A DNA stretch of 64,000 nucleotides from assembly GCA_017617995.1 (NCBI GenBank), contig JAFZVE010000012.1:1-64000 (forward strand), written 5' to 3'. This document shows, piece after piece, positions 1 through 64,000 of this stretch (within the stretch, counting starts at the first letter, position 1; every line of letters begins with the position of its first letter). Made by a program: the position numbers and the translations under genes. This stretch comes from Clostridiales bacterium. GTDB taxonomy: Bacteria; Bacillota; Clostridia; Saccharofermentanales; Saccharofermentanaceae. Below the pieces are notes generated by a model. The model was not told where the DNA came from, ran no database searches, and saw only the letters and a program-made list of their open reading frames with translations.

Positions 1-1
1 T

Positions 2-2194
2 AAGGTCATCGATTACACCGTGACGGAGGAGTCTGTCGATAACTACACGGCTGTCATTGCTAAGGCTGAGGATGGTACGTTCTCGTATACGATCACAAAC
101 AGCTATGAGACGGAAAAGACAGAAGCAACCGTGAAGAAGGTATGGGTCGATGATGATAATCAGGATCGAGTTCGTCCGGCTAGTATCACAGTAACACTGG
201 TTAAGGACGGCGTGGCAACCGATACGACAAAGACGTTGTCAGAAGACAATGGCTGGACGGCTACGGTTACGGGTCTTGAGAAGTATGAGAACGGTCAGCT
301 CGTCAAGTATACCTGGACAGAAGAGAATGTACCGAAAGGATACACTGCAAGTGATGTAACAGAAGGTACCAAGACGACCATCACGAACAAGCACGTGAGT
401 GCTCTGACAGAGGTGACCGTCAAGAAGGTCTGGGTCGATGCGAATAACCAGGATGGAATCCGGCCTGAAAGCCTGACAGTCAAACTCAGTACCGGAGCAG
501 AAGTAACACTGAATAAGGAGAACGGTTGGACTCAGACAGTTAAGAATCTGCCGAAGTACAAAGATGGCGTGGAGATCGAGTACACCTGGACTGAAGAGAA
601 TGTACCGGAAGGCTACATTGCAAGTTATGTAACAGAAGGTACCGAGACGACCATCACGAACTCACATGTACCGGCAACCACATCGGCTACTGTGAAGAAG
701 GTTTGGAGCGACAGTGATAACAAGGACGGCATGCGTCCTGCTAATCTGGTTGTTTCACTGAGCAATGGTGACAGTGTAACTCTGAACGAGGACAACGGTT
801 GGACTGCTACAATCGACGATCTGCCGAAGTACGACAACGGTGAAGAGATCAAGTACACATGGTCCGAAGGCGATGTAGACGGTTATGTATTCAAGAGCCA
901 GAGCAGAGACGGAACCATCACAACGATCACGAACGAACTTGATCTTGATGCGGTGAAGACATCCGTATCGGTCAAAAAAGTCTGGGTCGATAAAGGTAAC
1001 GAGGACAAGCGTCCGGAGAACCTGCTGGTAGTTCTCAGTAACGGCTCGGAAGTTACGCTTAACGAGAACAATGGCTGGACGGCAACGGTGGATGGTCTGT
1101 CGAAATACGATGAAGAAGGAAACGTTATCGAATATACATGGTCGGAAAGCACTCTGCCGGATGGCTATGAAGTGACTACTTCTGTAGACGGTTCGATGAC
1201 TACCCTTACCAACACGTACACGAAGACTCAGGAAGAGGTCAAGGGAAGTATCCTGATCAAGAAGGCTCTCGGCTCCGGTGCTCCGGATAGCGCGAAGTCC
1301 AAGACGTATACCTTCAAGGTCATCGACCCGAATGGAAAAGAGACCACTGTTGAGATCATTGGCGCAGGTGAGAAGGAACTTACGGATCTCGTACCCGGTA
1401 AGTATACGATTACCGAGGATAAGGAGAACGCGAAGATCTCCGGTTATGTCCTTAGCGTTGCTAACGGCGAAGTGACCTTGACGATCTCCGCGGATAACAA
1501 GGATCAGACCGTGACGGTAACGAACGACTATACGCTTGAGGAAACCCAGCCGACGGATGAAACGCAGTCGACAGACGATACAACTCCGACGGGTGGAGAC
1601 ACCGCTCCGACGGATGAAACGCCGTCGACGGACGATACAACTCCGACGGGTGGAGACACCGCTCCGACAGGCGGAGATACAGCTCCGACTGACGGCACGC
1701 AGTCGACCGATGGTTCGAAACCGACAGATGGCGGATCGAAGCCGACTGATTCGGGAGAGGATGATGCCACGAAGCCGACTGAGGGTACATCGAACGATTC
1801 TTCGGATAGTTCTCAGGATGCTCCGACCGAGGCTTCTCCGGTACCGACACCGGAAACACAGAAAGAGATCTCTTCTGTAGAAATCGATGGTCAGTCGATC
1901 AAGCCGGAAGACTACACGAAGAAGAATGACGGTACTGTAGAGCTGACAGCCGCCTGCATCGAGAAACTGACTCTCGGAAAGCACCGTGTAAAAGTGACCT
2001 ATACTGACGGTTCTTCGTTCACCGTAGAGTTCGAGGTCGTATCTTCGACATCCAGAGATGGCGGCAAGAAGATCGTGAAGACCGGTGACACGAGCGATAA
2101 TTTCGCACCTGTCATTACGGCTGTGTTCATGATCCTGGTTGCGGCTGCAGCGGTAGTCGTGATGAGAAAACGCCGTGAGGATGAGAACTCCTGA
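2..2194 (+). CDS. Cna-B repeat cell-wall-anchored surface protein (5' end outside window)
   Basis: The reading frame is open from base 2, so the N-terminus and any signal peptide lie outside the window; the first in-frame start-like codon (GTG at 20) falls inside a repeat and is not a real start. Four units beginning with a 'VKKVW-D' strand and ending 'TTITN' or 'TTLTN' are Cna-B type beta-sandwich repeats, followed by one more SpaA-like domain (about residues 410-500 of the visible part). Then comes a Thr/Pro/Asp/Gly-rich wall-spanning stretch with repeats such as TPTGGDTAPTD. The C-terminus has a sortase-type signal: 'VKTGD', a hydrophobic helix, then 'RKRRED'. The motif lacks the Leu-Pro of LPXTG. 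By family knowledge this is a fibrous adhesin or pilin-like stalk. No sortase gene is visible here. Confidence 0.9.
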   Translation, partial: KVIDYTVTEESVDNYTAVIAKAEDGTFSYTITNSYETEKTEATVKKVWVDDDNQDRVRPASITVTLVKDGVATDTTKTLSEDNGWTATVTGLEKYENGQLVKYTWTEENVPKGYTASDVTEGTKTTITNKHVSALTEVTVKKVWVDANNQDGIRPESLTVKLSTGAEVTLNKENGWTQTVKNLPKYKDGVEIEYTWTEENVPEGYIASYVTEGTETTITNSHVPATTSATVKKVWSDSDNKDGMRPANLVVSLSNGDSVTLNEDNGWTATIDDLPKYDNGEEIKYTWSEGDVDGYVFKSQSRDGTITTITNELDLDAVKTSVSVKKVWVDKGNEDKRPENLLVVLSNGSEVTLNENNGWTATVDGLSKYDEEGNVIEYTWSESTLPDGYEVTTSVDGSMTTLTNTYTKTQEEVKGSILIKKALGSGAPDSAKSKTYTFKVIDPNGKETTVEIIGAGEKELTDLVPGKYTITEDKENAKISGYVLSVANGEVTLTISADNKDQTVTVTNDYTLEETQPTDETQSTDDTTPTGGDTAPTDETPSTDDTTPTGGDTAPTGGDTAPTDGTQSTDGSKPTDGGSKPTDSGEDDATKPTEGTSNDSSDSSQDAPTEASPVPTPETQKEISSVEIDGQSIKPEDYTKKNDGTVELTAACIEKLTLGKHRVKVTYTDGSSFTVEFEVVSSTSRDGGKKIVKTGDTSDNFAPVITAVFMILVAAAAVVVMRKRREDENS

Positions 2195-2256
2195 CGGACG
2201 CGATGCCCGGAAGAAGATTGATCTGGAAGGGTGACATTCAAGTAACATGAAAAGGG

Positions 2257-2293
2257 ATGCCCGTCTGCCAAAAGGCAGACGGGCATTTTCTTT
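2257..2293 (+). terminator. Rho-independent terminator after the Cna-B gene
   Basis: A perfect 13-bp stem (2257-2269 with 2274-2286), an AAAA loop and a T-rich tail follow the surface-protein gene. Confidence 0.9.
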
Positions 2294-2412
2294 GACGTAA
2301 TCTAGGGAAATGTATACTGAAGATGAAATCAGATCCGGCGCCTTTGTGGTAAGATAGGTACTGGAACCGGACCGCGGCATGCGGAAAGTAGAGCAAAAAG
2401 GAGAGAAGAACT

Positions 2413-2715
2413 ATGGTGAAGCACATGATTATCTGGACACTGACAGACGGCATCTCGGAGGAAGAAAAGGCCGAGGCCAAGAAGAATATCAAAGCGGGAC
2501 TCGAAGGTCTTAAAGGCAAGATTCCCGGACTTATCGATATCCACGTGTATATCGACGGGTTGGGAAGTTCCAATACAGACGTGATGCTTGACTCTACATT
2601 TGAAGATGAAGCGTCGCTTCAGGGCTATGCCGTACATCCTGCACATGTAGATGTCGCGACGAACATCGTCCGTCCGTACTCCAAGATCAGAAGCTGCTTC
2701 GATTACGAGGTCTGA
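2413..2715 (+). CDS. Dabb (stress-responsive A/B barrel) domain protein
   Basis: A 100-residue protein that starts 'MVKHMIIWTL' and contains the ferredoxin-like alpha-beta barrel pattern of the Dabb family, including 'D-hydrophobic' strands and a 'HPAH' segment near residue 75. Family members are small dimeric barrels, and most bacterial ones have no assigned substrate. The ATG has a good AAAGGAG ribosome site. It lies about 70 bases upstream of surE on the same strand, so the two may be co-transcribed. The function is not deducible from context. Confidence 0.85.
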   Translation: MVKHMIIWTLTDGISEEEKAEAKKNIKAGLEGLKGKIPGLIDIHVYIDGLGSSNTDVMLDSTFEDEASLQGYAVHPAHVDVATNIVRPYSKIRSCFDYEV

Positions 2716-2787
2716 TTACGATGGCGCAGCCTGCAGGCACTGTTGTTGGGATGTGCGGTAAGGCGCTTCAAAAACGGGAGAGAAGAA

Positions 2788-3540
2788 GTGAATAACAACA
2801 AAAAATGGAAGATCCTGATCACGAACGATGACGGGATCTCGTCGGACGGTCTGTTGCGACTGGCGAAAGAAGCAGCGAAGTGGGGTGAAGTCTGGGTGGT
2901 CGCACCGGATTCGCAGAGAAGTGCGGCCTCGCACAGCCTCACGATCGATGTGCCTCTGAATGTGAAACCGGAGGACTTCGGAATCGAAGGCGTGCATGCT
3001 TTTTCCTGCTCGGGACTTCCGAGTGATTGTGTAAGACTGGGCAGCAAGTACATCATGCCGGAGGAACCGGATGTGGTGTTCTCCGGGATCAATAACGGAT
3101 TTAACGTGGGGACAGATATCCAGTACTCGGCAACAGTGGGCGCAGCTTTCGATGCGGCGATGAGCGGATACCCGGCCATCGCTTTCTCCGAAGGGTTCAC
3201 CCTTGACGAGCGGGAGAAGGATGCAGAGCATATAGTGACGAATGCCTATCTTCCGAAGGTGGTGGAGGAACTACTCAACGAAGATCTGGTTCCCGGACAG
3301 GTGATCAATGTGAACTTCCCGGACTGCCCGATGGATGAATGTGGTGGAATCCTGAGGAACAGGAGGGTCAGCATGGGCAATCCGTATATCGATACATACC
3401 GCCTCCGAGAAGAAAGAGAAGACGGAACGAGAAGATATACGATCCACTGGGTCGACCGGAACTACGCAGACGAGGGAACGGATCTGCGTGCGATCCTCGA
3501 CGGATTTGTCTCGATCGGTGTGGTCAACAATATCAGCTAA
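2788..3540 (+). CDS. surE: 5'/3'-nucleotidase SurE
   Basis: A 250-residue SurE, the metal-dependent nucleoside 5'-monophosphate phosphatase. The diagnostic N-terminus 'ILITNDDG' carries the metal-binding Asp pair. It is followed by 'PDSQRSA', 'SGLPSDCVRLG' and 'SGINNGFNVG', all family signatures, so the catalytic core is complete. I chose the GTG at 2788 because GGGAG lies 7 bases upstream and the product then matches the usual 250 residues; a TTG at 2743 would add 15 residues with no family counterpart. A strong terminator follows directly. Confidence 0.93.
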   Translation: MNNNKKWKILITNDDGISSDGLLRLAKEAAKWGEVWVVAPDSQRSAASHSLTIDVPLNVKPEDFGIEGVHAFSCSGLPSDCVRLGSKYIMPEEPDVVFSGINNGFNVGTDIQYSATVGAAFDAAMSGYPAIAFSEGFTLDEREKDAEHIVTNAYLPKVVEELLNEDLVPGQVINVNFPDCPMDECGGILRNRRVSMGNPYIDTYRLREEREDGTRRYTIHWVDRNYADEGTDLRAILDGFVSIGVVNNIS

Positions 3541-3563
3541 GACATGGCGTGTGAAAAAAGCAG

Positions 3564-3605
3564 GGAGCGCCTCCTTTTCATTGAGAGGAGGCGCTCCTTT
3601 TTTTG
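3564..3605 (+). terminator. Bidirectional terminator between surE and the SPFH gene
   Basis: A 12-bp stem (3564-3575 with 3586-3597) has a T run after it and an A run before it, so it can stop both surE and the convergent minus-strand gene. Confidence 0.9.
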
Positions 3606-3634
3606 TTTTGTGTGTTGAGTTATCCGGTTCTTCT

Positions 3635-4702
3635 TCAGGTCTCAGATGAATTTGTGCTTCCCTCAGAAGAAGTGGTTCCTGTGGTGTTTCCGGAAGAGGA
3701 AACAGTACCGTTTACCACCTCGGCGGAGGAATTGCTGTCCGCATTCGGGTTGATGAGGATCGAAGAAGCAGCGTCGGAACCGACGATCGTAGACGGGAGA
3801 CGGCCGTCCCAGGTATCGTAGTATCTGTTACGGAGTACGTTCTCGTCGATGGAGTCACTGATGATCTTATTGGCATCAGCCTCAGCCTGCGCCTCGATGA
3901 CCTTCGCATCCGCATTGGCCTGGGCATTTGTCTTCGTAACGGTGGCGTCGGCCTCAGCCTTCTCGATATTCTTCTTATTCTCGATCTGCTGGGTCTCGTA
4001 GTCGATCTGGGCCTGTTGCTTCTTCGCGATCTTCTCGTCATACTCGGTGTCGAAGGAGGCGTTGTTGATGACGACCTTATTGACATAGACGACTTCCGGA
4101 CCGTACTTCTCATCGAGAGACTTCTGGATGTTTTCCTTCGCTTTCGGCTCGATGATCGAACGGTTCGTACAATCATTCGGCGACAGTGTTTTGGACGTGG
4201 TCTTAATCGCGGAGGCGACCAGGGACTCGTTCACAAGACCGGCCTCGTAGTTCGTCACGTTGGCGTAGATCCATGCTGACTTCTGGGGATTGATCTGGTA
4301 GGTGACCGTGATGCCCTGGAAGTTGACGGTGTTACGCTCGGAGGTCTCCGAAGAGATCGTATTCTCGTTGAACTTGATGTCCTGCTGCTTGTTGTTGACC
4401 AGAACGATTTCCTGCACAAATGGGATCTGGAAGTTGATGCCGTTACTGAGCGTGTGCTCCTCGACCTGACCGAAGGTGACGCGGACGCCCGTGTAACCTG
4501 TCGGGATGATGGTGAAAGCGAGGGAGAACACGAGGCAGAGCACGCCGGATCCAATCAGTGCAAATACAGCTTTTTTATTCAGCGGGGTCTTCTTCACACC
4601 CTGAACGTTGGTATTCCCGGACTGGAATGACTTCTTGCTGACCAGGAAGATCGCGATCAGGATGAGAACGATACCTGCTACACGAAACATTACATTTAAC
4701 AT
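3635..4702 (-). CDS. SPFH/band 7 (prohibitin-like) membrane protein
   Basis: A 355-residue protein with two hydrophobic segments near residues 4-22 and 45-66. These are followed by a band-7 domain ('IPTGYTGVRVTFGQV', then 'GINFQIPFVQEIVLV'), a long Ala/Glu/Lys-rich coiled coil (about 210-275) and a Ser/Thr/Gly-rich tail. SPFH proteins assemble membrane rings or microdomains; the partner here is unknown. I place the start at the ATG at 4702, which has GGAGG 8 bases upstream; an upstream TTG at 4717 would overlap that site. It is convergent with surE and divergent from the MarR operon. Confidence 0.88.
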   Translation of the reverse strand: MLNVMFRVAGIVLILIAIFLVSKKSFQSGNTNVQGVKKTPLNKKAVFALIGSGVLCLVFSLAFTIIPTGYTGVRVTFGQVEEHTLSNGINFQIPFVQEIVLVNNKQQDIKFNENTISSETSERNTVNFQGITVTYQINPQKSAWIYANVTNYEAGLVNESLVASAIKTTSKTLSPNDCTNRSIIEPKAKENIQKSLDEKYGPEVVYVNKVVINNASFDTEYDEKIAKKQQAQIDYETQQIENKKNIEKAEADATVTKTNAQANADAKVIEAQAEADANKIISDSIDENVLRNRYYDTWDGRLPSTIVGSDAASSILINPNADSNSSAEVVNGTVSSSGNTTGTTSSEGSTNSSET

Positions 4703-4770
4703 TTTCTTTTCCTCCAATCGAAATCAAGAATGTGTTTCTTATTTCGAGATAGATTATAGCATAGCAGTGG

Positions 4771-4799
4771 TTGACTTGGAGTGGACGAATCGATATAAT
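4771..4799 (+). promoter_or_regulatory. Sigma-70 type promoter of the marR-ABC operon
   Basis: TTGACT (4771-4776) and a consensus TATAAT (4794-4799) are separated by exactly 17 bases. The -10 box is overlapped by the first MarR-type palindrome, which fits repression by steric block. Confidence 0.85.
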
Positions 4800-4840
4800 T
4801 GTTAGCATCCTAACAATTCTATTGTTAGCTCCCTAACAAT
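4797..4840. promoter_or_regulatory. Two MarR-type operator palindromes
   Basis: Palindrome 1 has 9-bp arms AATTGTTAG and CTAACAATT (4797-4805, 4810-4818). Palindrome 2 has 8-bp arms ATTGTTAG and CTAACAAT (4821-4828, 4833-4840). The centres are 23 bp apart, so the sites lie on nearly the same helix face. TTGTTAG-N4-CTAACAA matches the usual form of MarR-family operators. Site 1 overlaps the -10 box and site 2 covers the likely transcription start, so autoregulation is the simple reading. Confidence 0.85.
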
Positions 4841-4917
4841 TATATTGTTCGGGCGATTTTTTACGTGCGAACCGGGGCGGAGGATCCGGCGCAGTGTAAG
4901 AAAGGGAAGGGGATTTC

Positions 4918-5406
4918 ATGCAGGATCCAAAGGATTTCCCGGGGAAGAGTCCCGGGGGCGATACCCATATCGGGCCGTATGTCCGGCATCTCAGTAAGTC
5001 GATACGAAGCGCGATTGATGAGGCGCTGGATAAGGAATTCTCGGCGGCCGGAGAGACGAGACTGACGTCGGTGCAGGCGCACGTGATGGGCTACCTCAAT
5101 ATGCAGCACGAACTCGGAAATGTGGTCTACCAGAAGGATATCGAGCAGGTCTTCCACATCCAGCGCAGTACGGCGACCGGAATCTTAAAGCTTCTCGAGC
5201 AGCGAGGTTCGATCAAACGTGAGAGCGAAAAGTCGGACGCGAGACTCAAGCGGATCACGGTGACGGAAAAGGCCAGACAGACGAAAAAACGTGTCGATGA
5301 GACGATCGAAGGCGTGGAGAAACGGCTGGTACAGGGCCTCACAGAAGAAGAAATAAAGACATATATAGAACTGACAGAAAAACTGAGAAGGAATTTGGAA
5401 AAATGA
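4918..5406 (+). CDS. MarR family transcriptional regulator of the ABC exporter operon
   Basis: A 162-residue winged-helix protein. It has an N-terminal helix, then 'TSVQAHVMGYL' and 'VVYQKDIEQVFHIQRSTATGILKLLEQRG' elements typical of MarR (recognition helix about residues 82-98), the wing 'SDARLKRITVT', and a C-terminal dimerisation helix. It is preceded by an AAGGGGAT ribosome site and a promoter carrying two palindromic operators. Its stop overlaps the next ATG (ATGA), so it is translationally coupled to the ABC exporter. By family knowledge it should be a ligand-relieved repressor of the operon. Confidence 0.92.
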   Translation: MQDPKDFPGKSPGGDTHIGPYVRHLSKSIRSAIDEALDKEFSAAGETRLTSVQAHVMGYLNMQHELGNVVYQKDIEQVFHIQRSTATGILKLLEQRGSIKRESEKSDARLKRITVTEKARQTKKRVDETIEGVEKRLVQGLTEEEIKTYIELTEKLRRNLEK

Positions 5407-7130
5407 TTAAACGACTACTTAAATCAGTACGAGAGTACAAGAAGCCATCGATCCTGGCTCCGGTGCTCGTATCCTGCGAAGTCGTCATGGAAGTCCTGAT
5501 GCCGCTCCTGATGAGTAAGCTCATCGACAACGGTATCGAGGCGAGTAACATGAACTATGTGTGGGCGATGGGTTCGCTCCTGCTGGTATGCATGTTCGCC
5601 TCCATGGCATTCGGCGCACTCTCGGGTAGAGAAGCTGCAAAAGCGAGCGCCGGTTTCGCGAAGAACTTACGACACGACATGTTCCACAATCTGCAGACGT
5701 TCTCGTTCTCGAACATCGATAAGTTCAAGACCAGCAGTATCATCACGAGACTGACGACCGATGTTACGAACGTGCAGAATGCGTACCAGATGGTGATCCG
5801 TATCGCGGTCAGAGCACCGATCATGCTGATCTTCGCGATGTGCGCAAGTTTCTATGTAAATGCGAAGGTCGCGCTGATTCTCCTGGGTATCGCGCCGGTC
5901 CTGATGCTCGGACTGATCATCGTGTTCCGCTATGCACATCCGATCTTCGTCCGTATGTTCAAGAAGTTCGACCTCATGAACAATGTCGTGCAGGAGAACG
6001 TGAGAGGTATCCGCGTCGTAAAGTCTTTCGTAAGAGAAGACTACGAGATCGAGAAGTTCACGGAAGTGAATAACAGTATCCGAAATGATGCGGTGAAGGC
6101 CGAGCGTGCGATCAACTTCAACGCGCCGCTCATGATGGCCAGCGTCTATACCGCGATGCTCCTGATCTCCTGGGTCGGTGCCAAACTCGTCGTCAACGAC
6201 GAGATGACCACCGGTCAGCTGACCTCGATGTTCTCGTATACGATGCAGATACTCATGAGCCTCATGATGGTCTCCATGATCATCGTTATGCTTGTTATCT
6301 CCAGAACGTCTGCCGAGCGTATCTCCGAGCTTCTCGACGAGAAACCGGATATCACGAACCCGGAAAACCCGGTCATGGAAGTCAAAGACGGTTCGATCGA
6401 TTTCGACCACGTTTTCTTCAGCTACTCCAAGAAAAAAGAGAAGAGCTGCCTTATGGACTTCGATCTTCACATCAAGTCCGGTGAGACCATCGGCATCATC
6501 GGTGGTACCGGCAGCGGTAAGTCTTCCTTCGTACAGCTGATCCCGCGTCTTTATGATGTCACGGACGGCGACATAAAGGTCGGCGGTGTAAATGTCAAGG
6601 ACTATGACCTCGACGTCATCCGCGACAACGTGGCCATGGTGCTTCAGAAGAATGTTCTCTTCTCCGGAACCATCAAGGAGAACCTCCGCTGGGGCAATCC
6701 CGATGCAACAGACGAAGAGATGCAGCAAGCCTGCAAGATCGCGCAGGCAGACTCGTTCATAAGTGCATTTCCAGAAGGATATGACACCTATATCGAGCAG
6801 GGCGGTACGAACGTATCGGGTGGACAGAAGCAGAGGCTGTGTATCGCCAGAGCACTCCTGAAGAAGCCGAAGATCCTGATCCTCGATGATAGTACGAGTG
6901 CCGTCGATACCGCGACCGACGCGCAGATCCAGAAGGGATTTGCCGAGTACATCCCGGGCACGACGAAGCTCATCATCGCCCAGCGCATCTCATCCGTCGA
7001 GAACGCAGACAGGATCATCGTCATCGACAACGGCAAGATCAACGCTGTCGGTACACACGAAGAACTCCTTAGAGACAACGAGATCTATAAGGAAGTATAT
7101 GAATCCCAGAAGAAGGGAGGTGAGGAATAA
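5403..7130 (+). CDS. ABC exporter half-transporter with degenerate ATP site (subunit 1 of heterodimer)
   Basis: A 575-residue fused permease-ATPase with six membrane helices (about residues 20-310) and a nucleotide-binding domain. Walker A is 'GGTGSGKSS' and the signature is 'VSGGQ'. Walker B reads 'ILILDDSTSAVD', so the catalytic Glu is Asp, and the switch residue is Gln ('IIAQR') instead of His. These substitutions mark the degenerate-site subunit of type IV heterodimeric exporters such as TM287/288, BmrCD and LmrCD. It overlaps marR by 4 bases and the next subunit by 1. The substrate is unknown; a multidrug or lipid-like compound is an inference from the MarR control. Confidence 0.93.
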   Translation: MIKRLLKSVREYKKPSILAPVLVSCEVVMEVLMPLLMSKLIDNGIEASNMNYVWAMGSLLLVCMFASMAFGALSGREAAKASAGFAKNLRHDMFHNLQTFSFSNIDKFKTSSIITRLTTDVTNVQNAYQMVIRIAVRAPIMLIFAMCASFYVNAKVALILLGIAPVLMLGLIIVFRYAHPIFVRMFKKFDLMNNVVQENVRGIRVVKSFVREDYEIEKFTEVNNSIRNDAVKAERAINFNAPLMMASVYTAMLLISWVGAKLVVNDEMTTGQLTSMFSYTMQILMSLMMVSMIIVMLVISRTSAERISELLDEKPDITNPENPVMEVKDGSIDFDHVFFSYSKKKEKSCLMDFDLHIKSGETIGIIGGTGSGKSSFVQLIPRLYDVTDGDIKVGGVNVKDYDLDVIRDNVAMVLQKNVLFSGTIKENLRWGNPDATDEEMQQACKIAQADSFISAFPEGYDTYIEQGGTNVSGGQKQRLCIARALLKKPKILILDDSTSAVDTATDAQIQKGFAEYIPGTTKLIIAQRISSVENADRIIVIDNGKINAVGTHEELLRDNEIYKEVYESQKKGGEE

Positions 7131-9109
7131 TGCCGCCGCCGAGAGGAGCACGTCCTATGAATCGGGAGGACTTAAAGAAAAACCCGATCTCCAAAGACCT
7201 CATCAAGAGACTGCTTACTTATGTAACAGGTAAATACAAGGTATTACTGGGCATCGTTTTCTTCTGCATCATCGTGGCTTCCGTCACGTCCGTTCTGGGA
7301 AACATGTTCATCAAGAACCTCATTGACGACTACATCGTTCCGATCCTGAAAACGAAAGAAGAGACCGGTGCGGCCGATTTCTCCGGACTTCTGAAATGGG
7401 TTCGTATGGTTGCCGTACTCTTTGTCTTCGGTGTTATCGCGAACCTCTTCCAGGGACAGATCATGCTCGTGATCGCCAATAACGTTCTGCGCAATGTGCG
7501 TGGCGACATGTTCTCCCACATGCAGACACTGCCGATCCGCTACTTCGACACACACTCACACGGTGACGTGATGAGCCACTACACCAACGACGTAGATACG
7601 CTGCGGCAGATGATCTCCCAGAGCTTCCCGCAGATGATGTCTTCGTCGATCACGATCGTCGCGACACTCGCCGCCATGATCTACACCTCCTGGCATCTGA
7701 CGATTGTCGTACTCCTGGGTACCTTCACCATGATCTTCCTCATGGGTAAGATCGGCGGCAAGAGTGCCACGTTCTTCATGAAGCAGCAGGCGTCTCTCGG
7801 TGACGTCAACGGCTATATCGAGGAGATGGTTAATGGTCAGAAGGTCGTTAAAGTATTTACGTACGAAGAGCGTGCCAAGAAAGTCTTCGACAGCAAAAAC
7901 GAAGAACTCTGCCAGAATGCGACATCTGCGAACATTTTCGCGAATATCCTGATGCCGATCATGGGTAACATCGGTAACGTCCTTTATGTACTCGTTGCCT
8001 TTATCGGAGGATTCCTCGCCATACAGTGCGGTCTTTCCAGTGTCATTACGATCGGTGTTATCGGCTCGTTCCTTCAGTTGACGAAGTCCTTCATCATGCC
8101 GGTATCACAGGTATCTCAGCAGATGAATGCGATCATCATGGCGATGGCCGGTGCGGACCGTATCTTCAAGCTCATGGACGAGAAGCCGGAAGAAGACAAT
8201 GGTTATGTAACGCTCGTTCACTGCAAGAAGGACGGCGATACACTTACTGAGGTAACGGAAGAAGAGGAACTCTCTTTCAAGCGTGCCCACGGTGGAAAAG
8301 ACACGGATGGAAATACGTCCTATGTGTGGGCGTGGAAGCATCCTCACCAGGATGGCACACTGACCTATACCGAGCTCAAGGGCGACGTACATCTCTTCGA
8401 TGTAGACTTCAGCTACGACGGCAAGAAACAGGTCCTCTACGATGTTTCACTCTACGCGAAGCCGGGCCAGAAGATCGCATTTGTCGGTGCGACCGGTGCC
8501 GGTAAGACCACGATCACGAACCTGATCAACCGATTCTACGATATCGCCGATGGTAAGATCCGTTATGACGACATCAACATCAACAAGATCAAGAAGTCGG
8601 ATCTCCGTCATTCTCTGGGCATTGTTCTTCAGGATACGAACCTCTTTACCGGTTCTGTCATGGAAAACATCCGTTACGGTAACCTGAAGGCTACGGATGA
8701 AGAGTGTATCGCTGCGGCAAAACTTGCCAATGCACACGACTTCATCAGTAAGCTTCCGCAGGGATATGACACCGAGCTTACCGCAAACGGAGCCGAGCTC
8801 TCCCAGGGCCAGCGTCAGCTGATCGCGATCGCCCGTGCGGCGGTTGCCGATCCGCCGGTCATGATCCTCGACGAAGCAACATCTTCCATCGATACACGTA
8901 CCGAGGCGATCGTACAGCGCGGCATGGACGCACTGATGGAAGACCGTACCGTATTCGTTATCGCACACCGTCTGTCGACCGTACAGAACAGTAAGGCGAT
9001 CATGGTGCTCGAGAACGGCCACATCATCGAGAGAGGAGACCATCAGTCCCTCATCGCTGAGAAGGGCAAGTACTATCAGCTCTATACGGGAGCCTTCGAA
9101 CTAGAGTAA
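7130..9109 (+). CDS. ABC exporter half-transporter with consensus ATPase (subunit 2 of heterodimer)
   Basis: A 659-residue permease-ATPase partner. It has six membrane helices, an insert of about 60 residues between the membrane and ATPase domains (around residues 345-425, acidic then Trp/His-rich), Walker A 'GATGAGKTT', a 'LSQGQ' signature, a canonical Walker B 'MILDEATSSID' and a switch 'IAHR'. The non-consensus LSQGQ pairs with the degenerate Walker B of subunit 1, as in TM287/288. GGGAGGTGAGG precedes the ATG at 7130, which overlaps the previous stop by one base; an internal ATG at 7157 is an alternative start. Confidence 0.93.
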   Translation: MPPPRGARPMNREDLKKNPISKDLIKRLLTYVTGKYKVLLGIVFFCIIVASVTSVLGNMFIKNLIDDYIVPILKTKEETGAADFSGLLKWVRMVAVLFVFGVIANLFQGQIMLVIANNVLRNVRGDMFSHMQTLPIRYFDTHSHGDVMSHYTNDVDTLRQMISQSFPQMMSSSITIVATLAAMIYTSWHLTIVVLLGTFTMIFLMGKIGGKSATFFMKQQASLGDVNGYIEEMVNGQKVVKVFTYEERAKKVFDSKNEELCQNATSANIFANILMPIMGNIGNVLYVLVAFIGGFLAIQCGLSSVITIGVIGSFLQLTKSFIMPVSQVSQQMNAIIMAMAGADRIFKLMDEKPEEDNGYVTLVHCKKDGDTLTEVTEEEELSFKRAHGGKDTDGNTSYVWAWKHPHQDGTLTYTELKGDVHLFDVDFSYDGKKQVLYDVSLYAKPGQKIAFVGATGAGKTTITNLINRFYDIADGKIRYDDININKIKKSDLRHSLGIVLQDTNLFTGSVMENIRYGNLKATDEECIAAAKLANAHDFISKLPQGYDTELTANGAELSQGQRQLIAIARAAVADPPVMILDEATSSIDTRTEAIVQRGMDALMEDRTVFVIAHRLSTVQNSKAIMVLENGHIIERGDHQSLIAEKGKYYQLYTGAFELE

Positions 9110-9110
9110 G

Positions 9111-9197
9111 AAGAAATCCATGGATACTGATCTCGGCGCTGGTCCTCGGCTCCGCCTGCGGAATCGCGCCATCGATGAGTAATCCATGGATTTCTTT
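9111..9197 (+). terminator. Conserved-loop terminator hairpin, copy 1
   Basis: It begins two bases after the exporter stop. A perfect 15-bp outer stem (9111-9125 with 9182-9196) encloses weaker pairing, then GGCGC/GCGCC. Inside that are the shared loop strands TGGTCCTC and TGCGGAATC, and a small GGC-TCC-GCC hairpin. The 3' arm ends in TTTCTTTT. The same loop strands recur, with different stems, at 9272-9350, 13005-13085 and 13187-13272. Confidence 0.8.
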
Positions 9198-9271
9198 TGC
9201 CTTGGCGAAGCACTCCTCGATAGAGAGTACGAAAATTCGTGACGGCGCCGCGCCGGGGTGTGAAAGAGAAG

Positions 9272-9350
9272 AAAGTCGGAAAAACTGTTCCGGAGCGATT
9301 CCGCAGGGCTAATGCCCGAGGACCAGCGACGGAACTTTTTTCCGACTTTT
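9272..9350 (-). terminator. Conserved-loop hairpin, copy 2 (minus-strand orientation)
   Basis: The outer stem is formed by 9272-9292 and 9330-9350. Read on the minus strand, the loop strands are TCGCTGGTCCTC and TGCGGAATCGCTC around a GGGC-ATTA-GCCC hairpin. Both flanks are rich in A on one side and T on the other, so it could act in either direction. No minus-strand gene is evident upstream of it, which makes its orientation odd. Confidence 0.7.
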
Positions 9351-9394
9351 TCGGGCTTTTCAGGTGCTTGCGCAGGCCGTCATGAATTTTTGTC

Positions 9395-9422
9395 TTGATA
9401 TTCTCAAATCCCGTGCTAGAAT
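9395..9422 (+). promoter_or_regulatory. Promoter of the zinc-ribbon-like gene
   Basis: TTGATA (9395-9400), a 16-base spacer and TAGAAT (9417-9422) preceded by TGC (extended -10), about 60 bases before the ATG at 9482. Confidence 0.65.
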
Positions 9423-9481
9423 AGTTGTATATTGGGTCAAAATCCCGATAGGACAAGGACAAAGGGGTTGTTTTTAGTAGT

Positions 9482-10000
9482 ATGCCGACTGTAATCAGAA
9501 ACAAGAAGATTGAGAATCGAGGCAGAAAAGTCAAGGACATTAAGGATGAGCGTTTTGGTCATCTGGTCGCGATCGAGGAGACGCCGGAGAGATTTAATGG
9601 CAAGGTAATCTGGCTGTGCCGCTGCGACTGCGGGAATACCATCAAGATCACGTCCCACCGGCTTCTTCACACAGAGATCAGTAACTGCTTCGATGAGAAT
9701 TGCCCGTATAGGGATACCACGCGCAAAGCACTGAAGGAAGAGGATTTCTCTGGGGAGACACGGCGATGCTCCTCTGCGATGGCAGATATTACAGGTCAGG
9801 TCTTTGGTGAACTGACTGCGGAGTCGATGACGGGGATCAAAAGCGGGAAGAATCTGCAGTGGTACTGCCGTTGCAGCTGCGGAAAGCAGATCAAGGTTTT
9901 TGAAAGAGATCTGATCCGCGGCGTCAAGGTGAATTGCGGTTCGACGAACCACCGCCCGGGTATGCCGCGTATCACGCCGAAAAAAGGGAAAAACTCCTAA
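9482..10000 (+). CDS. Putative zinc-ribbon-like protein with duplicated CxC-C modules
   Basis: A 172-residue basic protein built from two similar units. Each has 'D-ERFGHLVA' or 'GQVFGELTA', then a Trp/Tyr and a Cys cluster ('WLCRCDCGN' about residue 42; 'WYCRCSCGK' about residue 124), then a further Cys. The units resemble the short 'GxxFGrLtv...W-C-CdCG' modules found in phage and bacterial HNH/AP2-associated proteins, which suggests nucleic-acid binding; no nuclease motif is visible. It has its own promoter and only a weak ribosome site (AAGGGG 15 bases upstream). Function unknown. Confidence 0.7.
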   Translation: MPTVIRNKKIENRGRKVKDIKDERFGHLVAIEETPERFNGKVIWLCRCDCGNTIKITSHRLLHTEISNCFDENCPYRDTTRKALKEEDFSGETRRCSSAMADITGQVFGELTAESMTGIKSGKNLQWYCRCSCGKQIKVFERDLIRGVKVNCGSTNHRPGMPRITPKKGKNS

Positions 10001-10080
10001 ACAGTTCTGGATATTTTGCGAAGACCTCGTTTGAAAAATGCATAATCGTAAAGATTTTTATTCATAGAAGTATTTCCAAC

Positions 10081-10113
10081 TATTCTTCGAAAGTGTAAAA
10101 TTGACGAAGAATA
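10081..10113. repeat. Inverted repeat in the glmM leader
   Basis: Perfect 9-bp arms TATTCTTCG (10081-10089) and CGAAGAATA (10105-10113) are separated by 15 bases. They end a few bases before the glmM ribosome site, so a hairpin here could affect translation; alternatively it is an operator. Confidence 0.6.
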
Positions 10114-10134
10114 CAAAGTAGAGGAGTATTATCT

Positions 10135-11511
10135 ATGGGTAAGTATTTTGGTACAGATGGATTCCGCGGAAAGGCCGGTGTCGTACTTACAGCGGAGCAT
10201 GCTTTTAAGACGGGTCGATTCCTCGGTTGGTACTATTCGCAACAGCACCTGAATTCCGGATCTTCGACAACTGCTAAGATCGTCATCGGAAAGGATACAC
10301 GTCGTTCTTCGTATATGTTTGAAAATGCATTGGCATCAGGCATCGTTTCTTCGGGCGCTGATGCCTATTTATTACATGTAACGACTACGCCGTGTGTCAG
10401 CTATATCACGAGAACAGAGGAGTTCGATTGTGGTGTGATGGTCTCGGCCAGCCATAATCCGTATTACGATAACGGTATCAAGCTGATGAACTTCGAAGGC
10501 GAGAAGATGGACGACGATCTGCAGGACCAGATTGAGAAGTACATCGACGGGGAGATCGAAGAACTCCCGTACGCTTCTGAAGATAAGATCGGTAAGACGG
10601 TCGACTATTATTCCGGAAGAAACCGCTACATCGGCTATCTGGTCGGTCTTGCCAAGCAGTCCTTCGAGAAGCATAAGGTAGGTCTCGATTGCGCAAACGG
10701 CAGTTCCTGGATGATCGGCCGTGCGGTTTTCGATGCGCTCGGAGCGAAGACTTATGTCATCAACAACACACCGGATGGTGTCAACATCAACACAAACTGC
10801 GGCTCCACACACATTGAAGGCCTGCAGAAGTTTGTAATCGGAAATAAACTCGATGTAGGATTTGCTTTCGACGGTGATGCGGACAGATGCCTCGCAGTAG
10901 ACGAAAATGGTGAGATCGTTAACGGCGACAAGATCATGTACATCTGCAGTAAGTACATGAAGGAAAAGGGCGAGCTCGATAACAACACAGTCGTTACAAC
11001 GATCATGAGTAACTTCGGACTTTATAAGGCTCTCGATGAAGCAGGTATTGCTTATGAGAAGACAGCCGTAGGTGACCGTTATGTTTATGAGAACATGAAA
11101 GAGAACGGCCACATGATCGGAGGCGAGCAGTCTGGCCACGTCATCTTCAGAAAACATGCACACACCGGTGACGGTGTGCTCACTGCCATCATGCTAATGA
11201 GTGTCCTCATCGATACGAATCTGCCGCTTTCCCTTCTTGCCAAGGGCTGCGATATGTATCCGCAGGTCCTCAAGAATGTCGTGGTTGACGATAAGGATGG
11301 AACTCTTGCCGATCCGGCTGTACAGGCTCAGGTAGAGGCTTGCACTGCAGAACTCGGTGACAATGGCCGTGTTCTTCTCAGAAAGAGCGGCACGGAGCCG
11401 GTACTTCGTGTCATGTCTGAAGCCGGCACGATCGAAGAGTGTGAGAAGCAGGTGGATGCCATCATCGCTTCTATGGAAAAGAGCGGACATCTTGTGGAGG
11501 TAAAGAAATAA
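10135..11511 (+). CDS. glmM: Phosphoglucosamine mutase
   Basis: A 458-residue enzyme interconverting glucosamine-6-phosphate and glucosamine-1-phosphate for UDP-GlcNAc synthesis. Family signatures are the N-terminal 'YFGTDGFRG', the phosphoserine loop 'SASHNP' (about residue 103), the metal loop 'DGDADR' (about 246), 'GGEQSG' (about 330) and the phosphate-binding 'RKSGTEP' (about 419). GAGGAG precedes the ATG. It overlaps the next gene by one base, and nagB follows, so the three form an amino-sugar cluster. The GlmM assignment rests on the N-terminal motif and context; a phosphomannomutase is less likely. Confidence 0.92.
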   Translation: MGKYFGTDGFRGKAGVVLTAEHAFKTGRFLGWYYSQQHLNSGSSTTAKIVIGKDTRRSSYMFENALASGIVSSGADAYLLHVTTTPCVSYITRTEEFDCGVMVSASHNPYYDNGIKLMNFEGEKMDDDLQDQIEKYIDGEIEELPYASEDKIGKTVDYYSGRNRYIGYLVGLAKQSFEKHKVGLDCANGSSWMIGRAVFDALGAKTYVINNTPDGVNINTNCGSTHIEGLQKFVIGNKLDVGFAFDGDADRCLAVDENGEIVNGDKIMYICSKYMKEKGELDNNTVVTTIMSNFGLYKALDEAGIAYEKTAVGDRYVYENMKENGHMIGGEQSGHVIFRKHAHTGDGVLTAIMLMSVLIDTNLPLSLLAKGCDMYPQVLKNVVVDDKDGTLADPAVQAQVEACTAELGDNGRVLLRKSGTEPVLRVMSEAGTIEECEKQVDAIIASMEKSGHLVEVKK

Positions 11512-12179
11512 TGTATACGATTAATGACCTTTATGATCTGACACAGACCTATCCTCAGGTTAAAGAATATCTTGGTAAATTCACCTATCCCTGGGAAGCA
11601 CTCGCAGGTATCACGGACCTGATCCTCGAGATCGGAAAGTCCCTCCCGGAAGACGAATTCGATCATCCTTCCGAGGACGTATGGATCGCCAAAGATGCAA
11701 AGGTATTTGCGACAGCATATATCGGCGGTCCGTGCATCATCGGCCACAAGACAGAAGTCCGTCAGTGTGCTTTTGTACGTGGATCGGCGCTTGTCGGTGA
11801 AGGCTGTGTAGTCGGAAACTCCACAGAACTTAAGAACGTGATCCTTTTCAACAGTGTACAGGTTCCGCATTACAACTATGTCGGCGACTCGATCCTCGGA
11901 TATAAGTCCCACATGGGTGCAGGTTCCATCACCAGTAATGTAAAGAGTGACAAGCTTCCGGTCGTCATCAAGAACGGCGATGAGCAGATCGAGACCGGCA
12001 GAAAGAAAGTCGGCGCGATGCTCGGTGATTTTGTAGAAGTCGGCTGTAACAGCGTCCTGAACCCGGGTACCGTGATCGGAAGGAATAGTAACGTCTATCC
12101 GACATCCTGCGTACGTGGTGTGATTCCGGAAAACAGCATCTACAAAGATCAGGGCAATATCGTGATCAAGAGAAAGTAA
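11511..12179 (+). CDS. Left-handed beta-helix (hexapeptide) acyltransferase-like protein, GlmU C-domain-like
   Basis: A 222-residue protein. Residues 1-65 form an alpha-helical region, followed by hexapeptide repeats ('VWIAKDAKVFATAYIGG' onward) and a GlmU-like segment 'NYVGDSILGYKSHMGAGSIT' with the conserved Gly/Ala-Gly pattern of the acetyltransferase domain. There is no pyrophosphorylase (nucleotidyltransferase) domain. Its ATG overlaps the glmM stop by one base with GGAGG just upstream, so the two are translationally coupled. An acetyltransfer to glucosamine-1-phosphate is plausible from this context but is inferred. Confidence 0.82.
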   Translation: MYTINDLYDLTQTYPQVKEYLGKFTYPWEALAGITDLILEIGKSLPEDEFDHPSEDVWIAKDAKVFATAYIGGPCIIGHKTEVRQCAFVRGSALVGEGCVVGNSTELKNVILFNSVQVPHYNYVGDSILGYKSHMGAGSITSNVKSDKLPVVIKNGDEQIETGRKKVGAMLGDFVEVGCNSVLNPGTVIGRNSNVYPTSCVRGVIPENSIYKDQGNIVIKRK

Positions 12180-12187
12180 GTGATGCG

Positions 12188-12220
12188 AAGACGCGCGTGG
12201 AAACATGCGCGTCTTTTTTT
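12188..12220 (+). terminator. Terminator after the glmM operon
   Basis: GACGCGC and GCGCGTC flank a short loop and are followed by seven T. A TATAAT box at 12232-12237 just downstream probably belongs to nagB. Confidence 0.85.
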
Positions 12221-12267
12221 ATGAAATAGCGTATAATAAGATACATATAGTACAAGGAGGTACATTT

Positions 12268-13002
12268 ATGAAAGTCATCATCGCAGAGAACTATCAGGAA
12301 GCCAGCAAGAAGGCCGCAGATATCATCGAGAAGATCGTCCGCGAGAAGCCGACATGCACACTCGGCCTCGCTACAGGCAGCAGCCCGGTAGGCATGTACG
12401 CAGAACTGGGTCGTCGTTGCAAGGAAGAGGGACTGGACTTCTCCCAGATCCATTCTGTGAATCTCGACGAGTATGTAGGTCTTGAGCCGACACACAACCA
12501 GAGCTACCGTTACTTCATGGACACCAACCTGTTCGATCTTATCAACATCGACAAGGCAAACACATATGTTGCTAAGGGTATCGGTGACGTAGAGGAAAAC
12601 CTCAAAGAGTTCAATGCTGTACTGGATAAGACAGACATCGAGATCCAGGTCCTCGGCGTAGGTCCGGATGGACACCTCGGATTCAACGAGCCGGGTCCGG
12701 TCCTCTTCGATGGCGCACATAAGGAGATCCTCGATGAGACCACGATCGATGCGAATGCCCGTTTCTTCGCTTCCCGTGACGAAGTCCCGCGCTACGCGGT
12801 AACCATGGGCATGGGTAACATCATGCGTGCCAAGGCACTCCTGATGATCATCAACGGCAACAAGAAAGATGCCGCTACCAAACTCCTCATGAATGACACC
12901 ATCGATCCGATGTGCCCGGCCACCTTCATGAGACTCCACAGAGATGCAACCGTAGTGCTCGAGAAGAAACTCGCACTGGAAATCGGATACATCAAAGAGT
13001 AA
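12268..13002 (+). CDS. nagB: Glucosamine-6-phosphate deaminase
   Basis: A 244-residue enzyme converting glucosamine-6-phosphate to fructose-6-phosphate and ammonia. Motifs: 'LGLATGSSPVGMY' (phosphate binding), 'SVNLDEYVGL' with the catalytic Asp, and 'GVGPDGHLGFNEPG' with the active-site Asp/His. AAGGAGG lies 7 bases before the ATG at 12268; an upstream in-frame start at 12205 falls inside the preceding terminator. Together with glmM it balances amino-sugar use between wall synthesis and glycolysis. A conserved-loop hairpin follows the stop. Confidence 0.95.
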   Translation: MKVIIAENYQEASKKAADIIEKIVREKPTCTLGLATGSSPVGMYAELGRRCKEEGLDFSQIHSVNLDEYVGLEPTHNQSYRYFMDTNLFDLINIDKANTYVAKGIGDVEENLKEFNAVLDKTDIEIQVLGVGPDGHLGFNEPGPVLFDGAHKEILDETTIDANARFFASRDEVPRYAVTMGMGNIMRAKALLMIINGNKKDAATKLLMNDTIDPMCPATFMRLHRDATVVLEKKLALEIGYIKE

Positions 13003-13004
13003 TC

Positions 13005-13085
13005 AGAAGCGCAAAATAAATACCTTCTCGTGCTGTCCTCGGACTTCGTCCTGCGGAGGCACGGAAGGTATTTTTTTGCGCTTCT
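13005..13085 (+). terminator. Conserved-loop terminator hairpin, copy 3
   Basis: It starts two bases after the nagB stop. A nearly perfect outer stem of about 21 bp (13005-13026 with 13065-13085, one bulge) leads to CGTGC/GCACG, then loop strands TGTCCTC and TGCGGAG, and a GGAC-TTC-GTCC hairpin. Its stem sequence is unrelated to copy 1; the loop strands are shared. Confidence 0.82.
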
Positions 13086-13186
13086 TTTTGAGAAGGGTGG
13101 GAGTGGATCGCGGCATTTCGAAAAGAAACATAGAATACCACTCAACAGAAAAGAGTCAGTATCGATAGCCCGGTTCTGTTTTGAAA

Positions 13187-13272
13187 ATACGCGCAATAAA
13201 AATCTCTCGGAGCGATTCCGCAGACGCGAAGCGTCGAGGACCAGCGACGAGAGATTTATTATGCGCGTTAAT
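13187..13272 (-). terminator. Conserved-loop terminator hairpin, copy 4
   Basis: It lies just beyond the stop of the minus-strand DUF2298 gene and in its sense orientation. The outer stem pairs 13187-13209 with 13248-13272, and CCGGTTCT/AGAACCGG (13170-13177, 13278-13285) extends it. Read on the minus strand, the loop strands are TCGCTGGTCCTC and TGCGGAATCGCTC around a GACGC-TTC-GCGTC hairpin. Confidence 0.82.
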
Positions 13273-13291
13273 TAATTAGAACCGGCAATCG

Positions 13292-16183
13292 TTACTGCAC
13301 TTTGTAAATCACCAGGCTGCCGTCGCTGGATGTGAATACGACTTTGCCGAGCTGGTTGAGACATGGGTAGTAGATGATGCCGAATTCGTCAAGTTCCATC
13401 GGACCGCAGATGACATAGGTGACGTCATAGCGGTGCAGGATCTGGAAGACTTCATTGACGTCGGTACTGGTGTAGACACGAGAGATGTCAGTCTGACGCG
13501 GCTGAATATATATCTTCGATACATCCTGCTCCGGATCAGAGACAAATTCGTCTTTGTCGTTTACGATGCCGTGGAAATGCCACAACTGTTCGTGTGTATG
13601 CCAGCCGAAGACGGTCGGAAGACCGGTGTAGGAGGAGATGATACAGCGCTCGGTATAACTGAAACCGTAGGCCTCACAGATGTTGAAGGAACCTTTGACA
13701 TTCTCGTTTATCCAGTCGATCGCCTCCTCGTAAGGAATCATGGCTCCGGCAACACGCTTTTCCGAGTTATAGAAGGTATATCTCGTCGGGACACATTCGG
13801 AGAGGTAAGCGGTACCATCAAGCCCCTTGTAATTCGAGAATTTGATTTTACCGGTACGCTGCTCGAGAGAGCGGAGTGTATAATGTCCCGGGATGAAGAG
13901 CACCAGCACGATCATGATGATCGAGACTGTCAGCCCCCAGTTGGAGAGATTGCCCTTCCGTGTCACGTGAGCCATGAAACGGAAGATGGTGTATGAGATC
14001 ACGAGAGAGAGGATGATGAAACCTGCAAATGTGAACTTGAACATGGTGTTGGCCCGCTGGTTGTCTTTGCCATAGATATCACGGACGTACATGATCTCAG
14101 GTGCCAGGAGAAGCATGAATCCGACGAAGGTCATACCGACCATGAAGATGTCGATGATCGAACGTTTGCGGAAGAATCTGCACAGCAGGAAATCACCGAA
14201 ACGGGCAAACTGGTAATCAAGCAGTGCAAAGAACGCAAGTGCCGGGGAGTGCGGTGCTGCTTTTTTGGTTTCAGAAATCTTATCCTCCTGAGGGCCTTGT
14301 GCGGAAACATAGCCTTCCTTCTTATTCTTATTGAATACGACCGGACGGGTCAGAAGAAGCGGGGCCGGGGTCAGAGGGAGCTGATTTCTGCGGTAGGCAT
14401 GACGCTCTGTAAAGACGACCAGCAGGATCAACGAAATCGGGATCAGAAGATGCATCAACCATAGGATCAGGAACTGGAACAGCGATGTGTGACGGTCTAC
14501 AAGAGAAATCTTGTTGGAGATCATATCGAACTCGAGGTTGAAAGACAGAGAGATCGTGCACGCGAGGGAGAAGAGCATGGCCATCGTAGCACCGGTCCGC
14601 GAGAAGGCGGAGGGGAAACATGTGGTCAGCACAAAAACGATTACAAAGAGTGCGATCTGAAGAACCAGATGCAGGAAGACGTTCTCGCCGAACTTGAGAT
14701 AAATACCCAGGATTCCCAGAAGCTCAAGAAGGAAGACCGCGAACCCGGAACAGGTCAGAAGGTACGACGAACGGCGTGCATAGTAGACGAGAAGTCCCAT
14801 CGCGCAGAAGACGAAGTAGATGAGGAAATCCCAGTAGTTGCACATCTGGGTGAGACCGAGAAGGAAGGCGCAGATGAAGAATTCCGGCTGGAAAAGAAAT
14901 GACATCTCGGAGACCAGACTCTTCTTGAAGTCATGGAAACCGTACATGGAAGTGCGGGCCCTCTCGGGATACCTGGCGTGGTAGACCGCGACGAAGATGA
15001 AGGCGATGATCAGAAGCACGATCGTCATGGAGACGACGTGTGCATGGAGGTCGCCGACCAGATACGAATAGAAGGGGAACTCGTGGATGGTATAGTCTGC
15101 GTGCTCTGCAAGCCCAAGATCCTTGAGGTCCGGGTTATGCCCGATAAACCGGGTGGAATTCGGATAGAAGAAGTCACCGGTCTTGCCGACGTTGATGCCG
15201 AGCTTGTTCCAGATCTTCCAGAAGAGCATCTTGTTGCCGAAGCTCTGCTCGTCATAGAAGAAGGCGTGGGAGTTGCCGAAGAGGATCGTGCAGCAGGCGG
15301 CCAGAAGACCGGCAAACGGAAGATAATGTTTGGAGACCTGACAGTCTTTCTTCTGGCGGAGTGCGTCGATGAAGAGCTGGCCGAGAGAATAGGCCGACAG
15401 GAAAGGCAGCGCGATCGAAGTACACATGGACAGTGTATAGGCGACCTCTGACCGGATCCCGAGCATCTTCGTGAGATAGGCGAAGAGATACTGGCCGTAG
15501 TAATAGTAGTTGATCGAATTGCCGGCAAGCCACGGGTCTTTGGCCGGAAGGCCGTCGTAGCGGAGCATGGAGTTCATGAAGCCGAAGTTCATGAGTTTCT
15601 CCTCGCCATTGATGTTCGGGAAGATGCCCTTGCAGAAGCATAAGCCGACCATGATGGCGATGAAGAGGGCTTCCTCCCAGAGGATATGTGCGATATTGGA
15701 GTTATCGGAAAGTGAGACCAGCGCAGCGTTTCGAAGCTTTGGGATTCCCCAGCAGGCGATGGCCAGAACGAAGAACATGATCCATGTCATCGGACGGTTG
15801 AAGGATTCCCATATCCCCAGATAGGAGATCAGCCAGACCGCACAGGTCGTGGTCAGGATACCCATACTCTTCGAAAGACCGTATCCGGTCGACACGAAAC
15901 CGCGGAAGAAGTGCGCCATAAGTGGGAATGCCGCCCAGCCGTAAATGTAGAGGAGCCCCCACCAGCAGAAGAAGTCGGCCAGATCGTTCTTGAGCAGAAC
16001 CCCGAGTGACAACGTCAGGAGTGCCGGAGATAGAAGTATGAAAAATCTCGGCAGGATGGCCCGGTAATTGATGTTCTCGAGCGTACGGGCCGTGAAGCGG
16101 TCCTTCGGAGGCTCACTGGCGTGTGCCTGACGGATAGTGCTTCCCTCCGTCTCGCTATGCGTCGTTTTCGAGTTCTTTTTCAC
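13292..16183 (-). CDS. DUF2298-type giant polytopic membrane protein
   Basis: A 963-residue, very hydrophobic protein with many membrane helices. It has the DUF2298 (Chlor_Arch_YYY) signature: a run of Tyr in 'INYYYYGQYLFAYL' near residue 222, and 'VGDLHAHV' near residue 385. A soluble C-terminal region of about 200 residues follows the last helices. Members resemble membrane glycosyltransferases that use lipid-linked donors, but no reaction is established. I start at GTG 16183 because AGGAGG lies 9 bases upstream; this overlaps the 3' end of the oxidoreductase gene by 29 bases. Third gene of the 18.57-13.29 kb operon. Confidence 0.85.
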   Translation of the reverse strand: MKKNSKTTHSETEGSTIRQAHASEPPKDRFTARTLENINYRAILPRFFILLSPALLTLSLGVLLKNDLADFFCWWGLLYIYGWAAFPLMAHFFRGFVSTGYGLSKSMGILTTTCAVWLISYLGIWESFNRPMTWIMFFVLAIACWGIPKLRNAALVSLSDNSNIAHILWEEALFIAIMVGLCFCKGIFPNINGEEKLMNFGFMNSMLRYDGLPAKDPWLAGNSINYYYYGQYLFAYLTKMLGIRSEVAYTLSMCTSIALPFLSAYSLGQLFIDALRQKKDCQVSKHYLPFAGLLAACCTILFGNSHAFFYDEQSFGNKMLFWKIWNKLGINVGKTGDFFYPNSTRFIGHNPDLKDLGLAEHADYTIHEFPFYSYLVGDLHAHVVSMTIVLLIIAFIFVAVYHARYPERARTSMYGFHDFKKSLVSEMSFLFQPEFFICAFLLGLTQMCNYWDFLIYFVFCAMGLLVYYARRSSYLLTCSGFAVFLLELLGILGIYLKFGENVFLHLVLQIALFVIVFVLTTCFPSAFSRTGATMAMLFSLACTISLSFNLEFDMISNKISLVDRHTSLFQFLILWLMHLLIPISLILLVVFTERHAYRRNQLPLTPAPLLLTRPVVFNKNKKEGYVSAQGPQEDKISETKKAAPHSPALAFFALLDYQFARFGDFLLCRFFRKRSIIDIFMVGMTFVGFMLLLAPEIMYVRDIYGKDNQRANTMFKFTFAGFIILSLVISYTIFRFMAHVTRKGNLSNWGLTVSIIMIVLVLFIPGHYTLRSLEQRTGKIKFSNYKGLDGTAYLSECVPTRYTFYNSEKRVAGAMIPYEEAIDWINENVKGSFNICEAYGFSYTERCIISSYTGLPTVFGWHTHEQLWHFHGIVNDKDEFVSDPEQDVSKIYIQPRQTDISRVYTSTDVNEVFQILHRYDVTYVICGPMELDEFGIIYYPCLNQLGKVVFTSSDGSLVIYKVQ

Positions 16184-17219
16184 GTGAAAAATCCTCCTTG
16201 ATTTTCGCGACTGTAGAATTGGCCTGTGCCACACAGGCATCCATTCTGTATTTGGAGTCCTCGGGAGAAACGGGTGTCATCGCCAGACTGCAGACGTACA
16301 GCCCTTCTACCGGCTGGATGAATTCATCGAGTGGGTGGTTGAGCGGCTTGGCGTAGCGCGTCCTGCACAGCCGCCAGGTCTTCACGGTACTGCGTGTCAT
16401 AGACGGATTCATGTACTGGAGACGCTTGAAAAACACTTTGAAAATCTCGGCGTCAGAGGCCGTCCAGAGAGGTGCGGACGTCAGATAGTTCCCGGAAAGG
16501 TAGAGAACATTGCCGCCATAACGGCGCGGTCCGACCATGCTGGTGTGCTGGATGATCCGCTGGAAAGGCTCATCATCCGGGAGCTGCCGCGAATAGCACT
16601 CTGTAAAAGGAGTCTTCGTCAGAAGCAGAAGGCAGATGTTGGCCTGATACGTCACGTCCATCAGGGAGTCGCGGAAATCCGTAGGCATATCGAGTGCGTG
16701 GGTGATATGTACGAGGTTTCTGCAGGAACCGGTATACAGGATCGTATCACACTCGATGATCGTCGAGCGCGAATCGGCAAGCACGCACGTGACGCGATAC
16801 TTAGGCCGCGAAGCATCCTCGCTTCTGGCAATCTCGGAAACGGTGTAGCCGTACTGGATGATGCCGCCTCTGTCCGTGATCTCCTGAACCAGTGCGGACA
16901 GCAGGGAGTGAAAGCCGTTGTTGAGATATCCCAGTTTCTTCCTGCTGGCTTTGCCATACCACAGGGAGTCATACCACTGCAGTTCGTCGGATAGGCCGAG
17001 ATCCTTAAGAAGAGCGATCAGGGCGCGGTCGGTTTTTCTTATGTGATGAGGGAGAAGCTCGATATACTCAGAACCGAGACGGGAACAGGCGAGCATACCA
17101 CCCGGAGTGGACTGCTGCTCGACGACCTGCACGTGGAAACCGGCCTGCGCCAGCTTGTAGGCACAGACCAGACCGGAAAGCCCGGCACCGATAACACAGA
17201 TCGAAGTTCTTCCTTCCAT
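16155..17219 (-). CDS. FAD-dependent oxidoreductase (amine oxidase/UDP-galactopyranose mutase-like)
   Basis: A 354-residue protein with an N-terminal dinucleotide-binding motif 'VIGAGLSGLVCAYKLAQAG' and the following acidic 'VVEQ'. It has a second FAD contact region at 'EGLYVCS' and an overall length like NAD(P)/FAD flavoproteins of the protoporphyrinogen oxidase/UGM superfamily. It sits between the DUF1015 gene (20-base gap) and the DUF2298 gene (overlap), so the three are one operon. A role in preparing a sugar or lipid-linked precursor for the membrane protein is my inference; the substrate is unknown. Confidence 0.82.
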   Translation of the reverse strand: MEGRTSICVIGAGLSGLVCAYKLAQAGFHVQVVEQQSTPGGMLACSRLGSEYIELLPHHIRKTDRALIALLKDLGLSDELQWYDSLWYGKASRKKLGYLNNGFHSLLSALVQEITDRGGIIQYGYTVSEIARSEDASRPKYRVTCVLADSRSTIIECDTILYTGSCRNLVHITHALDMPTDFRDSLMDVTYQANICLLLLTKTPFTECYSRQLPDDEPFQRIIQHTSMVGPRRYGGNVLYLSGNYLTSAPLWTASDAEIFKVFFKRLQYMNPSMTRSTVKTWRLCRTRYAKPLNHPLDEFIQPVEGLYVCSLAMTPVSPEDSKYRMDACVAQANSTVAKIKEDFSREKELENDA

Positions 17220-17239
17220 GGTGTTCCTCCGCTAAGCGA

Positions 17240-18568
17240 TCAGATCTTCTTGGCTTCGAGATAGTAGCGCTTCTCGACTGCTTCACCCATGGAGAAGGTC
17301 TTCCTGGGGAAGACGCCCTCTTTGCTGATGGTCTCAAAGAAAGAATTCTTCGACACATCGGGGAGCAGGAAACCGAGCTTGTCTGCTGCGGATAGTGATC
17401 TGACGGAGTCCTCGCCGTGGATGTAGTCGGTGTGGATCTCAGAGGACTCGATCGAGTCGAGGAAACCCTGAAGTGACCCGACGGCGAGGGTGTGAGAAGG
17501 CTTGCCGATCACGAGTGTGAAGTCTTCGGAACCGTCTGTGACGAGGATCGTCTGGGAACCGTCGGCGCAGCCTTCCTTCGCAAAAGCACTGCTTCTTTCG
17601 ATAGCGATGTCATTGTTTGCGAAGTATTCTTTTGCCGCAGAAAGGAATGTCTCCTTCGTAAGACCGAAGGTCACACGGTGGATCGGCTCGAACTGGAGTC
17701 CGTCGTCATGAATATTGACGACCTCTACGAGGCAGTAGCGTGCGGGATGCGTCTCCTTCTCTTCATCGGAAAGACCGTCGCGGATATTCTCCCAGTGCTT
17801 CTTGGCGGTGGCCAGCGAGTGGTTTCCGTCGCCGACGGCGAAGAGGAAACCGTCCTCGGACTTGGCAAGAAGTGCACGGAGTGCAGAGATGATCGACTCG
17901 GAAACAGAAGATCCGGCCGGCGTGAAGAAGCCCCGGATATGTCCGCCCTCGCACATGAGGTCCGTATCATAGACAAGTTTGCCAAGTGCTTCATTAGGCG
18001 TGGAAGCAGCGGTATTGGCTGCCAGTGCAAGGAGAGCCGGCTCGATGACGGTCTTTTCGGGATCGTTGATGAGCACCATGATGTGCGGCATCTCGATCGG
18101 AGCGCGCTCGCGGATCCGCACACGGGGCGGGATACGGGAAAGTACAGTACCCTCCGTCGCACGGATGCGGCTCTTGTTGCCTGGAGTAAAGTCATACTGC
18201 TCGAGGTCAAGGGAAAGCATCAGGCCTTTGCGGGAAGAATTGTATTTTGTCTGGCGGTCGAGAAGGATAAAACCGGGCTCAAGCTCGCTCAGGATCCCTT
18301 CGTCGATATATTTCGTAATAGAAGAAGTAATGGCGGAAAGACGGGCATCGATCTGCTCGGGTGTTTCGCTCTCGAGATAGACCTCGGGGAGAAACATGCG
18401 CAACGTCGAAGGTGCCTCTCCTACTTCATTCTCGACTGCTTCCCAGTATTTCGGTTCAGATGTGAACTGATCACAAGCGATCACGGCCCACTTCTTAAGA
18501 TCAAGGCCGGACTTCGGAAGCAGGATCTTCGGTGCTGCCACGGCAATATCGGAATAGATGGAATTCAT
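17240..18568 (-). CDS. DUF1015 family protein
   Basis: A 442-residue protein with DUF1015 features: 'WAVIACDQFTSEPKYW' near the N-terminus, 'GDGNHSLATAKKHWE' about residue 250, and a following 'HPARYCLVEVVNIHD'. The family is widespread, occurs near serine-biosynthesis genes in many bacteria, and has no firm function; the Gly-Asp-Gly-Asn-His motif suggests a phosphoryl- or nucleotide-binding site. I start at the ATG at 18568, with GGAGG 7 bases upstream, over an upstream in-frame start that lacks a ribosome site. First gene of the minus-strand operon. Confidence 0.88.
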   Translation of the reverse strand: MNSIYSDIAVAAPKILLPKSGLDLKKWAVIACDQFTSEPKYWEAVENEVGEAPSTLRMFLPEVYLESETPEQIDARLSAITSSITKYIDEGILSELEPGFILLDRQTKYNSSRKGLMLSLDLEQYDFTPGNKSRIRATEGTVLSRIPPRVRIRERAPIEMPHIMVLINDPEKTVIEPALLALAANTAASTPNEALGKLVYDTDLMCEGGHIRGFFTPAGSSVSESIISALRALLAKSEDGFLFAVGDGNHSLATAKKHWENIRDGLSDEEKETHPARYCLVEVVNIHDDGLQFEPIHRVTFGLTKETFLSAAKEYFANNDIAIERSSAFAKEGCADGSQTILVTDGSEDFTLVIGKPSHTLAVGSLQGFLDSIESSEIHTDYIHGEDSVRSLSAADKLGFLLPDVSKNSFFETISKEGVFPRKTFSMGEAVEKRYYLEAKKI

Positions 18569-18604
18569 GGAAAATCCTCCCGTTTTTCGAAAAATAGCCA
18601 TAAC

Positions 18605-18633
18605 ATTATAGCACGGCATGAGGTAAATGTCTT
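18605..18633 (-). promoter_or_regulatory. Promoter of the DUF1015 operon
   Basis: On the minus strand TATAAT (18610-18605), preceded by TGC, is spaced 17 bases from AAGACA. It lies about 37 bases before the DUF1015 ATG. Confidence 0.65.
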
Positions 18634-18783
18634 GATTACCTTATATATTCATATCCGGTGTCCATCACGGTTTCCTGTGACAGTGTTTTTTGCATCGGTA
18701 TCTTTCAAAAACGGACGCATTTCTCTATAATGAAAAGAGGTTTTCCCGGGGAGGGAAGCAGAAGCATCGGAGGAGGCGTAGAT

Positions 18784-19785
18784 ATGGCCAATGTAGAAAA
18801 TGCCCGCGTCAGATTGATCTGTGTACTAAATATCCTTGTGCGGGAGACAGATGCGAATCATGGTCTGACGATCAGAGAAATCAGATCCCGCCTCAAGGAA
18901 TATGGATTTGAACCGGATCGCAAGACTCTCTATTCCGATTTTGACGCGATACGTGAGTATTTCGCATATGTGGAGAAAACACGCGGAAATGTCCCCCGGT
19001 ACTACATCGATGAGCGGTCCTTCGAAGTCGAGGAGATCATGGTACTGATCGATGCTGTCGAGTCAGCGGGCTTCATGACGCAGAAGAAGAAAGAAGATCT
19101 GATCCGAAAACTCAAAGAACTGACGTCCTCGAAGCAGGCCAATGAACTCAATGCCCAGATCCACTACATCGGACGTCACCACTCTACCAACAATGACTAT
19201 ATCTACACGGTTTCCGCGATCCGGCAGGCCCTGGCCGAGGGACATCCGGTGACGTTTAAATATCTCGATATCGATTTTGAAAAGGGTACAGTATATAAGC
19301 ACGATGGCATGGACTATATCCTCCACCCGATCGCGATGGCCTGGAATAACGGCTTCTACTACTGCATCGGTACACGTCCGGAGCAGAGCCCCGAAGGGGA
19401 GAAGGATAAGCCACGCCAATTCCGTATCGACCGTATGAAGCATGTAAATGTCCTTAAGGACAGCAAGCTTGCGCCACCGCCGAAGGACTTCGATGTGGCC
19501 AAGTATATGGAGGCGACATTTAGTATGTACGGGTCCAAGCCCGAGAAGATCCTGTTGCGGTTTGACAAGCGCCTCCTGCAGCAGTTCTACGATCACTTTG
19601 ATCAGAACATCAAGGTTTTTCAGGATCCGGAGCACAAAGACTGTGTATGTGCGAATGTAGAGGTGGGTGTCGGACCGACATTCTACGCATGGGTCTCGAC
19701 ATATGCCGGAGGATTCACGATCGTAGAGCCCAAGCGCGTGCGTGAAGCGTATCACAAGCATCTGAGATCTGCACTGGAGTCCTGA
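18784..19785 (+). CDS. WYL-domain transcriptional regulator
   Basis: A 333-residue regulator. It has an N-terminal helix-turn-helix ('LTIREIRSRLKEYGFEPDRKTLYSDFDAIR', residues 30-60) and a C-terminal WYL domain ('VTFKYLDI', 'HPIAMAWNNGFYYCIG', 'RQFRIDRM', the last being the conserved Arg block). AGGAGGCG precedes the ATG at 18784. WYL regulators sense small ligands or nucleic acids. It is divergent from the DUF1015 operon, with about 215 bases between starts, and is followed closely by the SGNH-like gene; either could be its target, which is an inference. Confidence 0.9.
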   Translation: MANVENARVRLICVLNILVRETDANHGLTIREIRSRLKEYGFEPDRKTLYSDFDAIREYFAYVEKTRGNVPRYYIDERSFEVEEIMVLIDAVESAGFMTQKKKEDLIRKLKELTSSKQANELNAQIHYIGRHHSTNNDYIYTVSAIRQALAEGHPVTFKYLDIDFEKGTVYKHDGMDYILHPIAMAWNNGFYYCIGTRPEQSPEGEKDKPRQFRIDRMKHVNVLKDSKLAPPPKDFDVAKYMEATFSMYGSKPEKILLRFDKRLLQQFYDHFDQNIKVFQDPEHKDCVCANVEVGVGPTFYAWVSTYAGGFTIVEPKRVREAYHKHLRSALES

Positions 19786-19803
19786 CGGACTGATGATTCT
19801 GAC

Positions 19804-20841
19804 ATGAGTAATATTTGGGAAAAAGTAAAGACAAATTCCATCCGCCGTGTGGCGATGATCCTGGCCCTTCTCACTTTTACGGGCGGTATGCTGTGTCTGG
19901 CGGATCTTCTTCTTCGCCCGAAGTACATGGGCGAGGTCACGGAGGGGGCGCTGACAGCCGAGTATTACGAAGCATATGGCGATCACGATGTGCTCTTTGT
20001 GGGGGACTGTGAGGTCTATGAGAATTTCTCGACAGTCCAACTATGGAAGGAATACGGCATCAACAGCTTCATCCGTGGCGGCGCGCAGCAGCTCGTATGG
20101 CAGTCTTACTACCTCCTCGAGGATGCACTCCGCTACGAGACCCCGGATGTCGTGGTCTTTAACGTCCTGACCCTGATGTATAACGAACCCCAGAACGAAG
20201 CCTATAACCGCATGGCGCTCGACGGTATGCGCTGGAGCCCGACGAAATGGAAGGCCATCGAGGCGTCGATGTGCGAGGGCGAGAGCTTGATCGAGTACCT
20301 GTTCCCGATCCTCCGTTACCACAGCCGCTGGAACGAGCTGACCTCCGAGGATTTTAAATACTGGTTCAGTAAGGACCTCGTGTCCTTTAACGGTTACTAC
20401 CTGCGCCGGGAAATCATGCCGGCCGGGGAGATGCCGCCGGCGCGCCCGCTCGCGGACCCGAATTTCGGCGCCAAGGCGATGGAATACCTCGATAAGATGA
20501 CCGAACTCTGTAAGGAAAAGGGAATCCACCTCGTCCTCATCAAGTCCCCGTCGCTCTATCCGCACTGGTACGACGAGTGGGACGAGCAGATGGAGAAGTA
20601 CGCGCAGGAGCACGACATCCTCTACATCAACATGCTTGCGATCGCGGAAGCCGAGATCGGCATCGACTACAGCCTCGACACCTACGACGCAGGTCTCCAC
20701 ATGAATGTGACCGGCGCGGAAAAGTGCGCCTCTTATCTGGGGAAGATCCTCGTCGAGAAGTACGGCCTTACGGACCATCGCAACGACGAGAAGATGGCGG
20801 CATACTGGGAGAAGGTCATCGAGCGTTACGACGCGGCATAG
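19804..20841 (+). CDS. Membrane-anchored SGNH-hydrolase-like protein with altered nucleophile site
   Basis: A 345-residue protein with one N-terminal membrane helix (about residues 15-38) and an extracytoplasmic domain of the SGNH/DHHW type. Block I reads 'DVLFVGDCEVYENFS' (about residue 60), where the usual Ser nucleophile position is Cys. The C-terminal Asp-x-x-His block is present as 'DAGLHMN' (about 297). This family includes polysaccharide O-acetyl-esterases and -transferases. It begins 18 bases after the WYL gene. The functional call is tentative because the nucleophile is changed. Confidence 0.6.
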   Translation: MSNIWEKVKTNSIRRVAMILALLTFTGGMLCLADLLLRPKYMGEVTEGALTAEYYEAYGDHDVLFVGDCEVYENFSTVQLWKEYGINSFIRGGAQQLVWQSYYLLEDALRYETPDVVVFNVLTLMYNEPQNEAYNRMALDGMRWSPTKWKAIEASMCEGESLIEYLFPILRYHSRWNELTSEDFKYWFSKDLVSFNGYYLRREIMPAGEMPPARPLADPNFGAKAMEYLDKMTELCKEKGIHLVLIKSPSLYPHWYDEWDEQMEKYAQEHDILYINMLAIAEAEIGIDYSLDTYDAGLHMNVTGAEKCASYLGKILVEKYGLTDHRNDEKMAAYWEKVIERYDAA

Positions 20842-20889
20842 GGAGATTGTTTAACTTTCCGTGAATTCCATGAATAATTCGTGAAAGCC

Positions 20890-20909
20890 TTTGCAGACAT
20901 TTCTGCAAA
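20890..20909. repeat. Palindrome before the HD-GYP gene
   Basis: TTTGCAGA (20890-20897) and TCTGCAAA (20902-20909) form a perfect 8-bp palindrome with a 4-base spacer, 17 bases before the ATG. It may be an operator or a leader hairpin; there is no T run. Confidence 0.55.
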
Positions 20910-20925
20910 GTGATAAAGTTATTTT

Positions 20926-23900
20926 ATGAATAACCTTCGTCTGACAACACGGATTTTCAGTGCTTGCCTTGCGCTTCTTATGGGATCGGCAGGGCTTATT
21001 GCTTTGACGTCTGAAGATACGCTTTTTGCGGCGGATGATGCCGCTTCTGCCCGTACGGTGTACCGGGCTCTGGAAGACGATGAAGATTCCGGATCGGCGG
21101 AGGCGGAGATCTCGGACGACGAGATGGCGGCGCACCTCGTTGACGCATCCCGCGGATATTCTCCAAAACTTTATAACAATACATCGGGCCTTCCGACTTC
21201 GGAGGCTAACGCCATCGTGCAGACGCCGGAAGGATTCATCTGGATCGGCTGCTACAGCGGCCTGATCCGTTACGATGGTAATACATTTGAACGCATCAGC
21301 TCTGCGCAGACCGGTATTACCAGTGTCGTCAGCCTGATGGTCGACTCGAAGGGGAGACTCTGGGTCGGTACCAATGACAGCGGCGCAGGTGTGCTGGACA
21401 AGAGTAACTGGACGATCTTTAACAAGCAGAACGGACTGCATTCGCTGTCCGTCCACTCGATCGTGGAAGATGAAAACGGCCTGATCTATATGGGCACGAC
21501 GGAGGGTGTGGCCATCATTTCGGAAGATATGACCGTCACGGCCATCGAGACCGAGCAGATCAAGTCCGCCTATGTCCGTAAGCTCGCGCTGGGACTGGAC
21601 AACACCATCTATGCGCTGACGATCGACGGCGAGATTTTCACCATGAAGGACGGCGTCCTGACCGGGTACTACGATACCACGATCCTCGGATCTTCCGATA
21701 TCCATGCGATCCTGCCGGATCCGGAGAAAGAGGGATACATCTACTGCGCGACCAAGGGGACGGACGTATTCTACGGAAAACTCGGACAGCCCTTGTCTCG
21801 CGTGATCGACAGCATCGAACCGCTCAGTTACGTGAACTCGATTAATAAGATCGCTGATGAGATCTGGGTGTGCACGGATAACGGCATCGGCCGCATTGTC
21901 GACGGGCATATCATCGTGCTGGAGCATCTGCCGATGACCACCTCGATCGAGTGTATGATAGACGACTACCAGCACAATCTCTGGTTCGTTTCTTCCCAGC
22001 AGGGCGTCATGAAGATCGTGCCGAGCCGTTTCACGAATCTTTATGAACAGTACCGTCTCACGAACGATGTGGTCTATTCAACCTGCGTCTCGGATAATAA
22101 ATTATTCATCGGTACAAAGACCTCCGGTCTTCTGGTCATGGCAGATCACGAGCTTATGGAGTCGCTCCCGATCGAGCATATTAGGACGGCTTCCGGAGTA
22201 GAACTTGAGGAGAACGATCTGATCAAATTCCTGGCAGGGACGAAGATCCGCTCGATCGTCCGGGACTCGAAGGGAAATCTGTGGTTCTCGACTTTTACCG
22301 AGGGAAAATCACTTGTCCGATACGATGGCCGGGACGCGGTCGTCTTTTCGAAGAATGACGGCGGTCTTCCGTCCGACCGTGTCCGTATCGTGTACGAGTG
22401 CACAGATGGCTCGATGGCCATCGCTTGTACAGGCGGCGTGGTGATCTTACGGGACGATAAGATTGAAGCCTTGTACGGCGAAGAAGCGGGAATCAACAAC
22501 GCCGAGATCCTGACGGTCACCCAAGCCACAAACGGTGCACTCCTGATCGGTACGGACGGCGACGGTATTTATATTCTGGAAAACGGCAAACTTCAGCATA
22601 TCAATACGGATAACGGTCTGCCTTCCGACGTGGTCATGCGTATCAAGAAGGACAGATCCAGAGAGCTCTACTGGATCGTGGCGAGCAACTATCTCGCGTA
22701 CATGACGCCGGACTACCAGATAACGACGATCAATAATTTCCCGTATTCCAATAACTTCGACATCTACCAGAATAAGATCGACGAGATGTGGGTCTTAAGC
22801 AGTAACGGTATCTATGTGGTACCGACCGAGGAGATGCTCGCCAACGGCGAGATCGTCCCGTTCTTCTACGGTATGGCGAACGGGCTTTCGTGCTTCGCGA
22901 CCTCGAATTCCTATAGCGAACTGACAGATGGCGGCGATCTTTATATCAGCGGCTCGACAGGTGTCGTGCTGACGAATATCGATGAACCGAATACGATCGA
23001 TAGTGACGTGATCATCACCGTTCCTTATATCGAAGCGGACGGACAGAGGATCTATCCCGGCGTCGACGGTGCTTTTGAAGTATCATCGGGCGTACAGAAG
23101 GTAACCGTATACGCCTACTGCTTCAACTATTCGCTGGTCAATCCGGAGATCTCCTATAAGCTCGAGGGCTTCGATAGAAGCACCACGACAGTTCTGAGAA
23201 GTGAACTGAAACCGATTGACTACACGAACCTCTCCGGCGGCGAGTATACGTTCCGGTTGGAGCTTCTCGATTCGTTCGGGCAGGTACAGAAAGTCTCGGA
23301 AGTGAAGATCGTGAAGAAGAAGGCCCTCACGGAGAGAATGTGGTTCAAGAGCTTTTGCCTCGTCGTGCTCATCGCCGCTGTCGCATTTGTGGCGGGCGTC
23401 GTCGGCAGTCACCGGATGGAACGACTGAAGAAGAAGGAACACGAGCAGCGTATCTTGATCCGCGAGATCGTCGAGGCGTTCGCAAAGGTTATCGATATGA
23501 AGGATAAGTATACGAACGGCCACTCGTCGCGTGTGGCGGAGTATACGGCGATGCTCGCAGAGGAGCTCGGCTACGACGAGGAGACCGTCGAGAAATACAG
23601 AAATATCGCACTTCTCCACGATATCGGCAAGATCGGTATCTCCACGGAGACGCTGAATAAAGCCGGACGTCTGACGGACGATGAGTTTAAGGAGATCAAG
23701 TCCCACTCTGGTAAGGGTTATGTGGTTCTGAAGGATATCAGCATCATGCCGGAGCTGGCGATCGGCGCGCGTGACCATCACGAGAGACCGGACGGACACG
23801 GCTACCCGCGTGGCCTCACGGGCGAGGAGATTCCGCGTGTGGCGCAGATCATCGCCGTGGCGGATACATTTGATGCGATGTACTCTGACCGTCCTTACAG

Positions 23901-24255
23901 AAAGCGCATGAACTTCGATAAGGCCATCTCCATTATCAAGGAGGTCTCCGGCACGCAGCTGACGGCGGACGTCGTGGACGCATTCCTGCGGCTCGTGGAG
24001 AAAGGTGAATTCCGCGCCGAGGACGACGAAGGCGGCGGCACGTTCGAAGACATCACCAATATCCATAAGGCACAGGATAAGAAGAAGGCCGAGGAGGACG
24101 CGGCTTCGGCGAAGGCGTCGGACGAAAAAACGTCGGGAGAGAAGCCTGCGGAGAAGTCCGAAGAGGAGAAGTCTTCCGAGGAAAATGCACAGGACAGCAA
24201 TCCTGATTCAGAAAAGCCGTCTGAGGATCCGCCGAAGAACGATTCGGAAAAGTGA
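20926..24255 (+). CDS. Beta-propeller sensor fused to HD-GYP phosphodiesterase
   Basis: An 1109-residue receptor. Order: signal segment (1-30), a two-component-regulator type beta-propeller with repeated 'G-LWVGT' blades (about 65-690), a Y_Y_Y domain (about 720-790), one membrane helix (about 805-825), a short coiled linker, then an HD-GYP domain (about 845-1030), and a Lys/Glu/Ser-rich tail. The HD-GYP domain has 'NGHSSRVAEY', 'LLHDIGKIGI', 'HHERPDGHGYPRG' and 'DTFDAM-SDRPYR', so both metal ligands and the GYP loop are intact. It should hydrolyse c-di-GMP in the cytoplasm in response to an extracytoplasmic, possibly glycan, signal. There is no kinase or receiver domain. A palindrome precedes the ATG. 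Confidence 0.93.
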   Translation: MNNLRLTTRIFSACLALLMGSAGLIALTSEDTLFAADDAASARTVYRALEDDEDSGSAEAEISDDEMAAHLVDASRGYSPKLYNNTSGLPTSEANAIVQTPEGFIWIGCYSGLIRYDGNTFERISSAQTGITSVVSLMVDSKGRLWVGTNDSGAGVLDKSNWTIFNKQNGLHSLSVHSIVEDENGLIYMGTTEGVAIISEDMTVTAIETEQIKSAYVRKLALGLDNTIYALTIDGEIFTMKDGVLTGYYDTTILGSSDIHAILPDPEKEGYIYCATKGTDVFYGKLGQPLSRVIDSIEPLSYVNSINKIADEIWVCTDNGIGRIVDGHIIVLEHLPMTTSIECMIDDYQHNLWFVSSQQGVMKIVPSRFTNLYEQYRLTNDVVYSTCVSDNKLFIGTKTSGLLVMADHELMESLPIEHIRTASGVELEENDLIKFLAGTKIRSIVRDSKGNLWFSTFTEGKSLVRYDGRDAVVFSKNDGGLPSDRVRIVYECTDGSMAIACTGGVVILRDDKIEALYGEEAGINNAEILTVTQATNGALLIGTDGDGIYILENGKLQHINTDNGLPSDVVMRIKKDRSRELYWIVASNYLAYMTPDYQITTINNFPYSNNFDIYQNKIDEMWVLSSNGIYVVPTEEMLANGEIVPFFYGMANGLSCFATSNSYSELTDGGDLYISGSTGVVLTNIDEPNTIDSDVIITVPYIEADGQRIYPGVDGAFEVSSGVQKVTVYAYCFNYSLVNPEISYKLEGFDRSTTTVLRSELKPIDYTNLSGGEYTFRLELLDSFGQVQKVSEVKIVKKKALTERMWFKSFCLVVLIAAVAFVAGVVGSHRMERLKKKEHEQRILIREIVEAFAKVIDMKDKYTNGHSSRVAEYTAMLAEELGYDEETVEKYRNIALLHDIGKIGISTETLNKAGRLTDDEFKEIKSHSGKGYVVLKDISIMPELAIGARDHHERPDGHGYPRGLTGEEIPRVAQIIAVADTFDAMYSDRPYRKRMNFDKAISIIKEVSGTQLTADVVDAFLRLVEKGEFRAEDDEGGGTFEDITNIHKAQDKKKAEEDAASAKASDEKTSGEKPAEKSEEEKSSEENAQDSNPDSEKPSEDPPKNDSEK

Positions 24256-24266
24256 CAGATTGTTGA

Positions 24267-24295
24267 TTGAAACTGTGGCTGAATCGTGCGACAAT
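24267..24295 (+). promoter_or_regulatory. Likely promoter of the 24.3-kb lipoprotein gene
   Basis: TTGAAA (24267-24272), 17 bases and GACAAT (24290-24295) preceded by TGC, about 40 bases before the ATG. Confidence 0.45.
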
Positions 24296-24335
24296 GTGTG
24301 ATGACTCTTTACAAGGGAAAAAGGAGAAAGAAATA

Positions 24336-24929
24336 ATGAAGAAGATTACTTCTCTGGTGCTTGCGCTCATTCTGGCTGCGGCAATGACAGCATGCTCCGA
24401 TGCCAATACGATTGAAACAAAAAAGTCTGAGCAGGGCACCGGTTCGACTACGACAACCGCGGTCAGTGGCGAGTCTCAGAATCAGGAGAGCGAAGGATCC
24501 GGCTCTGTCGAAGTGACACTGGATACGACAGGTAATTTCGTTTTTAAGTCCGATGATGTGGAGATCCTTTTGGGTGGCGACCCGGATGCGGTCATCTCGA
24601 AGCTCGGTGACGCGAAGTCGGTCCTCGATGTACCGTCGTGTGCGCATGACGGCACGGATCGTGTCTATACCTACAACAATTTCACTCTTTCCGTCTATAC
24701 CGCGACCGGAAGTGAAAAAGGCTATATTTCCGATGTGCTTCTGATCTCGGATCTGATCGCGACACCGGAAGGCCTCGAGATTGGTATGGATGTCGAGAAG
24801 GCCAGAGAGTTCTACGGCGATGCCGACAAAGAAACGGATACGACCTGGATCTATAAGCGCGGCACTTCCCAGCTGATGCTGACGATCAACGGGACGAAGA
24901 TCATCTCGATCGAGTACATGATCCCGTAA
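24336..24929 (+). CDS. Secreted lipoprotein, conserved hypothetical
   Basis: A 197-residue protein with a lipoprotein signal (residues 1-20, lipobox 'MTAC'), a Ser/Thr/Gly linker, and a globular domain. The globular part contains 'GGDPDAVISKLGD' and 'GLEIGMDVEKAREFYGD', which look like a duplicated alpha-beta motif in which a helix follows a 'G-D/S' start, as in small SmpA/BLIP-like lipoproteins. AAGGAGAAAG precedes the ATG at 24336; upstream in-frame starts lack a ribosome site. It sits 20 bases before the methyltransferase gene. Function unknown. Confidence 0.8.
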   Translation: MKKITSLVLALILAAAMTACSDANTIETKKSEQGTGSTTTTAVSGESQNQESEGSGSVEVTLDTTGNFVFKSDDVEILLGGDPDAVISKLGDAKSVLDVPSCAHDGTDRVYTYNNFTLSVYTATGSEKGYISDVLLISDLIATPEGLEIGMDVEKAREFYGDADKETDTTWIYKRGTSQLMLTINGTKIISIEYMIP

Positions 24930-24949
24930 AACCAAGGAGGACAGGGCTT

Positions 24950-25561
24950 TTGACGCATTATTATGACGAAAACCCACAAGTAGAGTCCGACCGCCGCGTC
25001 GTTCAGGCGCGCATGCACGGTATGGACTTCTTCTTTACTACGGACGCGGATGTGTTCTCGAAGAAGTTCCTGGATTTCGGTTCCAGAACGCTCCTGGAGA
25101 CGGCGATCGGGGATCTTACTGCGGCGAACCGGAAGAAGGGAAAACTTCTGGATCTCGGGTGCGGGTACGGCCCGATCGGGATCATCATGAAGCGGGTCTT
25201 CCCGTCGATGGAAGTGACGATGGTCGACATCAACAACCGGGCACTTGAGCTGGCGCGCGAGAATGCCGAGAATAACGGCGTGAAATGTGTCGATGTGCAT
25301 CAGTCGGATGCGTGCGCTTCCGTGGAGGGCCTCTTTGATGTGGTGCTGACGAATCCACCGGTGCGCGCGGGCAAGCAGACGGTCTTTTCCTTCTATGACG
25401 GGGCATACGGGCACATGAGTGAGGGTGCTTTTCTCTATGTGGTCCTTCAGAAGAAACAGGGCGCACCGTCTTCGGAGAAGTATCTCCTCGAGAAGTTCGG
25501 CAACTGCGAGGTCATCGCCAAGGAATCCGGCTACTGGATATTGAAATCCGTGAAAAACTGA
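24950..25561 (+). CDS. RsmC-like class I methyltransferase
   Basis: A 203-residue SAM-dependent enzyme. It has the SAM motif 'LLDLGCGYGPIG' (about residue 64), the acidic 'VDINNRALELA' and the catalytic 'TNPPVRAG' (about 132), which matches the N-PP motif of guanine-N2 methyltransferases of the RsmC/RsmD type. It is therefore probably a 16S rRNA methyltransferase, here only as the catalytic domain. The start is TTG at 24950, supported by AAGGAGG 9 bases upstream. Confidence 0.88.
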   Translation: MTHYYDENPQVESDRRVVQARMHGMDFFFTTDADVFSKKFLDFGSRTLLETAIGDLTAANRKKGKLLDLGCGYGPIGIIMKRVFPSMEVTMVDINNRALELARENAENNGVKCVDVHQSDACASVEGLFDVVLTNPPVRAGKQTVFSFYDGAYGHMSEGAFLYVVLQKKQGAPSSEKYLLEKFGNCEVIAKESGYWILKSVKN

Positions 25562-25574
25562 GTTCCGGCATTCC

Positions 25575-25603
25575 TTGCTTTTCTCATTTACCTAGCGTAC
25601 AAT
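25575..25603 (+). promoter_or_regulatory. Promoter of the mrp gene
   Basis: TTGCTT (25575-25580), a 17-base spacer and TACAAT (25598-25603). The transcript would have a leader of about 105 bases. Confidence 0.6.
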
Positions 25604-25715
25604 AGGGTTTCAAATGCGCATCCGATGCGTGTGCCCCGTGGCGGGTGCAGATCCTTCCGCTTCCGACAGGAGAAACGGCGCATCAGCGATAAATACTTTA
25701 TATGAGGTGAATACT

Positions 25716-26582
25716 ATGGCTTCCTGTGATTCATGTGGTTCAAAAGATTCCTGCCCGTCCGCTTCGGCCGGCGGTTCCTGCGGTTCTTCTACGCCGGAAT
25801 CTCTCATCGCACCACTCCATGAGAAATCTAGTGTAAAGAAAGTCATCGGCGTCTGCAGTGGTAAGGGCGGCGTCGGTAAGTCCTTCGTGACTTCGGTACT
25901 GGCCGCGAGACTGGCTCGTGACGGCTATCGCGTTGCGATCCTCGATGCGGACGTAACCGGTCCTTCGATCCCGAAGGCGTTCGGCCTGAAGGGTCAGCTC
26001 AAGGGTGACGAGAGCGGCATCCTGCCGATGATCTCCCACTCCGGTATCCAGATCGTCTCGGTAAATCTGGTTATGGAGAACGAAGAGGCGCCGGTCGTCT
26101 GGCGTGGTCCGGTCATCTCCGGTGTCGTCAAGCAGTTCTGGTCGGATGTCATCTGGGAGAACATCGACGTCATGCTCATCGATATGCCGCCGGGAACAGG
26201 TGATGTTCCGCTTACGGTATTCCAGTCCATCCCGCTCGATGGTATCTTCCTCGTGTCCACTCCGCAGGATCTCGTTTCCATGATCGTCAACAAGGCGAGA
26301 AACATGGCTTTGCTTATGCAGGTCAAGGTTCTCGGCTTCATCGAGAACATGAGCTACACGGTCTGCAAGCACTGTGGTGAGAAGACACCGCTCTTCGGAG
26401 AAGAGGGCAAGGTCGGTAAGGCGGCCAATGAACTGGGTGTGCCGCTTCTGGATAAGCTGCCGCTGGATCCGGATATCACGGCTCTCGTAGACGAAGGCCA
26501 TATCGAGAAGGTACCGTCCGAGCTTCTTTGCGGTGCGGTCGAGTATGTCGAGAAACTGCTCGAAGCGGATGAGAACAAGTAA
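25716..26582 (+). CDS. mrp: Mrp/NBP35-type iron-sulfur carrier ATPase
   Basis: A 288-residue P-loop ATPase with the deviant Walker A 'GKGGVGKS' (about residue 50), switch 'DADVTGPSIP', 'IDMPPGTGD' and a C-terminal 'CKHCG' pair that binds a bridging Fe-S cluster. The N-terminus is Cys-rich ('CDSCGSKDSC'), which may hold another cluster as in Nbp35-type proteins. The ATG at 25716 has TGAGGTGA upstream. Family role: Fe-S cluster assembly or transfer. The next gene follows after 34 bases. Confidence 0.93.
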   Translation: MASCDSCGSKDSCPSASAGGSCGSSTPESLIAPLHEKSSVKKVIGVCSGKGGVGKSFVTSVLAARLARDGYRVAILDADVTGPSIPKAFGLKGQLKGDESGILPMISHSGIQIVSVNLVMENEEAPVVWRGPVISGVVKQFWSDVIWENIDVMLIDMPPGTGDVPLTVFQSIPLDGIFLVSTPQDLVSMIVNKARNMALLMQVKVLGFIENMSYTVCKHCGEKTPLFGEEGKVGKAANELGVPLLDKLPLDPDITALVDEGHIEKVPSELLCGAVEYVEKLLEADENK

Positions 26583-26616
26583 GATGAAGCAGTGCTTCAG
26601 GTAAAGAAGGCTGACA

Positions 26617-27168
26617 ATGGAGCAGTGCATTTCGCGAAGAAATAAACTGATCAGGGTCCTGGCGTGCATGGCAGTCGTGCTGTGCATGCCGGGGCTTTTT
26701 TGCGCGTGCAGGAAGAAATCGGAGGTGGGTAATGCGGATCTCGGAGATTATCACGAGTATCTGGGTGACTATTACTACGACTGCTCGATCAGTGCGATGG
26801 TCTTCGAGACGCCGGAGGGCGAAGAGGAACCGGGCGTGCTGTATCGCCAGGTGACAGACCTCGACGCGCTCTCGAAGAACTGTCCGATCCCGATCTGTTT
26901 CTTCTTCTATTCGGGGATGCAGGCGGATACGTTCGGACTTTTTGCGTGTATCGAGCAGGTCGTGGAGCAGTATCACGACAAGGTCCTGATCGTGGCGATC
27001 GACGCGCTCGCGGAGAAGGAGCTCTCGTCGGCGTACAAGATCGAGGCGCTTCCTGAAGTGATCGTCATCAAGGACAACCGGCAGAAAGCGCGCTTCGAGG
27101 GACAGAATCGAGGAGAGTGGACGGCACAGGATCTGGCGAACTGGATCGTTACCGAGGTAACGGGCTGA
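26617..27168 (+). CDS. Lipoprotein with thioredoxin-like fold lacking the CxxC motif
   Basis: A 183-residue protein with an N-terminal hydrophobic signal ending in 'LFCAC' and a thioredoxin-like core. Where CxxC should lie it reads 'FFYSGMQADT', but the cis-Pro strand 'EALPEVIVIKDN' and final helix are in place, as in thioredoxin-fold proteins with no redox activity. It follows mrp by 34 bases and may share its transcript. The fold call rests on the cis-Pro pattern and strand order only; the function is unknown. Confidence 0.65.
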   Translation: MEQCISRRNKLIRVLACMAVVLCMPGLFCACRKKSEVGNADLGDYHEYLGDYYYDCSISAMVFETPEGEEEPGVLYRQVTDLDALSKNCPIPICFFFYSGMQADTFGLFACIEQVVEQYHDKVLIVAIDALAEKELSSAYKIEALPEVIVIKDNRQKARFEGQNRGEWTAQDLANWIVTEVTG

Positions 27169-27259
27169 TCGGGCCGGGAAGTGTTTCTGACTCGGACGTG
27201 TCATGAGACGTGATATAATGAGATTGATTTTGGAAGAACTGGAAAAGGCGGAAAAAGAT

Positions 27260-27784
27260 ATGCAGTACGAATACGCGAACGGAATAGGTCAGGACAGTCA
27301 TCGTTTCATGCAGCCATGTGAGGCGCAGCTTCGGACCGCGGACAAGTGGCCGAAGAAATTGATCCTGGCGGGCGTAGAGTTCCCGGATGAGACACCGCTG
27401 GTAGCAAACAGTGACGGTGATGTGGTGCTGCACGCGCTGACCAACGCAATCTCCGGAGTGACGGGAATCAACATCCTCGGCACCATTGCGGATCAGATGT
27501 GCCGGCAGGGGATCACCGACAGTTCCGCCTATCTGGCCAAGGCCATGTCTTTTGCGACGGAACAGGGCTGGGAACTGCGGCATATTTCCGTCAGTATCGA
27601 GGCGAAGCGCCCGAAGTTTACTCCCATGATCGGGCCCATGAAGGTCCGCCTCGGCGAACTTACCGGTCTCGATCCGCAGCGTATCGGGATCACCGCTACT
27701 TCCGGCGAACAGCTGACTCGCTTCGGAGAAGGCGAGGGCATCATGGTATTCTGCAGCGTGACGATGCGCCGCGAAGAGATTTGA
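27260..27784 (+). CDS. ispF: Divergent 2-C-methyl-D-erythritol 2,4-cyclodiphosphate synthase (IspF-like)
   Basis: A 174-residue IspF homologue. The metal ligands are present: Asp and His in 'GQDSHRF', and His in 'NSDGDVVLHAL'. The 'GEGEGI' end loop with its Thr/Ser-Glu pair is also seen ('ATSGEQL'). It departs from the family at two conserved positions: His of 'AHSDGD' is Asn, and the 'GDIG' Asp is Thr ('LGTIADQM'). I prefer the ATG at 27260; earlier in-frame ATGs at 27203 and 27218 lack ribosome sites. ispD lies 1.3 kb downstream on the opposite strand, so the MEP pathway is likely used. Confidence 0.78.
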   Translation: MQYEYANGIGQDSHRFMQPCEAQLRTADKWPKKLILAGVEFPDETPLVANSDGDVVLHALTNAISGVTGINILGTIADQMCRQGITDSSAYLAKAMSFATEQGWELRHISVSIEAKRPKFTPMIGPMKVRLGELTGLDPQRIGITATSGEQLTRFGEGEGIMVFCSVTMRREEI

Positions 27785-27820
27785 ATCCATTAAGCGAATA
27801 ACCCATAAACCATGAACCCA

Positions 27821-28639
27821 TTAGTACCGGGCATTTCTTGTCAGGCTGTAAGACTGCGCCACGACGAGGCCAAGGAGCTTTCCATACAAAGAATCAAGAT
27901 TGAAGAACCCTTCTCCGAATTCTGTGGTATAGATGATGTCGATGCCGTTTCGTATGCTGGCTTTCTCGTACGCTTCCATTTTCTCGAGGTTGTCGGAGCG
28001 GTAACTTCGATCGTCCATTCTTCCGAGGTGCTCGATGAAGAAGAACCTGTCAATCTCAGGACAATAAACAGCAAAATCCGGCCATCGTCTCTTTCCATCT
28101 ACTGTGATTATTACTTCGTATTTATACTCCAGTTTCAGTTCTTCGAGTAACTGCGCTATTAGTAACTCCGATTTGGAACGGAACAGATGGCGTCCATGTG
28201 CATAACCATTTGTTATGGTTTTGTCTTCTACTTCTTTGAGAGAGAGCCATCTTTCATACGAGTACCCCGATGGTGTCGATTGGGAAGCAAAATCCAAGGC
28301 GATTGAAGAGGCTGTGTTATGAAACCCGGATCTTCGGCTAGAAAGCCCATCCAGGCATGTCAACCTTTCTGCTTTTAAGGATTCCAAGGATTCTTTTAAG
28401 ATGACACACTTTTGTGCTACGGGAAAGAGCTTGCTCCACTCAGATGAGGCTCTGGAGATTTCTGACCATTTCTTCTTTCCGTTTGATACAACACGAAAAC
28501 GAATGACGTCTTCATACTTGCCGTTTCGTTTGTGTTTGCCGAAAGAGATATCCGGCATGCTAAGCAACTGTGTCTCGATGGCAGCGATAGTGTGGTCACA
28601 TAGGTCCAGACCTGTTCGGATGATTTGAGTTGAAAACAT
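27821..28639 (-). CDS. Solitary PD-(D/E)XK nuclease-like protein
   Basis: A 272-residue protein whose C-terminal half has the endonuclease-like pattern 'FRSKSELLIAQLLEEL' (Glu158), 'RWPDFAVY' (Asp188) and 'FIEHLGRMDD' (Glu203), as in PD-(D/E)XK domains found in helicase-linked or lone proteins. The N-terminal 120 residues are Lys/Ser-rich with no motif I recognise. AAGGAGGC precedes the ATG at 28639. Base composition is visibly richer in A/T than its neighbours, and upstream is a cluster of related hairpins, so horizontal acquisition is plausible. No methylase or restriction partner is nearby. Confidence 0.6.
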   Translation of the reverse strand: MFSTQIIRTGLDLCDHTIAAIETQLLSMPDISFGKHKRNGKYEDVIRFRVVSNGKKKWSEISRASSEWSKLFPVAQKCVILKESLESLKAERLTCLDGLSSRRSGFHNTASSIALDFASQSTPSGYSYERWLSLKEVEDKTITNGYAHGRHLFRSKSELLIAQLLEELKLEYKYEVIITVDGKRRWPDFAVYCPEIDRFFFIEHLGRMDDRSYRSDNLEKMEAYEKASIRNGIDIIYTTEFGEGFFNLDSLYGKLLGLVVAQSYSLTRNARY

Positions 28640-28784
28640 AGAAGCCTCCTTCTAAACCCACAACAAATCATTCCATATCAACATCATATCAGCAGGGTTT
28701 TCTTATTAGTTTACCTGCGCTGTGAGAGTGCGACTATATGATATATCCAAAAACTCGTAACTATTCTGTAAACAGTAGTTTATC

Positions 28785-29072
28785 CAGTCAGATATTTGTA
28801 CGAAAAAAGGCTTTTGTCTGACTGAAAAGCAGAAGATGGGGCATGTAGTCTGATAATTGTCTAATGAAGAGGTGGCGATTAGACAAATATCAGACTGAAC
28901 TCTGCCCAGTCTGTTATTCTGTCTAATCAAGGCAGCTCATCTGACAAAAAATCTGACTGATGAATCTTGTCAGTCAAATGGAAGAAGAAAAAGAACGTTT
29001 TGTCTGACTGGAAGCATTTTCAGTCTGATATCTGTCTAATGGAGAGGGGGATATTAGACACATATTAGACTG
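28785..29072. repeat. Cluster of related imperfect hairpin repeats
   Basis: Five palindromic units share the words GTCTGAC/T, GTCTAAT and CAGTC. Unit A pairs 28847-28865 with 28878-28896 (18/19). Unit B pairs 29021-29040 with 29053-29072 (18/20), and A and B are near copies of about 51 bases. Unit C pairs 28907-28928 with 28938-28959 (about 16/22), D 28969-28978 with 28999-29008, and E 28785-28792 with 28817-28824. Downstream of ispD and upstream of the nuclease-like gene, on a low-GC stretch of 440 bases with no convincing ORF. Confidence 0.75.
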
Positions 29073-29082
29073 GGCATACTTT

Positions 29083-29907
29083 TCACTTCCCAGGAGCCTC
29101 AATCTCTCCCTTTTCCTCGCGCCCCTTCAGAATAAACTCCGCCAGCGCGGCGTCCTCCGGCGTCGTGATCTTGATATTGCTGTACGAGCATGAAATCAGG
29201 TGCACCGGGATCCCGAGTGCCTCAGCGAGTGCAGTATCATCGGTCGCGGTGATTCCGGCCTCCCGTGCCCGCGCGGAAACATCCACAAGAACACCATATT
29301 TAAATACCTGCGGGGTCTGCACTTCGTAAAGTAGTGAACGGTCGAGTGTCTGCGCCACGAGCGGAGGCCGCTTGTCTTCAAAAAGCACAGAATCCGATTC
29401 CATTGCCGGTGCGGCGAGCTTGATCGTGTTTTTGCAGGGGGTGGCGGCAACACAGACATCGTAGAACATGCCGCTGGTATAGCAGGCCTGAAGCGTAGGA
29501 AAGTCCACCATACATCTGGCTCCATCGTGGATAAAGACAATGTCGCTGTCTTGCGGAGCGCGATCGAGTAAACTAAGTGCCGCGATGCCGGCGGCTACAG
29601 AATCCTGACGTGTGGCGCCACCCTCGACGACACGTTCGACGTAAGAAATCTCGTAATTCTCGATCAGCGCATGTACGCGATCCATATTGTCCAAACTGGT
29701 GACGATCACGGCGTGAAGCGGAAGATCCAGCTTCTTCCTGAAGTCCTCGAAAGCCAGAAGTGTTCGCGCAAGTACCGGTATACCGCCGATCTTGAAGAAC
29801 TGCTTGCTGTCAGATATATGCATGCGCTGCCCAAGTCCCGCGGCCGGGATAATCACATAAAGGTCGCGAGGTTCCGGGCGAGGAAACTTGATTTTATCAA
29901 ACTGCAT
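29083..29907 (-). CDS. ispD: 2-C-methyl-D-erythritol 4-phosphate cytidylyltransferase
   Basis: A 274-residue enzyme that makes 4-diphosphocytidyl-2-C-methylerythritol in the MEP isoprenoid pathway. The CTP-binding loop 'PAAGLGQRM' is near the N-terminus with 'SKQFFKIGG', and 'FIHDGARC' (about residue 125) and 'TDDTALAEALG' are family motifs. It is longer than the usual 230 residues because of about 20 extra N-terminal residues and a charged tail. It follows radA by 40 bases on the same strand, so they are probably co-transcribed. Confidence 0.93.
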   Translation of the reverse strand: MQFDKIKFPRPEPRDLYVIIPAAGLGQRMHISDSKQFFKIGGIPVLARTLLAFEDFRKKLDLPLHAVIVTSLDNMDRVHALIENYEISYVERVVEGGATRQDSVAAGIAALSLLDRAPQDSDIVFIHDGARCMVDFPTLQACYTSGMFYDVCVAATPCKNTIKLAAPAMESDSVLFEDKRPPLVAQTLDRSLLYEVQTPQVFKYGVLVDVSARAREAGITATDDTALAEALGIPVHLISCSYSNIKITTPEDAALAEFILKGREEKGEIEAPGK

Positions 29908-29947
29908 ACGAGACGCCTCCCTTTTTCCCTAATAGTATCACAGTGAT

Positions 29948-31324
29948 TCACGAGAAAAGCACATCGATCGCCTCTGTGAGCTTGTCGACGAAGACGTACT
30001 CGAGTTTCAGGGGAAGCCTGGTAACGGCAGACTTGCTGGCCCCGGGGAGGACACAGGTCGTGAATCCCAGACGGGAGCAATCGGACAGGCGTTTCTCGAG
30101 ATCGCTGACCGGACGAAGTTCGCCAGTAAGGCCGACCTCGCCGAGCACGAGTGTATCTTCCCGAAGGGCGCGCCCCGAAAAGGACGAGAAAACAGCACAA
30201 AGTACGGCCAGATCGCAGGCGGTCTCATCGACCCGCATCCCGCCGACCACGTTGATATACGCATCCATATTGGAGATCCCGACCTTGCATTTACTCTCGA
30301 GTACGGCCAGAAGCATGGACACGCGGCCGCGGTCAAGGCCCTGGGTCATACGCTGGGGATTGGCATAGGAGGAGAGCGCCATGAGCGCCTGGATCTCGAG
30401 AAGAACTGCGCGGGAGCCCTCGACCACGGAAGTGATCACGGACCCCGGTGCCATATGCGGACGTCCCGAAAGCAGGAAAGCCGAAGCATTCTCGACGCCG
30501 ATCAAGCCCTGCTGGGTCATCTCAAAGAAAGCAAGTTCACCGGTGGAACCGAAGCGGTTCTTGGTCGCGCGGAGCATGCGAAGAGCGGAAGACCCGTCGC
30601 CCTCGAAATACAGGACAGTATCGACCATGTGCTCGATGATGCGTGGCCCGGCGATAGCTCCGTCTTTGGTGACGTGCCCGACCAGCACGATTGCAACATT
30701 CAGAGATTTGGCCAGACGGAGAAGTCCGGCTGTGACCTCGCGTGTCTGGGATACTGATCCCGGCGCCGAATCGATCTGCTCGCTGTAGAGCGTCTGGATC
30801 GAGTCGATCACACACAGCACGGGATGGCGCTCGGTGATGAGCTCGGAAATATGTTCAAAGGAAGTCTGCGAGCAGAGTACGATGTTGTCCCGCTTGATGC
30901 CGAGACGGTCGGCGCGCATCTTGATCTGGGACTTGCTTTCTTCACCCGAGACATAGAGGATCTCGCCATCGAGGCCCAGAGCACCGCTGACCTGCATGAG
31001 GAGGGTGGACTTTCCGATACCGGGATCGCCTCCGACTAAGGTCATCGATCCCTCGACCAGACCGCCGCCGAGGATGCGGTCAAGCTCCGGAATCCCGGAA
31101 GAGAAACGGGGCTCGGTCTCACGGGAGACCTCAGAAAGCTTGGAAACGCCGCGCTCGGCAATCCAGCCGGCCCGAAGCGCAGGCTTGGCATCGGCGGGAG
31201 CGGAGGACGCTTCCTTAAATTCTTCAAAAGTATTCCACTCCTGACAGGAAGGACAGCGCCCCATCCAGCCGGAAGTCTCGTAACCGCAGCTGCGGCAGAC
31301 GTATTGTGTCTTCTTCTTTGCCAT
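29948..31324 (-). CDS. radA: DNA repair protein RadA/Sms
   Basis: A 458-residue RecA-like branch-migration factor. Order: N-terminal zinc finger 'CRSCG...CPSC' (residues 10-28), Walker A 'GGDPGIGKST' (about 98), the RadA-specific 'KNRFGST' (about 254), and a C-terminal Lon-protease-like domain ('GEVGLTGELRPV', about 405). The start is ATG 31324 with AAAGGAGA upstream; an in-frame start at 31444 is less likely as it adds residues not typical of the family. Divergent from the acyl-CoA-synthetase gene. Confidence 0.95.
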   Translation of the reverse strand: MAKKKTQYVCRSCGYETSGWMGRCPSCQEWNTFEEFKEASSAPADAKPALRAGWIAERGVSKLSEVSRETEPRFSSGIPELDRILGGGLVEGSMTLVGGDPGIGKSTLLMQVSGALGLDGEILYVSGEESKSQIKMRADRLGIKRDNIVLCSQTSFEHISELITERHPVLCVIDSIQTLYSEQIDSAPGSVSQTREVTAGLLRLAKSLNVAIVLVGHVTKDGAIAGPRIIEHMVDTVLYFEGDGSSALRMLRATKNRFGSTGELAFFEMTQQGLIGVENASAFLLSGRPHMAPGSVITSVVEGSRAVLLEIQALMALSSYANPQRMTQGLDRGRVSMLLAVLESKCKVGISNMDAYINVVGGMRVDETACDLAVLCAVFSSFSGRALREDTLVLGEVGLTGELRPVSDLEKRLSDCSRLGFTTCVLPGASKSAVTRLPLKLEYVFVDKLTEAIDVLFS

Positions 31325-31511
31325 AAGGTCTCCTTTGGTATAAGGTCTTCTCTTACAGGATCTCCTTCTCGGGCATTTGCCTGATTCTACTGGCGCGATG
31401 CGTGTCGAGAAGCACTTCGCACCATGTCCGATACACCTAATCATACCACCTGACTATTTCTTTTTTAAGAGAAATTGAGTAAAATACTTAGGATTGTTTT
31501 GATAGACGAGG

Positions 31512-33503
31512 ATGCTTAGTGACATGGACCGAAGTTGGACAGCCCACTACGATGATGAGATGAGAGGATGGACGGAAAAACCGGACCTGACGCTCTATGA
31601 GATGCTTCTTCGGACAGCTGCAGTCTTCCCCAAAAGACCGGCAGTCACGTTCGAAGGCACCCGGATCACATACGAAGAACTCGTCTACGAGGTCGATGCT
31701 TTTGCCGCGGCATTACGGGACTGCAATATCGGCGTCGGTACGGTCGTGACCGTATGCCTTCCGAATATTCCCCAGGCTGTGATCGCCATTTATGCGCTCA
31801 ATAAGAACGGTGGCATCGCGAACATGGTCCACCCCAAGACCCCTGCGGCGGAACTCCGCGAATGCATGGAACAGACAGGAAGCGAATGCCTCCTGATCCT
31901 CGACGCATTCCTTCCGAAGTGCAAGGACATGCTCGACGAACTTGAACCGGGACTTGTGATCGTCTGCCGGATCACGGATTATCTTTCCCTGGCAAAATCA
32001 CTTGCCTTCAAGATCGCGACGAGAAAGAAGATCCCGAAGGCCTCACAGGACACTTTCTATATTCTCTACTCCAACCTTATCGAACACGGAGAACTGCTCC
32101 GACAGGGCAAGATCAGCGGAGACTACGACTGGCCCGGTCCCTTCGAAGAGGAAAAGGAGGTCGAGAAAGCTGCCTACGTACGGCCAATCGGTCCCGATGA
32201 CCCGGCCATCTATCTTCACAGCGGCGGAACCACGGGCTCTCCGAAGATCGCCGTGATCTCCTCGACTAATATGAACATCCCGGCAATGCTCGGTCCACAG
32301 ATCATACGCGTACCGGATCCATTCTCTGACCCGGAGAATTACCCGAAGCTCACGATGGTCGCGATATTACCGTTGTTTCACGGATTTGGCATCTGCATGT
32401 GCATGCACTGCATGATCTCCTGCGGCATCAATATGCTTCTTGTGCCGGTCTTCAAGCCGGACGAACTGAGTAAGATCATCCGCAAAGAGAAACCGCAGCT
32501 TCTGGCCGCGGTGCCGACGCTCTACGAGGGGATGCTCAAGAGCGACAAACTCAAGAAGATGAAGCTCGATTTCCTGATCGCCTGCTTCAGTGGCGGCGAC
32601 ACGCTCCCGATGGACCTCAAACGCCGTTTCGAGGAGTATATCCGAGCTCGTGGGGCGACGATCTCGCTTCGTGAAGGATATGGCCTGACGGAGACGCTCA
32701 CGGTCTGTGCGGTAAACCCCGAAAACGAGTGCCGCGACGGTTCGGTGGGTCTGCCGCTTCCGGGGATCGATATGATGATCACGAAACCCGGGACCGACGA
32801 CGAAGTGCCGGTTGGCGAGAAAGGAGAGATCTGCATCAGCGGTCCGACCGTGATGCTCAGATACCTCAATGACCCGGCGGCCACAGCAATGGCGATCCAT
32901 ACCCACGCGGACGGAAAGAAGTGGATACATAGCGGTGACCTCGGCCATCGCGACGAAGACGGATTCTTCTACTTCGACCAGCGTATCAAGCGGATCATCA
33001 AGGTCAGCGGCGTACCGGTCTTCCCGACACAGATCGAGAAAGTACTGCTTTCCCATCCGGATGTGGAATCGGCCTGCGCGGTCGCGATCCCGCACCCCTA
33101 CCGGCTCCATGTCGTGAAAGCCTATCTCGTCTTAAAAAGCACAGTGGAAGCGGATGCCTCTTCGTCTGATCCTGTTTCGGGGAGAGCAGAGGGTGAGACA
33201 GCGCGAAACGGTGTGAACGAGCGGCAGGAACGCGTCCAGATGGAACTGATGGAGATGTGCAGAAAGACCCTGATCCCGTATGCCTGCCCGGTGGAGTATG
33301 CATTCCGTGATACATTACCCGAGACGAAGATCGGCAAGATCGACTACAGGGCGCTCGAGCAGGAAGCACTGAGAGAACTCGGTGCAGCACCCGAAGAGCG
33401 AAACGAGAAAGAAAGTAAAAGTGCCACGGCGAAGGTGCCGGAGGGAAAAGAGATGCGTGAGCCCGCAAAGGAGGCGCCGGAAGGAGACGATCCGGATGCG
33501 TAG
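31512..33503 (+). CDS. AMP-binding acyl-CoA synthetase-like protein
   Basis: A 663-residue ANL-superfamily enzyme. It has an N-terminal domain with the P-loop A3 motif 'LHSGGTTGSPK' (about residue 235), A5 'YGLTET', A7 'HSGDLGH' and A8 'QRIKRIIKVSG', then a C-terminal 'PETKIGKIDY' with the catalytic Lys. The tail after residue 625 is charged and low-complexity, and there is an insert around residue 550. Members activate a carboxylate with ATP, usually as an acyl-CoA. An ATG at 31524 is an alternative start. Its stop overlaps the next ATG, coupling it to the ABC-2 permease. Confidence 0.88.
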   Translation: MLSDMDRSWTAHYDDEMRGWTEKPDLTLYEMLLRTAAVFPKRPAVTFEGTRITYEELVYEVDAFAAALRDCNIGVGTVVTVCLPNIPQAVIAIYALNKNGGIANMVHPKTPAAELRECMEQTGSECLLILDAFLPKCKDMLDELEPGLVIVCRITDYLSLAKSLAFKIATRKKIPKASQDTFYILYSNLIEHGELLRQGKISGDYDWPGPFEEEKEVEKAAYVRPIGPDDPAIYLHSGGTTGSPKIAVISSTNMNIPAMLGPQIIRVPDPFSDPENYPKLTMVAILPLFHGFGICMCMHCMISCGINMLLVPVFKPDELSKIIRKEKPQLLAAVPTLYEGMLKSDKLKKMKLDFLIACFSGGDTLPMDLKRRFEEYIRARGATISLREGYGLTETLTVCAVNPENECRDGSVGLPLPGIDMMITKPGTDDEVPVGEKGEICISGPTVMLRYLNDPAATAMAIHTHADGKKWIHSGDLGHRDEDGFFYFDQRIKRIIKVSGVPVFPTQIEKVLLSHPDVESACAVAIPHPYRLHVVKAYLVLKSTVEADASSSDPVSGRAEGETARNGVNERQERVQMELMEMCRKTLIPYACPVEYAFRDTLPETKIGKIDYRALEQEALRELGAAPEERNEKESKSATAKVPEGKEMREPAKEAPEGDDPDA

Positions 33504-34626
33504 ACGACATGTCCCCCATGTGATGGCAAGCGAATGGAAGAAGACCAGAAAGACACCGATCCAGCTGGTCATGATGCTTCTGGTGCCGCTTCTCAGTGCG
33601 CTCTTCCTCGTGTGGGCCATGAGCTACGTCAAAGAATTCACCACAAACTACGAGGCGACCGTGCTCCTGCCGGAGCGGGAACAGTGCGAGGAAATGGAGG
33701 AAGTGCTCGAAGAGGAATATCCCGACTTTTCTTTCCGCACAGGGACGAAGGACGATATCGAGAAGATCCTTTATAGCGGGCATGCGGACTGCGTGATCGT
33801 AGTGGAAGAAGAGACCATCCGCATCGTCTATGACTCGTCCGTACTCTCGTCCTCGCAGGCTCTGAAGGATGCATCCGACTGCGCCGCAGACCTGAGTGTG
33901 CTCCTCGAGAGCCGCAAGATGTACGACGACCTCCAGACCTTCTATCCGGAAAAGGAGATTATCGATCTCAGTACCGATTTTGAAAAACTCAATACCTATC
34001 TCGACCAGCTCGCCGGAGTGGTGGGCATGATCGTCTTTCTGATGATGGCCAGTAACGCCATGACGATTGCCGTGCGCTCCATCACGGGAGAAAAAGAGCG
34101 CCAGACCTTCGACACGCTCGTGCTTTGTCCTGTACCGCTCCGGAGGATCCTCCTCGGAAAAACCCTGGTGCTCCTTATGGAGGTTTTCATATCCGGCGTC
34201 GTCGGGATCGGGGCGGCCATCGGCGGCATGGCCATCTGGAACCGTCGGGATTTTACTACGGTGTCCCGCATAGCGGGAAAGAACATCGCGTGGCTCCCGG
34301 CCCTGCTCCTGATTCTCCTGACGGCGACGTGTCTCATCACGGCGATCTTTATCGTCATCGGCTCGGCCTTTGCCGAAGCCAAGAAAGCATCGCTCTTCTC
34401 CTCGGCCGGCATGGTGCTGGTCTCGGTTTCCGCGATGCTTCCGACCTTTATCGAAAACGACGGGGTCAAGTATATCCCCATCGCGAATTTCACCCCGACT
34501 ATCAAAGCCATCTGCAAGAACGAAGTCCGCTTCGATGCGCTCATCCCTGCACTTGGCGTGTCGGCTGTTCTGCTCGGAATATCTGTTATCCTGGCCTCGC
34601 GCCTGTGGGAAAGGAACTGTGAATGA
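33496..34626 (+). CDS. ABC-2 type permease (NatB-like), subunit 1
   Basis: A 376-residue protein with one N-terminal helix (about residues 20-42), an extracytoplasmic region of about 150 residues, and five C-terminal membrane helices. It includes the ABC-2 signature 'RSITGEKERQTFDTLVLCPVPLRRILLGK'. The ATG at 33496 has AAGGAGA 8 bases upstream and overlaps the previous stop; a start at 33382 would lie deep inside the AMP-binding gene. By family it forms an export permease with the next two genes. Confidence 0.9.
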   Translation: MRRRHVPHVMASEWKKTRKTPIQLVMMLLVPLLSALFLVWAMSYVKEFTTNYEATVLLPEREQCEEMEEVLEEEYPDFSFRTGTKDDIEKILYSGHADCVIVVEEETIRIVYDSSVLSSSQALKDASDCAADLSVLLESRKMYDDLQTFYPEKEIIDLSTDFEKLNTYLDQLAGVVGMIVFLMMASNAMTIAVRSITGEKERQTFDTLVLCPVPLRRILLGKTLVLLMEVFISGVVGIGAAIGGMAIWNRRDFTTVSRIAGKNIAWLPALLLILLTATCLITAIFIVIGSAFAEAKKASLFSSAGMVLVSVSAMLPTFIENDGVKYIPIANFTPTIKAICKNEVRFDALIPALGVSAVLLGISVILASRLWERNCE

Positions 34627-35387
34627 TTGAGATCAAGAATCTGAAGAAAACTTTTCGCAAGAACAAGGTTGAGGCGGTCAAGGACGTATCGCTCACGATC
34701 AATGACGGCGAGATCTTCGCGCTCCTCGGACCGAATGGCGCGGGCAAGACCACGACGATGCGCATGCTCTCGACGCTCCTTGCCCCCACGGCCGGCACCA
34801 TCTATTTCGATGGAAAAGAGCTCTCCATGGAAGATGTGCAGATCCGCAGACGTATCGCTTTTCTCACCAATGAGATCCGCCTCGACGGGCAGTTCACACC
34901 GGACGAGCTCGCGGACTACTACGGCGGGCTTTACGAGATGACCCCGGAGGCGATTAAGGAGAACCGGGATAAGCTCTTCGACTATTTCGGAATCACGGAA
35001 TTCCGAAGCCGCAGATATGACACGTTCTCCACAGGCATGAAGCAGAAAACTTCACTGGCGATCTGCCTGCTTCACGATCCGGACACGATCATATTCGATG
35101 AACCGACGAACGGACTGGATATCCTGACGCAGCACCTGATCGAGTCGTATCTTCTGAAACTGAAGGAAGAAGGCAAGTGTATCATCCTGTCGACGCATAT
35201 CCTCGATCTGGTAAGCCGCATGGCTGACCGTGTAGGGATCATCGTGGATGGAAGAAGTGTCTTCTGCGGGACCGTCGCGGAGCTTCCGGAGAGCCAGGGT
35301 GTCACCACCGTGGAGGAAGCATTTATCAAGTTGTATAAAGAAAACCACGAGGAGAAAGCGATCCTCGACAAGAAGGAAAGAAGATGA
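34623..35387 (+). CDS. ABC transporter ATP-binding protein (NatA-like)
   Basis: A 254-residue ATPase with Walker A 'GPNGAGKTT' (about residue 37), signature 'FSTGMKQK' (about 135), Walker B 'TIIFDEPTNGLD' and H-loop 'LSTHI'. The signature lacks the usual LSGGQ; FSTGM is common in NatA/Ybhf-like systems. It overlaps the upstream permease stop (ATGA) and precedes the second permease by about 50 bases. Together they form a NatAB-like exporter of unknown substrate. Confidence 0.93.
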   Translation: MIEIKNLKKTFRKNKVEAVKDVSLTINDGEIFALLGPNGAGKTTTMRMLSTLLAPTAGTIYFDGKELSMEDVQIRRRIAFLTNEIRLDGQFTPDELADYYGGLYEMTPEAIKENRDKLFDYFGITEFRSRRYDTFSTGMKQKTSLAICLLHDPDTIIFDEPTNGLDILTQHLIESYLLKLKEEGKCIILSTHILDLVSRMADRVGIIVDGRSVFCGTVAELPESQGVTTVEEAFIKLYKENHEEKAILDKKERR

Positions 35388-35438
35388 AGAAGCACGGCAC
35401 TGCGCATTGCCCGATCTTATAGAAAGGACAGACGACCG

Positions 35439-36575
35439 ATGAAGGGAATAGGTAAGATATTTCTTCACGAGATGAAGAAAATAGGGAAAGAGAAGAGCCT
35501 GCTGTTCGGGTTCCTCATCCTTCCTGTCATTACGCTGCTCTTCACGGTCGGGGTGACCCTCCTGCAGCCGAATACGACGAATACCGACGAGGCCGATGCC
35601 TACATGATGTACTTCTACGGGATGGACGTGGAAGACCTCAACGTCGGGATGATGGAAGATAAGGAGATCTGGATCGTCTCCTGCGAGGAAGAACCGGATG
35701 AATTCATCGATTCTTCGAAGTTCCACCACTGCGATGTACTGGTCGACTTTTCGGATATTTTCAACGTGAAGATCTATTACTTCGAGAGTGATGCGGTATC
35801 CTCCTATCTCCGGATGAGTGCCGAATCTTTCGTAAGACAGTCCTATGAGTCCCTCTACAAGGACATGCAGAAGAATGTCTCGTTCCGCGAGGTGGAGATG
35901 GAGGATCTCAAGAAGAAGGACAACAGCAACCTCATGATCGCCATGCTCCTGCCGTATATGCTGATACTCCCACTGACGGCGAATATCTCGAATTTTGCAG
36001 CAGATACGGTCGCGGGAGATAAGGCGAGAGGGACATTCTATCAGGTCATGCTGTCGCCGGTTCCGCCACTCAGCCTCATCATGGGCAAGATCCTCTCCGT
36101 AAGCCTGATCAGCCTTTTCAGCAGTGGCGTGTATATCGGGCTCGATGTGCTGGGAAGCCGGGTGTGCGAGGCACTGCACGTCAAGGACGCTTTTGGCTTT
36201 TCCGGCGTGACGGTCACGGTACCGCAGGTCCTCCTGATCCTGCTTTATGCGGTGCTTCTCTGTTATCTCTTCTCGAATCTTGGTGTACTGATCTCGCTCT
36301 TTTGCAAGGATCAGAACCAGGCGCAGGTCGCGCAGATTCCGGTCACGCTCATGTGCACGCTGGCTTCGATGCTGTCGATGTTCCGGCTCGGGATCTCTCC
36401 GTCTTCGCATTATCTGATCCCGGTATACAATATCTGCCTTATCTTCCAGGATCTCCTCAATGCTCGTGCGAAGATGAACAATATGCTGCTGGTCGCGCTT
36501 TCGCTTCTGATTCTGGCGGTAGCGGTCCTGGTGGCTACGCTTCTTTCCTACAGAAACGAGCGCGTCCGGACGTAA
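35439..36575 (+). CDS. ABC-2 type permease (NatB-like), subunit 2
   Basis: A 378-residue protein paralogous to the permease at 33.5 kb. It has one N-terminal helix (about residues 22-45), an extracytoplasmic domain, then five or six C-terminal helices, with 'VAGDKARGTFYQVMLSPVPPLSLIMGK' at the ABC-2 motif. AAAGGACA precedes the ATG. It completes a three-gene ABC system; two different permeases with one ATPase is the usual arrangement. Confidence 0.9.
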   Translation: MKGIGKIFLHEMKKIGKEKSLLFGFLILPVITLLFTVGVTLLQPNTTNTDEADAYMMYFYGMDVEDLNVGMMEDKEIWIVSCEEEPDEFIDSSKFHHCDVLVDFSDIFNVKIYYFESDAVSSYLRMSAESFVRQSYESLYKDMQKNVSFREVEMEDLKKKDNSNLMIAMLLPYMLILPLTANISNFAADTVAGDKARGTFYQVMLSPVPPLSLIMGKILSVSLISLFSSGVYIGLDVLGSRVCEALHVKDAFGFSGVTVTVPQVLLILLYAVLLCYLFSNLGVLISLFCKDQNQAQVAQIPVTLMCTLASMLSMFRLGISPSSHYLIPVYNICLIFQDLLNARAKMNNMLLVALSLLILAVAVLVATLLSYRNERVRT

Positions 36576-36667
36576 AGCCGGACAAAAGCAAAATGAGAAA
36601 TCGGTTATTTTCCTGGCCCCATTAATGTGATTAAATATCTTTAGGTAAAAAGGAGGCGTGTGATCTA

Positions 36668-38593
36668 ATGAAAAAGTCCATCCGAAAGATTCTGCGTGTA
36701 GCGGGCACGATCGTGCTCTCACTGGCGATCGTATTGACATCCTGCCATTCTGAGGAAACGAAAAAGAAGAAAAAGACGAAGAAGACGACAAGTGACGAGA
36801 CGGAGACAACGATCGATCCTACTGATGATCCTACCGATGATCCGACCGATCCTACAAGCGATCCGACCGATCCTACGGATCCGACTACGCCGGTCGTGAA
36901 AACCTATACAGGCGCCGAGGCCGGGATCAAACTGCATGAGCTTGACGAAGAGGTCTTCAAATATGGCTTGGACGAGGATATCATCTCGATCTATTTTAAT
37001 ATTGAAAATCCGGAGTCGTTTGGCGTCTCGTGGCCAGATAAGGGAATCGAGCCGTGGTCTCCGGAAGATGACGGATCGGATCGTGAATTCATACAGTATG
37101 TAATGGATACACTCGATCAGATCGAGTGCGACGATCTTGAGGTGGAAGACCAGATCCTCTATAAGTCGATGCAGCGGGACTTCCAGCTGTCTCTCGACAT
37201 GTACGACATGAATTACTATACCAGTTCCATCAACAGCCTGACAGGCATCAATGTCGAGTTGCCGATCCTTCTGGCGACGTTGGTTTTCGACGATGAACAG
37301 GATGCCGAGCTTTATCTTAAGATGCTCGCGGATGTCGGGGAGTATCTCGAATCGCTTCTTCTGTACGAGCAGATGAGGGCAGAGAAGGGTTGGTCGCTTC
37401 CCGATGAGATCCTCGAGGGCGAAGAAGGCGTGCTTCACTCCATTGAAGTCGTTTTCGAGAACCACGAAGGAAACTACATGTACACGACTTTTGAAGAGCG
37501 TGTCAACGCGCTGGATATCGATGATGCGACGAAGCAGGATCTGATCCAAAGAAATAAGGAGATCCTGGATACCTCTTTCTTCCCGGGGTACGAGACGCTC
37601 TACGAAGGCATGAAAGAGATCGTCGGTTCGGCGAAGACGTCCGGCAAGATCTGTGAGATGGAAGGCGGTAAGGAATTCTACGAGAAGTACTTCCAGTACC
37701 GTTCCGGCACGAATCTGACGATCGCAGAGGCCAAGGCCGTGCTTGAGCAGGCGATGTACGACAGTATCGTGGAAATTCAGACGCTCTATTCCGGAATGAC
37801 GGATGAACAACTGCGGGAAGTGGATCTGGATCACGATTACACGATGGGCTCTTTCGAGCAGGATATCGAATATTGTAAGGAGATCATCAAGACGGATTTC
37901 CCGGATATCGGAGATGTCGATTATATCGCGTACCACATTCCGGAAGAGATGAAGGATAACGCCTCGCCGGCTGCGTATGTCTGTACGCCGATCGATGATA
38001 TCAACAAAAATGTTCTTCTGATCAATGACTTTTCCGATGGAGTGGGCGGTATGATCCCGACAGTCGCGCATGAATCATTCCCGGGACATCTCTTCCAGAC
38101 GGTCTACCAGCTTCAGAGAATGAACAATTTCTACCAGAAGAACGGCACGACGGCGTATATGGAAGGCTGGTCGACTTACTGTGAAGATTACATCATGAAG
38201 CTCACGGATTATGACTACGAAGTCTATCATGCCAACTATCTCTATGTTGACCTGATCCTGAACTATATTATTGCGTCCTATATCGATATCGGTGTGCACT
38301 ATGACGGCTGGGGAAAAGATGAGATCACATCTTACTATGAGCAGTTCTTCGGTCAGGCGATGGCCAAAAGGATCGCAGATGCATACTATGACTTTACTCT
38401 TGAGATCCCGTTCTACTCCCTGCCGTACACCTTTGGCAACATCTACTGTAACAAGATCATCGACAGCGCCGCCGAGGAGTACGGGGATCAGTACTCGATG
38501 CGTGAGATCCATGCCGCTTACCTTGATATGGGCCCGGGCTACTTCGAGCTCCTGCAGGAATACATGCCGATCTACGTGGAGAAACAGCACTGA
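36668..38593 (+). CDS. DUF885 lipoprotein, putative zinc metallopeptidase (1)
   Basis: A 641-residue lipoprotein (lipobox 'VLTSC' about residue 22) with a Lys-rich and Thr/Asp/Pro-rich linker (to about residue 75) and a DUF885 domain. The zinc-binding helix reads 'VAHESFPGHLFQ' (HExxxGH form, about residue 470), followed by 'AYMEGWSTY', whose Glu is the third ligand in related metallopeptidases. The activity is inferred from the motif. AGGAGG precedes the ATG at about 11 bases. It is closely related to the gene at 38.9 kb. Confidence 0.88.
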   Translation: MKKSIRKILRVAGTIVLSLAIVLTSCHSEETKKKKKTKKTTSDETETTIDPTDDPTDDPTDPTSDPTDPTDPTTPVVKTYTGAEAGIKLHELDEEVFKYGLDEDIISIYFNIENPESFGVSWPDKGIEPWSPEDDGSDREFIQYVMDTLDQIECDDLEVEDQILYKSMQRDFQLSLDMYDMNYYTSSINSLTGINVELPILLATLVFDDEQDAELYLKMLADVGEYLESLLLYEQMRAEKGWSLPDEILEGEEGVLHSIEVVFENHEGNYMYTTFEERVNALDIDDATKQDLIQRNKEILDTSFFPGYETLYEGMKEIVGSAKTSGKICEMEGGKEFYEKYFQYRSGTNLTIAEAKAVLEQAMYDSIVEIQTLYSGMTDEQLREVDLDHDYTMGSFEQDIEYCKEIIKTDFPDIGDVDYIAYHIPEEMKDNASPAAYVCTPIDDINKNVLLINDFSDGVGGMIPTVAHESFPGHLFQTVYQLQRMNNFYQKNGTTAYMEGWSTYCEDYIMKLTDYDYEVYHANYLYVDLILNYIIASYIDIGVHYDGWGKDEITSYYEQFFGQAMAKRIADAYYDFTLEIPFYSLPYTFGNIYCNKIIDSAAEEYGDQYSMREIHAAYLDMGPGYFELLQEYMPIYVEKQH

Positions 38594-38626
38594 TCTGGGC
38601 GATACCGCCTGTTAATAGGGAAATCC

Positions 38627-38655
38627 TTGACAAGTTAGAGTGTGCTAACTATAAT
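38627..38655 (+). promoter_or_regulatory. Consensus promoter with embedded palindrome
   Basis: TTGACA (38627-38632), exactly 17 bases, TATAAT (38650-38655). The spacer carries AGTTAG-N6-CTAACT (38633-38650), a likely repressor operator. It drives the Cys-rich peptide gene 38 bases downstream. Confidence 0.85.
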
Positions 38656-38692
38656 GTTGACGTGAAATGACTGAGAGAAAGGGATCCGCGAT

Positions 38693-38869
38693 ATGGGCTG
38701 GTTTTCTGACAATCTGGGAACGATCGTGATATCGATTGTACTTGTTGCGATCGTGGCGCTTGTCATCGTGAAGATGGTCCGCGATAAGAAGAAGGGTAAA
38801 TCTTCCTGTGGCTGCGGGTGCAGTAACTGCGCGATGCGCGGCAGCTGCCATTCTTCCGGGAAGAAGTAA
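38693..38869 (+). CDS. FeoB-associated-type Cys-rich membrane peptide
   Basis: A 58-residue peptide that starts 'MGWFSDNLGTIV', has one membrane helix (about 9-26), a basic 'KMVRDKKKG' stretch, then 'CGCGCSNC-x5-C'. This is the pattern of the FeoB-associated Cys-rich membrane protein family, which usually sits beside feoB. No feoB is in this window. It has a consensus promoter with a palindrome in the spacer, suggesting metal or other regulation. The gene is short and easily missed. Confidence 0.85.
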   Translation: MGWFSDNLGTIVISIVLVAIVALVIVKMVRDKKKGKSSCGCGCSNCAMRGSCHSSGKK

Positions 38870-38944
38870 AACAGGGCGTAGGATGCGTGCGCCCGATGCA
38901 TGTGCATGATATAATAGGCGTAATTGTTTGAAAAGGAAAAAGAA

Positions 38945-40897
38945 ATGACAAAGATACGCCGAAATATCGAGGATCCGCAGGTGGACTTAAGAGGGCAGGA
39001 AACCACTGTCCGCTTTTTCGAAAGACCGGTCGCGCCGGCTCCATTCTTCTGGAGTAACACGCATACTGCTCTCCGTAAAATGATCGCGCTTCTTGCAACA
39101 GGTGCGCTACTTCTTGCGCCTCTTTCGGGTTGCTCGAACACGATGGATCCGAATAATATTCCCAAACCGCCGGTTGCCACAACTAACGAAGCAGGCGAGA
39201 CGGAACAGGGTCTGATGAACTGGGGAAATGTGGATACCCCGGATGATGATCTGACCGAGGCGGCGCGCACACTTCGCGATTACGATATGGGTGTCTTTGC
39301 CGGAGCCTCCGACATTCTCAACGCTTTTTACTCCTTCGATGTTCCGGAGAATTACTATACTGCCTGGCCGAACCAGGGCCTGTACTTTCCGTCTGACGAT
39401 GACTACACGAACGCTTCGCAGGCCTATGCGGAATTCGGAGAGATTATTGCGGCTCTGGACCGTTCAGAGCTGACGGAAGAGCAGATCCGTGTCGTGGAGT
39501 ATATGTGCTACGACTTCAAGTACATGTCCGAGATGTATAAGTACCCGCTGTATGTACCGCAGCTTTATCCGATGGGCGGCAAGCAGATCGTCTATCCGCT
39601 TCTGACCTCACTTATTCCGTTCCGGTCAAAGGACGATGTCGAGAGATATCTCGTGATACTCGGAGATTACTATACCTTCTTCGAGCAGGCTGTCAACGCG
39701 GAGAAGAAGAGGAGCGAGGCCGGAGTCGGCTGGAATGATGAGAATCTCGACCGCATCATCGAAGATTGCACGAGTATGCAGGAGAACCGGGATACGCACT
39801 TCATGAAGACGACTTTTGAGAGCCGCCTCGAATCGGTCGATCTTTCGGATCAGGAGAAAGAAGAATTCATCAAGAGAAATCAGGAACTTCTGGACACCGT
39901 GTATTTCCCGGCGATGGAGATGCTGATCGGCAGGCTCACGGAGCTGAAGGGAATGTGCAATGACGGTCCGTATCTGGCCGAGACAGCAGACGGAAAAGCA
40001 TACTACGAAGCGCTCTTCCATCAGAAGACGGGCGTAGAGATGTCGGTGGAAGAGTGTACGGAACTCCTCGAACAGGAGATCGCGGCGCTCTACGAGGAAT
40101 ACCTCCCGCGATGGAAACAAAACGGCAGTTATTTCTCGTTCGGCGATCTGAGTATCGATGATGCGATCGAGTGGTGCAAACGCTTCTCCGAACAGCATTT
40201 CCCGGAGATACGCGATAACGAAGTAACGATCTACGATGTTCCGGTCGAGTTTGCGGAATCGATGCAGCCGGCGAGCTACTATCTGTCGCCGATCGACAAC
40301 TACACCAAGCATACGGTGTGGGTGAACCGCGGTATGGTTGATGCACCGAACTACGACATGTACACGCTCGTATCTCACGAGATGTATCCGGGACACCTGT
40401 ACCAGCACCAGTATCAGGCGGAACACCTGTGGAGCAAGTATCAGGTGTTCGCGACATCGGCGCCTTACGCGGAGGGCTGGGCCCAGTATGCCGAGTGGAC
40501 GATGATCCACTATGCGCCGTTTGATCAGGAACAGGCTGAGAATGCGTGGAAAGCATCGCTTCTGTACTCGTCCCTCATCCCGGCAAGGATGAGCATCGGC
40601 GTGGAGTATGAGGGCTGGACGCGTGAAGACTGCGAAACGTACCTCAATCATTTTGACCAGGACAAACCGGAGATCCAGGAAGAATACTGGAAACGCATCA
40701 CGGGAGAGCAGTGCTACGCACTTGAATATGCCTTTGGATTTATCTTCACTGAGAAGATCCTCGACAACGCTGTTGCCGAGCTGGACGGCATCTGCACGAA
40801 GGACGAAGTCATGAAGGCCTATCTCGATCTGGGATGCGCGCCCTTTGCCGTACTGGAGGCAGACATGGATAAGTACATCGCGCAGATGAAGGGCTGA
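38945..40897 (+). CDS. DUF885 lipoprotein, putative zinc metallopeptidase (2)
   Basis: A 650-residue paralogue of the gene at 36.7 kb. After about 45 N-terminal residues a lipoprotein-like segment follows ('MIALLATGALLLAPLSGC', lipobox LSGC), then a DUF885 domain with 'VSHEMYPGHLYQ' (about residue 478) and 'AYAEGWAQYAEW'. The start at 38945 has a GAAAAGGA upstream; an ATG at 39080 would give a normal-length signal peptide but lacks a ribosome site. A TATAAT box with TG extension lies at 38910-38915. Confidence 0.85.
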   Translation: MTKIRRNIEDPQVDLRGQETTVRFFERPVAPAPFFWSNTHTALRKMIALLATGALLLAPLSGCSNTMDPNNIPKPPVATTNEAGETEQGLMNWGNVDTPDDDLTEAARTLRDYDMGVFAGASDILNAFYSFDVPENYYTAWPNQGLYFPSDDDYTNASQAYAEFGEIIAALDRSELTEEQIRVVEYMCYDFKYMSEMYKYPLYVPQLYPMGGKQIVYPLLTSLIPFRSKDDVERYLVILGDYYTFFEQAVNAEKKRSEAGVGWNDENLDRIIEDCTSMQENRDTHFMKTTFESRLESVDLSDQEKEEFIKRNQELLDTVYFPAMEMLIGRLTELKGMCNDGPYLAETADGKAYYEALFHQKTGVEMSVEECTELLEQEIAALYEEYLPRWKQNGSYFSFGDLSIDDAIEWCKRFSEQHFPEIRDNEVTIYDVPVEFAESMQPASYYLSPIDNYTKHTVWVNRGMVDAPNYDMYTLVSHEMYPGHLYQHQYQAEHLWSKYQVFATSAPYAEGWAQYAEWTMIHYAPFDQEQAENAWKASLLYSSLIPARMSIGVEYEGWTREDCETYLNHFDQDKPEIQEEYWKRITGEQCYALEYAFGFIFTEKILDNAVAELDGICTKDEVMKAYLDLGCAPFAVLEADMDKYIAQMKG

Positions 40898-41180
40898 TCC
40901 ATCCGGCCGGGCGATAGATCCTCCTGAAGACGTCTTTCCGGAAGCTGTCAAAGTTCCCGTATAACTTCGGCGTGCGTAACGAATGTGAAACAGTGCTTCC
41001 TTTGGCGGGAAAGCGAAAATGCATACATGACGGGATGCACGGAAAGTCTGCAATCACGATGTCTCGAAAATGTTATCAAATTGTATTAAAAAGTTGTCTC
41101 CTAATACTTGATTGAAAAAACATTATGATATAATCAAATAGAAGAAGTGGGGAAAACCCCTGATTTGGAGGCGCTATTTT

Positions 41181-44100
41181 ATGGCAAAGCAGACTCGTCT
41201 GGCGACGACACTTACCGCGAGATATTATCCTACAGCAGAACTGACAGATGCCTTTTACATGGACGGGCGTGTCACCAGCAAGACGGTGGCTCGTTCCGCA
41301 GACCTGACGAATGACAAAGAAGATCGTGGCTTCTTCTTCTCCGTTTTCTCGACGCAGTCTTTCCCGGATACGGATCCCAATGCGCTGCCTCCTTATGAGC
41401 CGATCCTCCGCCGTCTCGGAACGGAACTGAAGACCGGCCGCCGTTCGCTCGATGATTCCATCGGCGAGATGGTAAATACGGCAGTTTCGATTACCGGTAA
41501 GATGAAGATCCAGCAGGACAATTCCCGTGCGCCTTTCTTCGCCGGCGTGATGGTCAAGGACGGCGAGGCTTTTGCTTCCACCATAGGAAAAGGACTGGCG
41601 TTCCTTTATCGTGATGATACACTCTACCCCATGACAGCGACGGATATCCGCATCGATGCGATCAATACCGCCCGTCAGAAGGTGGACAATTTCTATAACT
41701 TCTGTGCGACAAAGACCGCACCGGCTCTTTGCTCCAACATCGCACAGCTCAAGCTCGATGACTGCATCATCCTCTGTAACCGCGAGGTCTACGAGGCGCT
41801 CGGTCAGCAGGAACTCCTGCGCATCCTCTACGATGCCGAGGACCAGAGCGATGCAGCGAGTGTCGTGATCACAGAAGCGGCGGCGAAGCTCCCGGGCGTG
41901 CCACTGCAGTTTATGATCTCTTTTGTTGAGGATATTACCTCGAGCGACCGCGGCGGTTTCTTCGGATTCGGAAGAAAGAAGAAGAAAGTCGTGGAAGAAG
42001 AGGACGAGGATGACAGCTACAATGTTGCTCCGCCGATCCCGATGGATTCCCCGAAGAAGGAAGCCGCACCGGTTCCGAAGGATGCGATGTTGTTTGGTGA
42101 CGAAGCACCGAAGGCCGAGCCGAGACCGTCGATCGACGCGACGATGATTCAGCCGGCAGTAGGTTCCGCCGCGGAAGCAATCGCTTCTTTCGGTGCAGAG
42201 ACGGCTGCAGCCGCATCGGCTGCATCGGCGCAGAATGTTGCGACGGCTTCTTCTGTGGAAGCGGCGATCAAAGCGGAAGTTCCGGAGCCGCCGCTCTCTT
42301 TCGGAGATATCTCCGACCTGATGAAAGCGGATGCTGCGGAGAATAATGCCGTAAGTGCTGCACCGTCAGTACCTGCTGTTCCGGCCACACCTTCTGTTCC
42401 TGCTGTACCCGAAGTGGAAGAAGACCTCGGCGCGACCAAAGTCGTCCCGTATGTAAGTAGTTTTGAGAAGGCAGCGGCAGACCTCGATGCGAAGATGGCA
42501 GGACAGCAGGAAGCACCGCCCACGGCATCCGAAGTTTCGCAGAGTCCCTTTGTTGCTCCGGCGCAGCCGGAAGCCATTCCGGTCGCACCGAAGAAGGACG
42601 AACCTTTCGTTGCCGTAAAGAATGCAGATAATCCGTTTGCCAAGGCAGCGCAACTGGCACAGAGCCAGGCGGCACAGGCTGCTCCGGCGATTCCGGAAGC
42701 ACGCGAGATCGTGCCGAAGGCTGTGATGCCGGAAGAAACGGCCGTTGCTCCGGAGATTTCCGGCGCTGCTTCTGTAGCACCAGCCTCTGCGGCTACGGAT
42801 GGCAGTGATGACGGTTCTTTTGTAGTGGGCGGTGAGACCGATTCCGCAAATGACGGCGGCCCGCTCTTTATCGGAGATGAAGTTTTCGGTGGTGCTGCAG
42901 TAGCAGCTACTGCCGGGATGGAGAATGTGACAGGAGCAGAACAGACTTCGGAGACGGCCCAAACCGGCGCGGTTTCGGGAGCTGTTGCGGAAACAGACGA
43001 GGATGCCCCGATTGTTTTCGAAGCGGAGAAAGAGGTGGACAAACCTATGAACGATGACCCTGAATATTCCAACGATCCAAAAGAATTTGATGAGACACCG
43101 CTTTTCTTCGGTGATGCGGAATCGTCCGATGAGAAGGACGAATCGCAGGGCGCCTATGCAGAGGGCTATGCTGCAGATCCCGACGGAGTTGCACCTTCCG
43201 GCGATGAGTTTGTGATCCCGTTTGCTTCCGCCGATGCCCCCAATACTGCCGTGGCTTCGGCGAACGATGTACCGGATATGCCGCTTTATGAGGCTCCTTC
43301 CTATGTACCTCCGACGTACCCGACCAACAGCGATACGCCGGTCGGATATGAGGATACGGGTGTTTATGCTCGCGGATCCTATTCCGTAGATGAAGACGAA
43401 GTTACACCGGATGCTTCGCAGTTTGTCGCACCGGCTCCGGTCGAACCGGTTTCCCCGTTTGTGACACCGGGTGCTTATGAAGAACCGACCGCAGAGGTCC
43501 CGCAGATTCCGCAGGTAGACGCAGGAAGCTACGGCGATAGTCCTTTTGTCGCGGGAGGATATGCAGAATCCGGCGCGTACGATGTACCGCAGGCAGGCGA
43601 ATACGCTGCTCCTGCTGATGTTTCCGGCGCCCAGGATGCCTATGACCCGTATGCGGGCGCAGAGCCGGTACAGGCTGCGCCTCAGTATGACATGAACAAC
43701 CCGCCGCCGTCAGTGGCCGATCTCTTCGATTTTGACAGCACGTCCTCTACGGGTGCGGCGCCGATGAGTAGCGGAGTGCAGGCTGCAGAGCCGGCCCCGG
43801 CCCCGGCCTATGCCCCGCCGACAGGAGTCCGTCCGGGTTCCGTTCCGGGAGTGCCGAAGCGTACACAGCAGGGAAGCCGTCCCGGTGCCCGTCCGAACAC
43901 CAACCCGTCCAGACGCAGAATGGACACGATTGACGATGGATTTGACAACGGCGATGAGGGCGAAGGCATGAGCTATCTGCCGTATGTTCTCGCTGTTGTT
44001 TCGGTGGTCTGCCTGATCATCATCATCGTGCTGATCGTGAAGTCATGCTCGGCCGGCGATGACGATACTTCAGATACGAAGGCTTCAGGCGATGTATCGA

Positions 44101-44405
44101 TCACGGATATCTCCGGATTGCTACCGGATAGTTCCGATCCGACTTCGGATACGACGACGGAGCCGGAAGTAACTGAGCCGGATGTCAACGCTCCGATCGG
44201 TGTGTATACTTTCTCGGATAAGAGCGGCTGCCGCACATGGTGGGATCTCTTCTACCACGTATACGGCGTCAAGATCGATGGCGAGAAGGATCCTTACGTC
44301 ACAACGATCCTCACATATAACGACCTCGATTCTTCGTACAAGCCGAAGGCAGGCGATGAGATCAAGCTCCCGCCGGCGACGATGTTCCCGGCAAGGGGCG
44401 GCTAA
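41181..44405 (+). CDS. PP2C-like (probably inactive) - disordered - TM - LysM-like protein
   Basis: A 1074-residue protein in four parts. Residues 1-255 resemble a PP2C phosphatase core ('DLTNDKEDRGFFFSVFS', 'AFASTIGKGLAFLYRDD', 'LKLDDCIILCNREVYEALG'), but positions that normally hold the metal-binding Asp (the usual GDSR and DG loops) read GKGL and CNRE, so catalysis is doubtful. Residues about 280-925 are Ala/Pro/Glu-rich and disordered. One membrane helix (about 930-952) leads to a C-terminal LysM-like domain (about 1005-1065: 'YTFSDKSGCRTWWDLFYHVYG', 'YKPKAGDEIKLPP'). Extended -10 (TGATATAAT, 41126-41134) and GGAGGC precede it. Confidence 0.7.
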   Translation: MAKQTRLATTLTARYYPTAELTDAFYMDGRVTSKTVARSADLTNDKEDRGFFFSVFSTQSFPDTDPNALPPYEPILRRLGTELKTGRRSLDDSIGEMVNTAVSITGKMKIQQDNSRAPFFAGVMVKDGEAFASTIGKGLAFLYRDDTLYPMTATDIRIDAINTARQKVDNFYNFCATKTAPALCSNIAQLKLDDCIILCNREVYEALGQQELLRILYDAEDQSDAASVVITEAAAKLPGVPLQFMISFVEDITSSDRGGFFGFGRKKKKVVEEEDEDDSYNVAPPIPMDSPKKEAAPVPKDAMLFGDEAPKAEPRPSIDATMIQPAVGSAAEAIASFGAETAAAASAASAQNVATASSVEAAIKAEVPEPPLSFGDISDLMKADAAENNAVSAAPSVPAVPATPSVPAVPEVEEDLGATKVVPYVSSFEKAAADLDAKMAGQQEAPPTASEVSQSPFVAPAQPEAIPVAPKKDEPFVAVKNADNPFAKAAQLAQSQAAQAAPAIPEAREIVPKAVMPEETAVAPEISGAASVAPASAATDGSDDGSFVVGGETDSANDGGPLFIGDEVFGGAAVAATAGMENVTGAEQTSETAQTGAVSGAVAETDEDAPIVFEAEKEVDKPMNDDPEYSNDPKEFDETPLFFGDAESSDEKDESQGAYAEGYAADPDGVAPSGDEFVIPFASADAPNTAVASANDVPDMPLYEAPSYVPPTYPTNSDTPVGYEDTGVYARGSYSVDEDEVTPDASQFVAPAPVEPVSPFVTPGAYEEPTAEVPQIPQVDAGSYGDSPFVAGGYAESGAYDVPQAGEYAAPADVSGAQDAYDPYAGAEPVQAAPQYDMNNPPPSVADLFDFDSTSSTGAAPMSSGVQAAEPAPAPAYAPPTGVRPGSVPGVPKRTQQGSRPGARPNTNPSRRRMDTIDDGFDNGDEGEGMSYLPYVLAVVSVVCLIIIIVLIVKSCSAGDDDTSDTKASGDVSITDISGLLPDSSDPTSDTTTEPEVTEPDVNAPIGVYTFSDKSGCRTWWDLFYHVYGVKIDGEKDPYVTTILTYNDLDSSYKPKAGDEIKLPPATMFPARGG

Positions 44406-44444
44406 GGGAAGTCCGTTTTCCGTGATGCAAAGAGAAATGAGCGA

Positions 44445-44478
44445 GGGACCGTCTCGAATGAGGCGGTCCCTTTTCTTC
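44445..44478 (+). terminator. Terminator after the PP2C-like gene
   Basis: GGGACCG (44445-44451) pairs with CGGTCCC (44464-44470), extended by CTC/GAG, and is followed by TTTTCTTC. Confidence 0.85.
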
Positions 44479-44519
44479 TGCAACTGGTGAGGAGTGTGAG
44501 AAGATCGCTTAGGGAAGTT

Positions 44520-45107
44520 TCACGGGTCCGGTTGATTTGCCCCTGGTGTCGAAGTATCTGCAGAATCGGCAACAAGGGGAACGGACGAGCCTGAAGCACC
44601 GGGGATACCGGGATCACCAGCAGGGCTGACAACCGGTACCGGCGTGATCTTCTTTCTCGGGAGCACGGCGTAGAGCACGGTAAAGGCAAGGTTCAGGAGG
44701 CAAAGGAAGAGGAAGGCTCCGGCTGTGGTCAGAACCGGTCCGATCCCCTGACTGATCAGGAGCCGGACAGGAAAACTGGTGACCTCATAGTAGAAGATGA
44801 GCGCCATAGTGCACCCCGCGGCACCGATGACGGAGAGGAGAATCTCGATGACGAAATACGCGCGCGGGTGCTTCGGCGAGATCACGAGGAAATCGACGAT
44901 CCCGAAGATGAGAGAAAGGACTGCGTAGACCACGAAGAAAACCGCGACCATCAGGGCGCCGACGGTGTGGGGTGTGGTGAGAAAGGGAAGAAACACGACG
45001 AGGATCGAGCCGACCAGGGCGGCTCCGGAAGGCACGAGTGCCAGAAAAAGCGCGATGAGAACCATGAACATGTGGAGGATCAGATTCGCGATGGTGAAAC
45101 CTTTCAT
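44520..45107 (-). CDS. Polytopic membrane protein of unknown function
   Basis: A 195-residue protein with five or more hydrophobic helices in residues 5-155 and a Pro/Ser/Gly/Asp-rich tail. I see no domain I recognise. The start is ATG 45107 with AGGAGG 9 bases upstream; an upstream in-frame start at 45149 is unsupported. It converges on the PP2C-like gene and has no clear operon partner. Confidence 0.7.
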   Translation of the reverse strand: MKGFTIANLILHMFMVLIALFLALVPSGAALVGSILVVFLPFLTTPHTVGALMVAVFFVVYAVLSLIFGIVDFLVISPKHPRAYFVIEILLSVIGAAGCTMALIFYYEVTSFPVRLLISQGIGPVLTTAGAFLFLCLLNLAFTVLYAVLPRKKITPVPVVSPAGDPGIPGASGSSVPLVADSADTSTPGANQPDP

Positions 45108-45357
45108 GGGCGGACCTCCTTTTCTATGCTTACTACCATCAATGTACATGATTTTTCCCTCTTTGGCAAAAGCACCGCCGAACGAAAATCATTTACCATA
45201 CCGCACTGTCACTTTGTTGCCAAAGACGCCAGAAGAAGCGCTTTATTTGTTAAAATGCCGAAAATCAAAATGACAGTGCTTTTTGACTAGAAAAATCGAT
45301 GAATTGCGTCTACAATAGTACGGTATGTAATTATAGTTAGTACATGGAGGGATTATC

Positions 45358-46455
45358 ATGAGTACGCACAAGAAGCTTTTCATTCCGGGTCCGGTTGAAG
45401 TCCGCGATGAAGTTCTGGAAAAGATGGCTACGCCGATGATCGGCCACCGTACCAAAGATGCGTCCGCTCTGCAGCAGGGAATCTCCGAGAAACTGCAGAA
45501 GGTCATGGGTACGAAGAACACGATCATTCTTTCCACTTCATCAGGAAGCGGTCTGATGGAAGGCGCCGTACGATGTTTCACTGCCAAGAAGGCAGCGATC
45601 TTCTCCATCGGAGCATTTGGTGAGCGCTGGTATAAGATGGCGACCTCAAACGGTGTTCCGGCAGATATTTTCCGTTCTGAACTGGGACAAATCACCACTC
45701 CTGAGATGGTGGACGAAGCGCTCTCCACAGGCGAGTACGACATGATCACCATCACCCATAACGAGACCTCCACAGGTATCCACAATCCTGTCGGAAAGAT
45801 CCATGAGGTTCTGAAGGCGAAGTATCCGGATGTGATCCTCTGTGTGGATACAGTAAGTTCCATGGGCGGTGACTTCATCCCGGTAGACGAGTGGGGCATC
45901 GACGTATGCATCACTTCCACACAGAAGTGCCTCGGACTTCCTCCGGGAATGTCTATCGCGTCGGTTTCCGACCGTGCACTCGAGAAGGCGAAGACGATCC
46001 CGAACCGCGGCCTTTACTTCGACTATGTCGAGCTTGCCAAGTTCGTACACGAGAAGCCGTTCCAGTATCCGTCGACTCCGTCCGAGTCCCACATGTTCGC
46101 ACTGGACTACCAGCTCGACTGCATCCTCGCCGAGGGTGTCGAGAACCGTTATAAGAGACATTGCGAGATGGCAGAACTCGTTCGTGACTGGGCAAGAAAG
46201 AATGCAGAGCTCTACTCCGATCCGGATAACCTGTCCGTAACGGTTACCTGCATCAAGAACACACTGGGCATCCCGTTTTCTGACATCAATAAGAAGATGG
46301 GCGAGAGAGGATATCTCCTCTCCGGCGGTTACGGTGCTCTGAAAGAGACTACATTCCGTATCGCGCACATGGCGGATACCACGATCGATGAGATCAAGGC
46401 GATGCTGAAAGATCTCGACGAAGTCGTAGCTGAGCTCAAGGCGCAGAACGCATAA
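45358..46455 (+). CDS. serC: Class V aminotransferase, phosphoserine/alanine-glyoxylate type
   Basis: A 365-residue PLP enzyme. It starts with 'FIPGPVEVRDEVLEKM' and 'GHRTKD', has the SGS loop 'TSSGSGLMEGA', 'VDTVSSMGGDFIPVDEWGIDV' before the PLP-Lys in 'TSTQKCLGLPPG' (about residue 190), and a C-terminal 'RIAHMADTT'. This is the alanine-glyoxylate aminotransferase fold that supplies phosphoserine aminotransferase in many anaerobes. The serA gene 75 bases downstream makes phosphoserine synthesis the likely role; the symbol is assigned by context. Confidence 0.85.
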   Translation: MSTHKKLFIPGPVEVRDEVLEKMATPMIGHRTKDASALQQGISEKLQKVMGTKNTIILSTSSGSGLMEGAVRCFTAKKAAIFSIGAFGERWYKMATSNGVPADIFRSELGQITTPEMVDEALSTGEYDMITITHNETSTGIHNPVGKIHEVLKAKYPDVILCVDTVSSMGGDFIPVDEWGIDVCITSTQKCLGLPPGMSIASVSDRALEKAKTIPNRGLYFDYVELAKFVHEKPFQYPSTPSESHMFALDYQLDCILAEGVENRYKRHCEMAELVRDWARKNAELYSDPDNLSVTVTCIKNTLGIPFSDINKKMGERGYLLSGGYGALKETTFRIAHMADTTIDEIKAMLKDLDEVVAELKAQNA

Positions 46456-46529
46456 GATCCGTAAACAATTTGAACGCGTGGTTGCAAAGAGGTACACCAC
46501 GTGAAAGTAAATAGGGAGGAACATAAACT

Positions 46530-48134
46530 ATGAAGATTTTAGTTGCAGAAAAGATCGCGGCAGATGCTATCCAGTATCTTAAGGATGAGGGTTTTGAGGT
46601 AGATGAGCGTCTGGGTTGTTCCCAGGACGAGATCAAGGGCTTCATCGGTGATTACGATGCACTCATCGTCCGTTCCGTCACACAGGTCAACCGCGACCTT
46701 CTTGCGAACGCCACGAATCTCAAGGTCGTCGGCCGTGCCGGTAACGGTATCGACAACATCGACGTTGCGGCCTGCACCGAGAAGGGCATCATCGCAGTCA
46801 ATACACCGGAAGCGAACATCATGGCTGCCGGTGAGCTCGCTGTCGCACATGCATTCTCCATCTTCAGAAATCTCTGCCACGCGAACGAGGCAGCACATAA
46901 CGACGATTTCCGCCGTGCTCAGATGATCGGTAACGAGCTCGAGGGCAAGACCGCCGGTATCATCGGTCTCGGCCGTATCGGTTCCATCGTAGCCAGAAAG
47001 CTCAAGGGCATCGGTATGACCGTTGTTGCTTATGACCCGTACATCCCGCAGGAGAAGTTTGACACCGTCGGCGTGAAGCGCTGCGCGAAGCTCGAGGATC
47101 TCCTTGCTGTTGCGGATCTCATCACATTCCACACACCGAAGAACAAGGAAACCGTCGGTATGGTCGGCGCAGAAGAACTGGCGAAATGCAAGAAGGGCGT
47201 CCGTATCGTAAACGCCGCTCGTGGTGGTCTCGTAAATGAGGCAGCTCTCTACGAAGCGCTGAAGTCCGGTCAGGTTGCCGCTGCAGCGATCGACGTATTC
47301 GATAAGGAGCCGTCCTACGATAAGGCTCCGGGCGAGCAGCAGTACCAGAACCCGCTTCTGACTCTGCCGAACTGCGTAGTGACACCTCACCTCGGTGCTT
47401 CTACTCAGGAAGCGAACCACAACGTTGGTTCTGCCGTTACTTCTCTCGTGGCAAAAGCACTTCGTGGCGAACTCGTAGCTGCGATCAACATGCCTTCCTT
47501 CAGCGGTGATATGGCAGCCATCCGTCCGTATGCGGATCTCGCTGAGAAGCTCGGTGGCATCTACTATCAGGCAGAGACCGTTCCGGTTAAGAAGATCGAA
47601 GTTGAGTTCAGAGGCGCACTTGCCGAGCAGGAGACAGGCATCCTGACACTCTCTGTTCTGAAGGGCTTCCTCGCTGCTCACTCCGACGGACGCGTAAGCT
47701 TCGTTAACGTACGTCAGGGCGTCGAGTCCCACGGTATCGAAGTCGTCGAGAGCAAGAGCGCACAGTGCGAGCGTTACAGCAGCATGATCGTTGTCAACTT
47801 CGTGACCGAAGAAGGCCGTGAGCTCTCCGTTTCCGGTACGATCGTCGGTGAAGATACAGAAATACTGATCAGCTTCTTCGGCTATCAGGCAGACTTCGCA
47901 CTGGCTCCGATCGTTGTCGCGATGCAGAACGAAGACAAGCCGGGCATCATCGGTAAGATCGCAACCAAGATCGGCGATCACAACATCAACATCAACGCGA
48001 TGCACTGGGGCGTAAAGCCGAACTCCACCAAGGCCCAGTCTTTCCTGGCAGTAAGTGAAGCACTCAGCGAGGAAGTCCTCGGTGAGCTTCGTGCGATCGA
48101 TGGTGTGCTCAGAGTCACACAGCTGTCTTTCTAA
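46530..48134 (+). CDS. serA: D-3-phosphoglycerate dehydrogenase
   Basis: A 534-residue enzyme for the first step of serine synthesis. Motifs: 'GRAGNGIDNID', the NAD-binding 'GIIGLGRIGSIVARKL' (about residue 146), 'NAARGGLVNE' and 'VVTPHLGASTQEAN' (catalytic His), then an allosteric substrate-binding domain and a C-terminal ACT domain ('PGIIGKIATKIGDHNININAM', about residue 472), so serine feedback is expected. AGGGAGGAA precedes the ATG. It has the long SerA form with the ASB domain. Confidence 0.96.
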   Translation: MKILVAEKIAADAIQYLKDEGFEVDERLGCSQDEIKGFIGDYDALIVRSVTQVNRDLLANATNLKVVGRAGNGIDNIDVAACTEKGIIAVNTPEANIMAAGELAVAHAFSIFRNLCHANEAAHNDDFRRAQMIGNELEGKTAGIIGLGRIGSIVARKLKGIGMTVVAYDPYIPQEKFDTVGVKRCAKLEDLLAVADLITFHTPKNKETVGMVGAEELAKCKKGVRIVNAARGGLVNEAALYEALKSGQVAAAAIDVFDKEPSYDKAPGEQQYQNPLLTLPNCVVTPHLGASTQEANHNVGSAVTSLVAKALRGELVAAINMPSFSGDMAAIRPYADLAEKLGGIYYQAETVPVKKIEVEFRGALAEQETGILTLSVLKGFLAAHSDGRVSFVNVRQGVESHGIEVVESKSAQCERYSSMIVVNFVTEEGRELSVSGTIVGEDTEILISFFGYQADFALAPIVVAMQNEDKPGIIGKIATKIGDHNININAMHWGVKPNSTKAQSFLAVSEALSEEVLGELRAIDGVLRVTQLSF

Positions 48135-48240
48135 GCCGCGACCCCCAAATTTAATGAGAAAAGAATATCCCTTCTCGAGCTGACCTTCGGAGGCTCGGAA
48201 GGGATATTCTTTTTCTCTTAAAAAGTTAGAACGCGGCTTA
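48132..48240. terminator. Long shared hairpin between serA and the TPR gene
   Basis: The stem starts at the serA stop codon: TAAGCCGCG (48132-48140) pairs with CGCGGCTTA (48232-48240). Inside it, 48156-48173 pairs with 48199-48217 and CGAGC/GCTCG. The tip TGACC-TTC-GGAG resembles the conserved-loop hairpins with their inner hairpin removed. It lies exactly between two convergent stops. Confidence 0.75.
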
Positions 48241-49203
48241 TTACGCCTGTTTGTACCAGTCGCGGTACTTATGGTCCTCTTCTTCATCGAAGATAGTCGT
48301 GTCCTGCTCGTATGCGATCTTTAAGTACTTGCGGGCATTCTCGGTATCGCCGTTTTCAAAGTAAGCTTCGCCGAGACGGAGATTCACAAAAGGATTGTCG
48401 GGGCCGCCGTCGCACTTGATCGCGAGGAGGAATTCCGGCAGCATCTTCTCAAAGTCCTTCAGGAAGAAGTACGCATCCCCTCTGGCGACAACGATCCATA
48501 AATACGCATCCCAGTATGCCTTCGGCTCCGGAAGAAGATCCATCGCTTCGTTATATTTCACGAGAGCATCCTCGTACTTCCCTGCATCCGCGAACTCGTC
48601 GCCCTCGGCGCACAGTGCTTTTATCTGATCGTAGGTCTCGTCTTTCAGAGATAGCGGGACGTGGATATCTTTATCGCTGAGACGGACCTTGGACGTATCT
48701 TTCAGGGCTTCATAGAGCGACGCCATATCCGCACCCGGCTCACCGGTAAGATTTCTGACGATCCTTCCGAACACAAAGGCGTTGATGCCCTTGACGTTCA
48801 CACCGTAGCCGATGTTCGAACTTATGAATCCGCCGCCGAGGTTTTTCCAGACGACCACGCTGAAGAAACCGGTCGCTTTCTTGGCGATGTCCTGCGCCGC
48901 TTCACGGTTGATCTTCTTTTCTACGATGGCGCCACGCAATGTGCCGAGCACCTTATCCAGATACGGGATCACCGCTTCGTCGAAATCAAATGCGACGTTG
49001 AAGATGCGCTTCACGAAGTCAATAAAATCGAGGGCATATCCGAGCTGCATGAACTCGCCGTTCAGGTACTCCTTATTTCCTTCCTTGATTTTCTTATTCT
49101 GCTCGTCGTAGAAAGAGAAGAGCTCCTCCATCGATCTGTTGTAGTCGATCTTACACATCTCGACCGGGCTTACTTTCAGTTCAAATCTGCCTTCGTTTTC
49201 CAT
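48241..49203 (-). CDS. TPR-containing conserved hypothetical protein
   Basis: A 320-residue soluble protein. The N-terminal 180 residues have no recognised domain and contain a 'GGGFISSNIGYGVNVKG' segment. Residues 195-310 hold three tetratricopeptide-like helix pairs ('GDEFADAGKYEDALVKYNEAMDLLP', 'FVNLRLGEAYFENGDTENARKYL'), which suggests a protein-interaction role. A GGAGG-like site precedes the ATG. The gene downstream on the same strand begins after 14 bases, so they form a pair. Confidence 0.75.
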   Translation of the reverse strand: MENEGRFELKVSPVEMCKIDYNRSMEELFSFYDEQNKKIKEGNKEYLNGEFMQLGYALDFIDFVKRIFNVAFDFDEAVIPYLDKVLGTLRGAIVEKKINREAAQDIAKKATGFFSVVVWKNLGGGFISSNIGYGVNVKGINAFVFGRIVRNLTGEPGADMASLYEALKDTSKVRLSDKDIHVPLSLKDETYDQIKALCAEGDEFADAGKYEDALVKYNEAMDLLPEPKAYWDAYLWIVVARGDAYFFLKDFEKMLPEFLLAIKCDGGPDNPFVNLRLGEAYFENGDTENARKYLKIAYEQDTTIFDEEEDHKYRDWYKQA

Positions 49204-49217
49204 CTTCTTCCTCCTTC

Positions 49218-49556
49218 TTATGAAAATGTTCTGATCACCTGGATCTTTCCGATGATGTGCCTGTTAAATTCCGGAAGTTCCTCGGCCGGTACCCAGAGTT
49301 CCGCATGGTGCGAGGCACCGACGATATGGACCTCGTAACGACTGATCCACTCGTCATCGACCTCGAACTCCGTCACGTAGCCCTTATGGTCTTCGTTATA
49401 TTTCACGTTCCAGTTCTGAGCGATCTCGGTCGCGTACTCGACATTCATTACCGGGTAGAAGATCGGCTGGTCAGGAAGTCTCGGCGGGAACGCCTTGTAT
49501 CCGCTCTTCGCGATCAGCTCCAGTTCCTTCGTCCCTATGGGTCTATATAATTTCAT
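49218..49556 (-). CDS. Small protein of the 'ADP-ribosylation/crystallin J1' type
   Basis: A 112-residue protein that begins 'MKLYRPIGTKELELIAKSGYKAFPPRLPDQPIFYPVMN' (shown in part) and ends with 'LWVPAEELPEFNRHIIGKI'. The block 'YRP-G', 'AFPPRLP', 'QPIFYPV' and 'ELWVPAEEL' is shared by a widespread small family that databases often label this way, without proven activity. It is paired with the TPR gene. AGGAGAG precedes the ATG. Confidence 0.7.
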   Translation of the reverse strand: MKLYRPIGTKELELIAKSGYKAFPPRLPDQPIFYPVMNVEYATEIAQNWNVKYNEDHKGYVTEFEVDDEWISRYEVHIVGASHHAELWVPAEELPEFNRHIIGKIQVIRTFS

Positions 49557-49683
49557 ATCACATCTCTCCTATCTCACCGATCAGAGGCCTTTCTTTTTCC
49601 AAGAATGTTTCTGCGTCGATCTCGCAACGGATGACATGCTGATCGTCCGGGATCGGCTAAATCTCCGATCGATCGCCGGCGGA

Positions 49684-51429
49684 TCAGTCGTAATAACTCG
49701 CACCGACGAACAGGTCGTATCCGCTTTCTCCATCGAAGTAAACATCGTAGTCTGAGTAATCCAGTTTGTATACGATCATCTGGAATTCCTGATTCTTCGA
49801 TTCGTCCTGATTGAGTGTCGTGAAGTATGCCAGGTCTTTTGCCGTATCCACACCGATCAGACGGACAGGCGTGCCGGCCGGGATGGAGACAGCATCGCTT
49901 GTCGGAGTGCCGTTATCGTCGAAGATGCCCAGCGTCATATCGATCGCAGTCGCAGCGATGGCGCTCTTCCGAAGGAAGGTATCTGTCTGGTCCGGGAAAC
50001 CGCCGGTCCCGATCATGGTGCAGGTGTACGAGAAATGACCGGTACCTGCGAGATCGGAACGATGAAAGACGTGTACACACGACGGGTCATAGGGGATCTC
50101 GCCGATCTCACCGGTCCTGCCGATGTAGTCGAAATTCCCGTTATTGAGGTGGTATATCAATGTGGTGTTGACCGGATCTTCCATGGAAAGCTCGATATAG
50201 AGGTAGTAGCCGGAATCGGTATAGACCATGGTGACCCAGGCGATCGAATCGGCTCCGTCGTCCTCATATTCACCGAAGTTGCAGGGATGACCGTTGTAAG
50301 AGATCTCGAGGTCTAAATCGTAGTATGTTCCCTTATTCGCGACAGTGACGATATCGAGGGAACCGTCTTCATCGAAGTCCCAGTAAATCTCGTCAAAAGC
50401 GTCCGCGGTCAGACAGTAATATTCCGGAGTCGAGCAGAAATAGGAAAGATCGACACATCCGCCGAGGTGCAGGACAGGGATCGAGAACGAAAAGATCGTG
50501 GGCTCGCCCGCGGAGGGGGCTTCCTGGAACATGATGATCGTGTTCTGCGACATGACAAAAGAGATGTCGCTTCCGCTCCTGATGCCGTCGATCAGCGTCA
50601 TGAGAGCAGAATTCTGATCCTCGACCGATTCATCGTGATCGTCCGGATCCGTCGGAAGGATGTATTCGGATACGGCATCGGCAAAAGCACTCCGGTCGAA
50701 GACGATATCGTCAAATGTAATCGCCTCTGCAGTCTCGGAATCATAGTTATAAAGGGAGAGCGAGTGCCCGTCGCTTCCGATCAGGAAAGCGTAATCAACG
50801 ATATAGAACGAGCATACTTTGCTGTCTGCGCGGTAGATCTGATAGAGCGTACTGATGTACTGGGAACTGACATCCCAGTAAGAGTCCGAATCGGCGGTCT
50901 TGGCGGCCTCGATAAGCGATTGCACACCGGTCTCGTAGAGTCCATCCTGGAGGGATGCGTAATTGGCATCGAGAGTGCTGAATACGTCATTTAACGCCCT
51001 ATAGCCGGTATCTTCGACCGTATAGACATCGCGGTAATAATCGATTTTAAGGAGGCGGTCATCTTCGGTCTGGGCAGCGAACTCCGCATACGCGAGCTCG
51101 ACAGGCTCGTTGGTCAGGCGGAGTGTCGTAAGGTCATGTGACAGCGCCGGAAGATCCATGTTATAAGGATCGCCGGATGAGGTGGTACCGTACGTCGAGG
51201 AGTCAGCCGTTTCGGATGATTCGGATGTGTCCGTGGGATCGGTATCGTCCGTCGGCTCCGTATCGTCCGTGCTCTCAGATGGCTCGGTCTCATCTGTATC
51301 TTCGGTGTCCTCGGTCTTTGTCGTTTTCTTCGATTTCTTGGACTTCCTTGTCGTTTCTTCCTCCTTGGAGCATCCTGCCAGCGAAAGGACCATAGCCATG
51401 GAGAGCAAAACTGCGATACTACGTTTCAT
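49684..51429 (-). CDS. Large secreted lipoprotein of unknown function
   Basis: A 581-residue protein with a lipoprotein signal (lipobox 'LSLAGC', residues 15-20), a Lys/Thr then Asp/Glu/Thr/Ser-rich linker (about 22-90), and a long globular domain. The latter has an EF-hand-like 'DFDEDGSLDIV' near residue 345, followed by 'NKGTYYDLDLEISYNG', and otherwise no recognised family. Thr/Asp-rich linkers like this recur in the DUF885 lipoproteins. GGGAGGAAG precedes the ATG. No close operon partner. Confidence 0.75.
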   Translation of the reverse strand: MKRSIAVLLSMAMVLSLAGCSKEEETTRKSKKSKKTTKTEDTEDTDETEPSESTDDTEPTDDTDPTDTSESSETADSSTYGTTSSGDPYNMDLPALSHDLTTLRLTNEPVELAYAEFAAQTEDDRLLKIDYYRDVYTVEDTGYRALNDVFSTLDANYASLQDGLYETGVQSLIEAAKTADSDSYWDVSSQYISTLYQIYRADSKVCSFYIVDYAFLIGSDGHSLSLYNYDSETAEAITFDDIVFDRSAFADAVSEYILPTDPDDHDESVEDQNSALMTLIDGIRSGSDISFVMSQNTIIMFQEAPSAGEPTIFSFSIPVLHLGGCVDLSYFCSTPEYYCLTADAFDEIYWDFDEDGSLDIVTVANKGTYYDLDLEISYNGHPCNFGEYEDDGADSIAWVTMVYTDSGYYLYIELSMEDPVNTTLIYHLNNGNFDYIGRTGEIGEIPYDPSCVHVFHRSDLAGTGHFSYTCTMIGTGGFPDQTDTFLRKSAIAATAIDMTLGIFDDNGTPTSDAVSIPAGTPVRLIGVDTAKDLAYFTTLNQDESKNQEFQMIVYKLDYSDYDVYFDGESGYDLFVGASYYD

Positions 51430-51593
51430 TTTCTTCCTCCCTTTCCGGAAAATACCGGGGTTATGGCTGCGACCGGTCCCGTGAAAGGCGCATCCTTCGC
51501 GATCACAGCCTGCACGGGAGAAGCACAGCTCAGCTCAAGAGTAGCACTTCCGGAAAGAATTGTAAAACAACATAGGAAAATGCGAAAGATTGT

Positions 51594-51753
51594 TATACTA
51601 ATCGGGACAATTCTGGTTTGTATAACGCTCGAAATGGGAATATATTGTTATCGATAGGTAAATAACGAGCGTGGATTGGATCAGAATTTCCGTCATCGGA
51701 AATCGCTCATAGCGCAGAGGTCGGTTTATGTGTTTCCCGACCTCTGTTTTTTT
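51594..51753 (+). ncRNA. Possible small RNA or leader ending in a terminator
   Basis: About 160 bases downstream of a TATACT box (51594-51599) with no ORF. It contains a 7-bp stem ACGCTCG/CGAGCGT near 51622-51652 and ends in CAGAGGTCGG (51715-51724) paired with CCGACCTCTG (51737-51746), then a T run. It matches no riboswitch I know, so a leader or sRNA is tentative. Confidence 0.35.
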
Positions 51754-51851
51754 CTTTGTAAAAACGGACATGGGTTTTCTGGAATAACGGAGTCGACATA
51801 TTGGCCGGACACGGGAAAACGTCGTGGTGCGTAACCAGAAAATTGCAGATA

Positions 51852-51884
51852 TGTCACTTTATTGTCACTCCTTTCGTATATACT
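51852..51884 (+). promoter_or_regulatory. Putative promoter with Pho-box-like direct repeat
   Basis: TGTCAC at 51852-51857 and 51863-51868 are 11 bp apart, and TATACT lies at 51879-51884, 10 bases on. Spacing and words are like a Pho box replacing the -35 element. There is no good -35. Confidence 0.4.
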
Positions 51885-51922
51885 AGAATCGTGGTGTTAG
51901 GATTATACAAGAGGGAACAAGA

Positions 51923-53791
51923 ATGAAGAAACACAAGAATATAGCAGCGCGTTTTGCCATGCGGCTGTCCGGCATGATTCTGACTGCGGCAGTCCTTGTT
52001 ACTTCGTGTGTGATTCCCTCGCGGGCGCGGGCAAAGACGAACCCGACCGCGGAATTCATCGATAGAACATATGAGATCCTGGCCTCGGCCAAGCCGGACG
52101 CAGGACGTTTCGATTTCTGGTACAGGAATCTTTCCTCCGGAAATATATCAGCAACGAGCATGATCGACATGATGATCTCTTCCCCGCAGCTGATGCTGGG
52201 AGAAGAGACCCGTCTTCCGGAAGGGGAGCAGCTCCTCGATTCCCTGTCGCTTCTCATGACGGAGAAACCGATGGAACCGCAGCAGAAGAGCACCTATCTC
52301 GACTATATGGCACATGGTGTAAGTGTCCGGCGCGTGATCTATGATCTGTCCGTCATGACGGAGTACATCGGGGTATGCGGACGCTATACCGTAAGGCACG
52401 ATGGCCTTTCCGATCTATCACCCCGTGACACCAATCCGGATCTTACGAAATATGTCTATAACATGCTGACTGATCTTACCTACGGAAGACCGGCCACGAG
52501 CGAAGAGTGCGACGACTGGTGCGCGCGTTTCCTCGGAGGGCAGGCGGTCGCCCCGGCGATCGACGATGCCGCGAAGACCGGTCCGGTCGCGGGAAGTGCG
52601 ATGACGGACGAAGAGAAGGTGGTCCTGATCTACCGTACCATGGTCGGGCAGGAGATCTCCGCGGAGGAGAAGGGCAGCTATCAGGAAGCGCTCGCCAACG
52701 GCATGTCGATGAGCTATGTCGTACAGAAGATAAGTGAAACGGCGCTTTTCCAGATGAAGTGCACGGACCTTCAAATCCTGGCCGGAAGCGTGGAACTGAC
52801 CGAGCCCCGTGACAATAACTATGAGCTGACGAGTTTCCTCACTCGTCTGTATACGCGCTTCTCAGGGAACAGGCCGACAGCGGAAGATCTTAACGGCTAT
52901 GTCCTTCAGACGATCGAGGATCCGGGAACGGTGAGAGAGGTCATCACGCAGATGCTCTCGGCGCCAGAGTGCCAGGAGCTCATCCCGTCGGATGAGGAAT
53001 TCCTCAATACTGTATACGAAGTATTCTACGGATATACGCCGGACAATAGTAAGACGAAGGCCTACCTGATCGGCATGAGTAACGGTATCACGAGGTCGCG
53101 TATCCTCAGCGAGATCCTGAAGGATCCGGCCTTTGACGAGAAGATGGCGGAATACGGGATCGATACGCGGGTCGAGAAGATCGTCCCCGAGAAACTCGTG
53201 GCCCTGACCTTCGACGATGGCCCGTATACTCCGGTCACGATGCGTATCCTCGATGCCCTCGAGCCCTATGGCGCGCATGCGACGTTCTTCGTAGTCGGGA
53301 ACCGTGTCGGGAATTATTCCGAGAGTGTCATCCGTGCGACGAACCTCGGTTGTGAGATCGCGGACCATACCTGGAACCATACGACACTGACGAAGATCTC
53401 CGGCGATGCCGTCAGCCAGCAGATCTGGGACTGTGCCGAGACCGTTTACAATCTCACGGGCGTCTGCCCACGCGTGATGCGTCCGGTCGGCGGCTCTTAC
53501 AACTCCACCGTTTCAGCGAACGTGGGAATGCCCATGATCATCTGGTCGGTAGACACGAACGACTGGAAATACAGAGACAGCCAGCATGTCATCGACGAGA
53601 TCATGAACAACGTCAGGGACGGGGACATCATCCTGATGCACGATCTTTATGAGTCGACGGCCGATGCGGTCGAGTATGTCGTTCCGGCACTCATCGAGGC
53701 CGGATACACGCTGGTCACGATCAGTGAACTTGCGGAGTATAAGGGCATCGACATGGAGAACGGCAAGGCGTATTTCTCCATGCGCGGATAG
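51923..53791 (+). CDS. Secreted DUF4214-type / NodB polysaccharide deacetylase
   Basis: A 622-residue protein with a signal peptide (residues 1-38), about four DUF4214-like helical units (40-420, with 'YTILA', 'IYRTMVGQEIS', 'TRLYTRFSGNRPT', 'VFYGYTPD'), and a C-terminal NodB domain. NodB motif 1 'LTFDDGPYTP' (about residue 428), motif 2 'HTWNH' (about 481, zinc His pair) and motif 3 'RPVGGSYN' (about 519) are present, so it should deacetylate GlcNAc in a surface polysaccharide or peptidoglycan. GAGGGAAC precedes the ATG at 51923. Confidence 0.9.
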   Translation: MKKHKNIAARFAMRLSGMILTAAVLVTSCVIPSRARAKTNPTAEFIDRTYEILASAKPDAGRFDFWYRNLSSGNISATSMIDMMISSPQLMLGEETRLPEGEQLLDSLSLLMTEKPMEPQQKSTYLDYMAHGVSVRRVIYDLSVMTEYIGVCGRYTVRHDGLSDLSPRDTNPDLTKYVYNMLTDLTYGRPATSEECDDWCARFLGGQAVAPAIDDAAKTGPVAGSAMTDEEKVVLIYRTMVGQEISAEEKGSYQEALANGMSMSYVVQKISETALFQMKCTDLQILAGSVELTEPRDNNYELTSFLTRLYTRFSGNRPTAEDLNGYVLQTIEDPGTVREVITQMLSAPECQELIPSDEEFLNTVYEVFYGYTPDNSKTKAYLIGMSNGITRSRILSEILKDPAFDEKMAEYGIDTRVEKIVPEKLVALTFDDGPYTPVTMRILDALEPYGAHATFFVVGNRVGNYSESVIRATNLGCEIADHTWNHTTLTKISGDAVSQQIWDCAETVYNLTGVCPRVMRPVGGSYNSTVSANVGMPMIIWSVDTNDWKYRDSQHVIDEIMNNVRDGDIILMHDLYESTADAVEYVVPALIEAGYTLVTISELAEYKGIDMENGKAYFSMRG

Positions 53792-53806
53792 CGGCGAAGG
53801 AGCGAT

Positions 53807-53863
53807 CGGAAGAGAGTCCGGGAAACGAAGGGAACAAGCCCGGAAGAGATTCCGGGAAACGAA
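53807..53863. repeat. 23-bp direct repeat in the deacetylase-moxR spacer
   Basis: The unit at 53807-53829 recurs at 53841-53863 with one mismatch. Both contain CGGAAGAGA and TCCGGGAAACGAA. Sits between the deacetylase stop and the moxR ribosome site. Confidence 0.8.
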
Positions 53864-53886
53864 ATAAAGAAGTAGAGGGAAGTAAA

Positions 53887-54819
53887 ATGAGTGAGAAAAC
53901 AAATGCGATCATCGCTGAGGTCAAGAAGGTCATCTGCGGTAAGGACTATGTGATCCTGCAGGCACTGGCCGGGATCCTCTCCGGAGGCCATGTCCTGATC
54001 GAGGATGTCCCCGGCGTCGGCAAAACCACTATGGCCCTGGCTTTTTCGAGAACCCTGGGTCTCGATTACGGCCGTGTCCAGTTCACGCCGGACGTACTGC
54101 CGTCGGATATTACGGGTTTTTCTGTCTTCGACAAGCAGTCGCAGACCATGAAATACCAGCCGGGATCGATCTTCCACAACCTCTTTCTAGCCGATGAGCT
54201 GAACCGTGCTTCTTCGAGAACCCAGTCCGCGCTCCTCGAGGCGATGGAGGAAGGACAGGTCACGGTCGACGGCAACACCTATGCTCTTCCGAAGCCATTT
54301 ACCGTATTTGCGACACAGAACCCGTCTGGTGCATCCGGTACATCACTTCTTCCGGACTCACAGATGGACCGTTTTGTGATCCGTATCTCCATGGGATATC
54401 CGTCCAATGCGGATGAGAAAGCGATGCTCGAGCAGAGAAAGAACGGACAGAATCCGATGAATGCCATCCGCTGTCTCAGCAGTGCCCAGGAGCTGAACGC
54501 CATGCAGGCGGAAGTCAGCCATGTATTCGTAAGTGAGCCGCTGCTGGACTACATCATCGCACTGGTCGCCAAGAGCCGTGTCCACAAGGACCTCGAACGC
54601 GGAGCGAGCCCGCGTGCCACGCTGGCCCTGGCTTCGATGAGCCGCGCTTATGCGTATCTTTTCCATAGAGACTATGTCATTCCTGCCGACGTACAGGCTG
54701 TCTTCCCGGCCGTCATGTGCCACAGACTTCTCCTGACACCGGAAGCAGAGGTCAATGAGAGACGTGCGTCGGATATTGTCCGTGATATCGTTAAGTCTGT
54801 CCCGGCACCGAAAATCTGA
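53887..54819 (+). CDS. MoxR family AAA+ ATPase
   Basis: A 310-residue AAA+ chaperone-like ATPase: Walker A 'VPGVGKTT' (about residue 38), Walker B 'LFLADELNRA' (about 100), sensor 1 'FATQNP' (about 140), and arginine finger region. MoxR proteins occur beside DUF58 and transglutaminase genes, as here, and are thought to remodel or mature their partners. It starts 95 bases after the deacetylase; the next gene starts 13 bases on. Confidence 0.93.
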   Translation: MSEKTNAIIAEVKKVICGKDYVILQALAGILSGGHVLIEDVPGVGKTTMALAFSRTLGLDYGRVQFTPDVLPSDITGFSVFDKQSQTMKYQPGSIFHNLFLADELNRASSRTQSALLEAMEEGQVTVDGNTYALPKPFTVFATQNPSGASGTSLLPDSQMDRFVIRISMGYPSNADEKAMLEQRKNGQNPMNAIRCLSSAQELNAMQAEVSHVFVSEPLLDYIIALVAKSRVHKDLERGASPRATLALASMSRAYAYLFHRDYVIPADVQAVFPAVMCHRLLLTPEAEVNERRASDIVRDIVKSVPAPKI

Positions 54820-54831
54820 GAAGAGGTCAAG

Positions 54832-55740
54832 ATGGCGAAGAACTGGCTGATCTACATACTTGCCCTGATCGGCACGATCACCTTTTTCCTGTTTTACCAG
54901 ATGTGGCTGGCCTGGTATTGCCTGGTGCTGCTTCTTCTGATCCCTCCGCTTGCGCTGTTTATCGCGCTGGTCTCACGAAGGGGGAGTTCTTTCTCTATCG
55001 TGAGCCCGAAGAGCGTGAAGATCGGCGATGAAGCGATACTGAAGATCAAAGTGATGACGAGAAGGATCGCGACATTCTCGATCGTGAAGATGGAGATTCT
55101 GATCACGGAGAGAATGACGGAAGAAAAGACGAGGAAAAGGGCTTTTGTCCAGGGAAGTGCGATCATGGAGATCCCGATCGAGACGAAACACTGTGGAAGC
55201 TTCCACTATGAACTCGACAAGATCCGCGTATACGATCCTTTTGGATTGTTCGGGTTCCGCGCGAAGAAGAAAGCTTCAAGTGAGGTCGTGATCCATCCGG
55301 TGCCGCAGATCCCGGAGGCGATCCCGCGCCTGAACGGCTTTAAAGCCAAGACTCTCCGACGTTCAAATTCACCTTACTCGGAGATCTACGATGTGCGTGA
55401 TTACGTCGCCGGTGACCCGATCAAGAATATCCACTGGAAGGCTTCCGCGAAGAAGGATGCCCTCATGATCAAGGAACCGCAGGAGGAGTGCTATGGTCAC
55501 GCACGTGTTTTCCTGACCCTGGCCGAGGACCGGGATACCTTCGATCGGAAGATGGGGGAAGTGCTTTTTACATCGAATTATTTCTTGTCCAGAGACATAC
55601 CACATAAGATCCGTGTCCTGCCGCCGATGAGGCGGGAGATCGGCTTCGACATCCAGTCCCAGCGCGATCTGGACACGGCGATACTGCGTATCCTCCATAT
55701 GCGGATACCGAAGGAGACGGCCGATGCGAAGAAAGATTGA
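54832..55740 (+). CDS. DUF58 membrane protein
   Basis: A 302-residue protein with two N-terminal membrane helices (about residues 4-44) and a DUF58 domain. The family block 'SEIYDVRDYVAGDPIKNIHWKASAKK' (about residues 185-210) and the preceding 'YDPFGLFGF' are present. The end overlaps the transglutaminase start by 17 bases. In the family the domain is von Willebrand-like and works with MoxR and transglutaminase in an unresolved envelope function. Confidence 0.92.
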   Translation: MAKNWLIYILALIGTITFFLFYQMWLAWYCLVLLLLIPPLALFIALVSRRGSSFSIVSPKSVKIGDEAILKIKVMTRRIATFSIVKMEILITERMTEEKTRKRAFVQGSAIMEIPIETKHCGSFHYELDKIRVYDPFGLFGFRAKKKASSEVVIHPVPQIPEAIPRLNGFKAKTLRRSNSPYSEIYDVRDYVAGDPIKNIHWKASAKKDALMIKEPQEECYGHARVFLTLAEDRDTFDRKMGEVLFTSNYFLSRDIPHKIRVLPPMRREIGFDIQSQRDLDTAILRILHMRIPKETADAKKD

Positions 55741-58138
55741 GACTATCCGGGCCGTGCAGACTTCGCCGGGTCCGAGGACATACCTGCTGTCGACACTTCT
55801 TTCCACATTCCTGAGTGTGGGCTTTACCATGATGCTGATCAGTACCTACGAGCTTGAGATCGAGACGACGTTCTTCATCGTCGTGATCGTGCTCTTGTCA
55901 TTTTTGGCGACCCTGATCCATATCAAGACCGAGAAGATAAAATGGATCTCGCCGGTATTGATCCTCGGCATGCCGCTTCTGATCTTCTTCCTCATCTATA
56001 TGGACATGATGGATACCGGATCCGGATTCGAGCATGTGATGTACAATCTCAAACGCTATTCTTTCCGCAGCCTGAACATGGACTTTGAACGGCAGAAGAA
56101 TGCGGAAACGGCACTTACGATGCTTATGATCGTACTGAATCTTTTCCCGGTTCTCGTGACGACCTGGGTGATCACGAGAAGGAAGAACGTGCTGCTCTCG
56201 CTTCTTACCTATGTGCCGTTCTTCGGCTGCTCAGTCGCACTGAACTATATGTTTCCGGGACAGGTCTGGTGTGAGATGGCGCTCTTCGGAGTGATCCTCC
56301 TGTGTCTGTTCCAGAATGCCAAGAAAGCCGACAGAAGGACCAGCGAGAAGAGGCTCCTGTATCTCATGATCCCTGCCCTGATTCTGGTATTGATCGTGGG
56401 CGTGGCCTTCCCTAAGAAGTCATACGACAAGCAGGAACTCGCGGCGAAACAGATGTCCACGATCCGCTCGATCATCACGAAAACTTCTAAGTCGAAAACT
56501 GTGCAGGATCTTGCACAGGGCGTGCAGAAACTCCCCGGTACGAATGAATTCGTCGAGAAGTCCACGAAGTCCTATATGGGAAGTGTGATCATGGAATCGG
56601 TGGCCAGCGGAATCGCCGTCGCCAATTCGCGAACAGAAAATCTCCTTTCGGTCGGAAACTTCGATCCGCCGAATTTCGCCGTGATGAGTATCCGAAGGTC
56701 GGAGAATCCAAGTGCGGTTCCGGTATCCAAAACTTCCTATCTCTATCTCAAGAATACTTCCATGGACGAGTATACGGGTCATGCCTGGAATGTTTCCTAT
56801 TACGAACCGGACTACGACAAGATCTTTCTTGCCGGAAATAATGAGCTGCCGAGGGAGGAAGCGGACTACATTCTCCAGATCAATTGCAAGCTTACCGCAG
56901 ACATTAACTACATTCCTCTTTATGTCGATGGTTTTAATGTCTCGTCCGATTTCTCTTCACGTATCGATGTGAAAGATTACTACAATATCAAGATGCAGGT
57001 TCCGGCCAGCGGAGCATGGGAATACACCTACGCATACTCACCTCTGCCGCTTCAGAGGTATGAGGAACTCTGGACGCCCCAGTATCTGGATTATGTCCAG
57101 GACGACTGTCTGGAACTTCCGGAGGAGACGGTCAATGCGATTTTGGACAGCGGCATGCTTCCGGACTGGTTCATCGACCAGATGAACGGTGATCTGGATA
57201 TGTCAACCTATGAGATCGTCCGTGCCGTGACTGACTTCGTCAGCCGTCTGCATCCTTACGATGCACATACGGAATTCCCGCCTGAGAACAGGGATTTCGT
57301 TGTGTGGTTCCTGACGGAAGCAAAAACCGGTTTCTGTGTGCACTACGCTTCGACTGCTGTTGTACTTCTTCGTATGCTGGGAATCCCTGCCCGTTACTGT
57401 ACGGGTTATCTGGTCGATGGGATCCAGGGAGATAAGCTTAAGGAAGTATACTCCTCAGACGCGCATGCGTGGTTCGAGTTCTTCGATACACAGCACGGCT
57501 GGGTCATGGGTGATGCTACTCCGGGCAATGCTATAGCTGCCGGAAGCTTCAACGTGGACGCGCTGATGGAGAGCCTGGATATGGAGCCAACGGATATCCC
57601 GGATCATAAGTTATCCGGAGGAAACGGACAGGGAACGCTCACTTCTCCTACCCCTGCGGTCACAGAGGATCCAAGTAGCAAAACGCCTACACCGATTCCG
57701 ACGAAGGATACGTCAGACTCGAAGAAAACTCCCGGCGCCGCAAGTACCGACGATACATCCGAAGGCGGTTTTTCCGGACTTTTCGCATCTTGGGGAGGGA
57801 AGATACTGGCCGCTGCCGTGGTTGTCCTGCTCCTCCTTCTTGCGCTCCGCCTCATCTATATCCGGTTGTGGAGACGTGCGATGAACGATGAGAATATCAA
57901 CAACCGTGCCCGAGCCTACTACAGGTATTTCGCCATGATAGCACAGAAGTGGAAAGGCAGACCGTCAACACGCACATTTTTCATCGCGCAGAAGGCCGCC
58001 TTCAGTTCTGAAGGAATCACGGGAGAAGAGCTGGAGAGTCTGATCCGGACCGGCAAGAACACCCTCCTCGGCATGAAGAAGAAACAGCCGTGGTACAGGC
58101 GTGTGCCGGTAACGCTTCTGTGGGAAGTGAAGATCTGA
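55724..58138 (+). CDS. Transglutaminase-like membrane protein (DUF58/MoxR partner)
   Basis: An 804-residue protein. N-terminal: about six membrane helices (residues 20-215). Then an extracytoplasmic region with a transglutaminase-like core: catalytic Cys in 'KTGFCVHYASTAVVLLRM' (about 537), His in 'DAHAWFEFF' (about 581) and Asp in 'MGDATPG' (about 597), all intact. A Ser/Thr/Pro-rich linker (about 630-680), a final helix (about 690-712) and a short cytoplasmic tail follow. It overlaps the DUF58 gene by 17 bases and ends the operon. Confidence 0.92.
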   Translation: MRRKIETIRAVQTSPGPRTYLLSTLLSTFLSVGFTMMLISTYELEIETTFFIVVIVLLSFLATLIHIKTEKIKWISPVLILGMPLLIFFLIYMDMMDTGSGFEHVMYNLKRYSFRSLNMDFERQKNAETALTMLMIVLNLFPVLVTTWVITRRKNVLLSLLTYVPFFGCSVALNYMFPGQVWCEMALFGVILLCLFQNAKKADRRTSEKRLLYLMIPALILVLIVGVAFPKKSYDKQELAAKQMSTIRSIITKTSKSKTVQDLAQGVQKLPGTNEFVEKSTKSYMGSVIMESVASGIAVANSRTENLLSVGNFDPPNFAVMSIRRSENPSAVPVSKTSYLYLKNTSMDEYTGHAWNVSYYEPDYDKIFLAGNNELPREEADYILQINCKLTADINYIPLYVDGFNVSSDFSSRIDVKDYYNIKMQVPASGAWEYTYAYSPLPLQRYEELWTPQYLDYVQDDCLELPEETVNAILDSGMLPDWFIDQMNGDLDMSTYEIVRAVTDFVSRLHPYDAHTEFPPENRDFVVWFLTEAKTGFCVHYASTAVVLLRMLGIPARYCTGYLVDGIQGDKLKEVYSSDAHAWFEFFDTQHGWVMGDATPGNAIAAGSFNVDALMESLDMEPTDIPDHKLSGGNGQGTLTSPTPAVTEDPSSKTPTPIPTKDTSDSKKTPGAASTDDTSEGGFSGLFASWGGKILAAAVVVLLLLLALRLIYIRLWRRAMNDENINNRARAYYRYFAMIAQKWKGRPSTRTFFIAQKAAFSSEGITGEELESLIRTGKNTLLGMKKKQPWYRRVPVTLLWEVKI

Positions 58139-58195
58139 AATTCTTTATGAAAAAACTGAATGGCTCTGTTACCGGCGGAAGTTCCGGATACTGTA

Positions 58196-58456
58196 TCAGC
58201 CGGCGGCTTCCTTTTCCTTCGCCTCGAGTACAGCCTTCGCGAGCTGGTCGGCGCAGGAAGTGGAATTAAATCCGCAGGTGTTTCCGGCGAGCTTTTCGGC
58301 GATATCCTCGGCAGTCCAGCCGTCTACGAGTTTACCGATGGCCTTGAGGTTGCCGTTACAACCGTTCGTGAAAACGACATCCGAGATGACGCCGTCGTTG
58401 ATCTCAAAATCGATCTTCGAAGAGCAGACTCCGCTGGTACGATAAGTATAATGCAT
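58196..58456 (-). CDS. TSCPD-domain protein, TIGR03905 type
   Basis: An 86-residue protein with 'YRTSGVCSSKIDFEI' near its N-terminus, 'GCNGNLKAIGKLVDG' and the final 'STSCADQLAKAV', which is the TSCPD motif with one change (TSCAD). These small Cys-containing proteins are of unknown function and resemble the C-terminal TSCPD of ribonucleotide reductases. I start at the ATG at 58456 because GGAGG is 9 bases upstream, whereas it touches the ATG at 58465. It is the second gene of a pair with the one at 58.5-59.05 kb. Confidence 0.85.
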   Translation of the reverse strand: MHYTYRTSGVCSSKIDFEINDGVISDVVFTNGCNGNLKAIGKLVDGWTAEDIAEKLAGNTCGFNSTSCADQLAKAVLEAKEKEAAG

Positions 58457-58469
58457 GGTTTTCATCCTC

Positions 58470-59054
58470 CTAATTCTTCGGCGGCAGAAGCGAGATGTCG
58501 CGCTCGACCGGACAGGGTGGGAGATACTTACTGAAGATCTCCACATATCTCGATCCGAAGGAGATGGACACCAGTTCGGAGTAGGCGATGCGCGTCGGCT
58601 TTTCGTCCCAGTTTCCGTTCGTGTCAAAGCCCCGGACGAAGAGATACCGTTCATCCGTTTTCTCGATGCGTCCGATCACGAAATCGATGTTGCCGCTATT
58701 GCGGTCTTCTGACTCGAAGATCGCATTTCTCTTGTTCTGCGACAGGTACCGGAGTACGCTGTCCCAAGAGGAGATATCGATGTCGGGCTTGACGAGCTGC
58801 GCCGTCACACCTTCGTTCTCCAGAATGTCATTGGTGATATCGGTCTTCGAGTTGATCTCTACAATATCCTTGAGCCTTCTGACTACATACCCGTCAAGAC
58901 GGAAATCCTGTTCGTCTGCATAGAGAAACAGTTCTTCGTTGGCCTTAATGGGGAAGGCACTGTAGCAGTTCGGGTCTGCTTTGAGGAACATGTGGCAAAG
59001 AAGTGTCTGCCGGCAGGCTTCTTCCAGAACTGCCGTGATCTCGAATTTCTTCAT
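58470..59054 (-). CDS. Conserved hypothetical protein (58.5 kb)
   Basis: A 194-residue soluble, acidic protein starting 'MKKFEITAVLEEACRQTLLCHMF'. It carries 'FRLDGYVVRRLKDIVEINSKTD' (about residues 50-72), which looks like a beta-rich domain found in clostridial proteins, and 'GRIEKTDERYLFVRGFDTNG'. No family function that I know. It is 14 bases upstream of the TSCPD gene on the same strand. AGGAGAGG precedes the ATG. Confidence 0.65.
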   Translation of the reverse strand: MKKFEITAVLEEACRQTLLCHMFLKADPNCYSAFPIKANEELFLYADEQDFRLDGYVVRRLKDIVEINSKTDITNDILENEGVTAQLVKPDIDISSWDSVLRYLSQNKRNAIFESEDRNSGNIDFVIGRIEKTDERYLFVRGFDTNGNWDEKPTRIAYSELVSISFGSRYVEIFSKYLPPCPVERDISLLPPKN

Positions 59055-59190
59055 GGCGCCTCTCCTTTCCTGATATCGGTTTTCTTACGACGATTATATC
59101 ATGAAGTGGGAAGAGACGTCTCCCACTCTGTGGTATACTAGGTATATTACTTGGGGGAAGCATTTCTCATGCGGTACAAGAAGAGAGAAC

Positions 59191-60330
59191 ATGGATACAT
59201 CGATTAATCTGACTTCGATTTTCGGCACGGATTTTGTTGGAGTGATCCTGCTTCTGATCGTCCTTCTGACGAAGGGGTGGAGTTTGCCTGCGCGAAGAAA
59301 AGAGAGCCGCATCATCCTCGTGATGGTCATCGCCTCAATCGTCAACTGCCTGTCGGACGCGCTCGTATCTCTTTGCGATGGGAGAACCGGGGGCCTGATG
59401 CGTAACATCTGCATCATCGGAAATACATACCTGTACCTTTATAACCTCATCGTAGGCATCGCCATCATCTACATGATCGTCAGCCATATTGATAAGACCG
59501 TGCCGGCCTTGCAGATCGTTTTTTTTGCGGTGCTGGGCGTGGTGGAACTGACACTCCTTACACTTAATCTGTTCTATCCGCTGGTTTTCCGGATCGACGA
59601 GAATAACGTCTACCACAGATGCAGTTATTTCTTCGTGTTCCTTCTGGCGGGGGCGCTTCTGATCGTCTACGGATACACCTACTACTTCGTTTCGAAGATC
59701 AAGAACCCGTCGCTTCGGTATTTTCCGGTCTGGCAGTTCCTTACGCCGATCCTTCTGGCCATCGTCGTCCAGAGCCTGATTTATGGCGTGTCACTCCTGC
59801 CGGTCGGATTCGCTCTCGCTTTCACGGGGCTCGTGATCTGCCTGCAGAACGAGTGTATCTACATCGACAAATTGACCGGTGTATATAACCGCTATGAACT
59901 TGAGAAGTTCAATAAGTCCGCGTCGCCTTTCAAGCATGAGGAGATCGGTGTCCTGATGCTCGATCTTAACGGCTTCAAGGCCATAAACGACAACTACTCC
60001 CATGAAGAAGGGGACTGTGCACTGGTGGCATTTGCGGATATTCTTGTGAGCGTGATCCAGTCCGAGGGGATCGTGATCCGTTTCGCGGGAGATGAATTCA
60101 TCGTCATTCTCCGCCGTTTCCGTGGCAAAAGCATCGAAACTTACAAAGAGCGTATCCTCCGTGCGGTGGCCGACTACAATGACGTATCCGGAAAACCATA
60201 TCATCTTTCGGTGGCAGTGGGCGGAGATATCTTCCCATACAATGTCCAGGAATCGGATTTTGTCGCGAAGATCGACCACCTGATGTACGTAGATAAAGAG
60301 GCATACTACAAGGATCATCCGAAAAGATAA
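59191..60330 (+). CDS. Membrane-bound diguanylate cyclase (GGDEF)
   Basis: A 379-residue protein with about seven membrane helices (residues 10-225) and a GGDEF domain (about 230-375). The domain begins 'DKLTGVYNRYELEKF', has 'VLMLDLNGFKAINDNYSHEEGD' and the signature 'RFAGDEFIVIL' (about 300), an AGDEF variant in which Asp-Glu-Phe are kept, so cyclase activity is likely. The sensor helices look like a histidine-kinase 7TM type. The ATG at 59191 has AAGAGAGA upstream. A terminator follows. It would oppose the HD-GYP enzyme. Confidence 0.9.
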   Translation: MDTSINLTSIFGTDFVGVILLLIVLLTKGWSLPARRKESRIILVMVIASIVNCLSDALVSLCDGRTGGLMRNICIIGNTYLYLYNLIVGIAIIYMIVSHIDKTVPALQIVFFAVLGVVELTLLTLNLFYPLVFRIDENNVYHRCSYFFVFLLAGALLIVYGYTYYFVSKIKNPSLRYFPVWQFLTPILLAIVVQSLIYGVSLLPVGFALAFTGLVICLQNECIYIDKLTGVYNRYELEKFNKSASPFKHEEIGVLMLDLNGFKAINDNYSHEEGDCALVAFADILVSVIQSEGIVIRFAGDEFIVILRRFRGKSIETYKERILRAVADYNDVSGKPYHLSVAVGGDIFPYNVQESDFVAKIDHLMYVDKEAYYKDHPKR

Positions 60331-60358
60331 AGGACCTTCCGGAAAAGACCATCGAAAA

Positions 60359-60425
60359 GGGCCCTTCGAGAAAAGGGCCCCTGGGCAGGATTTCCGGATT
60401 TCCGCTGAAAAGCGGATCTTTTTTT
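60359..60425 (+). terminator. Terminator(s) after the GGDEF gene
   Basis: A palindrome GGGCCCTT/AAGGGCCC (60359-60366 with 60373-60380), then a GNRA-like hairpin TCCGCT-GAAA-AGCGGA (60401-60416) with a T run to 60425. The latter is the likely terminator. Confidence 0.8.
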
Positions 60426-60428
60426 GTC

Positions 60429-62915
60429 TTATCTTTCGTTCATGATGGTCGTGGCGCGGTTCTGGATGTTCGCGCAGATATCATCGACCGATCTTTGTCC
60501 TGCAAAGTATCCGGCAGCTTCCTCGAGGATGATGTTCAGGATATCCGTGTCGATAGCCTCGGCCTGGGTAACACTCGAGATCAAGGCGGAGAGATCCTCG
60601 GTCGTCTCGTCACTAAGACGCGTGTATCTGCTGAGATCTCCTGTTTTTGCGCTGTCAATTTGGCTCATTTCTTCGAGTTCCTTGAGATAGTTCTCGTTTG
60701 ATTCGATCTCACGGCGGCAGTTCTCGAGGAAGGCATTTCTGTTTACGGGGAGATAATTGGAGTTAAAGCTCATCGTCTGCTGCGCGTCTTCAGAAAGGAG
60801 CGAGCGGATGAAGTCCCAGGCCAGCTCCGGATCGGCCGAGGTGCTCGTGATCGCCATGGACAGATGTCCTTTTACCGACATGCCGATACCGTTCTGAGAG
60901 GGGACTCCGGAGAAGGTGACACCGGCGTTATGCATCTGCTGAACAATGGTCGCATAGAACTGCAGGTCGGAAAAGTCCACGAGGGCGGTACCGATTAAGC
61001 CCTGCGTCAGCATGATGTCATCGTTCGGAGTCAAATATCCATCCTTCATAGGGTCACCGCTGTTGGCATTCCGCCCGGCCTCACCGTATTTCTTCACCAT
61101 CTCCAGGAGCGTCTTAAACTCCTCGGACTCGAAGTTTACGGTCTTGTTTTCATAATCGATGAAGTGAGAGGAAAGATGCGGCATCCAGTCTCGGAGCAGG
61201 TCTTCACAGCTGTCGGCACTAAGCATCTGCATCGTTTGCGGGATCGCCCCTGCCATCGCATCAAAATCGGAGAAAGTCAGATTTCCGGTGGCGTTTGTAT
61301 AATCGGTGTTTGCCGCCATGCCGGTGACGCTGAAGGTGACCGGGATCGTGTAGAGTTTGCCGTTCGTTTCAAAGGCGCGGAAGACGTTGTCGAAATATTC
61401 CGATCTGGAAAAAGAACTGTCGCCGTCGATGAGCGTATTGAGATCGATGAGCATCGTGTCGCTGTTGAACTGGGAAAGTCCGGAGAAACCGACAAGGATA
61501 TCAGGACCGTTACCGGAGAGCATATCCAGCGTGAGCTGATCGACACCGGCACCCGAGTTTGGATCTCTCGGACCGAAGGCATCGTAGTTGGTGACATCGG
61601 CGTTATAGTCATGGATCTCGATACGTGCGGAGTTGTTCGGATCCATATTGTACTGGAGAACCGCTTCGATGAAATCCGGTTCGTCGTAGCCGTTAAGTCC
61701 GAGCTTCAGGACTTTCTTTCCGACGTGAGGATTACTGTCCGCACGGCTCAGATGTACGGCGAAGAGCGTGGTTTTCACAGACCCTTTCTTATCCATATCC
61801 GCGTAGGTGGCGTCCTCCTCATAAACAGTCTGGAAGAAGACCATGTCGTTCTCGGAGGCGATCCGTCCGCCGTCGATGCTCAGGGTAGCGGAATTGACAT
61901 CCGTGTCCTTCCATGCGAGGACCGGAATCTTCGTCTGACTTTCGATGTCGAATCTTTCGATGCCGTTCGCGTTCAGGAGGAAGCAGTCCCGGTCGCCCTG
62001 CACGACCTGGAAGATGACATTATCCGACTTGATGCGATCACCGACGAGGGCGCCGGTTTCCGTGTCAATTTCCTGGACGTAGGCTTCTTCACCGTTTCCC
62101 GTAAACTCCGGAACCAGGGCATACCACTTGCCTCCGCTGCAGTACATCGTGCAGCAAAGCCCGCTGTTTACTTCCTCGTGGATCACGTTTCCCTCGCTAT
62201 CGAGAAGGTAGAATCGGCCCGTACATGCGAGGAGATAGTTGCCCTCGGCGGTGGCATAGACACGGACATCGGAGAGGAGATCGCTGCTGACATTAAGCGG
62301 AATGTCGCGAAGCTTCTCGCCGGAAGGAGAAATGACGAAGAGAAGAGGCTTGGCGGTACAATCACCGTAATTAAACTTACTTCCGACGACGAGGATCTCG
62401 CCGTCATTTCCGGAATAGGCGCCGATGAAGTCGACGTCAGAAGGCATATCGAGATCCGCGATATAGTTTCCTTCGAGATCGAATAACTGCATGCTGTTGC
62501 CGGAGTATTCGTACCATATATCCATCATGCGCTGGGACTGTTCGGGATCATTGTAGTCCAGGCTGTCCAGTTCTTTCTGCACGTCATCCGGTTTCACATA
62601 TTCGGCAAAGATCGAGCACAGGATGCGGTCGCCCACGACGACATGGCTGTTGATGTAGGAGTAGTAGATCTCTTTGTCTTCGGGTTTATTGATCTTGATC
62701 TCGGATCGGTTGATGTTATAGTACGGATCGCTCGCTTCGATGATGTGTCCGGACTTCGTGTCGCTCAGTTGATATACGACCGGGTTTCCCTCTGCATCGG
62801 TGCCGCTAACGGCTCCCTGGTCGTCTGTTCCTTTCTTCTTCCCACATGCGGTCAGGGACATGACGATGTTGGCGGTTAAGAGAAAGGCGAGGGTGGATCT
62901 GGTGATTCTTTTCAT
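60429..62915 (-). CDS. Beta-propeller / extracellular solute-binding fusion lipoprotein
   Basis: An 828-residue lipoprotein (lipobox 'SLTAC', about residue 24). Residues about 40-385 form a series of 'G-x-x-L' and 'F-x-L-D-x-G-N' strands that look like a beta-propeller. Residues about 400-828 resemble a family 1 solute-binding protein ('VLKLGLNGYDEPDF', 'GNGPDILVGFSGLS', 'YTIPVTFSVTGMAANTD', 'AWDFIRSLLSEDAQQT'). No ABC permease is near, so it may serve a remote transporter or act as a sensor. GGAGGTAC precedes the ATG at 62915. Minus strand, with its end against the GGDEF terminator. Confidence 0.8.
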   Translation of the reverse strand: MKRITRSTLAFLLTANIVMSLTACGKKKGTDDQGAVSGTDAEGNPVVYQLSDTKSGHIIEASDPYYNINRSEIKINKPEDKEIYYSYINSHVVVGDRILCSIFAEYVKPDDVQKELDSLDYNDPEQSQRMMDIWYEYSGNSMQLFDLEGNYIADLDMPSDVDFIGAYSGNDGEILVVGSKFNYGDCTAKPLLFVISPSGEKLRDIPLNVSSDLLSDVRVYATAEGNYLLACTGRFYLLDSEGNVIHEEVNSGLCCTMYCSGGKWYALVPEFTGNGEEAYVQEIDTETGALVGDRIKSDNVIFQVVQGDRDCFLLNANGIERFDIESQTKIPVLAWKDTDVNSATLSIDGGRIASENDMVFFQTVYEEDATYADMDKKGSVKTTLFAVHLSRADSNPHVGKKVLKLGLNGYDEPDFIEAVLQYNMDPNNSARIEIHDYNADVTNYDAFGPRDPNSGAGVDQLTLDMLSGNGPDILVGFSGLSQFNSDTMLIDLNTLIDGDSSFSRSEYFDNVFRAFETNGKLYTIPVTFSVTGMAANTDYTNATGNLTFSDFDAMAGAIPQTMQMLSADSCEDLLRDWMPHLSSHFIDYENKTVNFESEEFKTLLEMVKKYGEAGRNANSGDPMKDGYLTPNDDIMLTQGLIGTALVDFSDLQFYATIVQQMHNAGVTFSGVPSQNGIGMSVKGHLSMAITSTSADPELAWDFIRSLLSEDAQQTMSFNSNYLPVNRNAFLENCRREIESNENYLKELEEMSQIDSAKTGDLSRYTRLSDETTEDLSALISSVTQAEAIDTDILNIILEEAAGYFAGQRSVDDICANIQNRATTIMNER

Positions 62916-63093
62916 GGTGTACCTCCGATTGGTCAGATTGGATTTGTCTTTTTCATTTTGTCAGTACATGTCTTAGCGCTTGGCTTCCTATGGTGACATG
63001 TCGCTGTCTGTCGTGGACATTCATTTTCTTTTGACATTTTTATTCTCTCTTAGCCGCATGACAAAGAAATGACGTGAAAGTGAGGATTCTGTC

Positions 63094-63106
63094 ACTATGC
63101 TATAAT
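63094..63106 (+). promoter_or_regulatory. Extended -10 promoter of the SDR gene
   Basis: TATAAT (63101-63106) with TGC before it (63098-63100), and no clear -35; about 43 bases before the GTG. Confidence 0.55.
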
Positions 63107-63148
63107 GGCAGTAGTTCATGACGATTATACTTCTGCAGGAGGTTTCCC

Positions 63149-63895
63149 GTGAGTTTTGAGAACAAAGTAGCCGTCGTGACCGGCGGCGCGCATGGAATCG
63201 GAAAAGCCGTTGCGGATGCACTTCGGGCGGATGGCGCGACCGTGCATATCATCGACATCAAGCCCTCCGGGGGCGGGTGGTTCGAGGGCGATGTCAGTAA
63301 TAAGGAAACGCTCGAGAAGTTCGCTTCCGAGATCGTCGCGAAGTCCGGCCACGTGGATATCCTGGTGAACAATGCACTTCCTCTCATGAAGGGTATCGAT
63401 TCCTGCTCCTACGAGGAGTTCCAGTATGCGCTCGCGGTGGGCGTGACCGCACCGTTTTATCTCACGAAGCTTCTGGCGCCGCACTTTAATGAAGGGGCGT
63501 CGGTGATCAACATCGCGTCGTCGCGTGACCGCATGAGCCAGCCGCAGACTGAGAGCTACACGGCGGCCAAGGGCGGGATCGCTGCGCTGACGCACGCTCT
63601 GGCAATCAGCCTTGCCGGGCGGGCACGCGTAAACAGTATCTCTCCGGGATGGATCGATACGTCGGATGTTGGAGATGCGGACGGAATCGTTTCATGCTCG
63701 ACATTCACTGGCCCCGATGCATCGCAGCAGCCGGTGGGCCGCGTCGGAAATCCCCGGGACATCGCGGAGATGGTGCTTTTCCTCTGCTCGGAGAAAGCGG
63801 GCTTCATCACAGGCGAGAATATCTGCATCGACGGCGGCATGACGAAGCTCATGATCTACCACGGCGAGCACGGGTGGACGTACGAAGAAAAGTAG
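63149..63895 (+). CDS. Short-chain dehydrogenase/reductase
   Basis: A 248-residue SDR. It has the cofactor motif 'TGGAHGIGK' (about residue 11), 'NNA' (about 73), the catalytic Ser in 'INIASSRD' (about 120), and Tyr/Lys in 'ESYTAAKGG' (about 137-141), then 'SPGWIDT'. The Ser-Tyr-Lys triad is complete. 'VDILVNNALP' is typical of classical SDRs. The start is GTG 63149 with GGAGG 9 bases upstream. Substrate unknown; neighbours give no hint. Confidence 0.9.
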   Translation: MSFENKVAVVTGGAHGIGKAVADALRADGATVHIIDIKPSGGGWFEGDVSNKETLEKFASEIVAKSGHVDILVNNALPLMKGIDSCSYEEFQYALAVGVTAPFYLTKLLAPHFNEGASVINIASSRDRMSQPQTESYTAAKGGIAALTHALAISLAGRARVNSISPGWIDTSDVGDADGIVSCSTFTGPDASQQPVGRVGNPRDIAEMVLFLCSEKAGFITGENICIDGGMTKLMIYHGEHGWTYEEK

Positions 63896-64000
63896 GAGTT
63901 CACTTTTCTGCCATAAGATTTTGATAGATTCTCTCTTATACTCTATGATACAATTGTCGTAGGTTTTTCCGAGTCCGGTGCGAAGCGGGGGAAACGGAGA
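63896..64000. other. Terminal 105 bases without a gene
   Basis: No ORF or terminator is clear. A TATACT-like word is present about 63937-63942 and may start the next transcript beyond the window. Confidence 0.3.

Follow-up and report, generated by a model that had tools for sequence, protein, structure and literature searches.

The DNA analysed here, termed the window, is a stretch of 64,000 nucleotides from a Clostridiales bacterium. At positions 28785-29072 it contains an array of palindromic repeats, which is located between ispD and a gene for a nuclease-like protein. The features of the locus are as follows.

27203..27784, plus strand: ispF, convergent neighbour of the nuclease gene (context only)
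27821..28639, minus strand: putative cognate nuclease gene, 272 amino acids, adjoining the array
Residues about 1-100 of the nuclease: N domain, alpha-beta-beta-beta-alpha in a structure model
Residues about 130-260 of the nuclease: predicted restriction-endonuclease-like domain, with R154-S-K-S-E158, D188-F and E203-H-x-G206
28785..28824, minus strand: degenerate hairpin unit 1 (CAGTCAGA..TCTGACTG); a similar short unit is found in the other clusters of this genome
28847..28897, minus strand: full four-box unit, GTCTGAT-N4-GTCTAAT-N12-ATTAGAC-N4-ATCAGAC
28907..28959, minus strand: degenerate four-box unit, assigned by comparison with the other clusters of this genome
28971..29010, minus strand: degenerate short unit, assigned on the same basis
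29021..29072, minus strand: full four-box unit
29083..29907, minus strand: ispD, upstream neighbour (context only)

The first-pass annotation of this DNA described five related imperfect hairpins, two of them nearly identical 51-base units, and that description stands. The region holds five imperfect palindromes, consisting of two full units of 51 nt (28847-28897 and 29022-29072, 84% identical) and three weaker relatives. One arm of a full unit is formed by two direct copies of a 7-mer (GTCTGAT / GTCTAAT), 11 bp apart. The opposite arm has inverted copies of both 7-mers, and the arms are separated by a constant 12-nt centre, which gives four boxes per unit.

At the RNA level, the minus strand of 28785-29072 is predicted to fold at -95 kcal/mol, compared with a mean of -57.7 for 100 shuffled sequences (z = -8.3; 0 of 100 shuffles match it). 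Folding of the same strand as DNA gives a z of -7.5 relative to shuffles. An Rfam search with the window array produced no match to any RNA family. Covariation in the stems of the array units is no better than that with shuffled partners (86 of 500 shuffles reach the observed value), and mispairing falls at the variable box positions of the stems. In a close relative, G019, the array spacers that separate the boxes show systematic non-complementarity. A regulatory array, a structured RNA and a MITE-like family had been offered as candidate readings by the annotation. The structured RNA is disfavoured because stem covariation is absent, while the intergenic family is borne out by clusters that are found away from the nuclease gene and by MITE-like copies in one relative. 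The conserved feature of the array seems to be its recurring box, not a fold of the RNA, and we infer that the unit is a four-box site in double-stranded DNA.

The nuclease and its two domains

Searches of Pfam, NCBIfam and PDB sequences with the window nuclease assigned it to no family. Across 55 homologues, the RSKSE, DF and EHxG motifs are invariant or nearly so, as are residues E158, D188 and E203; E-H-x-G stands where E-x-K is usual. A full-length AlphaFold model, built from two sequences, is weak overall (pLDDT 67.5) and of moderate confidence in the nuclease domain, and a model of residues 1-100 alone has a pLDDT of 88.6. A structure search with the nuclease domain gave TnsA as the best match (Z 9.1), with the homing endonuclease I-Bth0305I at Z 7.0 and archaeal Holliday-junction resolvases at Z 5-6. 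As modelled, the domain has the PD-(D/E)XK, or restriction-endonuclease-like, fold, and the likeness to TnsA of Tn7 and to I-Bth0305I lies in this predicted fold. In their own systems, TnsA works at transposon ends together with TnsB and I-Bth0305I serves in intron homing. The fold search with the N domain returned noise-level matches only (Z ≤ 7.2), and no known DNA-binding fold was found.

Sequence comparison indicates that the N domain of the family is fast-evolving. Between the window's genome (G000) and G019, which are the two closest species, the nuclease is 62% identical, with 48% identity in the N domain and 81% in the C domain; for the neighbouring genes mrp, ispF and radA the corresponding identity is 94-95%. 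The stand-alone nuclease family is found mainly in the class of the window's organism, where its genes are numerous, with several copies per genome. No match to the stand-alone protein was found in the phage or plasmid collections searched. In 16 of 16 family members, the nuclease domain has a match at the C-terminal end of PDC-S68, a group of candidate defence proteins in PADLOC (E down to 4e-27). The two domains are homologous, but the PDC-S68 profiles are about 1200 amino acids in length, whereas the protein described here is a stand-alone one of 272 amino acids with its own N domain and array. Viral contigs (L182-L189) encode large PDC-S68-like proteins that combine a helicase-like ATPase part with this nuclease domain, located C-terminally, and these are without arrays.

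Arrays beside nuclease genes and elsewhere in the genomes

Same-type copies of the array occupy intergenic regions elsewhere in the window's genome. Three further intergenic clusters, at C34:72366, C34:81370 and C8:189242, have the same composite of full and degenerate units. None of these is near the window nuclease gene; the genes beside them are unrelated, and orientation to these genes varies. The genome has five paralogous nuclease genes besides the window copy. All six family nucleases have an adjoining array, each of a different sequence, and searches with the paralogue arrays revealed same-type clusters elsewhere for most paralogues.

When 59 relatives were searched at the DNA level for the window array, matches came from the window's genome only, because the box sequence turns over too fast; the approach that works in relatives is inspection of the flanks of homologous nuclease genes. 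Nearly all full-length homologues in the genus have adjoining tandem palindromes. The array is upstream of the gene in the window's clade and directly after the stop codon in other clades. Box sequences differ between nuclease clades, and comparison of the clades shows that array sequence follows the nuclease lineage.

By array scores devised for this analysis, and in genomes that are mostly incomplete assemblies, repeat arrays are found beside at least 45 of 55 family genes, compared with 12 of 322 control windows (p about 2e-21). A four-box score of at least 17 is reached by 22 of 110 nuclease flanks and by 3 of 370 control windows, all three of which are known dispersed arrays. A score of at least 16 is reached by 28 of 78 nuclease-adjacent segments, and among the remaining intergenic segments by 1 of 72 (p = 1e-8). 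Of 880 windows in 400 kb of G019, a single one scores at least 17, and it is itself a nuclease-adjacent array. Initial palindrome and four-box scoring overlooked several arrays that inspection by eye shows clearly. Among distant homologues from other families of the class, repeats are present in the flanks of 15 of 23.

A link between repeat and nuclease had seemed unusual to the first-pass annotation, which considered that units widespread elsewhere, or a nuclease gene without an array in close relatives, would speak against it. The link holds, as seen in the clade-specific array types and in the joint relocation of gene and array described below. Copies are indeed present elsewhere, but they share the type of the array beside the nuclease, which is what a dispersed family served by a single dedicated gene would be expected to show. 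Family genes scored as having no array are mostly contig-end cases, sub-threshold arrays or distant relatives, so that they do not clearly amount to array-less genes in close relatives. In G015, eight clusters of a CATTGAC-type repeat are present, and a matching nuclease was not found in this 80%-complete genome. These arrays may be orphans, or the nuclease gene may belong to the 20% that the assembly lacks.

In G019, about 21 clusters of a single array type are present, with 1-6 units each. At least seven copies lie within MITE-like elements whose terminal inverted repeats (TIR) are imperfect. Perfect 8-bp target duplications (TSD) at the fixed expected position are found in 4 of 7 elements, compared with 0 of 42 cross-pairs. 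These ends and duplications show that some array copies in G019 have transposed as TIR/TSD-bounded units. They point to a transposase acting in trans as the probable mover, and the nuclease therefore need not be what moves them; an IS transposase with ends like GGCTCTGTC..AGTGTTGAT could be such a mover. The G019 copies beside the nuclease, and those at the three further sites that G019 and G000 have in common, lack the MITE-like ends, and neither terminal inverted repeats nor target duplications were found at the window array. No MITE ends lacking an array turned up in the 400 kb of G019 or at the other loci inspected. At G019 loci L077, L078, L080, L088, L097, L098 and L099, the arrays are bounded by GGCTCTGTC..TTAGTGTTGATCTTAG and ..ATCAACACTTAAGTGTGACATAACC and form a MITE-like unit that has 8-bp target duplications.

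Coupling of gene and array and its interpretation

In G000 and G019, the nuclease gene and its array are located between ispF and ispD, with methyltransferase and mrp genes close by. In G002, G006 and G011, gene and array are between the methyltransferase and mrp genes, with ispF and ispD close by. The alignment of orthologous loci that had been proposed at the outset thus has gene and array coming and going as a pair (two species at ispF/ispD, three at methyltransferase/mrp), and this gene order shows that they relocate together. A clean empty site at G019:C13 is not definable relative to G000, as about 60 bp differ.

The array type is common to 18 of 18 nuclease pairs with an N-domain identity of at least 0.6 and to about 1% of pairs below 0.3 (Mantel test, 0 of 1000 permutations); this correlation is partly simple relatedness and is inflated by neighbouring DNA that close genes share. 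Stronger sequence evidence for coupling comes from orthologous sites and from a prediction. All four clusters of G000 are matched in G019 by a cluster at the orthologous site, and there the array has the G019 type. At these four sites the arrays of the two species differ in sequence, and in each species they match the nuclease of that species. In G002, a third array type, TTTAGTCCCAC..GTGGGACTAAA, was first noticed at the syntenic scfB-decarboxylase site. The prediction that followed from it was confirmed, with a G002 nuclease that has about seven such units directly upstream.

These properties suggest that the nuclease and its array form a single fast-evolving system of two parts, which would resemble REP/RAYT in its working and differ in its enzyme; the probability of this is put at roughly 0.6. 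The findings strongly suggest that the repeats are recognised by the nuclease. In the proposed mechanism, the N domain would read the 7-bp boxes in double-stranded DNA, where the two of each arm lie one helical turn apart, and cutting at or near the array would fall to the TnsA-like nuclease domain. Repair of the break from another array copy would make arrays more uniform, enlarge them and relocate them, and such repair-driven rewriting would force a joint change of array and recognition domain. By analogy with REP/RAYT, the system is most likely selfish or domesticated. Perhaps it represents an undescribed class, with a stand-alone restriction-endonuclease-like enzyme, an N domain of rapidly changing specificity and four-box arrays that are rewritten genome-wide in step by cutting and copy-repair. 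This more detailed proposal is tentative, at somewhat less than even odds.

Other readings are to be weighed against the two-part system. It is unlikely that the array is an autoregulatory operator, in which binding of the protein to the boxes controls expression of its own gene, with the other clusters as a small regulon and with cutting incidental or absent. A spacing of one turn between direct boxes does recall protein-binding sites, and the arrays are upstream of the gene in the window's clade. The array is directly 3' of the stop codon in other clades, however, the genes at the other clusters are unrelated and variably oriented, and the active-site-like residues are nearly invariant in the 55 homologues. 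An anti-phage defence nuclease, with arrays that serve as decoy, sensor or control sites, would fit with numerous, fast-evolving family genes and with the PDC-S68 match in 16 of 16 members, but it is quite improbable. PDC-S68 proteins are large helicase fusions of another architecture, a defence-gene context is absent from the window, and the stand-alone protein is absent from the phage and plasmid collections searched.

Very little weight is given to ordinary MITE or intergenic repeats that accumulate by chance near the nuclease and are not recognised by it. Adjacency recurs for paralogues with unrelated arrays, gene and array shift as a pair, the syntenic G002 prediction came true, and the nuclease-site copies have no inverted repeats, even though at least seven G019 copies have terminal inverted repeats and four have perfect 8-bp target duplications. 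Tandem short repeats that adjoin a nuclease gene, and that have strong predicted RNA folding, also bring to mind type III toxin-antitoxin pairs such as ToxIN, where ToxN is an RNase and the repeats are RNA (PMC8860590). A pair of this kind, with transcribed repeats that neutralise a toxic nuclease, is scarcely credible here: arrays are 3' of the gene in many clades, dispersed copies are found far from any nuclease gene, compensatory base-pair changes are absent, the G019 spacers are non-complementary, and the modelled fold is of a DNA-cutting type, not that of a ToxN-type RNase.

Relation to other bacterial repeat systems

In REP/RAYT, a gene is located beside its cognate palindromes, copies of these are dispersed intergenically, each gene has its own repeat type, and gene and repeat show rapid apparent coevolution (PMC2817692, PMC3116915). 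In the system described here the gene is also beside palindromes and the same palindromes are dispersed in intergenic DNA, with a separate repeat type per gene and, as judged from sequence divergence, rapid joint evolution of the two. However, RAYT (TnpA_REP) is a Y1 (HUH) transposase of the IS200/IS605 type, whereas the present enzyme has a non-homologous restriction-endonuclease-like fold. REPs are inverted, with a GTAG/GTGG head, on both sides of the gene; the present arrays have no head and are mostly one-sided, and their units are four-box arrays. The Y1 transposase (PF01797) is absent from G000, G019, G002 and G013 and present in 5 of 14 control genomes. The window system works like REP/RAYT but is not a member; it is placed outside because its enzyme is not a Y1 transposase and none is found in the four genomes.

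CGTC-tagged REPs are reported from Proteobacteria, Chlorobi, Bacteroidetes, Spirochaetes and Thermotogae, and a dedicated enzyme is not known for them (PMC3733652). They resemble the present repeats as short dispersed palindromes with no adjoining Y1 transposase, but differ in having the tag and no dedicated enzyme, whereas the present repeats have no tag and a dedicated gene. A description of such a nuclease-repeat pair was not found in searches of the openly available journal literature.

Until now, REP/RAYT has been the recognised case in which a bacterial gene has its own dispersed palindromes. The same genomic habit in a non-homologous enzyme, where RAYT is not found, would show that this lifestyle arose more than once. 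With so many natural N domain-box pairings, the specificity change of a compact DNA-reading domain becomes directly testable, as does the way in which a genome rewrites all target sites in step. In addition, an unnamed multi-copy nuclease family is given a function to look for.

Other repeat-like elements were observed in the same genomes. A long conserved intergenic hairpin, AAGAATACATCTCTC..GCGAGTTTTGC..GCAAACTGTTTGA..GAGAGATGTATTCTT, is present at L164 (C8:102.8k, G000) and L076 (C13:16.2k, G019), and the stretch left of the array in L081 is related to it. This hairpin is a candidate terminator or a candidate for another repeat family. In the window, positions 4798-4849 contain 2.3 copies of a 23-bp unit with a short palindrome (ATTGTTAGCACCCTAACAATTAT).
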